Positions 1-39,202 of a DNA stretch of 39,202 nucleotides are shown piece after piece. Location of the stretch: positions 1 through 39,202 of the forward strand of contig JAABUD010000191.1 in NCBI GenBank assembly GCA_011389555.1, in the 5' to 3' direction. The notes under the pieces are model-generated. The model had not been told where the DNA came from. It saw only the letters and a list, made by a program, of their open reading frames with translations, and did not search any database. The position numbers were made by a program, and so were the translations under genes. Numbering within the stretch: position 1 is the first letter of the stretch; every line of letters begins with the position of its first letter. This DNA is from Desulfotignum sp. GTDB taxonomy: Bacteria; Desulfobacterota; Desulfobacteria; Desulfobacterales; Desulfobacteraceae.

Positions 1-429
1 TTCATATATCTGGTAATCATAGCAGCCATCGGCGGTCTTGCCGTGGCCCTGCAGGGACAGCTGATGGGAAGCATTGACAAAAATGTGGGGACCCTTGAAA
101 GCGTCTTTGTCACTTATGGCGGTGGGGGATTTATGATCGGCATTATCATGATCCTTTTACGGGGCGGGAATTTATCAGGCTTAACCCTGGTTCCCTGGTA
201 CACCCTTCTTGCTGGCCCCATAGGCCTGGTGCTCATCGCTGCCATCGGCTACAGTGTTCCCCGCCTGGGCCTGGTGCCGGCATTCACCATTATGGTGGCG
301 GCCCAGTTCATGACAGCGGCTGTGATTGACCAGTTCGGCCTGTTCGGAGCGGAAATCAGACAGATCAGCCTTTCCCGGATATCCGGCATGCTTGTCATGC
401 TTCTGGGCATATGGCTGGCCATGCGGTAA
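1..429 (+). CDS. DUF606/YdcZ-family membrane transporter, C-terminal part
   Basis: The frame is open from the first base of the window, so the 5' end lies outside it. The visible 142 residues are very hydrophobic, with about four to five membrane segments. They resemble the second half of DUF606 (YdcZ) proteins of the drug/metabolite transporter superfamily: an ALQGQLMGS stretch, then LRGG, PWYTLLAG, VPRLGLV and IDQFGLFG, each at the spacing expected for that family. DUF606 proteins are small integral membrane proteins; substrates are mostly unknown. No partner gene is visible. The family call is fairly secure, the function is not. Confidence 0.75.
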   Translation, partial: FIYLVIIAAIGGLAVALQGQLMGSIDKNVGTLESVFVTYGGGGFMIGIIMILLRGGNLSGLTLVPWYTLLAGPIGLVLIAAIGYSVPRLGLVPAFTIMVAAQFMTAAVIDQFGLFGAEIRQISLSRISGMLVMLLGIWLAMR

Positions 430-1502
430 ATATTGCAGCACCCATCTCTTTTAGCCGGCCATTTTCAAGTAACCTGAATCCATGGCAGGCTTGCAGTGGC
501 ATACACATTTGAACCCATCCCTACCCTCTATATCTGTTTCAAAAAAAGTTGGCATCCCCAGACAGATGAATTTGGTTGACACCTCACCAAGGCGCCTTGT
601 GTTTCACCCGGAATTTGCCAGTACAGGTGCAGTACGCCATCTGGAGGGGTTTTCCCATGTGTAGCTGGTGTTCATATTTCACCAGGCCCTGGCCTAAAAA
701 TGGACTGCCCTGATGCGGCCGCCCCGGCTTGGGGGCAATAAAAAAGCAGGGGTGTTTGCCACAAGATCCCCTTTCAGATCCAAGGTACATAGAAAAACTA
801 AATATTACCAAGCGATCTATTCATATCCGATAAAAGAGACGAGAAATTTTATATATTGATCAAATAGCTGAACACTTTTGTAAACATAATATATGGTCAT
901 CCTGGGAACTCGAAAAACAGCAGAAACCATGATTTCTTACCTTGATTTTTCTTATCCTACTATACAACGCGGAGGCGGAGGCTGCTTTCTCCATGGTGGT
1001 CACACCATAATCTTTTTCCAAAGCCGGATACACCGAAGCAATAGCCTTCCCATCAACGAGAGAGGCAACTTCAAATTCACTGTTTTTCTCTGTACCGAAA
1101 CAGTCTGCTCTGGTGGACACACCAAAATTATGGACATCAATTGCCAGGTCATTTAAGAATTGCATATCGCATCCTGATCGCCTTGGAGGAATATTTGGCA
1201 CATTCTTCGCCACTGCGCAAATTGTCCTTGAAAATATGGGGAAAAATATATATGTTCTCGCCAGCGCCTGATCTGATATATCTTCAGGAGATATACTGCG
1301 GCATTGAAGACCGCAAGACTTTTCACCTCGATATGACACCACGGAACTGAGCGACGTAATCGAAGCTGCAGGCGTAAACATCTATTTCCTAAAGCTGATC
1401 AGTATGATGCAGATGGACATAGAAGACAAAATGCACAAATTTACCCTTGCCTCGATTCTTGACGATACCACCGGCCCTTGAATCATCCCTGCAGCCTTTT
1501 TT
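430..1502. other. Gene-poor, degenerate stretch
   Basis: About 1.07 kb with no convincing intact gene. Fragments look as if they were once coding. On the minus strand, around 900-1160, there is a coding-like stretch (motifs VSTRADCFGTE and ASLVDGKAIASVYPA) inside an open frame spanning 860-1381 that I cannot assign. On the plus strand, about 1347-1481, a reading ending in ILDDTTGP faintly resembles the C-terminus of DsrE-like proteins, with stops directly upstream in its frame. I see no tRNA, repeat array or insertion-sequence ends. The stretch is best read as decayed genes at the island edge. Confidence 0.45.
451..658 (-). pseudogene. Possible decayed small Cys-rich protein
   Basis: Read from an ATG at 658 this gives MGKPLQMAYCTCTGKFRVKH and soon meets UGA. 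In a neighbouring frame the sequence continues plausibly with KFICLG, then GFKCVCHCKPAM, up to a stop at 451-453. Together they look like one small Cys-rich, zinc-ribbon-like protein interrupted by a frameshift near position 585. No family was recognised. It could also be chance. Confidence 0.25.
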
Positions 1503-2366
1503 TCAAGGGCGCTTAGCCAAAAAGTGGGCTCCAACGGTGTAATCCGCCGTTTTCGTGTTGGTTTTTGCCACACATTCTGCTTCCGCAAAACCGGCCTTTT
1601 CCATGAGTTCGATTTGATCCCGCACGGAGATGGCGCCGCCTACTCATTGCGTCCATGCTTCCAGGCTGGTTGCCCCGTAAGATTGCGCCTCTGCATCAAG
1701 CACAATATCGGCTATCTGCAGTCTCCCGCCGGGCTTCAATACCCTAAAAATCTCGCCAAAAAGTTCGACCTTTGCCGGTGAGAGATTGATGACTCCGTTG
1801 GAAATCACCGTGTCAAAGCTGTGGTCGTCATAAGGAAGTATTTCGGAGGATACCTGCCTTGTTTCGATATCTTTTATGCCTACGCAATCAAAATTCCGCT
1901 GAGCTTTGGCAAGCATCTCGGCGCTCAAATCAACACCGCAGACCCTGCCGTCATCCCCCACCTTATGACGGGCGACAATGAGGTCAAAACCGGCTCCGCA
2001 ACCGACATCGAGGACTCTCTCTCCCCGTTGCAGCGCCCGAATCCTAAAAGGATTACCGACCCCGCAAAAGGACTCAAGCACCTCGTCCAGCATTTTCCCT
2101 ATAATTTCCGGTTCATACCCAAGAGTGCGGGCTCCACTCCTGCCGGTTTCGTATTTGAAGTTGCCTGCCGCCGTAGCAGCCACCTGCTCATATTTTGCCT
2201 GAATTGCCCTGGAAATTTTCGCCTTTTCCTTGTAATTGAAGACCCCGGGCTCACGCTGATCCTTGGCCGTCAGGCCTGTCGGAAAAATTTCTGTCTGACC
2301 ACTGCCAGAACTCTGCCCAAGATCTCACTTGCCCATTTGCAGATTGCGAACCTGTTTTTCAGCCAT
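1503..2366 (-). CDS. SAM-dependent methyltransferase (ArsM-like), apparent selenoprotein with two UGA codons
   Basis: Class I SAM-dependent methyltransferase of the arsenite-methyltransferase/UbiE-like group. The SAM-binding motif is VLDVGCGAGFDL, followed by GVDLSAEML, FDTVISNGVINL and VLKPGGRLQIAD. Translation from the ATG at 2366, with GAGG eight bases upstream, meets UGA at codon 14 (2325-2327) and again at codon 241 (1644-1646). Both are followed by clearly coding sequence in the same frame up to a stop at 1503, giving 287 aa. The second UGA sits in EAWTQ-UGA-VGGAISV, where relatives have a W-x-x-C-x-x-GA motif, so it replaces a conserved, probably catalytic Cys. There is no ATG, GTG or TTG between the first UGA and codon 62, which argues that the first UGA is also read. 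The 60-residue N-terminal extension is unusual. The substrate (arsenic, selenium or other) is unknown. A pseudogene with two stops is the alternative, but two UGAs and no frame damage make that less likely. Confidence 0.7.
1617..1631 (-). promoter_or_regulatory. Candidate SECIS hairpin for Sec241
   Basis: A five-pair stem (ATCTC with GGGAT, one G-U pair) closes a CGTGC loop. It starts 13 bases after the UGA at 1644-1646, placing the loop G/U about 19-21 bases downstream, within the range of bacterial SECIS elements. The stem is short, so this is suggestive only. Confidence 0.35.
2294..2309 (-). promoter_or_regulatory. Candidate SECIS hairpin for Sec14
   Basis: TCTGG pairs with TCAGA (five pairs, one G-U) around a CAGTGG loop. 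The loop GU lies 23-24 bases after the UGA at 2325-2327. Spacing and loop composition fit a bacterial SECIS; the fold was judged by eye. Confidence 0.35.
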
Positions 2367-2614
2367 AAAAAACCTCAATATATTTTTCTCATTTACTCTA
2401 TCAGATTATGACAAACACCTACAATGTAGCACATTCCGTAATACCTGGTAAACCATTTTCCAAAACAATGCAACAAATACAATGCAATTTTTTTCATATC
2501 CAGAAGATAAGCATGGGCTCGTCGAGCAAAGACATTTATATAGATGGTCAAATCCCATTGAAAAACCATGATTAAGCGTGTGAAAGGTATTAAAAAATTG
2601 GCTGTTGATATCCC

Positions 2615-3090
2615 ATGCTGTTGACTTATGATATTGGTAAATTTTATTTTTTCCTCACCCCCAACCCCATCGGCTTGTCAGCAGTAAAGCTTGCATCCAT
2701 CGAATACACCCGGAATGGAACGAAGCTGCACCTTCTGGGGGTAGACATTCTGGATGACACGCCGATACTGGATATCAAGCCCTATGTACCCTGGGCAGAT
2801 GCCATTGCAAGTGCCAGGGGCGGGGGCGGGTTTGCAGACCAGTCCCTTGAAACCGAGCTTGACGAGGTGTTTTCCCCTGAAACCAGTGGCCAGTGCCGGA
2901 AATTGGCAGACCAGATTCTTCATCTGACCGTCACCGTCAACCAGGTGCTTGAAAACGATCCGAGACCCGGATGTATCACTGGTTCGCCGGATTTTTCTCA
3001 CAGAGTTTACGGAACCCGGCTTTTTAATGTGGAGGTTCGATGGTAGGTTTCAAACGGTACCCCCCCTGGTGCTGTCCATTGAAAACGTCG
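2615..3090 (+). pseudogene. TsaA/TrmO-like tRNA methyltransferase remnant
   Basis: The reading frame contains the UPF0066/TsaA signature TPNPIGLSAVKLASIE and then LHLLGVDILDDTPILDIKPY, typical of TrmO, which methylates t6A37 of tRNA. The N-terminal third is missing: the frame begins right at the signature, with no ribosome-binding site. A UAG at 3044-3046 interrupts the C-terminal RLFNVEVRW segment, and the expected VLSIENV ending is found only after a shift at a run of seven C (about 3060-3066). Truncation, an in-frame stop and a frameshift together point to a dead gene. Confidence 0.6.
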
Positions 3091-3180
3091 GACACACCGG
3101 ATCGCACTTATCTACCCGGATCAATGGGTCCATGGGCATGGAAAAAACCAGGCACAAAAAACCGATGCCGGTTTTTATAT

Positions 3181-3573
3181 CTACATAAAGACATCCTCTT
3201 TTGTGTCCGAGAATAACAAATTCTGCACCATCTCAAAAAGCAGTTTCAACGAATAGGGTTTGGGGATGACTGCGTCAAAAGATTGCTTGTCCATCAGCCA
3301 GGGGGTGCCGGACATGGCGATGATCGGGATGCTGTCCCCTTTCAGGTTTCTGACATTTTCCAGCACATCATCCCCCGACATCTTGCCCATCACCATGTCG
3401 GTTATCACCAGATGGTATTCATTGGAGTGCAGTTTTTTTACACCCTTTTCACCGCTGTCCGCTGTATCAACCTGGTACCCTTTTCTGGACAATGCCATGG
3501 CCAGCATTTTCAAAATTGCTGTTTCATCATCAATGACAAGTATGCTTGCAGGCGCTGACGGGTTTTCAGGCAT
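3181..3573 (-). CDS. Single-domain response regulator receiver (CheY-like)
   Basis: A 130-aa stand-alone receiver domain. It shows the acidic pair (VIDDE, near residue 15), the phosphoacceptor Asp in VITDMVMG (about residue 58), the conserved Ser/Thr in IAMSGTP and the Lys in VIPKPYS. There is no output domain, so it would act by protein contact or in a phosphorelay. It lies downstream of the PAS-LuxR regulator on the same strand, separated by about 155 bp. Its partner kinase cannot be identified here. Confidence 0.85.
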   Translation of the reverse strand: MPENPSAPASILVIDDETAILKMLAMALSRKGYQVDTADSGEKGVKKLHSNEYHLVITDMVMGKMSGDDVLENVRNLKGDSIPIIAMSGTPWLMDKQSFDAVIPKPYSLKLLFEMVQNLLFSDTKEDVFM

Positions 3574-3728
3574 TGTTTGAATTCCAAAAAGGTTTTAGTC
3601 ACACCTTCCTAATTTTTATCAATCCGGTCATGGTATAATATAACACCATACAGAATGTAACAGCAGAATACAATAGAGGAAACCCTTAAAAAATTCCGGT
3701 GATATTACGGAGTCAAAATACGTATTTT

Positions 3729-4939
3729 TCATACATCCATCAAATAGGATTTCAAATTCACCCTGGTATGCTTAAGGCCCAGTTTTTCACGGATATTGTC
3801 CCGGTGCGTATCTATGGCTCTCACCCCGCAGTTGAAAATCTGCGCGATCTCTTTGTTGGATAATCCCTGTTTTATGAATGCAGATACCTGTATTTCCTTA
3901 GAGGTCAGGCGGTGCATGGGATCGGACAATGTTTTTGAAAACGGGTTTACCAGCTCCTGGATGCTTTTTTCCAGCACATCAAACAGCTTGTGCTGATCAG
4001 CAGTGGAAAGCGTGTCCTTGAGCTTCAGGAGAACAGGCTGTATGACGGATGCATAATTGGCATCAATGTTTTCTTCCAATTTTTGTATATCCTGTTCCCT
4101 TTTCTGGAGCAAAACATTCAGTGTTGTATTGAGTTCTTGCAGTTCAGAGGCTTTTTTTCCAGCTCATCCCCGGCCATCTGCAACGCTTTTTCCGCTTGTT
4201 GTCGGGCACTGACATCTTTGATGATCCCTATAAAACCAATAATCTTTTGTTTGTCATCCTGTAAAAAAAATGCCGTTGTTTCCCCGGGAAACACCGTCCC
4301 AGATTTTTTTTTGTACTGTATGGTGTAGACAAAATCCGGCTGGTCAATATTTTTTTTCAGTTCTTCTCCCATCTGCCGGTATTGCTCCTGGTCATCATAC
4401 AGATGACAGGTTTTTCTACCCTTGATTTGATCCAGGGTGTAGCCGAACAGCTTTGTGAAGGACCGGTTGCAATTGATGATGTTTCTGTCGGTGTCTGTCA
4501 ATAAAGTGGCATCCCGGTTGCTGTCGAACGACAGCCTGTAGTGTGCTTCTTTTTCCCTGAGGGCTTTTTCAAGCAGCTTGCGGTGGGTGACATCCTTGGT
4601 TATGGACAAAATGATTTTTTCATGGTTGATTTCCAGTATCCGGGCGGACATGAGGCCAATCAGGGTTTTGCCGTTTTTGCCGACATACGCGAATTCACGG
4701 TTTTGAACAGATCCGGTCTTATTGAGGGCATGGACCAGATGCTGCCTGTCTTCAGGATGTTTCCAAATACCCAGTTCAAGGGAGGTTTTCCCCATCACAT
4801 CCTTATTGGTATACCCTGTCATTTTTGTAAACCCGGCGTTGATATTCAAATACAATCCGTCATCCAGGCGGTTCAGATTTATGGCATCCGGACTGGTTTC
4901 AAACGCCTGTCGAAACAGGTCCTTTTTTTTATCAGGCAT
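3729..4939 (-). CDS. PAS-PAS-LuxR transcriptional regulator, split by a frameshift
   Basis: The first frame (4118-4939, start ATG with GGGAGG upstream) encodes two PAS domains (about residues 8-125 and 135-255), each ending in a typical PAC segment (SITKDVTHRK, GIIKDVSARQ). It then runs out of frame after ELEKK. The overlapping frame carries on as ASELQELN, a coiled coil, and a C-terminal LuxR/GerE helix-turn-helix (LTSKEIQVSAFIKQGLSNKE and on to RVNLKSYLMDV). The join is exactly at GAA AAA AAG, where a -1 slip gives a seamless 403-residue protein. It is either one gene produced by programmed -1 frameshifting, or a one-base deletion in a run of A. The role is probably sensing, by small ligand or redox through PAS, coupled to DNA binding. 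Targets are unknown. Confidence 0.7.
4151..4158 (-). other. A AAA AAG slippery heptamer at the PAS/LuxR frame junction
   Basis: On the coding strand the run reads (G)AA AAA AAG, in phase as A-AAA-AAG, the same heptamer used for -1 frameshifting in E. coli dnaX. A GGGGAT sequence lies about ten bases upstream, where dnaX has its stimulatory Shine-Dalgarno-like site. A -1 slip here restores the LuxR frame exactly. I do not see a strong downstream hairpin. Confidence 0.45.
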
Positions 4940-5140
4940 GTTATTGCCTCCCGTGAATCCGAATAATCAAAATGCAAACAATATAAATATGAGCAAAAAA
5001 CGGGCCAGAATATTAATTATAAAATACCTTTTGAAGTTGAATTATTTACAACAAAGGAGTTTCTCCTCCATGTCCTGAAGAAGATACCGAGCAAATTATT
5101 GCAAACCATACTTTCAAGGCACAGGAAAAAGGATACGCTT

Positions 5141-5159
5141 GGCCGGTGAATCACCGGCC
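5141..5159 (-). terminator. Terminator-like palindrome at the end of the cobT unit
   Basis: GGCCGGTGA and TCACCGGCC form a near-perfect inverted repeat around one central base and include the stop codon of the dehydrogenase-CobT gene. On the minus strand it is followed after about 10 bases by CCTTTTTCC. It is probably an intrinsic terminator for the 8593-5151 unit. Confidence 0.45.
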
Positions 5160-7280
5160 CAATGATGCCCGGGAAATTTTAGCCTCGTCAAACGAGGCCA
5201 TCCGGGTCATGATTTTACAGGCCGCGTCTGCCATATCAATGGCAAGGGCTGCGCCCGTGCCTTCTCCCAGCCGCATGTCAAAGTCGATTAGCGGGGTAAT
5301 CCCCATGAATGAAAGGGCTGCGGCCTGGGCAGGCTCAACGGATTTATGGCCGCTGATCAGGTATCCTTTGATCCCCGGATTGATGGCATAGGCAATCAAT
5401 CCGGCAGCCGTGGAAATCAGCCCGTCGAGGACAACGGCGGTCTGCCTGGATGCAGCTGCAAGAGCGGCTCCGGCAATGCCGCCCAGTTCAAATCCACCGA
5501 TCTTTGTGAGAATATCCAGCCCATCTTGGGGGTTGACACCATGAAAGGCCAATACACGCTCAATTACTTGGGTTTTATGGGCAAGTCCTTTGTTGTCGAC
5601 ACCCGTGCCCCGTCCCGTGGCCACCTCTGGTGCAAGGCCGCATACAGTGCAGATAATTGCAGAGGCACTGGTGGTATTTCCGATCCCCATTTCCCCCAAT
5701 CCCACAATGTCCACCGGTTCTTTTTCAAAGGCTTCCAGAAAAACCGCCATCCCTTTTTCCAGGGAATCAACTGCCTGGGAACGGGACATGGCAGGTTCCA
5801 GGGCAAAATTACGGGTGCCCGGCCCCACTTTTCTGATAATCAGATCGGGATGGGGTGCGAACGACTTGACAACACCCATGTCCACCACTTTCAGGTCAAT
5901 GCCGTGATGACAGCAGAGTACATTGATGGCAGCGCCCCCGGTCAGAAAATTTTCCACCATCTGCCCGGTCACCTCCCTGGGATAGGCGGAAACACCTTCT
6001 TCTGTGATGCCATGGTCTCCGGCAAAGACGAACAATGCTTTTCTGCGGAGTGCAGGGTTCAGCCGCCCCTGGATCAGGCTCATTCTGACGGCAAGCGATT
6101 CAAGCTTTCCGAGCGCTCCCAATGGTTTTGTCTTTTCATCTATTTTTGCACAGGCTGCCGGAAAAAGATCGTTGGACAAAGGCCTGATTCCTTTGACCAC
6201 ATCCTGGAAAAGCTGTTTTTCCGAAACGGCCCGACCTGCTGCAGTATTAATTTTCACGGGCTGGACAGAAGCTTTATTATATGATGTTTCCATCCAGGGG
6301 TCCCGGGGAGCAAGGGTGAAATCCAGGATATACTTGAGATCGTTGCCGGACAGAACTTTGGGCATCAGGGCCGGCACCCTATGGGGCGGAACAATGTCTT
6401 GTATCAGTAATTTGAGGTATGCCTGATGCGAGGTCATGAACGGTATGGCTTTTTCCATATGTGTCCGGGTCATGCCGTAAGCACCGGCAAGTTTTGCTTC
6501 TTTGTAGTGGATAAGATTCACCAGGTTGGTATCAATCGTTTCGTTTTTGGTAATTCCGCTGAAAAAGGAAATCCAGCCCGCCCTGGCCACTTTTGATACA
6601 GCCTGGCAGAAAGCGATGACATCGGGGCAGGCATTGATGACCAGATCAAATTCACTGTGATGGGTGTCTTTTTCACAGCAAATGCCTGCTGCATCCAGAA
6701 AGGACCTGACGTGATGAATCTTGGATTCCTTTTTTTCGATGACCAGGGGTTGCAGACCAATGCTTTTTGCATACAGGGCTGCAGCAAGCCCCATGGTACC
6801 GCCTCCGTAAATAAGAAGCCGGCTGTTTCTTTTATATTCGATTTTTTCAAAGGCATTGATGATACAGCCGACCGGTTCTCCAAAACAAGCAATATGGTTA
6901 TCCAGACCAGCAGGCAGTGGGACGAGGTTCCGGGAAGGAACAACAACATGTGAAGCAAAACCGCCGTCATGGTGAAATCCGATGATTTTCATCTCCTCAC
7001 ACAGATTCTCCAATCCCTGCCGACAGTAGCGGCAGGTGGTGCAGTTTGTTCCCGGCCATACCATAAAACGGTTCCCATCGGTATCCCTGACCACCATCTC
7101 ATGTCCCATAATTCGTGGCAGGATCAGGTCCCGGTGGCCCTGCTCCCACATTTTGGCGTCAGTCCGGCATACGGCACAGCACAGCACCTCCACTCTGACA
7201 GAGCCGTCCGGGATATCCGGGATGAGGGGATCCTGTTTTACAATTTCGAGGGTTTTAAGCCGGTTCAGAACTATTTTCAT
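5151..7280 (-). CDS. cobT: Fusion of zinc-dependent dehydrogenase (MDR) and CobT phosphoribosyltransferase
   Basis: A 709-aa two-domain protein. Residues about 1-340 are a medium-chain dehydrogenase: catalytic-zinc region CCAVCRTD and GHEMV, a structural-zinc cluster CTTCRYCRQGLENLC, and a Rossmann loop GGGTMGL. Residues about 355-709 are a complete CobT (nicotinate-nucleotide:dimethylbenzimidazole phosphoribosyltransferase): TKPLGALGKLE, FAGDHGI, VDMGVV, GIGNTTSAS and the catalytic-Glu segment RLGEGTGAAL. CobT activates the lower-ligand base for the cobalamin nucleotide loop. The open frame extends 49 codons further upstream, but the start MKIVLNRL, preceded by a GAGTGG-type site, is preferred. 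It overlaps the end of the small upstream gene. The cobT assignment is secure. The fused dehydrogenase is unusual and may act on the base or its precursor, which is inference. Confidence 0.9.
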   Translation of the reverse strand: MKIVLNRLKTLEIVKQDPLIPDIPDGSVRVEVLCCAVCRTDAKMWEQGHRDLILPRIMGHEMVVRDTDGNRFMVWPGTNCTTCRYCRQGLENLCEEMKIIGFHHDGGFASHVVVPSRNLVPLPAGLDNHIACFGEPVGCIINAFEKIEYKRNSRLLIYGGGTMGLAAALYAKSIGLQPLVIEKKESKIHHVRSFLDAAGICCEKDTHHSEFDLVINACPDVIAFCQAVSKVARAGWISFFSGITKNETIDTNLVNLIHYKEAKLAGAYGMTRTHMEKAIPFMTSHQAYLKLLIQDIVPPHRVPALMPKVLSGNDLKYILDFTLAPRDPWMETSYNKASVQPVKINTAAGRAVSEKQLFQDVVKGIRPLSNDLFPAACAKIDEKTKPLGALGKLESLAVRMSLIQGRLNPALRRKALFVFAGDHGITEEGVSAYPREVTGQMVENFLTGGAAINVLCCHHGIDLKVVDMGVVKSFAPHPDLIIRKVGPGTRNFALEPAMSRSQAVDSLEKGMAVFLEAFEKEPVDIVGLGEMGIGNTTSASAIICTVCGLAPEVATGRGTGVDNKGLAHKTQVIERVLAFHGVNPQDGLDILTKIGGFELGGIAGAALAAASRQTAVVLDGLISTAAGLIAYAINPGIKGYLISGHKSVEPAQAAALSFMGITPLIDFDMRLGEGTGAALAIDMADAACKIMTRMASFDEAKISRASLGR

Positions 7281-7485
7281 CAGACATCCACTCCTGTTCG
7301 GTAAGAACCAGTTTTTTGATGCAGACATGCCCAACCCCTTCCGATGCAAGCCTGTCCCTAAGTGATTTGACCACAACCGCCATGTCCAAGGGAAATACGC
7401 TGGCCTTGTCCAGGCCGCAGAGAACAAAGCTGTTTTCTTTTACCCTGATATAGTCGCTTCCGGATTTTATTATCAGAAGTTCCAT
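7255..7485 (-). CDS. Small conserved-context protein, 76 aa, unknown
   Basis: Translation from the ATG at 7485 begins MELLIIKSGSDYIRVKEN and ends SDENSSEPA. The gene starts two bases after the stop of the TrpD-like gene and overlaps the start of the dehydrogenase-CobT gene by 26 bp, so it is translationally coupled to both. The frame is open further upstream, but that extension lies inside the TrpD-like gene. I recognise no family; no membrane segment or metal motif is seen. Its position between a phosphoribosyltransferase and the dehydrogenase domain suggests an accessory subunit. Confidence 0.6.
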   Translation of the reverse strand: MELLIIKSGSDYIRVKENSFVLCGLDKASVFPLDMAVVVKSLRDRLASEGVGHVCIKKLVLTEQEWMSDENSSEPA

Positions 7486-7486
7486 G

Positions 7487-8593
7487 TCATGACACCAGCC
7501 GGTGAAGTGATTCCAGCCCTTTTTCAGGGGAGCGGTTCTGACTGGATACCCAGCGTTCGAGGGCCTTGAAGCCAGCACCGCTTTCCAATAGCCGACAGGC
7601 GATTTCGATCCCCTGTTCAACGGTACCGGCTTTTCCGGCTGTAAGGAAGATCAAACCTGCATTCAGGATCACTGCATCTTTTCTGGCACCGTTCTCCGCC
7701 CTGGCAAGCAGCCTTGCAAACCGCTGGGATTCAATTTCAATATCCGGTACCGGTGACAATTCTCCAGGATCTCCGGCAGACAGACCCAGACGGACCGGAT
7801 CGATGGTAAACCGTGAGATATCATCGTCATTAAAAATTCCAGCACAATACGTCATCCCGCAGACAGAAGCTTCGTCCATCCCTTTGTCAGAATGGTCCAC
7901 GCTGCCGTGAACCACCAGGGCACGGGTGTACCCGATTTCCTTCATCACAGCGGCCACAGGCTGGATCATTTCCTTTGCATATACGCCGCGTACACTGATG
8001 GAAGGCAGGGCCGGGTTGGCAAGGGAAGCTGCAATATTCAAGGTGGAGCCGAAAGAGATCCGGGACAGGATCCGTCCTAACGCCTTGGGATGAATGTGCG
8101 GGCTCATGCCGTTAAAAAGCCCTAAATTTGATGATTCAATACTTCTGGCAACCATATCGGCAGTGCACTCCACATCCACTCCCAATGCTTCGGCCATATC
8201 CACGGTGCCGCAGACCGAGGTGATGGCTCTGGCGCCGTGCCTGGCCATGGGAACACCACCGGCAGCGGCAACAATGGATGCCGCCGTGCTGATGTTGAAT
8301 GTTTTGAATGTATCCATGCCGGTGCCGCTGTTTTCCACCAGTGCAAGGGATGGATCAATGGCAACCTTGGTGGTGTCCAGATTGTAAACGGACTCCCATG
8401 CCCCGGCCACCTCCTCACTGGTTTCACCTTTGGCTGTCAATGCAGCCAGAAAGGCACCCTGATGCATGTCGGTCACCTCATTGTTCAACACATGGAAAAA
8501 GCCCTGTCTGGATTCTTCACGGGTGAGAGGTTTTTTCTGGATCAGACGGGTAATGAAACCGCCCAAGAGTTTATCCAATCGATCAGACATCAT
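7487..8593 (-). CDS. TrpD-like phosphoribosyltransferase (anthranilate phosphoribosyltransferase family)
   Basis: 368 aa, with the glycosyltransferase-family-3 fold expected of TrpD/TrpD2: N-terminal helical domain (LDKLLGGFITRLIQKKPLT), the PRPP loop as ENSGTGMDTFKTFNIST, then ARHGARAIT in place of the usual KHGNRS. A following HGS-x-x-HSDKGMDE segment matches the TrpD end of the active site. The start ATG ATG follows AGGAGGT; the second ATG (8590) has the better spacing. It is the first gene behind the cobalamin riboswitch and lies just upstream of CobT, with no trp genes nearby. A role in handling a base or ribosyl donor for the corrinoid lower ligand is therefore more likely than tryptophan synthesis. 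This functional link is inference. Confidence 0.8.
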   Translation of the reverse strand: MMSDRLDKLLGGFITRLIQKKPLTREESRQGFFHVLNNEVTDMHQGAFLAALTAKGETSEEVAGAWESVYNLDTTKVAIDPSLALVENSGTGMDTFKTFNISTAASIVAAAGGVPMARHGARAITSVCGTVDMAEALGVDVECTADMVARSIESSNLGLFNGMSPHIHPKALGRILSRISFGSTLNIAASLANPALPSISVRGVYAKEMIQPVAAVMKEIGYTRALVVHGSVDHSDKGMDEASVCGMTYCAGIFNDDDISRFTIDPVRLGLSAGDPGELSPVPDIEIESQRFARLLARAENGARKDAVILNAGLIFLTAGKAGTVEQGIEIACRLLESGAGFKALERWVSSQNRSPEKGLESLHRLVS

Positions 8594-8649
8594 ATACCTC
8601 CTGAATATACAGATTCAGAAGGATTTGATTCCAGCAAAAATCCCTGGTT

Positions 8650-8840
8650 CAGCAAAGGGCAGGCTTTCCGACTCACGGATCATCCTTGGAATGCGCCTTC
8701 CCCCTCTGGGGGATACAGAAGAGTGGCCTGAATGCATTCCTTGTCCCCGATTACGGCAACGGCTGGCATGCGATGGAATTCCACCATCTTTCCTTTTACC
8801 CGGAGTTCCGTTGAAGTAACGGAATCCGGCACCTCAATGC
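8650..8840 (-). promoter_or_regulatory. Cobalamin riboswitch
   Basis: Read on the minus strand the region has the ordered landmarks of the AdoCbl riboswitch: GAGGTGCCGGA, then TAAAAGGAAAGA, GGTGGAATTCCATC, GCATGCCAGCC, a GCCACTCT (B12-box-like) segment, GGGGGAAGGC, and finally GAGTCGGAAAGCCTGCC. It ends about 55 bases before the start codon of the TrpD-like gene, so it should repress the TrpD-like/76-aa/CobT unit when cobalamin is high. The rest of 8594-9054 shows no gene. Confidence 0.85.
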
Positions 8841-9054
8841 AAAAATGATTTATTTAATATACTGGGAGATGGCTTGTCAATACCAATTTTTTTCCTGCAC
8901 AACCACATCAAAAATTATGCATATGGCGCAAGTCTATTTTTCCGTATCATTCGGTGAGACAGATAGGTTCGATGATGCCTGTCCTGTATTCGAAATACCT
9001 GTCCGGTCAGGTTTCCCAAAAGTTTGTTTTTTCAATGTCTGGCAGCTTGGCCGT

Positions 9055-9594
9055 TTAGCTTAAAAGCACCATGCTGTACCAGCAGGGAAGCAGTTTGCCT
9101 TCTGCATTGAATTCCACTTTCATTCCCGACGGTTCCACTGTTTTTCCGATATCGATGCCGTAACAATCCATGGAAGGGCGGGCCATATGGGGAAACCGGC
9201 AGGGCTCTGGATAGGCGCACTCCTCGCACCAGACACAGAGGACCATGGCAAAGGCATGCATGAGATTGTGTGCCGTCATGGCCTCTTTTTCAATTTTCAC
9301 CGTAATCTCCTGACCCTTATGGGGATCTGCGGTCTGGATAATCATGGCTTTTCTGTAAATGGAAAAGGCTTCCATGAATTTTTCCGGGGAAATGTTCAGG
9401 TGCGGCGGGCAGGTCCAGTATTGGCCCCATCGCCTGCAACCAAACCGGCATTTTAAAAAGGACCGGGAATCAAAGACAATGGTGTCCGTGTCAATGATGC
9501 GGGCTTCGGCTGCTCCCAGTTCCATGGCTTTTTTTACCAGTGTTTCAAAAATTTTTTCCAACTTTTCTTCCTTTGTTATGTAGGTTCGGTTCAC
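9055..9594 (-). CDS. DUF2284 predicted metal-binding protein
   Basis: 179 aa. The Cys pattern is that of DUF2284: LKCRFGCRRWGQYWTCPPH, then CVWCEECAYPEPCRFPHMARP, giving at least eight Cys likely to hold a metal or Fe-S cluster. No enzymatic role is established for the family. It is the last gene of the cobalt/G3E/UroD/AAA/VWA operon, and a second DUF2284 gene sits in the methyl-transfer island at 32.8 kb, which links the family to corrinoid methyltransferases here. The start is GTG at 9594 with a weak ribosome-binding site, so the exact start is uncertain. Confidence 0.8.
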   Translation of the reverse strand: MNRTYITKEEKLEKIFETLVKKAMELGAAEARIIDTDTIVFDSRSFLKCRFGCRRWGQYWTCPPHLNISPEKFMEAFSIYRKAMIIQTADPHKGQEITVKIEKEAMTAHNLMHAFAMVLCVWCEECAYPEPCRFPHMARPSMDCYGIDIGKTVEPSGMKVEFNAEGKLLPCWYSMVLLS

Positions 9595-9615
9595 AGTATC
9601 ACGACCACCGGCAGG

Positions 9616-11892
9616 CTATCCTGTCAATCTTCGATAAAGGGCGGGAAGCAATGTAGGCAAAAGCTCTACCCGGGGCAGAATTATGCATTCCGTCTGTGGC
9701 GAAATCATCTGCAGGTAGTCACTGCCTTTCTGATCCGAAGTGATGATAAACGGGTGAATTTTTTTGCAACGCGCCTCCTGGACGGCTTTTTTCGTGTCGG
9801 CAATCGCATACTCCAGATTACCGTATTCCATGTCATAGGGCCGTCCATCCGTGAGCACTACCAGGATTTTAACGGCAGCTGAAACTTCTTCCAGTCTGGT
9901 TGTGGCATGGCGGACCACGGTCCCCATGCGGGTCAGTCCCTGGGGCTGGAGATTTCCCAACCGGTATTGGACCTTCTCGTCGTAAATTTCTTCAAAATCC
10001 TTGATTGTGAACATGTCCACACGGAAACGTCCTTCTGTACTGAATCCATAGATGGCGTAAGGATCTCCCAATGCTTCAAGGGCTTCGGCCATGATGGCCA
10101 TGGCTTCTTTCTGGATATCGATGATCTTGCGGCCATTGACCTCCTCATCGGTTGATCCACTCAGATCAACCAGGAAAAAAACCGAAACATCCCGCACTTT
10201 CTTTTCCCTCCGGATATAGATATTTTCAGGCATGGCCACGCCTGAATGCATGTCTGTCAGGGCTTGAACAAGGGCATCGATATCAAGGGAATCGCCAATG
10301 GGTTGTGCCTGGAATTTGCGGAACATTTCCGGTTTGAGTTTCATGAACTGCTTCCGGATAAGACGAATCGTGCCGTCCAGGCGTTTTTTGACATTCAAGA
10401 CAAAATCATTCTGGTGTTCCCGTGCAAACCGCTGCCGGACCTGGCACCAGTCAAGTTTGTAATCTGAAAGGTTCCTGTCCCACTCCTTGTAGAAAAACAA
10501 CTTCACGCTTTCTTTGAGTTCTTCAGGGTCCGGTGATGTGAACTCGATGTTGTCAAGCATTTCACCCAGCAGTTGCCAGAGGGCATCCGGTGCTCTTTCA
10601 CCGCCGGCGAGCAAGGAGGAGATCAATGCTTCCACAAGTTCCGGCGGGATGTCTTCGTATTCCTGGGATGCCTTCTTCTGGATCCATGTCAACGTATTGT
10701 CGGTCTCCTGCATCAGATCCGGAAGAATATCTCCCCACCAGGGCTTGGCGGCAGCGCCGACTGCTCCATCTGGAGAAATGCTGACTTCAGCTGGTGGAAA
10801 ATCCTTAAGGTATTTGTCCATCTCACGGGTCAGGCTGGGCAGCGACTGGATCAGCCGTTGGTCCGCATCTGCATGGATTCGGTCGGGATCGGTGAGGACA
10901 GTGCCGTCCAGTCCTGTGTACGGGAAGTTGTTCAGGAGCATGGCCTGATGGAGGGTCAGCAGCTTGAAGAACCTGAATTCAACTGCCTTGTCCGGCAGGT
11001 AAATAATTCTGCCGTCTGTGGCTGCTCCCCCTGTAAAACCGTTACATCCCAGCAGGACTGAATTTGACCGCAGTTCCACCACCTTTCCCAGGAGTGCTTC
11101 ACAGATGATGGACAAAATGTTTTTCTTTTCTTTCAATGCCACGCCGGAGGTCAGGATATCCCCGGTTTCCATTGATTTCTGAGAAATGCCGCTGAAAAAA
11201 TTGATAATTTCCTGCTCGGACCCGCTTTGTTTCAGCCCCTTGTCGATCCATCGGACGGTTTCATCGCTGTTCAGATTCAGACAGATTTTGTATCCCGATC
11301 GGATAAATTGATGGGCAGATTCAATGGAGCGGGTTGAAATCCTGATGGCCTGATCAAGCAGAAATCGCCATCGGGGCATTGTCTGGCTGCAGTTGGGTGC
11401 GGAAGATTCAATGAGATAGGCCTTGACCGCTTTCCAGATCCGTTGGGTATCGGTTGCTGCCTGGAAGGTCTGAAGGCCCTGGTTTCCCCAGTGAATGACG
11501 GATTCCGGGTCCTGCTGCCGGTCGAAGTTTTGCAGGGCATCCGGTGTACGGTTTAAAAAAGTGATGGCCACGTCTATGTCATATTTTGCCAGATCCAGTG
11601 CAAGTTTTGCCCATTGCGCTATGAAACGGTTGTCCCTGGGCAGGGCATCAACCGCGTCAAAAAACGGCAGCAGCAGGGACCAGTTGGTCCTGCAGACCTG
11701 TTTTGCCTGGGCGAAAAGAACTTTTTTGCCTGAAAGCTTTTCCGCTGCCCGGATGCGCTTTTCCACCTCGTCCAGAAATTTTTTTTTGGGTCCCGGGCGC
11801 AGGTAGGTTGAAGCAGTAATGGCCGCTTCATATGCCTCCATTCCAGCCCGGCTGCTGCCGGTCACATCCATGTCCGTATCCGCTGCATGCAT
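9616..11892 (-). CDS. VWA-domain protein of the NorD/CbbO type
   Basis: About 758 aa. The C-terminal 190 residues are a von Willebrand A domain with a MIDAS motif (VFFLVDLSGSTDE), the later Thr in GLTRMGTV and the Asp in LVVLTDGRP. The long N-terminal part is mostly helical and of unclear family, as in NorD/CbbO. The gene follows a MoxR-type AAA+ ATPase, the standard pairing for protein-remodelling or metal-insertion systems: NorQ/NorD, CbbQ/CbbO, and CobS/CobT of cobaltochelatase. I prefer the ATG at 11892, just after the upstream stop; an alternative ATG at 11949 would overlap the ATPase gene. The client is probably the adjacent methyltransferase or a cobalt/corrinoid step (inference). Confidence 0.8.
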   Translation of the reverse strand: MHAADTDMDVTGSSRAGMEAYEAAITASTYLRPGPKKKFLDEVEKRIRAAEKLSGKKVLFAQAKQVCRTNWSLLLPFFDAVDALPRDNRFIAQWAKLALDLAKYDIDVAITFLNRTPDALQNFDRQQDPESVIHWGNQGLQTFQAATDTQRIWKAVKAYLIESSAPNCSQTMPRWRFLLDQAIRISTRSIESAHQFIRSGYKICLNLNSDETVRWIDKGLKQSGSEQEIINFFSGISQKSMETGDILTSGVALKEKKNILSIICEALLGKVVELRSNSVLLGCNGFTGGAATDGRIIYLPDKAVEFRFFKLLTLHQAMLLNNFPYTGLDGTVLTDPDRIHADADQRLIQSLPSLTREMDKYLKDFPPAEVSISPDGAVGAAAKPWWGDILPDLMQETDNTLTWIQKKASQEYEDIPPELVEALISSLLAGGERAPDALWQLLGEMLDNIEFTSPDPEELKESVKLFFYKEWDRNLSDYKLDWCQVRQRFAREHQNDFVLNVKKRLDGTIRLIRKQFMKLKPEMFRKFQAQPIGDSLDIDALVQALTDMHSGVAMPENIYIRREKKVRDVSVFFLVDLSGSTDEEVNGRKIIDIQKEAMAIMAEALEALGDPYAIYGFSTEGRFRVDMFTIKDFEEIYDEKVQYRLGNLQPQGLTRMGTVVRHATTRLEEVSAAVKILVVLTDGRPYDMEYGNLEYAIADTKKAVQEARCKKIHPFIITSDQKGSDYLQMISPQTECIILPRVELLPTLLPALYRRLTG

Positions 11893-11896
11893 GGGA

Positions 11897-12703
11897 TCAG
11901 AATATTCCGGCAACGATTTCTTTAATGGCTTCCTGTATCTCGATATCATCGGTCATCGCTCTTGTTACGGCTGCTTCACAGGCGCTCAGCGGGGGTACAC
12001 CGTCTGAAATCAGCCGGCCGGCATAAACCAGCAGCCTGGTGCTGATACCTTCTTCCAGGCCGTGCTGCCGCAGGTTACGAACCATTTCACCCAGTCTGAC
12101 AAGAGATTCAGCCGTTTTCTGGTCCACGTTTCCCTCTTCCATGATAATCATCTGCTCCTCCCGAGGGGGAGGATAGGTAAAATCAATTGCCAGAAACCGC
12201 TGCCGGGTGGAGTGTTTAAGGTCTTTCATCACACTCTGGTACCCGGGGTTGTATGACATGACAATCAGAAAATCCGGATGGGCTTCCAGCAGCAGTCCCT
12301 GTTTCTCCTGGGGCAGTATCCGACGGTTGTCCGTCAGGGGGTGAATCACAACCGTGGTATCTTTTCTGGCTTCCACCGCCTCATCCAGGTAGCAGATGGC
12401 CCCGTGCTTGACAGCCAGACTCAGGGGACCGTCCTGCCAGATGGTTTGATTATCTTTCAACAGGTAACGCCCGACAAGGTCCGAGGCGGTCAGATCTTCA
12501 TGGCAGGCAATGGTGACCAGAGGGCAGGACAGCTTCCAGGCCATATGTTCCAGAAAGCGGGTTTTCCCGCACCCGGTCGGTCCTTTGAGCAGAACCGGCA
12601 GTTTCAGCCTGTATGCTGATTCAAACAGGCTGATTTCATCGCCGGTTGATACATAAAAGGGTTCGCTGGTAATATGATAGTCTTCGATTTTAATGCCGTT
12701 CAT
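11897..12703 (-). CDS. MoxR-type AAA+ ATPase (NorQ/CbbQ family)
   Basis: 268 aa from [10 protein letters not shown]. Walker A is [11 protein letters not shown] (about residue 45), Walker B is [13 protein letters not shown], sensor 1 is [10 protein letters not shown], and the arginine-finger region is LKHSTRQRF. The CbbQ/NorQ C-terminal domain follows. The open frame extends 38 codons upstream into the end of the UroD-family gene, and I reject that extension. Such ATPases use a VWA partner, encoded next, to remodel a target enzyme or load a cofactor. Context: same operon as cobalt uptake genes, G3E GTPases and a UroD methyltransferase. Confidence 0.85.
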
Positions 12704-12813
12704 ATTCTTGCGGGGTATGGTTTGCTGCTGAGGATTCTGCACAAAATCTCTCCCGTTTGCCTGTGATTTTGAGCCCGGGCAGAATTTTGACCCGGGCTCA
12801 AAAAGATTCAATA

Positions 12814-13860
12814 TCAATACTTGCCGTATAATTCTGCTGCTTCCATCATGGCAATGGCGTTCATAAGGGAACCGTTGGGCGGAAATTCACACCCGGTTGA
12901 AAGGATGAATCCACCATCTTTTCCCAGCTCTTCTATTTGTTTTTTGCACTCCATTTTCATCTCTTCAGCCGTGCCTAAGAAAGCATAAGTTGCCGGGCTG
13001 ACATATCCGACCAGGGTTGTTTTCTTGCCCCATTTTTCTTTGGTTTCGACCATGGAAGCACAGTCATCCGGCTCATAGGCAAAGGATATGGCAACCGGGT
13101 CCATGGCTTCTATCTGGGCATCAAAATAGATCCCGTTACCGCAGTTGTGAACCATAACCATCATATTGTTGGCACGGATTTCATCGGCCAGCCGCTTGGT
13201 GAATTCCGCTTCAGTAGCAGTCCACATTTTCTTGCTCATGATGGACTGAGATGCAAACAGGGTATCCAGTACAATGGCATGCACGCCTGTTTTGGCATAC
13301 GCCCGGATATAGTCGATCAACACATCGGTGATAATTTCTTCAGCGGCAATGACAGCTTCCGGATGTTTATAACAGTCTCTGAAAAGGTTTTCAGCACCCC
13401 GCATCATGTTGAGAATACCCAGGGGTCCATAAACAAACCCCATGACAGCGGTATCTTTTGCCTTTTCATTGCAAACGATGTCCATGTATTTGAGAGCTTG
13501 CTGCATGCGGGGAGCCTTTGCCACATCGATCCGTTCGACCTTGGCATAATCATCCGGGGATTTGATAAAGGGGTTGTCATAATTGGGATGGGCCGTATCT
13601 TCGATGGGATACACCATTTCCTGACCGAAATCCGCTGCCTCCACAGAGAGATCCACCAAACCAAGAATCCCGTCAAATCCGATGAGATCCTGGGCCTGGA
13701 CCATGCATTTTGCAGCCAGTTCCCCGTCCTGGGTCCATTCTGCATAGGTGATACCGTAAACCCGTCTGGAAGCCCCGCAGACCAGTGGTGCTGCCGGAAC
13801 GCGATCCGGTATGCCGCCCTGTAAAACTGTTCCGATTCTTTCTAACGATGTCATTGTCAT
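12814..13860 (-). CDS. UroD-family corrinoid methyltransferase (MtaA/CmuA-like)
   Basis: 348 aa from [10 protein letters not shown], with GGAGG eight bases upstream. The frame is open 56 codons further but has no better start. This is the uroporphyrinogen-decarboxylase superfamily, in the methylcobamide methyltransferase branch rather than true HemE: it has the zinc motif H-x-C-G (VHNCGNG, about residue 245) and the third ligand Cys in [11 protein letters not shown] near the C-terminus. Such enzymes move a methyl group between a corrinoid protein and a thiol or other acceptor. It lies within the cobalt-uptake operon between the Sec-containing G3E protein and the AAA+/VWA pair, so it is the likely client of those factors (inference). 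Confidence 0.85.
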
Positions 13861-13901
13861 GATGTACCTCCTCAATGTTTTGGTTTCTAACTGCATGCCA
13901 T

Positions 13902-14522
13902 TTACATTTTGTGTTTTCCGTTTGTTATTTGATCTGACATGATCTGCTGTGCCAGGGCACCGATTACCGAACTGTTCTGATGATCCAGCACCAGAATATT
14001 TTGGCCCTGTATGTTCAGGGTGGCGCAAATGGTTTCAGTTTTTCCTGAATCTATCCGGTCTGCCCTGCTGATGGCAATGGAGTCGGCCTCCTGGATATGC
14101 CCTTTGATCAGCCCGGGCCTTGCTTCCCAGTGAAAGAAAAAGTCAGGCCCGTCAATCAGTGTGACAAAGGGGCCTATGGTGTAGCGGATATCTCTTAACC
14201 CCATGGCAACAACCTCTTTAAGCTCCTTTGTGACGATCATTTCCGATGGTTCAAGAAAGAGGAAATCCGGATCTACTGACCGCTTGATCTTTTTTTTGAG
14301 TGCTACCAGACCGGCAGCTAGGGAACAGCCCAGTCACCCGCCACGCAGGTATTCGACGGTTACCTGGTGCTGATGGATAAAATCCGGATCATAAGTTTCT
14401 TTGCCGTCTTCGTTGACAATGACGGCACATCGGAAGCCACGCCCTGAAAGGATCGTTATAAGGGACTTGATGGCGGTCGTTTTGCCACTTTCAAATGTTC
14501 CGGATATACTGACCAGTTTCAT
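13902..14522 (-). CDS. G3E/CobW-like P-loop protein, apparent selenoprotein (Sec63)
   Basis: 206 aa when the UGA at 14334-14336 is read through. The N-terminus has a P-loop (SGTFESGKTT) and a VNEDGKETYD switch-like segment. The UGA occurs in LRGG-UGA-LGCS, exactly where G3E GTPases have the metal-binding GGCxxC (the neighbouring 15051-15665 gene has GGGCICC). Downstream, FLFLEPSEM matches the conserved VEPTG/VEPSG strand and ISRADRID replaces NKxD. A strong SECIS-like hairpin follows the UGA. The start ATG follows AGGAAG, and the gene lies 21 bp from its upstream neighbour. It probably has a metal-trafficking or activator role for a corrinoid or metalloenzyme. Without readthrough it would be split into a 62-aa and a 112-aa piece. 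Confidence 0.8.
14302..14318 (-). promoter_or_regulatory. SECIS-like hairpin for Sec63 of the G3E protein
   Basis: GCTGCC pairs with GGTAGC (six pairs, one G-U) around a GGTCT loop. The loop GGT lies 22-24 bases after the UGA. The GGTCT loop is the same as that of the E. coli fdhF SECIS, at nearly the same distance. Confidence 0.7.
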
Positions 14523-14543
14523 GGGTTCTTCCTGAATCCCGGA

Positions 14544-15044
14544 TTACTCATCCAGAGACAATTGATCTTTGAGTTGTTTGATATATGCCTGTTTTGATGT
14601 GACAAAATCAAATTCATCAAAATATGCATGCTCTTTTTCCTTCACCACCATGAGCCCTTTTCCCACGGCCACGTCATGAAGTCCATCCAGTGTCGCTTTT
14701 TTTACCATATCTTCCTTGATCCCCTGAACAATGCTGTTGATGGCAATGTAAAAATCCTTTACCGGGTGCGCAAGTTTTCCGTTGGAAAAGGTTCCGTGTC
14801 TGACCCCGATGGTGTCTGCTTTGATGGTCCCGGCTTCTGTGCGGATATGGGATTTTATGTGACCTATGCACCGGGCACCCGCATCCATACATTTTTGGGC
14901 AATGACCATCATCATCTCTTCGGCCGTAGTTTTGACAAACAAGGTATCCATGGGATCTGTCCGGCTCAACCTGGCGGCCACGCCATACCCGCTGACTCCG
15001 TGCTCTGTGTAACATCCGGGTACTGTTTTGTTTTCAGGTTCCAT
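14544..15044 (-). CDS. Unknown protein between two G3E-type genes
   Basis: 166 aa; start ATG at 15044 with GGAGGAG about nine bases upstream; six bases after the stop of the upstream GTPase gene. It is soluble, with no signal or membrane segment. Recognisable features are SGYGVAARLSRTDPMDTLFV, an ARCIGHIKSHIRTEAGTIKA stretch rich in His and Lys, and a charged C-terminus. I recognise no family. The tight spacing between two G3E-like proteins suggests it is the client, scaffold or regulatory partner of these GTPases. Confidence 0.75.
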   Translation of the reverse strand: MEPENKTVPGCYTEHGVSGYGVAARLSRTDPMDTLFVKTTAEEMMMVIAQKCMDAGARCIGHIKSHIRTEAGTIKADTIGVRHGTFSNGKLAHPVKDFYIAINSIVQGIKEDMVKKATLDGLHDVAVGKGLMVVKEKEHAYFDEFDFVTSKQAYIKQLKDQLSLDE

Positions 15045-15050
15045 GCGGAT

Positions 15051-15665
15051 TTACTCCTCCCAGTCCAGGATCTGCTGGACAAGTTCGTTGATGCCGATAT
15101 CCCTTATAGAGGAAAGGGTCACAATTTGGGCCTTGGTATTGTAGTTCCTTATCCGTTCCGACGACTGGCTGATACCCCGGGCATCCACTATATCGGTTTT
15201 GCTGATGGCTATAATGTCCGCATCTTTTAACTGGGTGGTTACCAGTTGACCGAGCATATCCATGTCCAGCAGTTCTGCCGGGCGGGTGGCATCAAAAAGA
15301 ACAATGGCGGGCCCCATGCTGATCTTTGCATCACGGCCGCCCATTTTGGCAGCCAGCTTCACCTGGTGAGGTACGGCAACGCCGGTGGGCTCTACCAGCA
15401 CATGGTCGGGTTTGTAGAGCCGGTACAGCTCGGCAAGGGTTTTGGCAAAACTTGAGGCCACCTCACAACAAATGCAGCCGCCGCCGATATCCTTGACCTG
15501 CATCCCGCTTTCTTCCATGATTTTACCGTCAACCGGGATCTCTCCAATTTCATTGACCACCAGGGCGACTTTTCGCTCTTTGTCTCCCTGCAGCACCCGG
15601 GACAGTTTCAACAGCAGGGTTGTTTTACCGCAACCCAAAAAACCGGCAATTTGTGTGATTTTCAT
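15051..15665 (-). CDS. G3E GTPase (CobW/HypB/UreG-type metal chaperone)
   Basis: 204 aa, a nucleotide-binding domain only, with no CobW C-terminal domain. Walker A is GFLGCGKTTLL, the NEIGEIPVDG switch follows, then the metal motif DIGGGCICCEV (CxCC), VEPTGVAVP, and SKTDIVD in place of NKxD. The start ATG overlaps the stop of the CbiQ-CbiO gene by one base (TAATG). G3E GTPases deliver Ni, Co or Zn or help load cofactors. Directly behind a cobalt transporter, cobalt delivery or corrinoid-protein activation is the likely role. Confidence 0.88.
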   Translation of the reverse strand: MKITQIAGFLGCGKTTLLLKLSRVLQGDKERKVALVVNEIGEIPVDGKIMEESGMQVKDIGGGCICCEVASSFAKTLAELYRLYKPDHVLVEPTGVAVPHQVKLAAKMGGRDAKISMGPAIVLFDATRPAELLDMDMLGQLVTTQLKDADIIAISKTDIVDARGISQSSERIRNYNTKAQIVTLSSIRDIGINELVQQILDWEE

Positions 15666-17335
15666 TAGATATCCTCTCTGTTGCTATCAGTAAAAAGATC
15701 GTCCGACTGGATAAATGGGGTATCGATTGCAGAAGCAGGACTTCGGCAGATGGAATGATTTTGCAGAAACAAAATGGCTTCATCAATGGTCAACGGAATT
15801 TTGCTACAGTGGGTCGGATCAGTCAATATCCGCTGAAACATCCTGGTCAGGATCGGTGTTTCAAGTCTTGACCGCCGTAACAGCGGCGCATCGGTCAGAA
15901 TGCTCCGGGCATCATTGTCTGCCACCATTCTCCCGTTGTCAAGAATGATAATTCTCCGGGCCAGCCGGGCAGCAAGATTCATATCATGGGTGACAACAAT
16001 GATCGTATAGCCGTGATGGCCGTTTAAATGACGCAGGTGGTGGACCAGCTGACGGGAAGCAGCAGGATCGAGATTGGCAAAAGGTTCATCGAGCAGAAGC
16101 AGGGGGGGCTTCATGGCAATCAGGCCTGCCAGTCCGACCCGTTTCATCTGTCCGTAACTCAGCCGGTGGATGGGCCGGTCTGCAAGATCTGATATCCCCA
16201 TGAGTTCCATTGCCGTATCCGTAAGCCGGGTGACCATTTCCGGCGGAAAATTCAGATTGGCAGGGCCGTAACTGACATCTTCACGCACATGGGTGCAAAA
16301 AAGCTGATTATCGGGGTCCTGACAGAGGAATCCGACATGACGGAAGATATGGTTTCGCATTTTTTTGTCAAGCAGTTGCCCTTCCAGATAAATTCGGCCC
16401 CGGGTGGGAGTTTCAATGCCGCTGAGCAATTTCAAAAGTGTGGTTTTTCCGGCACCATTGGCGCCACAGAGAACCACCAGTTCATTTTCATCAACGGTAA
16501 AGGAAATATCTTTCAGTACGACGGTACCACTGAGATAATGGCTCAGGCTCGAACAACTGACCACCGGTAGAGATGCATTTTTGTAATCGGGTGTAATGTC
16601 GCACTGGTTGGGGCATTGCGCAGTAAACGGGTCTGTCTGGACCGGGTTTGTTCCGCCGTTACTGCCTGCATATTCTCCCCGGCTGACCATGGCTTCCTGG
16701 ATCCTCACGGCCCGGTCATAAGATCTCAAAAAGACCTGCGCCAGAATTCTGGAGGTTGTCCGAAGCTTGTGTCTGTAGGTTGTAAGACCTCCCCGTACCT
16801 GGGCAGAATGTCTCATTGTATGAAATCCATTCATCAGCAGAGAAATGTAGCGATATCCCATGGCCAGGGTTTCAAGAAAGATGACAGGTACCCGGAACCA
16901 TTTCAATGCATTTAGAAGCGCATTGAACGGTGTTGTCAAAAATACGGCAGCCATCCACGACATGTCACAGGCGACCCGGGCTGCAGCAGACAACCCGAGT
17001 TGAAAGCCTTCTTGATAAAAGGTGACAGGTCCGAGAACCGCCGCGGGAGTCACGCCGAATCCGGCGGAAAATCCCAAAATCACTACAGCCGTTGACCAGG
17101 CAGGAAGGATGAAGAATAGCAGAAAGAGGCGGACAGGAATCCGTGACCAGGCAGCAAGGGCAGTTCCCAACAGAAACAGAAAGATGGAAAGCCGTATCTC
17201 GGCAAAATAAATATTCATTGCCACGGCAGTACACAGCAGAGCCAGCTTGAACCGGGCATCCATAAGATGGAGACCGTAAAAGAAGCGGCTTTCATGATAA
17301 TGCTGTATGCGTTTTTCCAACGTGTCAGGCGGCAT
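15665..17335 (-). CDS. cbiQO: CbiQ-CbiO fusion: cobalt ECF transporter T component plus ATPase
   Basis: 556 aa. Residues about 1-235 form a CbiQ/EcfT membrane protein with four to five hydrophobic segments and the EcfT coupling motif region QVRGG (about residue 180), followed by SRGEY. A linker of about 35 residues leads into a complete CbiO ATPase: Walker A CGANGAGKTTL, Q-loop CQDPDNQLF, signature LSYGQMKRV, Walker B LLLLDEPFANLD and switch His VVTHD. T and A components are normally separate proteins in this system. The gene overlaps the end of the CbiM gene by 11 bp. Confidence 0.92.
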   Translation of the reverse strand: MPPDTLEKRIQHYHESRFFYGLHLMDARFKLALLCTAVAMNIYFAEIRLSIFLFLLGTALAAWSRIPVRLFLLFFILPAWSTAVVILGFSAGFGVTPAAVLGPVTFYQEGFQLGLSAAARVACDMSWMAAVFLTTPFNALLNALKWFRVPVIFLETLAMGYRYISLLMNGFHTMRHSAQVRGGLTTYRHKLRTTSRILAQVFLRSYDRAVRIQEAMVSRGEYAGSNGGTNPVQTDPFTAQCPNQCDITPDYKNASLPVVSCSSLSHYLSGTVVLKDISFTVDENELVVLCGANGAGKTTLLKLLSGIETPTRGRIYLEGQLLDKKMRNHIFRHVGFLCQDPDNQLFCTHVREDVSYGPANLNFPPEMVTRLTDTAMELMGISDLADRPIHRLSYGQMKRVGLAGLIAMKPPLLLLDEPFANLDPAASRQLVHHLRHLNGHHGYTIIVVTHDMNLAARLARRIIILDNGRMVADNDARSILTDAPLLRRSRLETPILTRMFQRILTDPTHCSKIPLTIDEAILFLQNHSICRSPASAIDTPFIQSDDLFTDSNREDI

Positions 17336-18362
17336 AATCCTCCCTGTCTCTATGACCGATCAGATGCCACCAGCGGCCGAAAATGAATCCGCAGACAGCA
17401 CCGCTTGAAAGCAGAAGGGCATTCCAAAGATCACCCATTGATTCAATATCTATGTAAGGGGATCTGGGGGTGAGACCGGCCTCTTCAGCCAGCGTTTCAT
17501 TGACAGCCTCATCCATCCCTGTAAATGTTTTTTTCGGCTGTATCGTCTCTTCAGTCATCTGGTTTTCCTTGGGAATATTCCCATCCGGGCTGTTGGCAGC
17601 AGCGATCGGTTTCACAGATACCCACCAGAAAAAAAGAGTGAGAAAAATTGACAGTAAGGCGATACCGGCCACTTTGGCAGCCCGGGAGGCCGGAGGAGGA
17701 ACAAGGCCCAGATCGGCCAGCACCTCAGGGCGCTGTTTGTATATATATTGCAGCGCCATGCCGGTGATCGCCATTTCACCGATGGCAATGGGCACCTGAG
17801 TGGGAAGGTACGCACCATATATTACGGCAAGATAGCCTGTAAAGGCATACTGCGGGTCAGGCGCTCCGGCAAGTTCCCCTGCCAGGATCAGACCGGAACC
17901 GGCATATACCATCAGATTACCGATAAGACCGCCTGCCAGGCCTGCAAACCAGAGAGGAAGACCGATTTTTTTTGCCATCCAAAAAAACCCCCAGCCTCCC
18001 AGGCTGCCAAACAGACCCAGTGCAATCACATTCGCCCCCCAGGTTCCAAATCCGCCGTGGGAAAAAAATGCAGCCTGCAGGAGCAGGGTGCCTCCGGTCA
18101 GGGCGATGGCAATGGCCGGACCGAAAAGAATGGCAATAAAGGGAGTACCGCAGGGGTGAGAGCAGGTTCCTGTGAAAGCGGGTATGGGAATCAGAGAGAC
18201 AAAGAAGATCAGTGCGCCTGCCATACCCAGCAGGGGACGTTTGTTTGGAAAGGCCGCGGCAAATTGTTTCATTTTTTTGCTGCCGTACCAGGCCAGGGCC
18301 AGTCCGGCCCCGGTATATCCAATGGCGCTTCCCCCGGTGATAATCCCTTCAGTGATATGCAT
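17325..18362 (-). CDS. cbiM: CbiM-type cobalt substrate-binding protein with CbiN/PDGLE-like C-terminus
   Basis: 345 aa from MHITEGIITG, the diagnostic CbiM N-terminus whose His2 binds the metal. A GAGGA site precedes this ATG; the frame extends 18 codons further. Residues about 1-215 are the multi-span CbiM core (CSHPCGTPF, TGGTLLLQAAFFSHGGFGTW, GNLMVYAGSG). After a membrane segment near 225-250 comes a soluble loop and a final hydrophobic helix, consistent with a fused CbiN/PDGLE module. It is the first gene of the operon and imports Co2+ (possibly Ni2+) for corrinoid synthesis. Confidence 0.9.
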   Translation of the reverse strand: MHITEGIITGGSAIGYTGAGLALAWYGSKKMKQFAAAFPNKRPLLGMAGALIFFVSLIPIPAFTGTCSHPCGTPFIAILFGPAIAIALTGGTLLLQAAFFSHGGFGTWGANVIALGLFGSLGGWGFFWMAKKIGLPLWFAGLAGGLIGNLMVYAGSGLILAGELAGAPDPQYAFTGYLAVIYGAYLPTQVPIAIGEMAITGMALQYIYKQRPEVLADLGLVPPPASRAAKVAGIALLSIFLTLFFWWVSVKPIAAANSPDGNIPKENQMTEETIQPKKTFTGMDEAVNETLAEEAGLTPRSPYIDIESMGDLWNALLLSSGAVCGFIFGRWWHLIGHRDREDYAA

Positions 18363-18420
18363 CTTTTTCCTCAGGTATGTCCTGCTCTGGCCGGTACTTT
18401 CTGAACAGAACGGCATCTTC

Positions 18421-18456
18421 TTGTTGTTGTAACAGGGCTTGTTGTTGTGATAGGGC
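18421..18456. repeat. Two tandem 18-bp repeats upstream of cbiM
   Basis: TTGTTGTTGTAACAGGGC is followed directly by TTGTTGTTGTGATAGGGC, with two differences. On the transcribed strand they fall between the putative sigma-54 promoter and cbiM, that is, in the leader. They could be an operator, an RNA-binding site or simple repeat expansion. Confidence 0.6.
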
Positions 18457-18471
18457 TTGGTAAAGAAATAT

Positions 18472-18487
18472 TACAAATTTTGTGCCA
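18472..18487 (-). promoter_or_regulatory. Sigma-54-type promoter of the cobalt-uptake operon
   Basis: On the minus strand: TGGCAC, five bases, TTGTA. The consensus is TGGCACN5TTGCW, so the only mismatch is T for C at the -12 GC. It lies about 110 bp upstream of cbiM. The gene just upstream on the same strand encodes a sigma-54 activator, which strengthens the call. The rest of 18363-18673 has no gene; GGGGTCRAA is repeated three times at about 18579-18676. Confidence 0.5.
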
Positions 18488-18673
18488 GAAGCTGACTCAA
18501 AAGCATAAATATTTGTAATCTTTATATATTTTAACTATATTTTTGAAAAAATCAGGAAATGATCTCAGGTTGGAATTGGGGTCAAAAAGCCTCCAATAAC
18601 GTGTGTATAAATGGGGAGAGATGCCGGCAGATGACGTTTTGAGCAAATGGGGTCGAAAATAGACAAAATGGGG

Positions 18674-20962
18674 TCAAACCAACCCAAATGCTTTCATTTT
18701 TTTAAAAAGGGTCTTTCGGTTTATATGTAATTCAGCAGCGCTCCGGGTCCGGTTCCATTTGTTTTTTTCAAGTGCTGTCAGGATAATATTTTTTTCATAC
18801 CGACGCATCAGCTGCCGGATGTTGCCGGTTTCGATGACGTTATTGTTCATCAGGGACGGGGCAGTCTGTATGGGGATCTTTTTTTTCCCAGGGCCGAAAT
18901 CAAGACGGTTCAGGGTGATGAAACGGTGAAGAACATTATGAAGCTCCCGGATGTTGCCTGGCCATTCATAGCTTTCAAGCGCTGCAGTCACTTCCGGTGT
19001 AAACAGGTTTCTTTTGTCGGCCTGCATTTTGTTTTTCTGGAGAAAGTCGTCGATCAGCAGCGGAATATCTTCTTTTCGTTTTCGTAGCGGCGGAAGTTCT
19101 ACCGGAAGAATATGAATCCGGTAAAAAAAATCCTTGCGCATCCTGCCTTCGTTGACATGCTGAAACAGATCCCGGTTGGTGGCGGCAATAATACGCAGGT
19201 CGCTTTTAATGACTTCAACGCCCCCCACAGGGGTGTACCCGTTACCCTCAATCGCCCTCAGCAGCTTGATCTGCATGTGCAGGTCCAATTCACCGATTTC
19301 ATCCAGGAACAGGGTTCCGCCTTCAGCCTGACCCATATACCCGATCCGGTCTGAATAGGCACCTGTAAAGGCGCCTTTTTTATTGCCGAAAAACTCACTT
19401 TCCAGCAGATGGTCCGGAATGGCGCCGCAATTGACGGAAACAAAGGGTTTTTCCGACCGGCTGCTGATTTCATGGATGGCCTGGGATATCAATTCTTTTC
19501 CGGTTCCGGATTCTCCATAGACAATAACACTGGCATTGGATGCCCCGGCTTCAATGATGCTGTTGTAAACTTCCTGCATGGCCGGACTTTTTCCCACAAT
19601 CCTTCCAAAGCCATACCGCTTTTGTATGTCAGATTTAAGAAGGATGTTTTCCCGCCGGAGGCTCACTTCTTTTTCCCGGAGGCGGGCCTGGGCCAGTTTG
19701 GATGCGGTAATGTCAAAAAATGAGGCAATGCAGCGGCCCTGTTGGGGCAGTACCCCGAGCCGTATGGCAATATCTTTTTCCCGTTCTTTGCTGTCCTTAA
19801 ATTTGCATTCATATTCAAAGGGGGCGTTTTTGGACCGTTGGGTACATTTGCTTTTGAACTGTTTCAAGTTTGTTACAGCTTCCCGGTCAATCAACCCGGA
19901 TAATGTAATGCGGTTTTCAATATCCCGTCTCCTATACCCGGAAAACTGTTCAAATTTGAGATTGGCCATGGAGATGGTCATATCATCTTCAATGATCAGG
20001 GACGGGGCACCGGCATACTCAAAAATACTCCGATATTTCAGCTCGCTGTGGCGCAGATTTTCTTCTATCTCTTTTCTGCGGATGATGTTCCACATCCCCT
20101 CCATCATCAGGATCACCTGGCGGACATCGGACTGGTCATAGGGGTCTTTTTTGTTTCCGACCCCTGCGATGATAACGATACGGCCCTGATCGAATACGGG
20201 CACATTCATGTGCCGCTGGATCTTGACATGCCCTTCAGGCTGTCCTCTCTTGTGGGGATTGGCTGCGGTATAATCATTGGTGATGATGGGTTTGCGCTGC
20301 CGAATGGCCTCACCCCAGAGTCCCATGTGGTCAATATGGTAGGTGTTCTGCTTATGTTTGATATGGCAGTTTTTGATGGCCTGGGTCGACCATGAATACA
20401 TCCGGATAATATTTTCTTCCTTATTGACAAACGCACAGTACCCAACCTTGCTCCGGGTCAGCTCAATGGCTTTTTCAAGGGCATACCCCGTAATTTCGTT
20501 CAACGGAAGGTCCGTCATCTGGTTTAGATCGAGCAGGGCACTCAGCCGGGATTCATTGAGACGAAAAATTTCCAGAACTTTTTTTTTGTGGGTAACATCA
20601 GAAATGGCACCGGTGAAGTGCACGTTAACGGGGTCATCGCAGAGGGGGAACCCCTCTTCCCGAACCCAGAGCCGATGTCCGTTTGCATGAACAATCCGAT
20701 ATTCAACAACGTATTTTTTGCCCTGTCCGGTCCTGTTAAGGATAGTTTTCTGGCGAATTTTTAGATCTTCGGGATGGATAATGCTGGTGTAATCGTGCGA
20801 ATTGTCTCCGGAAAAATAGGATAACGCGTAACCGGAAATCAAAAATATGCCGTTATTCAGAAAATTGATATCCCAGGCAGGGTTACCGGTACATTGATAG
20901 ACGGCAACAGGAATTTTCTGCATCAGGGATAAGAATTCAAGACCAGCCATTTTTTCTCTCAT
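18674..20962 (-). CDS. Sigma-54-dependent transcriptional activator (PAS-GAF-PAS-AAA+-Fis)
   Basis: 762 aa. The sensory part contains an N-terminal PAS with PAC (to about 125), a GAF-like middle domain (about 140-310, EKAIELTRSKVGYCAFV) and a second PAS (about 320-435). The AAA+ domain (about 460-690) has Walker A GESGTGKE, the sigma-54 contact loop KGAFTGA, Walker B GGTLFLDEIGELD and FFYRIHILPVELPPLRKRKE. The C-terminus is a Fis-type helix-turn-helix (NKWNRTRSAAELHINRKTLF). There is no receiver domain, so it responds to a ligand directly. It is the likely activator of the sigma-54-like promoter in front of cbiM. The start may be ATG 20962 or the ATG four codons later. Confidence 0.92.
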   Translation of the reverse strand: MREKMAGLEFLSLMQKIPVAVYQCTGNPAWDINFLNNGIFLISGYALSYFSGDNSHDYTSIIHPEDLKIRQKTILNRTGQGKKYVVEYRIVHANGHRLWVREEGFPLCDDPVNVHFTGAISDVTHKKKVLEIFRLNESRLSALLDLNQMTDLPLNEITGYALEKAIELTRSKVGYCAFVNKEENIIRMYSWSTQAIKNCHIKHKQNTYHIDHMGLWGEAIRQRKPIITNDYTAANPHKRGQPEGHVKIQRHMNVPVFDQGRIVIIAGVGNKKDPYDQSDVRQVILMMEGMWNIIRRKEIEENLRHSELKYRSIFEYAGAPSLIIEDDMTISMANLKFEQFSGYRRRDIENRITLSGLIDREAVTNLKQFKSKCTQRSKNAPFEYECKFKDSKEREKDIAIRLGVLPQQGRCIASFFDITASKLAQARLREKEVSLRRENILLKSDIQKRYGFGRIVGKSPAMQEVYNSIIEAGASNASVIVYGESGTGKELISQAIHEISSRSEKPFVSVNCGAIPDHLLESEFFGNKKGAFTGAYSDRIGYMGQAEGGTLFLDEIGELDLHMQIKLLRAIEGNGYTPVGGVEVIKSDLRIIAATNRDLFQHVNEGRMRKDFFYRIHILPVELPPLRKRKEDIPLLIDDFLQKNKMQADKRNLFTPEVTAALESYEWPGNIRELHNVLHRFITLNRLDFGPGKKKIPIQTAPSLMNNNVIETGNIRQLMRRYEKNIILTALEKNKWNRTRSAAELHINRKTLFKKMKAFGLV

Positions 20963-21067
20963 ATTCTGATTAATTTTTTATGCAGCATCGGCAACCTTTC
21001 CTGTTCCATCACTGATTTTTTCCGATGTTTCATACAAACAACCATGCCCTGGCCAGCATAATAAATC

Positions 21068-21100
21068 ATGAAAGAACAGTTTTACGTATGGTTCTTTCAT
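21068..21100. terminator. 10-bp inverted repeat downstream of cbiC
   Basis: ATGAAAGAAC and GTTCTTTCAT are perfectly complementary with a 13-base loop. It lies 30 bp after the cbiC stop and about 105 bp upstream of the sigma-54 activator gene. The stem is AT-rich and only a weak T-rich stretch follows. It may be a terminator for the cobI-cbiC unit or an operator for the activator gene. Confidence 0.35.
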
Positions 21101-21129
21101 ATAAACATTGCATTTTTCATCCTTTCATA

Positions 21130-21765
21130 TTATGCCCGAAAACGCCTATCCGCTGTTTCATATGCCATGATGGCCATGGCATTTACCACTGCGGCGGCCA
21201 CGTTGGAGCCGCCTTTTCTGCCCGCATTGGTGATATAGGGGGTATCCAGGGCCATGAGTGCCTGTTTGGATTCTGCAGCATTGACAAATCCCACAGGCAG
21301 ACCGATCACAAGTGCGGGATCTACACTGCCCTCCTCAATAAGCTGGATAAGGCGGAGCAGCGCTGTAGGGGCGTTGCCCACCACATAAATACCCTGTTTT
21401 AGGCGGTCCGCCGCCAGATCCACGGCAGCCAGGGCACGGGTAGTGCTGCCAGCCGCAGCCCGGACCGCCACTGCCGGATCGGTCATCAGGCAGGAAACCG
21501 TACCGCCGAAATGTGCAAGTTCTGTTGTCCGGATGCCCACTCTGGCCATGTTGGTGTCCGTAAACATGCTGCACCCGCTCTGAATGGCAGCGATCCCTTT
21601 TTCCACAGCATTGTTGCCGAACCGGATCGTGTGGATATAATCAAAATCAGCAGAAGTATGGATCATCCGCCGCACAACAGGCCAGTATTTTTCATCAAAA
21701 CCGTGGTCTTTTGCTTCTTTTTCTATGATCTGAAAACTTAACGCTTCAATTTCCTGTGGCTTCAT
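21130..21765 (-). CDS. cbiC: Precorrin-8X methylmutase (CbiC/CobH)
   Basis: 211 aa, usual length. It catalyses the methyl shift from C11 to C12, giving hydrogenobyrinate or cobyrinate. The family core is present: RRMIHTSADFDYIHTIRF with the catalytic His, then TDTNMARVGI, VGNAPTALLRLIQLIEEG, VIGLPVGFVNAAESKQ and TNAGRKGGSNVAAAVVNAM. The start ATG overlaps the stop of the small Cys-rich gene (ATGA). It is the last gene of the four-gene cobalamin unit. Confidence 0.95.
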   Translation of the reverse strand: MKPQEIEALSFQIIEKEAKDHGFDEKYWPVVRRMIHTSADFDYIHTIRFGNNAVEKGIAAIQSGCSMFTDTNMARVGIRTTELAHFGGTVSCLMTDPAVAVRAAAGSTTRALAAVDLAADRLKQGIYVVGNAPTALLRLIQLIEEGSVDPALVIGLPVGFVNAAESKQALMALDTPYITNAGRKGGSNVAAAVVNAMAIMAYETADRRFRA

Positions 21766-21959
21766 CTGGTTCCTTTATCCCCTAATGTCATGATGGCCCG
21801 TGCAATGTAACACATTTCCACTTTTTTGCCCGGGTTGCCGCGAAATATGCTCACACCAGCACAAAAAACAGAATCACCGGAAACATGCTTGATGTTGCAT
21901 TGATCGCAACGGTCTCCCCCACGCGAAAATGAAGGGCAGGCAATGGTGCCGGGCCCCAT
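21762..21959 (-). CDS. Small Cys-rich protein in the cobalamin operon
   Basis: 65 aa. Cys at about 8, 18, 21, 33 and 50 (motifs IACPSF, RCDQCNIKH, VFCAG, EMCYIA), consistent with metal or Fe-S binding. Its ATG begins directly after the TAA of cobO, and its stop overlaps the ATG of cbiC, so it fits exactly between two real genes. No homologue recognised. This could be a metal-handling accessory for corrin synthesis. It would often be missed because it is short. Confidence 0.65.
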   Translation of the reverse strand: MGPGTIACPSFSRGGDRCDQCNIKHVSGDSVFCAGVSIFRGNPGKKVEMCYIARAIMTLGDKGTR

Positions 21960-22475
21960 TTATTTTTCAATTCCCACCCTTGCACAGACCCCTTTTTGAT
22001 AATAGTGCTTGATTTCTTTCATCTCAATGACAAGGGATGCCTGCTCCATAACAGCCGGGCTGGCCCCCCTTCCTGTCACAATCAGATTTACATGTGCGGG
22101 TTTTCTTTTAAACAGATCCAGCAGTTTCTGTTCGGAAAAAATATTGTATCTAACGGCTACAATACCCTCATCCAGAATAACCAGGTCGTATTCCCCGTTT
22201 TCAATCACCCGGACCACGGTGTCATACCCTCTTACGCCGGCATCGACATCTTCAGAGGTCGGGCGGCCTCTCACAAACCGGCCAAGACCATAGTGTTCGA
22301 TCCGGATCAGGTCTTCAAATATTTGAAGGGCCTTGATTTCGGAATAATTCCCCGATTTAAGAAACTGACCGATAAACACGTTTTTTCCCTGGCTGACATG
22401 CTGAACTGCATGGCCTAACGCAGAGGTTGTCTTACCCTTGCCGTTTCCGGTCAGCACGAGAATTTTTCCAGTCAT
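21960..22475 (-). CDS. cobO: Cob(I)yrinic acid a,c-diamide adenosyltransferase (CobO/BtuR)
   Basis: 171 aa. P-loop GNGKGKTTSALGHAVQ near the N-terminus, then GQFLKSG, LVILDEGIVAVRYN and VTGRGASPAVMEQASLV, all typical of CobA/CobO/BtuR. It adenosylates the cobalt of corrinoids, using ATP. It lies 18 bp downstream of the cobI/cbiL gene on the same strand. The N-terminal lid helix present in some CobA proteins is short or absent. Confidence 0.94.
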   Translation of the reverse strand: MTGKILVLTGNGKGKTTSALGHAVQHVSQGKNVFIGQFLKSGNYSEIKALQIFEDLIRIEHYGLGRFVRGRPTSEDVDAGVRGYDTVVRVIENGEYDLVILDEGIVAVRYNIFSEQKLLDLFKRKPAHVNLIVTGRGASPAVMEQASLVIEMKEIKHYYQKGVCARVGIEK

Positions 22476-22493
22476 GGCATTTCTCCTTCCCAG

Positions 22494-23198
22494 TTATTTT
22501 CCGGCCAGGATCAGGGTCCAGTAATCCGGGTTCATGGTTTCGAGCTCGTCGATATCCAGATAAATTTTTTCGTCCACACGCCCGCACCGGGAAATGGCGA
22601 CATTATCGCAAAAGCCGACCTCCTTAAGGGCCACATTGATATCCTTGACATTTTTATAGGCCTTCATCATCACGACATTCCGCACGTCAGTCGTGCATTT
22701 TCGCAAATGGCTTCCACCATAGGCCCCGGAAGTGATAAGCAACGATTCCTCCGCCTCCACAAGGGTCCGGTTGAGCCGGGCTGCGGCTGCATGAAAAGAG
22801 GTGATCCCGGGAATCGTTTCAACCTGTGCCCCCGGCATGGTTGTTTTCAGGCTTTTTAGAATATAACCAAAGGTGGAATATGTGCAAGGATCGCCGAGGG
22901 TCAGAAAGGATACTGTCTTGCCCTGATCAAGCATCTTTCCGATCTGGAGTGCATTCTTGTCCCAGGCCTTCTGTGCAAGGGTTTTGTCACTGGTCATGGG
23001 AAAAGGCAATGTTATGATCCGGACATGTTTTGACAGATGGGGTCTGGCAATTTCAACCGCCAGACTGTAGCAGTTTTTACTGGATGCAGCCGTGAATACA
23101 ATATCTGACTGGTTCATGGTCCGCACGGCTTTCAGTGTCAGAAGGTCTGGATCCCCCGGACCTACCCCGATGCCGTAAAGCTTGCCCTTTTTTTTCAT
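22494..23198 (-). CDS. cobI: Precorrin-2/cobalt-factor-II C20-methyltransferase (CobI/CbiL)
   Basis: 234 aa SAM-dependent tetrapyrrole methylase. Motifs: KLYGIGVGPGDPDLLTLKA, LTLGDPCTYSTFGYI, ETIPGITSFHAAAARL and YWTLILAGK, all diagnostic for the C20 enzyme. It methylates C20 in early corrin ring synthesis. First gene of the cobI-cobO-small-cbiC unit, with AAGGA upstream. No riboswitch was seen in its leader. It is divergent from the NarX-type kinase gene across about 210 bp. With cobalt uptake present, the anaerobic (CbiL) type is likely, but substrate preference is not decided from sequence. Confidence 0.93.
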   Translation of the reverse strand: MKKKGKLYGIGVGPGDPDLLTLKAVRTMNQSDIVFTAASSKNCYSLAVEIARPHLSKHVRIITLPFPMTSDKTLAQKAWDKNALQIGKMLDQGKTVSFLTLGDPCTYSTFGYILKSLKTTMPGAQVETIPGITSFHAAAARLNRTLVEAEESLLITSGAYGGSHLRKCTTDVRNVVMMKAYKNVKDINVALKEVGFCDNVAISRCGRVDEKIYLDIDELETMNPDYWTLILAGK

Positions 23199-23410
23199 GG
23201 CGCATCCTTGTACACAATTATTGATTTATGCTGTTCAGATTAGAGGATATAAACCAGCAGGGTAAATAGTCAGAAAGATGATTTTATCGTGTGGGCCGGA
23301 CTATTTTATTAAAATCAGAAGATCAGAGATTGATTATGTGGACAATTCATCATATAGTAAAATATAAAGATCAAATAGGTTAACCTCCCAAATTCGGAAT
23401 ATTATGACCG

Positions 23411-25399
23411 ATGGACCTGCATAATAAAAGTCTGGCGGCAATACTGAACAACGTGTCGGATGCGTTCATGATCATGGACAACAACGGCAAGGTAACCTAT
23501 TTCAATGACGTAGCCACACGGATAACGGGCTTCTCTATGCAGGAGGCCAAAGAGATGCGGTGCAGAAATATTCTCAAGAGCGTATACTGTGATACGGACT
23601 GCCCTTTCCATGATGCCGGCATAACTCCGAAAACCAACTACAAAAGGGAACTTGAAATCATCCGCAAGGACGGGGTAAAAATTCCGGTGGAATGTACGCG
23701 AAACATACTGATCGATTCAGACGGACTCATGTTCGGCGTAGTAGAGATATTCAAGGACATTTCACACATCAAATCCCTTGAGGACGACCTGAAGCATTCT
23801 GAAATCAAATACCGGCGGCTGTTCGAAAGCACCAAGGACATGATTTTCATCATCTTCAGGGATGGCCGGTTCATCGACATCAATCAGGCCATGGTGGAAC
23901 TGCTGGACTATTCAAAAAAAAAGGACCTTTATGCGCTTGAAAATATTGAGAAGATCTTTATTGACAAGATACACTGGGATGTGTGCAAAAAACAGATTGA
24001 TCTGAACGGGTTTGTTCAGGATTTCGAAGTCGGGTTCAAGAAAAAAGACGGCACCCGGCTGCATGCCAGCCTCAGTGTGAACCTGTTTGTGGATGACAGC
24101 GGCAGGACCATAGGATATGAAGGGATTGCCAAGGACATTACCGCCCGGATGGATTCCTTCAGGAGCCTGTATAAACATCACCAGGAACTCTTGCTCCTCA
24201 ACAAGGTGGCGTTGACCATGAACAGCTGCCAGAACCTGAGCGACGTACTGGACTCTGCCCTGAACAAGGTCATGAAACTGTTGAATTTCACCATGGGTGC
24301 TATTTTCCTTATCAACCATAAGAAATCCACGTTTGAGATGCAGACCCAGAAAGGCCTGCCCAAAGAGATCGTGAAACATAATCCGCTACCGGTGTTCCAT
24401 GATCAGCCGTTGATGAACTTTTTCCTGGACAAAAACAACCGGGTGACACCAAAATCCATTTTTCCATCCTTCAAGATTGATCTGAAAAGCCCGGGCAAAA
24501 AAAAATCCGTTCCCCTGTCCTGTTTTCTGGTGACGGAAAAAGAACGGCCGTCAGGGTTTATGGCCTTTCCTGTTCATGAGACCTGTGAACTGTTCCTGGA
24601 AGATTTTCACCTGCTCGGATCCCTTGGCAATTTTGTGGGCGGTGCCATTGCCAACATCAAACTCATCCGAACGGTTCAAACCCATCGCGAAGAACTCAAA
24701 CGCCTGGCAGCGAAACTCTTCCATTCCCAGGAGATTGAATGCAAACGCATCTCACGGGAACTTCATGACGAAACCGGGTCCGCACTCATCGGAATCAATT
24801 TCAACCTGGAGGCTGTGGAAAAAATTATACCCTCTGGTGATCCGGTCATGAAAAATCTTATCGACAATATCAAGCGCCAGATAAATCATACCTACAAGGA
24901 GATGCGCCGTATCTCCCATCTGCTTCATCCGGCGCTTCTCACGGATCTCGGGCTGGAAGCGGCACTGGATGTTTTCATAGACCAGAAGGCCCGGCAGGTC
25001 GATTTGATAATCGATTTTAAAATGATCGGATTTAACGGACGGATCCATCCGGATATCGAGACCGTACTGTACCGGTTTTCCCAGGAAGCACTGTCCAACA
25101 CGATCAAATATGCCAGGGCCTCTGTATTCAAACTCCATATCATTCGCGGATTTCCATCGATTATTTTCATTGCGGAAGACAACGGCATCGGGTTTGATCC
25201 CACTGGAAACAACCATGAACGCCCTTCTCTGGGGCTGTTGTCCATGAGAGAGAGAACCGCCATGCTTGGCGGACGTTTTTTTCTTCGCACCCAAAAAGAC
25301 CAGGGAACCCGGATCAGAATAGAAATTCCCATCAAGAGCGGCAGAAAATCAGCATTGATGAAACGGACCAATGTCTTACAGGAGGGGTATGAAACATAA
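23411..25399 (+). CDS. PAS-PAS-GAF sensor histidine kinase, NarX/HisKA_3 type
   Basis: 662 aa, no membrane segments, so cytoplasmic. Two PAS domains (about 8-125 and 133-250), a GAF-like region (about 265-415), then a HisKA_3 dimerisation domain with the phospho-acceptor in RISRELHDETGSALIGI (about residue 455) and an HATPase domain (QEALSNTIKYARA, EDNGIGFD, LGLLSMRERTAMLGG). The first PAS contains a Cys cluster (MRCRN, VYCDTDCPF) that could hold a metal or sense redox, a pattern common in sulfate-reducer PAS proteins. It overlaps the response regulator gene by 11 bp and forms a two-component pair with it. Confidence 0.9.
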   Translation: MDLHNKSLAAILNNVSDAFMIMDNNGKVTYFNDVATRITGFSMQEAKEMRCRNILKSVYCDTDCPFHDAGITPKTNYKRELEIIRKDGVKIPVECTRNILIDSDGLMFGVVEIFKDISHIKSLEDDLKHSEIKYRRLFESTKDMIFIIFRDGRFIDINQAMVELLDYSKKKDLYALENIEKIFIDKIHWDVCKKQIDLNGFVQDFEVGFKKKDGTRLHASLSVNLFVDDSGRTIGYEGIAKDITARMDSFRSLYKHHQELLLLNKVALTMNSCQNLSDVLDSALNKVMKLLNFTMGAIFLINHKKSTFEMQTQKGLPKEIVKHNPLPVFHDQPLMNFFLDKNNRVTPKSIFPSFKIDLKSPGKKKSVPLSCFLVTEKERPSGFMAFPVHETCELFLEDFHLLGSLGNFVGGAIANIKLIRTVQTHREELKRLAAKLFHSQEIECKRISRELHDETGSALIGINFNLEAVEKIIPSGDPVMKNLIDNIKRQINHTYKEMRRISHLLHPALLTDLGLEAALDVFIDQKARQVDLIIDFKMIGFNGRIHPDIETVLYRFSQEALSNTIKYARASVFKLHIIRGFPSIIFIAEDNGIGFDPTGNNHERPSLGLLSMRERTAMLGGRFFLRTQKDQGTRIRIEIPIKSGRKSALMKRTNVLQEGYET

Positions 25400-26057
25400 G
25401 CCTATCGAAATTGTGATTACCGATGATCACACCATTGTACGCCAGGGTTTGAGAAAAATTCTCGAAGAAGAACCGAACCTGAAAATAACCGGGGAGGCGA
25501 TGGATGGCCGGGATGCGGTCCGGAAAGTTCATGAACTCAAACCGGATGTGGTCATCATGGACATTGCCATGCCCGTGCTGAACGGAATCGAGGCTGCACG
25601 CCAGATCAAACAGTCGTCTTCGCTCAAAACCCGTGTGATCATACTTTCCATGCATGATCACAACCGTTATATAAGGGAACTTTTGAGCATCGGCGTGTCA
25701 GGGTACCTGCGCAAGGATGCGATGAGCAATGACATCATCAAAGCGATTAAGGCGGCCATCAAGGGAGAGACCTATCTGAGCCCCTCCATTTCCAATCGTG
25801 TCATTGAAGACTATGTGGGAATGAACCAGAAAACCCATCAGGAAGAACTGTACGATACACTCACCAACCGGGAGCGGGAGGTTTTCCAGATGATGGTAGA
25901 AGGCTATCCCACAAAAGAGATTGCCGAAATCCTCTGCCTGAGTCCCAGCACCATCAAGTCGCACCGAGGCAATATTATGGAAAAGCTGAAGATGGACAAT
26001 ATTTCAAAACTGATACAATATGCCATTCATCTTGGTATCATCGATATCCGGATATGA
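25389..26057 (+). CDS. LuxR/NarL-type response regulator
   Basis: 222 aa from MKHKPIEIVI, with GGAGGGG in front; the frame extends six codons upstream. Receiver domain with VITDDHTIVRQG, phospho-Asp in VVIMDIAMP, ILSMHDH and YLRKDA (Lys), then a C-terminal GerE helix-turn-helix (LTNREREVFQMMVEGYPTKE, LSPSTIKSHRGN). It is the partner of the kinase encoded just upstream. The next gene downstream encodes a corrinoid protein, so the methyl-transfer island is the likely target. Confidence 0.92.
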   Translation: MKHKPIEIVITDDHTIVRQGLRKILEEEPNLKITGEAMDGRDAVRKVHELKPDVVIMDIAMPVLNGIEAARQIKQSSSLKTRVIILSMHDHNRYIRELLSIGVSGYLRKDAMSNDIIKAIKAAIKGETYLSPSISNRVIEDYVGMNQKTHQEELYDTLTNREREVFQMMVEGYPTKEIAEILCLSPSTIKSHRGNIMEKLKMDNISKLIQYAIHLGIIDIRI

Positions 26058-26112
26058 CCTGGCAGGCGGAGTAAATGCCTTATACTTTTTAACGGAACAG
26101 GGTGTTGCATAA

Positions 26113-26805
26113 ATGACGAAAATGGATAAACCGATTTCTGAGGGTCAGCAAAAAATTCTGGACGACCTGACACGTGCAGTTGTCCAGTTCAAGGAAAAAG
26201 ACTGCCGTCATGCCGCCCAGGCCCTGCTGGATAATGGTATGGATCCCCTTGCCGGGCTGACCCTGGGACTTGTCCCTGGGATGAAAAAAGCTGGCATCCT
26301 TTTTGATACCAATGTATATTTTGTACCTGAGGTCATGCTGTGCACCGATGCATTTTATGCTGCACTGAAAATTCTACAGCCCCACCTTCCGAAAACCGAT
26401 GATCCCGGCCGGCTGACCGTGGTCATCGGTACGATTCTAGGCGATGTCCACGACATCGGCAAAAATCTGGTGAAAATCATGTTTGAAGTTCAGGGATGGG
26501 ATGTCCACGATCTGGGAAGAGATGTTCCGTTTGAACGGTTTCTTCAGAAACATGAAGAGATCCAGTCTGATTTCATTGCCATTTCCGCCATGATGACCAC
26601 CACCATGATGGGGATGAAAAAGGTGATCGCCATGGCCAAAGAGCATGACCCCCACTGTCTGATAATGCTCGGAGGGGCATCGGTCACCCGTGAAATCGCA
26701 GATCTGTTCGGCGCGGACGGTTATGCCGCCTCCTCCATGGACGCTGTGGATGAAGCATTGAAAATGATTGCACATCATAACGCTTTCCAGCAAAAAAACA
26801 CATGA
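26113..26805 (+). CDS. Corrinoid-binding methyl-carrier protein 1 (MtaC/MtbC family)
   Basis: 230 aa. N-terminal four-helix cap domain (about 1-95), then a B12-binding Rossmann domain with the cobalt-ligand motif GDVHDIGKN (DxHxxG, about residue 113), SAMMTTTMMGMKKVI and LGGASVTREIADLFGADGY. It carries the methyl group on cobalt between methyltransferases. It resembles the second corrinoid protein at 29.1 kb over its whole length. It lies 55 bp after the response regulator and 235 bp before the MtrH-like gene, so it may be transcribed apart from the rest of the island. The ribosome-binding site is weak. Confidence 0.93.
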   Translation: MTKMDKPISEGQQKILDDLTRAVVQFKEKDCRHAAQALLDNGMDPLAGLTLGLVPGMKKAGILFDTNVYFVPEVMLCTDAFYAALKILQPHLPKTDDPGRLTVVIGTILGDVHDIGKNLVKIMFEVQGWDVHDLGRDVPFERFLQKHEEIQSDFIAISAMMTTTMMGMKKVIAMAKEHDPHCLIMLGGASVTREIADLFGADGYAASSMDAVDEALKMIAHHNAFQQKNT

Positions 26806-26900
26806 TATGCGCCGCTTCCATCCGTTCTCAGGTCAGAAGATGATCGGATAATAACCCTTTGGGCTATATATGAATTTTCGCAATTTTTAATCAAAACCAA

Positions 26901-26950
26901 CCTTTTTTGTACCAAAATACGTCGAATGGACGATTTACATCCTTCATATA
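26901..26950 (+). promoter_or_regulatory. Conserved upstream element, copy 1 (before the MtrH-like gene)
   Basis: Contains TTTTTTGTACCAAAAT, nine bases, GGACGATTTAC and TCCTT, with a CGTC/GACG inverted repeat. Nearly the same arrangement stands in front of the Sec-UroD gene at 33.5 kb. It lies about 90-140 bp upstream of the start codon and is a probable promoter or operator shared by both transcription units. Confidence 0.5.
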
Positions 26951-27039
26951 CATTTGCTACGGTCCTTACAGCAACGACTCTCAGATAACTTAGAGAAACG
27001 TCAAGAGCCTAAACCATATAATGCTATGTAGGAGGAAAG

Positions 27040-27987
27040 ATGTTTCAATTTCAAAAAGAACAGAAAACATGTGAAATCGGAGGAGTTACATTCGGAGGTC
27101 AGCCCGGTGACTATCCAACTGTAGTTTGTAATTCAATTTTTCAGAAAGGTGACAAGGTCTTCCAGGGAAAGCGCAAAGACGGATTTGACCACGACATGGC
27201 ACGGGAACTGCTGAAAACCCAGGAACGATTGACCCAGGAAACCGGAATCCCCGGAATGGCAGATATCGTCGCAAACACAGGCAAAGAATTCAAAGATTTC
27301 ATTGATTTTGTCGTGGAAAATTCCGACATGCCGTTTTGCATTGACGCCTGGATCCTGAAGCCCAAACTGGAGGCAGCCGCATACTGCGCTGAAAAAGGAC
27401 TCATGGACCGGATGTTCTACAACAGCATTACGGTATGGGAAAAGGATCTTGATGCGGAAATCAGTGAGATGGCCAAAATTGGTGTAAAAAATGTTCTGCT
27501 TGTGGCCTTTGACCAGGAAGACCAGATGCCCTCCGGTAGAATTACCGGCACCCAGAAACTGCTGGACGCCATTGACCGAAACGGGGCGAAATTTGACAAT
27601 ATCTTTATCGACACATCGGTGATGAATGGTCCTGCTACAGCTCTGTGCGGACTGGCCAATAAATTGATCAAGGAAAAATGGGGGCTTCCTACGAGCTCTG
27701 CGCCCTCCAATGGGTCCTACATGTGGAAAGCAGCCAGGGAAAAGTGGGGGTTCAAAGGATGGGCTGCTGCAGATGCGGCATTGGAATCTCTGGCTGCTTT
27801 CATGACCCATGACATGATTTTTTCAGGACCCATGGTCGGGGCACAACGGATCATGCCTGCCATTGCAATGGCGAATGCATTTCAGGCCACAGCGGTTTAC
27901 AGCGAAACCGGACGGCTGCCCATAGATATCAACCATCCACTCTACAAATTGTTTCCCGATTTTGTAGAAAACCTGAAAAACAGCTGA
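27040..27987 (+). CDS. MtrH-family methyltransferase (tetrahydropterin/tetrahydrofolate methyl transfer)
   Basis: 315 aa, start ATG with GGAGGAA. It resembles MtrH, the subunit of methyltetrahydromethanopterin:coenzyme M methyltransferase that moves the methyl group between the pterin and cobalt: QKTCEIGGVTFGGQPGDYPT, GIPGMADIVANTGKEF, DAWILKPKLEAA, FIDTSVMNGPATALCGLA and a C-terminal GPMVGAQRIMPAIAMANAF. No other Mtr subunits are encoded here, so it would work as a soluble enzyme with the corrinoid proteins, methylating or demethylating tetrahydrofolate in a bacterium. First gene of the main methyl-transfer unit. Confidence 0.88.
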   Translation: MFQFQKEQKTCEIGGVTFGGQPGDYPTVVCNSIFQKGDKVFQGKRKDGFDHDMARELLKTQERLTQETGIPGMADIVANTGKEFKDFIDFVVENSDMPFCIDAWILKPKLEAAAYCAEKGLMDRMFYNSITVWEKDLDAEISEMAKIGVKNVLLVAFDQEDQMPSGRITGTQKLLDAIDRNGAKFDNIFIDTSVMNGPATALCGLANKLIKEKWGLPTSSAPSNGSYMWKAAREKWGFKGWAAADAALESLAAFMTHDMIFSGPMVGAQRIMPAIAMANAFQATAVYSETGRLPIDINHPLYKLFPDFVENLKNS

Positions 27988-28052
27988 CGATCTGCAAGGA
28001 CGTAAAACCCGTCCATATAAGTTAATATTTTAATTGATTGAAAGGAAACTAC

Positions 28053-29102
28053 ATGTCGGAACTTACTGGAAAAGAAAGAGTAGTCAAAATGTTCAAGCGT
28101 GAACCTCTGGATACCATGCCCTGTTTCAGTGGGCAGGGAGCTGTTGTGGTCCAGGCCATTGAAAAAATGGGAACCCAGTTTGCAAAAATTCACACAGATG
28201 CCCGTCTGATGGCTGAATCCGCAATCACCTCCGCCCGGTTGTTCAATATGGATGCCGTGGTGATTCCGTATGATATGGCCGCTGTTGCAGAAGCAATGGG
28301 CCGGGGAATCTCTCTGTATGAAAATGCGGAAGGCATCATCTATCCGACGGTTCCGGACAAATGGAAGGACCTCGACGAAATTGACATCCCTGCCGACTAC
28401 ATGAACCAGGGCCGCCTTCCTATGATCGATGACGCTTTTAAAATCATAAAGGCTGAAGCCCCGGACCTGGCTGTCGGAGCCTGGGTACTCGGGCCGTTTA
28501 CCCTTGCCGGCCAGATCATGGAACTGGATATATTGTTGAAGGGGTTGAAGAAGAAAAAGAATGAAATTGCCGCATTTCTGGATCAGATGACCCAGGTGAC
28601 CATTGATATGTGCAAGCATTATCAGGAACTGGATGTGGACTTCATTTCTGTAAGGGATATGGGGTCTGGAACAGATCTTCTTTCGCCGCGCATGTGGAAA
28701 ACCCTGGTTGGTCCGAACCTGAAAAAAGTGTTTGATTCCATCACCTGCGTTCCTTCCGTAAACCATATCTGCGGCTCCACTGACATGATCATTGAAATGA
28801 TGCATGAATGCGGCGCTGACGCTCTTTCTGTGGATCAGAAGAACAACATTGTTCAAACCCGGGAGAAACTGGGAAAAGACGTTCTTTTGCTGGGAAATTT
28901 TGATCCCTATAAAACCCTGACACAGATTGAAGATGTCACAGAGGTGGAAGCGGTCATCAAGGATTGTATTGACAATGGTGTGGATGCTGTCTGGCCTGGA
29001 TGCGATATCTGGCCTGACGTAAGAAAGGAAAACATGGAAACCTATGTCAGAACGGTCAAGGAACATGGCAAAAAAGCATCCCCGGCTGTAGGCAGAGTAT
29101 AA
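28053..29102 (+). CDS. UroD-family corrinoid methyltransferase (MtaA/CmuA-like)
   Basis: 349 aa from MSELTGKERV, with AAGGAAA upstream; a TTG five codons earlier is less likely. Zinc ligands appear as NHICGSTD (H-x-C-G) and WPGCDIWPD near the C-terminus. Other family landmarks: LGPFTLAGQIM, ISVRDMGSGTDLLSP and LLGNFDPYKTL. It should transfer a methyl group between a substrate or thiol and the corrinoid protein encoded next. Its neighbours (MtrH-like, corrinoid protein, activator) make a complete substrate-to-folate methyl-transfer set. A 374-aa antisense frame over it is a shadow. Confidence 0.9.
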   Translation: MSELTGKERVVKMFKREPLDTMPCFSGQGAVVVQAIEKMGTQFAKIHTDARLMAESAITSARLFNMDAVVIPYDMAAVAEAMGRGISLYENAEGIIYPTVPDKWKDLDEIDIPADYMNQGRLPMIDDAFKIIKAEAPDLAVGAWVLGPFTLAGQIMELDILLKGLKKKKNEIAAFLDQMTQVTIDMCKHYQELDVDFISVRDMGSGTDLLSPRMWKTLVGPNLKKVFDSITCVPSVNHICGSTDMIIEMMHECGADALSVDQKNNIVQTREKLGKDVLLLGNFDPYKTLTQIEDVTEVEAVIKDCIDNGVDAVWPGCDIWPDVRKENMETYVRTVKEHGKKASPAVGRV

Positions 29103-29138
29103 GATTTGAGACGATGTTAATAATAAGGAGAAACGATC

Positions 29139-29810
29139 ATGTCTAACCAGGAAGAAATTTTAAATGCATTGAAAACAGCAGTTGTGGAGTATGAAGAAGA
29201 TGATTGTGCCGAAGCGGCCCAGCGTGCTCTGGATGAAGGTGTCGATCCCATGGTGGCTGTCATGGACGGACTGGCAGCCGGTATGGAAGAAGTCGGCGTT
29301 TTGTTTGATACCAATGAATATTTCGTGCCTGAAGTCCTGATGTGCGCAGATGCATTATATAAAGGACTGGACATTCTCAGACCCCATATCAAACTTGACT
29401 CGGACGCACCCAAGGCATCCGTTGTGATCGGTTCCATCCAGGGAGATGTGCATGACATCGGAAAAAACCTGGTAAAAATGATGTTTGATGTGGCCGGATG
29501 GGATGTCCATGACCTGGGCCGCGACGTACCGCTTGAAAATTTTGTGGAAAAACAGCTTGATACGAAATCAGATGTTCTGGCCATGTCTGCCATGATGACC
29601 ACGACCATGATGGGAATGAAAAAGGTGATCGCCATGGTCAAGGAAAAAAATCCAGACTGTCTGATCATGCTGGGCGGTGCTCCTGTAACCCGTGACGTTG
29701 CCAATCTGTTTGGTGCGGATGGATATGCAGAATCTGCAGGAAACGCTGTTTCTGAAGGCATCAAGATGATCGGAAGGCTCAGGGAATACCAGAAAGGTGA
29801 AGTCAAGTAA
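29139..29810 (+). CDS. Corrinoid-binding methyl-carrier protein 2
   Basis: 223 aa, AAGGAGAAA before the ATG. Same architecture as the 26.1-kb protein: helical cap (EEDDCAEAAQRALDEGVDP), B12-domain motif GDVHDIGKN, SAMMTTTMMGMKKVI and LGGAPVTRDVANLFGADGY. Directly between the UroD-family methyltransferase and the reductive activator, it is the core methyl carrier of this operon. It has the high acidic content typical of such proteins. Confidence 0.94.
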   Translation: MSNQEEILNALKTAVVEYEEDDCAEAAQRALDEGVDPMVAVMDGLAAGMEEVGVLFDTNEYFVPEVLMCADALYKGLDILRPHIKLDSDAPKASVVIGSIQGDVHDIGKNLVKMMFDVAGWDVHDLGRDVPLENFVEKQLDTKSDVLAMSAMMTTTMMGMKKVIAMVKEKNPDCLIMLGGAPVTRDVANLFGADGYAESAGNAVSEGIKMIGRLREYQKGEVK

Positions 29811-29830
29811 CCATAAGGAGCAATGAATCA

Positions 29831-31930
29831 ATGGCACAAGAATATGTTACTGTTATTTTCCAGCCGTCGGGGAGACGCGGCAAAGTACCCAAAGGGTGTA
29901 ACGTTATAGAGGCTTCCCGGCTCATTGGCGTTGATATTGAAGCGCTGTGCGGAGAAACCAAGGTTTGCGGAAAGTGTATTGTCCGGATTGAAGAAGGCCA
30001 TTTTGAAAAATATAATATACAGTCCTCCATGGATCATGTCACCCCATGGCAGGAAGATGTTGAAGCCAAATTCATCAACTCTGAAAAAAAGGAAAAAGGA
30101 TTCCGGCTCGGATGTGTGGCAAAAATTCAGGACGACATCCTGATTTTTGTACCGGAAGAGTCCAGAGCCGGAAAACAAGTGGTTTCAAAAGCGGCCAGGG
30201 ATATCAATATTGAATTCAACCCCATGGTCCGGCTGTATACCATTGAATTGAAAAAACCGGATTTTGAAGACAAGGTTGGAGACTGGGAACGTCTGGCCAA
30301 CGGGCTTTCAAGAGAATACGGGCTCACCGGCCTGACAATAGATATCGTCACCTTGAGAACCCTTCCCGGTGTGCTTCGTGCACAGAACTGGGTGGTTACA
30401 GTGTCGGTCTGGAATGACAAGGAAGTTATCCGTATACAGCCGGGCAGGGTCAAAAAAGCATATGGGATCGCCATTGATGTAGGCACCACTACATGTGCCG
30501 GCTATCTGTGCGACCTGACCACCATGCAGGTGATCAATACATCGTCCATGATGAACCCCCAGTGTAAATACGGAGAAGATGTCATGGCGAGAATCACCTT
30601 TCACATGACTACACCAGGCGGTTTGAAACGGATGAGCGATGATATCATCGAAGGCATTAATTCATTGATTGAAAAGGCAGTTGCACCTACCCATCCCAAG
30701 AAAAAAAAGACAAAGAAAGCAAAAGGTGATGACGGGCCGGATGAATATCGCGAGATCATCGAGGAGGGTGTCGAATACCTGAGAATCAGCAAGCACGACA
30801 TTGTTGACCTGACCATTGGTTTCAATACAGCCATGCATCATATCCTTCTGGGTCTGGATCCGGAACCGGTTGGTCTGGCACCTTTTCCACCCGTCATTCA
30901 TCACAGCCTGGATATCAAGGCAAGGGATCTTTGTATTGATATCAATCCCTCATCCTATGTGTTTGCCATGCCCAACGAGGCTGGTTTTGTGGGTGGAGAT
31001 AATGTCGGGGTGCTTCTGGCGGAAGAGCCATATAAAAGTGATGAAATCCAGTTGATTATCGATATAGGGACAAACGGTGAACTGATTCTCGGCAATCGCC
31101 ACAAACTATACTCATCCTCCTGTGCGACAGGACCGGCCATGGAGGGTGCCCAGCTCAGTTTCGGTATGCGGGCCGCCCCGGGCGCCATCGAAAGGATTGA
31201 AATCGATCCTGAGACCCAGGAAGTCGATTACCGAGTCATCGGACATGACAAATCTCGAAAATTTTCCAAGCCCGAAGAGATGAAAGTCAAAGGTATCTGC
31301 GGATCAGGTATCCTGGATGTTCTTGCCGAGCTATACCGGTCCAGCGTAATCACCAAGACCGGTGTATTCAACAAAAAGATGTTAAAGACCAATCCGCGCT
31401 TCCGAATTAATCCGGATAACAAACAGCCCGAATTTGTCCTGGCATGGAAGGAGGATTCATCCATTGACAAAGATATTGTCATCACACAAAAAGACATCCG
31501 GCAGATTCAGCTGGCCAAAGGGGCTCTGTATGCCGGCTGCAAACTGATGATGAAACGCATGGGAATCGACAAGGTGGACACTGTCAAAATTGCCGGTGCG
31601 TTCGGTACGCATGTGGATCGGGAAAAAGCGCTTGTCATGGGACTTTTCCCTGATTGTGAAATTGAAAAGATCCATGGTGTAGGGAATGCGGCAGGCGACG
31701 GTTGCCGTGCCGCACTGTTGAACCGGAAGAAACGGGATGAAGCCAACTGGTGTGCAAGAAATGTTCAATACCTGGAACTGACAGTAGAACCAACGTTTGA
31801 GCAGGATTTCATGGAAGCCATGCAGTTGCCGCATATGAAGGATCAATTTCCTCATCTTGAAGGGGTTGTGCCGGATCATGTGCTCCATCAGGGTCCGAAG
31901 GGCCCTGTAAAACCTGAACAGAAAAATTAA
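29831..31930 (+). CDS. Reductive activator of corrinoid proteins (RACE family, 2Fe-2S plus ASKHA ATPase, DUF4445)
   Basis: 699 aa. N-terminal plant-type [2Fe-2S] domain with Cys40, Cys46, Cys49 (ALCGETKVCGKC) and a fourth near 97 (RLGCVAK). After a linker comes the actin-like ATPase domain: AIDVGTTTCAGYL, TIGFNTAMHHILLG, FVGGDNVGVLLAE, IDIGTNGEL, GICGSGILDV, and AGAFGTHVDREKALVMGLFP. These enzymes use ATP to re-reduce Co(II) corrinoid proteins that have gone inactive. A Lys-rich insert (KKKKTKKAKGDDGPD, about residue 290) is unusual. It lies 20 bp behind corrinoid protein 2, its expected client. Confidence 0.93.
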   Translation: MAQEYVTVIFQPSGRRGKVPKGCNVIEASRLIGVDIEALCGETKVCGKCIVRIEEGHFEKYNIQSSMDHVTPWQEDVEAKFINSEKKEKGFRLGCVAKIQDDILIFVPEESRAGKQVVSKAARDINIEFNPMVRLYTIELKKPDFEDKVGDWERLANGLSREYGLTGLTIDIVTLRTLPGVLRAQNWVVTVSVWNDKEVIRIQPGRVKKAYGIAIDVGTTTCAGYLCDLTTMQVINTSSMMNPQCKYGEDVMARITFHMTTPGGLKRMSDDIIEGINSLIEKAVAPTHPKKKKTKKAKGDDGPDEYREIIEEGVEYLRISKHDIVDLTIGFNTAMHHILLGLDPEPVGLAPFPPVIHHSLDIKARDLCIDINPSSYVFAMPNEAGFVGGDNVGVLLAEEPYKSDEIQLIIDIGTNGELILGNRHKLYSSSCATGPAMEGAQLSFGMRAAPGAIERIEIDPETQEVDYRVIGHDKSRKFSKPEEMKVKGICGSGILDVLAELYRSSVITKTGVFNKKMLKTNPRFRINPDNKQPEFVLAWKEDSSIDKDIVITQKDIRQIQLAKGALYAGCKLMMKRMGIDKVDTVKIAGAFGTHVDREKALVMGLFPDCEIEKIHGVGNAAGDGCRAALLNRKKRDEANWCARNVQYLELTVEPTFEQDFMEAMQLPHMKDQFPHLEGVVPDHVLHQGPKGPVKPEQKN

Positions 31931-31980
31931 CCCAAATGACGGGGGCTCGCCTTTCAAACACTACAAGCCTGTGTAGAGCC

Positions 31981-32034
31981 GTTTTTCCCGGAAGCCGTAT
32001 TCCTGTTCAATCTTGAATGCCTTCCGGGAAAAAC
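31981..32034 (+). repeat. 14-bp perfect inverted repeat between the activator and the GICGF-protein gene
   Basis: GTTTTTCCCGGAAG and CTTCCGGGAAAAAC flank a 26-base loop that itself holds TTCAA/TTGAA. No T-run follows, so it is unlikely to be a plain terminator. It is more likely an mRNA processing or stabilising hairpin setting the ratio of upstream to downstream genes. It lies 50 bp after the activator stop. Confidence 0.55.
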
Positions 32035-32079
32035 CATCACACTGGGGGAGTCCATGCCATTCATAAAATCCGGAGGGTT

Positions 32080-32430
32080 ATGGAAAATCAAATAATCCAG
32101 GTGAATCCGGGAATATGCGGTTTCATATGCCGGATTGAAAGCCGGCAGACAGACAAACGTACTGTTGACATTTCAATCACCGGCTCGGAATGCACTATGA
32201 TCAAAACATTTTCCGATTTGCTCCCGTCAATCAGTCTTAAGGATCTTTTTGTTCCTTTAACCCGCAATCCGATCATCATAACTGCGGACCGGGCAGGCTG
32301 TCATCCTGCCTGCCCGGTTCCTGTAGCAGTGATCAAGTCTGCTGAAACAGCCCTTGGACTTGCTCTTCCAAAAGATGTTTCCATCATTTTTTCAACCCCG
32401 GAAAAGAATGTCGACCATGGCTACGAATAA
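32080..32430 (+). CDS. Small conserved GICGF-motif protein, unknown function
   Basis: 116 aa from MENQIIQVN, start ATG directly after GGAGG; the frame is open 21 codons upstream. Contains GICGFICRIE, ITGSECTMIKTF, RAGCHPACPVPVAVIKSAET and ALPKDVSII. The Cys and His residues (GICGF, SEC, GCHPACPVP) could bind metal. It resembles a family of small uncharacterised proteins from anaerobes, possibly DUF6951, though I am not sure of that name. It starts the second half of the operon and is followed by a thioredoxin-fold and a DUF2284 protein. Confidence 0.7.
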   Translation: MENQIIQVNPGICGFICRIESRQTDKRTVDISITGSECTMIKTFSDLLPSISLKDLFVPLTRNPIIITADRAGCHPACPVPVAVIKSAETALGLALPKDVSIIFSTPEKNVDHGYE

Positions 32431-32441
32431 AGGAGAACCGC

Positions 32442-32807
32442 ATGATAAATGAATCGGAAAAAGAGAGAATGGCACCGGTTATTCCCCGGACAGCTGCTGG
32501 ATCCGCGCCTGTTCTTCTGGAAATCATCTGCGAACGTGTCCATTGTGTCATGTATGATTATGCCATCCAAACCGTTGACATGGTGGTTGAAGAATTCGGA
32601 AGCGAGGTGGAAGTTCAGACCATCGTCCGGCGTGGTGATCTGAAAAACAGCATGCGGTTTCTGGCGGCGTGCAAACGGGCAAAAAAGATGCTTCCGGTAC
32701 CCACTATCCTGATCAATAATGAAGTGGTCTTTACGAATGTTCCCCGTCCGGAGGAACTCAAGCATGCTTTGGAAACCGCTTTGGCATCCGGCAGGAAGTC
32801 CATATGA
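32442..32807 (+). CDS. Thioredoxin-fold protein, degenerate active site
   Basis: 121 aa, AAGGAGAACC upstream. It belongs to the same small family as the four genes at 34.7-36.2 kb: N-terminal strand (VLLEIICERVHC), helix, VEVQTIVRRG, then the cis-Pro segment LPVPTILINNEVVFTNVPRP. The CxxC motif is not kept: Cys35 remains, the second position is Tyr (HCVMY), and a Cys30 lies five residues earlier. It may bind a partner rather than do dithiol chemistry. Its stop overlaps the next start (ATGA). Confidence 0.7.
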   Translation: MINESEKERMAPVIPRTAAGSAPVLLEIICERVHCVMYDYAIQTVDMVVEEFGSEVEVQTIVRRGDLKNSMRFLAACKRAKKMLPVPTILINNEVVFTNVPRPEELKHALETALASGRKSI

Positions 32808-33430
32808 AAAAAAAAATCGTGTATTTGCCACAGCCTGAACCTCAAACACACATCACTTTCCGTTCCAGAGCCGGTGTGACGGATGACATCCTTGCTCTTC
32901 TCCATGAAAAAGGCCGCCAATACGGCGTGGAATCGGTTTTGCCTTTCAGGACGGACAACATTGTTCTGGCACAGTGGGTGAATCTCAAATGCCGGTACGG
33001 GTGCTCGCAGTATAACGCCAACTGGTCCTGCCCCCCTGCCACACCGGATCTTGACCAAGTCAAGAGAATGATGAAAGAATATTCCACAGCCCTGCTTCTT
33101 GCAGGCAGCCAGAACCGGAATGATTTTTATAAGGACAGCAACCGGAACCGGACAGACCAGGTCAAATACTGGAAAGGGACTGTCAGTCTGGAACGTATGC
33201 TTTTTTTACTAGGATATGACAAAGCCATCAGTCTGGTCAGTGGAGCCTGTTCCCTCTGCCGGGAGTGTGCATATCCAAAAGCCTGCCGCTTTCCCATGGA
33301 AAAACGGCCTACTGTTGAATCATTTTATATCGACCTTGTCGGCACGCTGAAACACCTGGGCATTGAAACCTGTGTGGCCATGGCGCACCATGAAACCTTT
33401 AAATACTATTCCATTATATTACTGGATTAG
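32804..33430 (+). CDS. DUF2284 predicted metal-binding protein, second copy
   Basis: 208 aa. The family Cys pattern is complete: LKCRYGCSQYNANWSCPPATP, then CSLCRECAYPKACRFPMEKRP. It is similar in layout to the 9.1-kb copy, with a longer middle part. No function is established for the family. It is the last gene of the unit that begins with the MtrH-like gene and is translationally coupled to the thioredoxin-fold gene before it. Confidence 0.85.
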   Translation: MKKKIVYLPQPEPQTHITFRSRAGVTDDILALLHEKGRQYGVESVLPFRTDNIVLAQWVNLKCRYGCSQYNANWSCPPATPDLDQVKRMMKEYSTALLLAGSQNRNDFYKDSNRNRTDQVKYWKGTVSLERMLFLLGYDKAISLVSGACSLCRECAYPKACRFPMEKRPTVESFYIDLVGTLKHLGIETCVAMAHHETFKYYSIILLD

Positions 33431-33504
33431 GCCGGTGGCAGTGATTACAGAACCAGAGAAGACTTGTGAAAAGATTTCTTTCAACCTCTTTTGGTAGAAA
33501 ATCG

Positions 33505-33550
33505 TCTTTTTTTTACACCAAAATGATCTGTTGGACGATTTACTTTCCTT
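33505..33550 (+). promoter_or_regulatory. Conserved upstream element, copy 2 (before the Sec-UroD gene)
   Basis: TTTTTTTTACACCAAAAT, eight bases, GGACGATTTAC and TTTCCTT match the element at 26.9 kb. ATCGTC at 33501-33506 and GACGAT at 33534-33539 form an inverted repeat. It lies about 80-125 bp upstream of the start codon, in a 198-bp gap with no gene. Confidence 0.5.
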
Positions 33551-33628
33551 TACGTTCCATCATAAAGTTACAATGCAGTAAAAACCTTACCACAAAATAT
33601 TAACCCGAACCAATGAGGAGACAGCAGT

Positions 33629-34663
33629 ATGGCAAAACAGATGTTGATCGATGCATACAGGGGAAAACGAACCGTTTCAGCCCCATGGGTTCCCTATGCA
33701 GGTGTTCATTGTGCATTTCTTATCAATGAAAAAGCTGATGCATTTCTCCAGGATCCGGAACTACTGGCAAAGGGCGTGGTGTACACCGCAGAAAAATACA
33801 AGGCTGACGGTATTCCCTTGTTGTTTGACCTGTCGGTTGAAGCCAATTCCGTAGGGTGTGATCTGAAATGGTGGGAGGACAATGTGCCGTCCATATCCAG
33901 TCACCCCTGTTCGGATAAGACACCGGAAGAGGCAAAACTCAAATTGCCCACACCGGATTCCGGACGGTGGCCCCAGATCTTCCAGGCCGCCGAGATCGCA
34001 AAACCGAAACTGGAAGCCCTGGACTGTGCCATGATGGGCCTTATCTGCGGTCCCCTGACCCTGGCCTCCCATCTGGCCGGAGTTCGTATTTTTACGGATG
34101 TTTACAAGCATCCTGACTTTGCCCACAAAGTACTCAAATTCGCCGGCCAGGTCTGTGATGCAGCTGCCAAATTTTACATTCAGATGGGCTGCGACATCAT
34201 TGCAATCGTTGATCCTGTGGCATCCCAGATCAGGGATACCACGTTCCTTGAGTTTGTTACCCCCAACTGCCAGGCTGCGATTAACACCATTCATGAAGCC
34301 GGCATAACCTCTTCGTTTTTTATCTGCGGCGACTGCACCAAAGTCATCGATTCTGTCTGTAACATCGGTACCCATGGTTTTGCCATTGATGAACAACTCA
34401 ACATGAACTTCATACGGGATAAGGCTGTCAAGGCCGGGAAGGGATTTGGTGGAAACCTGAAGCTGACCCTGTCCCTGAGTCTCGGGCTGATTTCACCCCG
34501 GGAGGATGCCATTGTGAGCCTGGCTGCCGGCGGGTCACACGGCTATACGTTTGCCCCTGGCTGAGATCTCCCCTACGATGTTCCGGTGGAACATATGATC
34601 CAAGCATACGAAACCAAGGCATGGTTTGAAGAAACTTTCCCGCGGTATCCGGAAACCAAATAA
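33629..34663 (+). CDS. UroD-family corrinoid methyltransferase, apparent selenoprotein (Sec312)
   Basis: 344 aa with UGA at 34562-34564 read through. The start ATG follows GAGGAG. UroD/MtaA-type barrel: GLICGPLTLASHLAG, DIIAIVDPVASQI, FVTPNCQAAI. The UGA falls in FAPG-UGA-DLPYDVPVE, where relatives have PGCDLPxD and the 28.1-kb paralogue has PGCDIWPD, so it replaces the third zinc-ligand Cys. The coding sequence continues for 32 more codons (ending FEETFPRYPETK) to TAA. A seven-pair hairpin with a GGT loop follows the UGA. The first ligand motif is also unusual: FFICGDC, with Phe where the His of H-x-C-G normally is, and an extra Cys. Both metal-site changes suggest altered chemistry, perhaps a different methyl acceptor. 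Without readthrough it ends at residue 311. Confidence 0.85.
34578..34594 (+). promoter_or_regulatory. SECIS-like hairpin for Sec312 of the UroD protein
   Basis: ATGTTCC and GGAACAT form a perfect seven-pair stem with a GGT loop located 21-23 bases after the UGA. Loop and distance are close to the E. coli fdhF SECIS (GGU at about 19-21). Confidence 0.75.
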
Positions 34664-34680
34664 CCAAGGAGAGCGGTAAA

Positions 34681-35076
34681 ATGGCGGAAGAAAAAATTAC
34701 AGTTGACGTTTTGACCCTTGACAGTGTCCAGTGTGCGGCATGTGGATACATGATGGAGTCAATGGCGGCTATGCCCCAGGAAGTTCAGCAGATTATTGAA
34801 TACAGGGAATGGTCGGTCAAAAACAAAACCGGTATCGGAAAATTCATGGAATTAAAAGGCAAGGTTCTGCCGTCAATCTGCATTGAGGGTGACATTGTTT
34901 TTCCAAGTATTATCCCCCAGTATGAAGAATTGATTGATGCATTGATAGAGAGGACCAAAAACCCTGACCTGGTGGCTAAATTAAAGGCGGCCCGGGACAA
35001 GGGTTTCGAGTTTGACAAAATAACGGAAAACCTTGACAAGGCAGGGGCAGGAAAAAACACCAGAGTTGACAGCTGA
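34681..35076 (+). CDS. Thioredoxin-fold redox protein with CAAC motif
   Basis: 131 aa, AAGGAGAG upstream, 17 bp after the Sec-UroD stop. Redox motif Cys18-Ala-Ala-Cys21 (SVQCAACGYM), then VKNKTGIGKFMELKGKVLPS with cis-Pro in LPSICIEGDIVFPSIIPQ. The helix after CxxC and the x-P-S-I-x-x-x-G strand are shared with the following genes. It is probably a dithiol partner of the adjacent methyltransferase. Confidence 0.75.
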   Translation: MAEEKITVDVLTLDSVQCAACGYMMESMAAMPQEVQQIIEYREWSVKNKTGIGKFMELKGKVLPSICIEGDIVFPSIIPQYEELIDALIERTKNPDLVAKLKAARDKGFEFDKITENLDKAGAGKNTRVDS

Positions 35077-35100
35077 TTTTCACCGATACTATCCGTAACC

Positions 35101-35145
35101 TCCGTTCCCGGAGACATTATCATTATCTGGGAACGGATTTCCTTT
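35101..35145 (+). terminator. Terminator/attenuator hairpin after the CAAC thioredoxin gene
   Basis: TCCGTTCCC pairs perfectly with GGGAACGGA (nine pairs, 19-base loop), followed by TTTCCTTT. It lies 25 bp after the stop codon and 27 bp before the next gene, so it may end or attenuate the Sec-UroD transcript before the redox-protein array. Confidence 0.55.
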
Positions 35146-35163
35146 CACGTACAGGTATTCACG

Positions 35164-35511
35164 ATGACAGACAGTAAAAAATTGATCATAGAAGTTATGT
35201 ACAAGGCTGCCCACTGCCTTCCTTGTGTATATATGGATAAAGCAGTCCTGGATATCCTTCCGGATTACCGGGAAATCGTAGAATACCGTCGGGTGGACAT
35301 TCTCAGGGGTGCCGGCAAACAGCGGTTCCTTGACCTGTCTGTGTCCCTGTTCGGCAAAGATGGCGTGTTCAAGCATAAACGAATTGCACCGATCCCCTCT
35401 CTTTTTATCAATGCTGAACTTTTTTTTGACCTGATTCCTCCGCGACATGAACTGGAAGATGCCATCCGGGAAATGGCGGGTGAAATGCCCGTTTTCAGCC
35501 ATGACATGTGA
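35164..35511 (+). CDS. Thioredoxin-fold redox protein with CLPC motif
   Basis: 115 aa. Active site Cys18-Leu-Pro-Cys21 in KAAHCLPCVYMDKAV, then EYRRVDILRG and cis-Pro in APIPSLFINAELFFDLIPP. It is the all-Cys version of the next two genes, which have UGA at the first Cys. It overlaps the next gene by 11 bp. The ribosome-binding site is weak. Confidence 0.78.
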   Translation: MTDSKKLIIEVMYKAAHCLPCVYMDKAVLDILPDYREIVEYRRVDILRGAGKQRFLDLSVSLFGKDGVFKHKRIAPIPSLFINAELFFDLIPPRHELEDAIREMAGEMPVFSHDM

Positions 35512-35836
35512 CAAGTCGACACAGGATACCATTGTTCTGGTGGAAGTGCTTCATGAAGGGGAGCACTGAATCCCCTGCCACTACATGGCCAGGCTGGTCG
35601 AATCGGTAGTAAAGGAATTTGAATCTTCTGTCCAGTACAGGAAGGTCGTCACCAGAACATATGACGGGGCACGACGTTACCAGGCCCTTGTCCGCCAGTC
35701 AAGCCGGCTCCTGCCCGTACCTTCCATTGTCGTAAACGGCAGTCTGGCTTTTGACAGTATCCCGGACAGGGATCGCTTGAGAAAATTTCTGAATCGCCTT
35801 GTTCATCATAAACCCCGAAAGGATGTGGATTCTTGA
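35501..35836 (+). CDS. Thioredoxin-fold selenoprotein, U-I-P-C active site (Sec23)
   Basis: 111 aa from MTCDKSTQDT with UGA at 35567-35569 read as Sec. EGEH-UGA-IPCHYMARLV aligns with the upstream gene's KAAHCLPCVYMDKAV, so UGA sits exactly at the first Cys of CxxC. The rest of the fold matches: VQYRKVVTRTYDG and cis-Pro in LPVPSIVVNGSLAFDSIPD. The conservation across the UGA rules out chance. A hairpin with a GG-containing loop follows. A caller without Sec awareness would start at the internal ATG (35585) and lose the active site. Confidence 0.82.
35586..35600 (+). promoter_or_regulatory. SECIS-like hairpin for Sec23 of the U-I-P-C protein
   Basis: TGGCC pairs with GGTCG (five pairs, two G-U) around an AGGCT loop; the loop GG is 23-24 bases after the UGA at 35567-35569. 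Confidence 0.5.
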
Positions 35837-36159
35837 ATAAAGTTATTATAGATGTCCTTTTGACCGACTTCAGACAGTGAACCGCCTGCGTCTACATGGC
35901 GGAGTCGGTAAAGGTATTACCGGAAGTTTATCAGGAAATGATAGAAGTTTTCGAGTGGGATATGCGAACCCTGGAAGGTGTAAGCAGATTCAGGGAAATA
36001 AGAGCCAAATCACTTCCCAGTATTGCCATGGATGGAGAAATTGTGTATGCCTCCATGATCCCGGGCCAGGAAATCCTTCAACAGGAAATACAAAACCGGT
36101 TTCACCGAAAAAACGGTATCCAACAGGTGGAACATTATGTACAAGGAGAATTGCCATGA
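35833..36159 (+). CDS. Thioredoxin-fold selenoprotein, U-T-A-C active site (Sec16)
   Basis: 108 aa starting at TTG (MNKVIIDVLL), which overlaps the previous stop as TTGA, with AAAGGA about a dozen bases upstream. UGA at 35878-35880 gives RQ-UGA-TACVYMAESV, aligning with HCLPCVYM and HUIPCHYM of the two preceding genes. The cis-Pro segment is LPSIAMDGEIVYASMIPG. No GGU-loop hairpin is obvious; a CCGCC/GGCGG pairing starts two bases after the UGA. The stop overlaps the next ATG (ATGA). As with the previous gene, an internal ATG (35896) would give a protein without its active site. Confidence 0.78.
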
Positions 36160-36401
36160 AGATTCAAGTGCTTGGAACCGGCTGCAAAAGCTGTGACACA
36201 CTCTACGCCAATGCGGTGACTGCCATAAGAAAAATCGGGATGGAACAGACCGCGCAGCTTGAAAAGATCAATGATATTGATTACTTCACCAGGATGGGTG
36301 TGTTCACAACCCCGGGGCTTGTAGTGGACGGGGAATTGATTTCAACCGGGCGTGTGGTTTCTGAAGAAGCACTGATCGAAATGCTGACCAGCAGAAAATA
36401 A
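36156..36401 (+). CDS. Small redox-active disulfide protein (thioredoxin family, TIGR00412-like)
   Basis: 81 aa from MKIQVLGTGCKSCDTLY, with AAGGAG seven bases upstream. CxxC is Cys10-Lys-Ser-Cys13 and the cis-Pro segment is TTPGLVVDGELISTGR. It is typical of the roughly 80-aa redox-active disulfide protein 2 group found in anaerobes. It is coupled to the two selenoprotein genes and is probably the electron-transfer partner that reduces them. Confidence 0.85.
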   Translation: MKIQVLGTGCKSCDTLYANAVTAIRKIGMEQTAQLEKINDIDYFTRMGVFTTPGLVVDGELISTGRVVSEEALIEMLTSRK

Positions 36402-36434
36402 TACAAAAGGCCCATCAGAAAGGAGTGATCCTAT

Positions 36435-37481
36435 ATGAGCGGTAAAACACATGTTATCTTGATAACCGGTTTTCTCGGTAGCGGGAAAACCACTTTTTTA
36501 AACCGGATCATCAAAAAATTTCCGCCGAATCAGAAGCTGATGATACTGATGAACGAGTTTGGAGAAATCGGCCTTGATGGAACCCTTCTTGAATCCGATG
36601 ATCTGGATATCCTTGAAATCAGTAAAGGGTCGATTTTCTGTGTCTGTGTGAAAACCGATTTTATCCGTGGCCTGAATGAAATCGCACAGAAAATTCAGCC
36701 GGATGTCCTTATTGTCGAATCTACAGGTGTTGCCAATCCTTCCGACCTGAAAAAAGACCTCACCCTTTCCATATTTCAAGGCCGGTTTGATCTCACGCAT
36801 CAGATCTGCATGATTGATGCCGATAGCTTTGAAGACGCCTATCAAAGCTTTGTGTCCGTTGAAAAACAGATCGCTTCTTCCACTTTTTTTATCATTAACA
36901 AGGTTGACCTGGCAGGTCCGGACACCCTTGCCAGAATCAAAAAAATCATTCATGGGCATCATACCACTCCGGAAATCCTTGAAACAACCTTTGCAGAAGT
37001 CCCTTTGGAACGTTTTATACCAGCCGCATCCAACAGGTCGAACAGCGATCTGAATCCAGCAAAAGTGATTGATGACCAACAGCTCGATCAAGCCATTGAA
37101 AGCATGCTGGCAACTTCAGACCCCAATACCACCCCACCGGACCGGCTGCTTTCCGCCGTTTTCTCATGGGCCGGCAGCCATATCAATGATTTCAGAAACA
37201 TTCTTCCGGACCTGCCCAAAGGGCTGATACGGGCCAAAGGATTTCTGCAGGAAAAAGAAACCGTCTACCTGTTTAATTTGGTGATGGGACAGCGGAACCT
37301 GGAGATATATACCTCCAAAAAAGATCTCCGGGCACTTTTGAATCGGCTTGTATTTATCGGTCCGCCCGAAGTGATTGAATCGCTTCACGTCCTCAGCAGA
37401 AAGTATCCGGATCTGATTCAGGACTCCGTATTCGATCCCATGGAAAAACAGCCCGTTCAGGCAGCGGACAGACAAGGCTGA
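36435..37481 (+). CDS. CobW-like G3E GTPase with C-terminal domain
   Basis: 348 aa, AAAGGAG upstream. Walker A ITGFLGSGKTTFLN, switch MNEFGEIGLDG, then GSIFCVCVKTDF where most family members have GCxCC, VESTGVANPSD and NKVDLAGP. A C-terminal CobW_C-like domain follows from about residue 230 (VFSWAGSHIND, GLIRAKGFLQEKE). It is the third G3E-type protein in the window and is probably a metal-insertion or activation factor for the corrinoid or zinc methyltransferases. Confidence 0.88.
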   Translation: MSGKTHVILITGFLGSGKTTFLNRIIKKFPPNQKLMILMNEFGEIGLDGTLLESDDLDILEISKGSIFCVCVKTDFIRGLNEIAQKIQPDVLIVESTGVANPSDLKKDLTLSIFQGRFDLTHQICMIDADSFEDAYQSFVSVEKQIASSTFFIINKVDLAGPDTLARIKKIIHGHHTTPEILETTFAEVPLERFIPAASNRSNSDLNPAKVIDDQQLDQAIESMLATSDPNTTPPDRLLSAVFSWAGSHINDFRNILPDLPKGLIRAKGFLQEKETVYLFNLVMGQRNLEIYTSKKDLRALLNRLVFIGPPEVIESLHVLSRKYPDLIQDSVFDPMEKQPVQAADRQG

Positions 37482-37483
37482 TC

Positions 37484-38299
37484 ATGGCAGTGCTGGGGAT
37501 TCTTTCGTGTCAAATCTTTGAACTTGAGCTGGCCTACCTCCTCGCGGCCCAAGAGACCCCACCCAGAATTACCGTTGTCAGGAATGCGGCCAGCCAGGGA
37601 TTTATCAATGCAGTTATTGGCTATCCAATCGGCCACATCACCTTTATTGACAAACCCCGGGATTTTGTTTCCTCTTGTGACAGCGCCCTTGAATTCCTGG
37701 TATACATGATGGAGGTTGGTTTGCACAGCAGTAAAATAAAGCTTCAGAAGGCCCTGTCAAATGCTGGAAATGAAATATCCGGAAAGGTTGATGCCCTTTT
37801 TCTCGGATATGGACTGTGCGGAAATGCCCTTGACTGTCCGGAATCTCTTTTTGAACACGCGGATATTCCTGTTTTTCTGCCAAAAGACTGTGACCATCCG
37901 GTGGATGACTGTATCGGTATGCTAATCGGCGGCAGAGAAAAATATTATGCCGAACAGGTCAAAGAAGCAGGAACGTTTTTTATGACGTCCGGCTGGGTGA
38001 ATCACTGGGGTTCGATATTTGAAACCGGGTGCGAACATATGAGCATGGATATGATCAAACGGCTTTTTGCACACTACAAAAGAACCCTCCTGGTGTCATC
38101 ACCGGTTATGGATACGAACCTGATGATCGAAAAAATCATAAAATTCAACCGCCTGTTTCAGTGCGTTTCCGATGTTACTCAGGGTTCCATGGATATACTT
38201 CAGATGTCTTTTGCTGCCGCCAAAGCCCATGTATTGAATATTCCAGTAAAAAAGTTATATCCTTACGGAAACTGTGCAGATTTGGACCAGACCAGATGA
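37484..38299 (+). CDS. DUF1638-family protein
   Basis: 271 aa; ATG two bases after the previous stop. Family features: ILSCQIFELEL, FLGYGLCGNAL, LPKDCDHPVDDCIGMLIGGREKYY and TSGWVNHW. DUF1638 genes are often found near corrinoid methyltransferase genes in anaerobes (general knowledge); no activity is proven. Several Cys, Asp and His residues could bind a metal. Its stop overlaps the next ATG. Confidence 0.8.
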   Translation: MAVLGILSCQIFELELAYLLAAQETPPRITVVRNAASQGFINAVIGYPIGHITFIDKPRDFVSSCDSALEFLVYMMEVGLHSSKIKLQKALSNAGNEISGKVDALFLGYGLCGNALDCPESLFEHADIPVFLPKDCDHPVDDCIGMLIGGREKYYAEQVKEAGTFFMTSGWVNHWGSIFETGCEHMSMDMIKRLFAHYKRTLLVSSPVMDTNLMIEKIIKFNRLFQCVSDVTQGSMDILQMSFAAAKAHVLNIPVKKLYPYGNCADLDQTR

Positions 38300-38757
38300 C
38301 TGCTGAAATGATGACGAGAGATGACGAGATGGCTGCCGGATCGGATATGCAAATGACCGAACATACATCGGAAGGACTGATTGACCGCTCCCGGAGGTTT
38401 ACCGCTGAAACCGGCAGATCCCCTAGAATACTGCTGGTTGACATGGAAAACAGAGGAGATGTGAAAATTTGGGCCGCTGAATATGCCCGAATCGGATTTG
38501 ATGTGGATATCGGACCGGTGGTGGAATCACCTGATATCATTGGGCGAATGGCTGTTGAAAACGATGTTCATATCATCGGAGTCATCACGAATATATCCAA
38601 AAATGAAAGTATGCTCAGGCAGGCGATCGAACGGGCGCTGGCCAAGGAACATTCAACAGATATCCGGCTGATATTGATTGAACCCGATACTGACAAATCG
38701 ATAAAAGGCCTGTCCGTTTTAAACGCCTGTAAGACTCTAAGCCTCATCGGTGCCTGA
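38296..38757 (+). CDS. B12-binding-domain-like protein lacking the cobalt-ligand motif
   Basis: 153 aa from the ATG at 38296 (ATGA overlap with the upstream stop); the open frame reaches back to 38029 but that part is a shadow. After about 45 variable residues, RSPRILLVDMENRGDVKIWA and YARIGFDVDIGPVVESPD match the small subunit/domain of methylmalonyl-CoA-mutase-type B12 proteins, followed by AVENDVHIIGVIT. The DGHDRG (DxHxxG) ligand loop is replaced by ENRGDVK, so no histidine can bind cobalt. It is probably a regulatory or base-off-binding relative, or a partner of the corrinoid proteins. Last gene of the island. Confidence 0.7.
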   Translation: MTAEMMTRDDEMAAGSDMQMTEHTSEGLIDRSRRFTAETGRSPRILLVDMENRGDVKIWAAEYARIGFDVDIGPVVESPDIIGRMAVENDVHIIGVITNISKNESMLRQAIERALAKEHSTDIRLILIEPDTDKSIKGLSVLNACKTLSLIGA

Positions 38758-38998
38758 TCTCCTGCCAGACTGAACAATCAATCCCAAAAACTCCTCTTTC
38801 AGGGCTTTCAAATCAAAGATATATCATTGCACCCAGCATATACGGCATTATCACAATAACCCCAGATCCACTGAAACAAATCTCCAGAATGGACTTCTGA
38901 AGGATCTGAAAAAATTGGCGGATGGGAAGTACGGACAAAAAAAGCAGGTAGGAACCATGACTTGACGAACCTGTGTCCGTAACCAGGCGGGCAGAAAA

Positions 38999-39202
38999 TC
39001 AGGCCATATTCCACCCTTCTTCAACACCGTGGCAGGACACAAAAGTACTGTTGGCCAATTCAATCAGCCGGGGAAATTCTTTTTTGCACCGTTCTCTGGC
39101 ATAGACACACCGGTTGTGAAACACACACCCTGACGGCAGGTTCACCGGTGTGGGCACCTCGCCCTTGAGTTTGATGTGCTTGGCCTTTTTTTCCCCCACC
39201 TT
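38999..39202 (-). CDS. Oligopeptide/dipeptide ABC transporter ATP-binding protein, C-terminal end
   Basis: The frame is open to the right edge, so only the last 67 residues are seen. [19 protein letters not shown], then [15 protein letters not shown] and FVSCHG form the Cys-containing oligo_HPY C-terminal motif of OppD/OppF/DppD/DppF. The nucleotide-binding domain lies outside the window. The 240 bp between this gene and the island show no gene. Confidence 0.85.

Follow-up and report, generated by a model that had tools for sequence, protein, structure and literature searches.

The window analysed here, a stretch of 39,202 nucleotides assigned to Desulfotignum sp., carries on its plus strand a UroD-family methyltransferase gene (33629–34663) that runs from an ATG at 33629 to a TAA at 34661–34663 and contains one in-frame UGA codon (34562–34564). 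With the UGA read as selenocysteine (Sec), the product, here called seleno-UroD, has 344 residues with Sec at codon 312, and 32 sense codons lie between this codon and the TAA. The preliminary description had put the UGA in place of the Cys of the PGC motif, and alignment agrees, since in MtaA the same column is occupied by the metal-ligand Cys of PGC. Two other codons bear on the same site: that of Cys233 (34325–34327), the Cys of F-I-C-G, which aligns with the H-I-C-G Cys of MtaA, and that of His148 (34070–34072), a candidate substitute ligand. Membership of the UroD superfamily is indicated by the fold and by a Pfam URO-D match that spans residues 3–325. Because this match runs across the UGA, the tail beyond it is family sequence, as had been claimed for the 32-codon continuation. 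Comparison with the PDB also returned MetE chains, a sign of fold kinship only. UGA ends seven of the 12 other open frames examined in the window, so that the code has not simply been reassigned, and we ruled out that explanation.

The gene sits within a cluster on the plus strand. Upstream lie genes for a corrinoid protein (26113–26805), an MtrH-family methyltransferase (27040–27987), a UroD-family paralogue with the ordinary His-x-Cys ... Cys set (28062–29102), another corrinoid protein (29139–29810; TIGR02370, 200.9 bits against a cut-off of 215.3), a RACo-type corrinoid reductive activase (29831–31930), a DUF6951 protein (32017–32430), a thioredoxin-like protein (32442–32807) and a DUF2284 protein predicted to bind metal (32804–33430). 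Five thioredoxin-like genes follow seleno-UroD, two of them with UGA codons. The first encodes a partner with the motif QCAACGYM (34681–35076) and has a homologue downstream in 48 of the 50 loci considered below; the second has the motif HCLPC (35164–35511). The third is a HUIPC thioredoxin-like selenoprotein (35501–35836; UGA 35567–35569; NF047660, 130 bits against a cut-off of 105) that was missing from the list of open reading frames because of its UGA; proteins of this model are neighbours of seleno-UroD and not the enzyme itself. The fourth has the motif RQ-U-TAC (35833–36159; UGA 35878–35880, TTG start assumed) and perhaps represents an undescribed selenoprotein family; it is related to the HUIPC model below its cut-off, as are the proteins at 34681, 35164 and 32442. 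A small thioredoxin-like protein of the MTH895/ArsE family (36156–36401; motif GCKSC) and a CobW/COG0523 GTPase (36435–37481), probably the metal chaperone of the cluster, complete the series. Far from the cluster, an ArsM-like methyltransferase gene on the minus strand (1503–2183) also contains a UGA (1644–1646, in EAWTQ-U-VGG); its top matches, each scoring below the cut-off of the model, are to models for arsenite methyltransferase selenoproteins.

Conservation of the UGA codon and its hairpin

A scan of a collection with one genome per species gave 52 loci, two of them partial and ending short of the UGA codon. In all 50 full-length loci, which span Desulfobacterota and Bacillota (Desulfotomaculum, Desulfofundulus), UGA stands at the same codon and a conserved frame continues past it. 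Desulfospira joergensenii, Desulfofundulus australicus and Desulfocicer vacuolatum are among the species in which the scan located the gene. Homologues that end before this codon, or a different codon on resequencing, would have pointed to an ordinary stop or an error; instead, all 50 loci read on and other genomes carry the same UGA. In comparisons with the nearest relatives, pN after the UGA is far below pS (0.014 against 0.519 for L021), and in the most distant of 14 pairs it is 0.22–0.28 against 0.43–0.75.

Wider searches, in which genome rows were scored by their count of TGA codons (the exact codon being read at the loci whose sequence was inspected), gave a similar picture. Matches occurred in 56 of 389 genomes of the class, and 51 full-length rows at no less than 64% identity (the window's included, four partial rows lying outside this count) comprised 49 with one TGA and two with none. 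Across the phylum, 11 of 395 genomes gave matches; nine rows reached at least 60% identity, eight of them with one TGA. The phylum to which Desulfofundulus belongs yielded matches in 15 of its 299 genomes searched. The gene is patchy in its distribution, with no match in 11 same-genus genomes among the rows of the class search. The rows without TGA are Cys orthologues, with TGC at the Sec column in the two from the class (L102 and L103) and TGT in the one from the phylum (L109). The alignment that had been suggested as a check thus yields both expected residues at the ligand column, UGA in 50 of 50 loci and Cys in three orthologues. In a quick tree with long outgroup branches, from which L109 is absent, L102 and L103 belong to a clade of 10 rows (support 99) within the Sec family, so their Cys is probably the derived state. 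A sister group at lower identity is mostly Cys-bearing, and two of its members (L119, a fusion protein, and L125; 37–38% identity to the window protein) have UGA at the same column, the genome of L125 also holding a second copy with Cys (L118). Sec and Cys have thus been exchanged at this column more than once.

The seven-pair hairpin noted in the preliminary description lies where it was said to lie. This bacterial SECIS-type candidate (34578–34594, plus strand) has its stem at 34578–34584 and 34588–34594 and a GGU loop at 34585–34587; it starts 13 bases past the UGA and puts the loop at 21–23 bases. When the register of the window is kept, all seven pairs form in 40 of 51 sequences, six in nine, five in one and four in one. 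Bacterial SECIS elements have a small loop with a G among the first two loop bases, a rule that all 51 sequences satisfy. The folding energy is not unusual relative to shuffled sequences (z of 0.16 and −0.74 in two tests), and support for the hairpin is therefore comparative. Among 170 columns in which a conserved amino acid has several possible codons, the stem codons of Pro319, Val318, Glu321 and Asp317 rank first to fourth for fixation of a single codon (CCG in 49/49, GTT in 47/47, GAA in 47/49 and GAT in 46/48, against 55% for the median column). This test was made without two of the 51 rows, L046 and L064, because an indel moves their Sec off position 312; in the ligand-site alignment their Sec occupies the same column. 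Synonymous identity is likewise highest in six-codon windows starting from codons 316–318 (0.90–0.92 against a median of 0.435). Covariation is less clear. In an alignment of 43 of the 51 sequences (another held 32), three of the seven pairs changed on both sides, in four cells in total, and the score of the stem (0.063) was reached by none of 500 shuffles, but a control slid by +2 scored higher (0.093). The window-type stem is gone in the Cys orthologues L102 and L103, the latter folding into a different hairpin (−13.7 kcal/mol), whereas L109 retains much of the stem sequence, so that loss of the stem is clear in only two of the three. At gathering thresholds, Rfam matched a cobalamin riboswitch alone across the window, at 8641–8851 on the minus strand.

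Of the machinery for Sec insertion, selB and tRNA-Sec were examined. A genome without such machinery had been named as a reason to doubt the proposal, and the window's genome has both selB (335.2 bits) and tRNA-Sec (76.9 bits). selB is also above its cut-off in all five genomes behind the Bacillota loci and in 323 of 389 genomes of the class, where it is so common that its co-occurrence with the UGA gene says little. Of 47 class genomes with the UGA gene, 38 have a selB match at E < 1e-90 and six of the other nine have a tRNA-Sec over the cut-off; in G313, G325 and G365 neither such a selB match nor a tRNA-Sec was found. As for the class genomes with the Cys form, G247 has a tRNA-Sec, and none was found in G330, which is 73% complete.

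Taken as a true stop or a sequence error, the UGA would end the product at residue 311, a reading that we reject and to which we assign a very small probability. In its favour, UGA also ends neighbouring open frames. It leaves unexplained why all 50 relatives, sequenced in other assemblies, share the codon, as well as purifying selection past the UGA (low pN), orthologues with Cys codons and the frozen codons of the stem; termination at 311 would also remove the last long helix of the predicted model (residues 320–336). Together, these comparisons give strong support to selenocysteine at the C-terminal ligand-Cys column of a UroD-type corrinoid methyltransferase.

An altered ligand site in seleno-UroD and its sister group

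The residues at the ligand columns differ from the His-Cys-Cys zinc-ligand set of the MtaA/MtbA/CmuA methyltransferases in having Phe at the His column and Sec at the last Cys column. The Phe, correctly noted in the preliminary description, is present in all 51 sequences; in the larger ligand-site alignment, from which both UroD copies of L126 were left out, Phe replaces the His of H-x-C in 59 of 60 family and 16 of 17 sister-group sequences, with Leu in one each. An extra Cys in FFICGDC, noted at the same time, is indeed present in the window protein, but it occurs in only 28 of 51 sequences and was rejected as a trait of the family. Sister-group proteins have Cys at the residue-312 column in 15 of 17 cases and Cys or Sec at both ligand positions in all 17. 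Because Phe-for-His thus marks a wider, mostly-Cys clade, we reject the idea that it is a consequence of Sec. His148 is invariant in the family (60/60, three of them Cys) and in the sister group (17/17), whereas the H-C-C paralogues, in five of five cases, retain the His of H-x-C and have Gln at the position of His148. We propose from this pattern that the ligand His may have been relocated to His148. At the columns of two MtaA glutamates, one of them a zinc ligand in the substrate-free enzyme, seleno-UroD has Asp254 and Glu255. The sister set of the ligand-site alignment includes L124, a 52% identical Cys paralogue with Leu for the ligand His, from a genome (G1006) that also encodes the Sec enzyme.

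The NCBIfam scores of seleno-UroD for the MtaA/MtbA/CmuA subfamily and equivalog models are all far under the cut-offs (mtaA_cmuA, 117.8 against 235.4 bits; PRK06252, 113.7 against 244; MtaA, 101.9 against 400; MtbA, 92.1 against 600). Identity to MtaA, the methylcobalamin:coenzyme M methyltransferase of Methanosarcina mazei (PDB 4ay7/4ay8), is 23%. The PGC Cys of MtaA is Sec in seleno-UroD, its ligand His is Phe and its Asp stands where seleno-UroD has His148; MtaA also lacks the thioredoxin-like partner of the seleno-UroD system. Coenzyme M is not known from these bacteria. Methyltransferases of the Mlp and SdmABC type share the UroD fold, corrinoid systems and a link to selenium (PMC10418091, PMC11097638), but in the parts of these sources consulted they keep His-Cys-Cys, several Mlps1 excepted, whereas seleno-UroD has Sec in the enzyme itself. 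The fusion proteins of the sister group (L104–L108, L111, L112, L119 and others) have in common with seleno-UroD the Phe-x-Cys-Gly, His148 and PG(C/U)D elements at about 31–40% identity and carry a C-terminal CxxC thioredoxin-like domain; this fused domain (CAAC or CPPC) is found in 13 of the 17 sister-group proteins. A narrow literature search on UroD and thioredoxin found no description of such fusions.

A possible role in corrinoid-dependent methyl transfer

We put a probability of roughly 60% on a model in which seleno-UroD would be a UroD-fold selenoenzyme for methyl transfer, with a methyl-corrinoid protein on one side of the reaction and a thiol or selenol on the other, taking the place held by MtaA and MtbA in methanogens. 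The neighbourhood points this way. Among the 50 loci, many of them shortened by contig ends, 42 have a CobW-type GTPase near the gene, 31 a corrinoid protein and 27 RACo. Nine sister loci were examined, two of them short. Five (L104, L105, L112, L126 and L128) have both an MtmB- or MTTB-type methyltransferase and a corrinoid protein, and two of these five also have a BCCT transporter; a CobW-type GTPase is present in four of the nine. At the Sec locus L048, MtmB and MTTB occur together. On the basis of these corrinoid, amine-methyltransferase and GTPase neighbours, we place seleno-UroD as a partner methyltransferase in corrinoid methyl transfer. COG0523 subfamily 13 is described as adjoining corrinoid methyltransferases in the portion of PMC2770081 consulted.

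The proposed mechanism has components of differing strength. There is strong comparative support for insertion of Sec at codon 312 by SelB, tRNA-Sec and the hairpin. According to the alignment, Sec312 and Cys233 would occupy the positions of the two soft ligands in the metal site of MtaA; His148 would probably stand in for the lost His, partnered by the carboxylate of Asp254 or Glu255. The metal is probably zinc, delivered by the adjoining CobW-type GTPase. Association of the CAAC thioredoxin-like protein with seleno-UroD is supported by its recurrence downstream, and this protein probably carries the acceptor or donor thiol or keeps a thiol reduced. Sec, as a softer and more acidic ligand, might speed methyl transfer or survive oxidation. 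Zinc-dependent methyl transfer from methyl-corrinoid to a thiol is inferred from the fold, the ligand columns and the neighbourhood; zinc binding may have been lost, since the known zinc-site His is absent, and because the cluster already holds MtrH and an H-C-C paralogue, the place of a second methyltransferase may be filled. The most far-reaching form of the model is tentative and less likely than not: Sec would bind a catalytic metal, zinc or another, in a site converted from His-x-Cys...Cys to Cys...Sec with a relocated His, and a dedicated thioredoxin-like protein would serve as the thiol substrate in the role that coenzyme M, a small molecule, plays elsewhere. We know of no established enzyme site in which zinc is bound by a selenolate.

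A different possibility, which we consider rather unlikely, is that Sec312 is a redox or nucleophilic group and not a ligand, forming a selenenylsulfide with Cys233 or itself accepting the methyl group as Se-methyl-Sec, after which the thioredoxin-like proteins would reset it, the metal having been lost along with the His. The Phe at the H-x-C His position in 51 of 51 sequences, the five downstream thioredoxin-like genes with their two UGA codons and the fused thioredoxin-like domain of the sister group would all fit such a role. On the other hand, loss of the metal is hard to square with Cys or Sec at both ligand positions throughout the sister group (17/17) and with a COG0523 GTPase close by in 42 of 50 loci, and the new invariant His148 suggests that the site was rebuilt, not lost.

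We think it quite improbable that the enzyme acts on methyl-selenium or methyl-arsenic compounds, in the manner of the dimethylselenide systems SdmABC and Mlp, with Sec present because the substrate is a selenol or an arsenical. The UroD-type Mlp2 methylates selenide (PMC10418091, in the part consulted), Sec-containing members are known in the families of the DUF2284 and HUIPC neighbours, the cluster includes an ArsE-family thioredoxin and the window contains an ArsM-like gene with an in-frame UGA. That gene, however, lies on the opposite strand at a distance of about 31 kb; the Mlp enzymes, apart from several Mlps1, keep His-Cys-Cys and are not described as selenoproteins in the portion of PMC10418091 consulted; and the MtmB or MTTB genes near five of nine sister loci, both at L048, together with the BCCT transporters at two sister loci, indicate amine or betaine methyl groups.

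We rate seleno-UroD as a new selenoprotein family, although its enzyme kind, the UroD-type methyltransferase, was already known. No UroD-type entry appears in a May 2026 table of 119 prokaryotic selenoprotein families and subfamilies (PMC13188914), and the consulted text of a 2022 inventory gave no UroD-type passage under the terms tried. NCBIfam release 20 contains no selenoprotein model that the protein matches, and a UroD-type selenoprotein family was not found among the full-text literature matches listed. According to the sections consulted of the 2026 review (PMC13188914), most uncharacterised prokaryotic selenoproteins are expected to be redox proteins, and Sec is described there as a metal ligand for Mo or W (formate dehydrogenase) and Ni (hydrogenase). 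Sec at the ligand column of seleno-UroD would extend the known uses of selenium to cobalamin-linked methyl-transfer enzymes, and the close Cys orthologues and fused sister group make the role of selenium in metal-assisted methyl transfer directly testable. Automatic annotation that takes UGA as a stop would truncate seleno-UroD at residue 311.

The gene also flags a thioredoxin-rich cluster with more UGA-coded proteins in sulfate reducers and Bacillota. The motif RQUxAC occurs downstream of seleno-UroD at 15 of the 50 loci, and HUxPC does so at 10. Four Bacillota loci have a second UGA-bearing thioredoxin-like gene (L043, 10936–11193; L045, 10254–10505; L065, 11305–11559; L047, 4604–4849), with the motif TDQ-U-ASG and without the second Cys. 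Upstream of seleno-UroD in L066 lies a major-intrinsic-protein-like gene with one in-frame stop (4922–5755), and the Bacillota locus L043 has an aquaporin–thioredoxin fusion near the gene.
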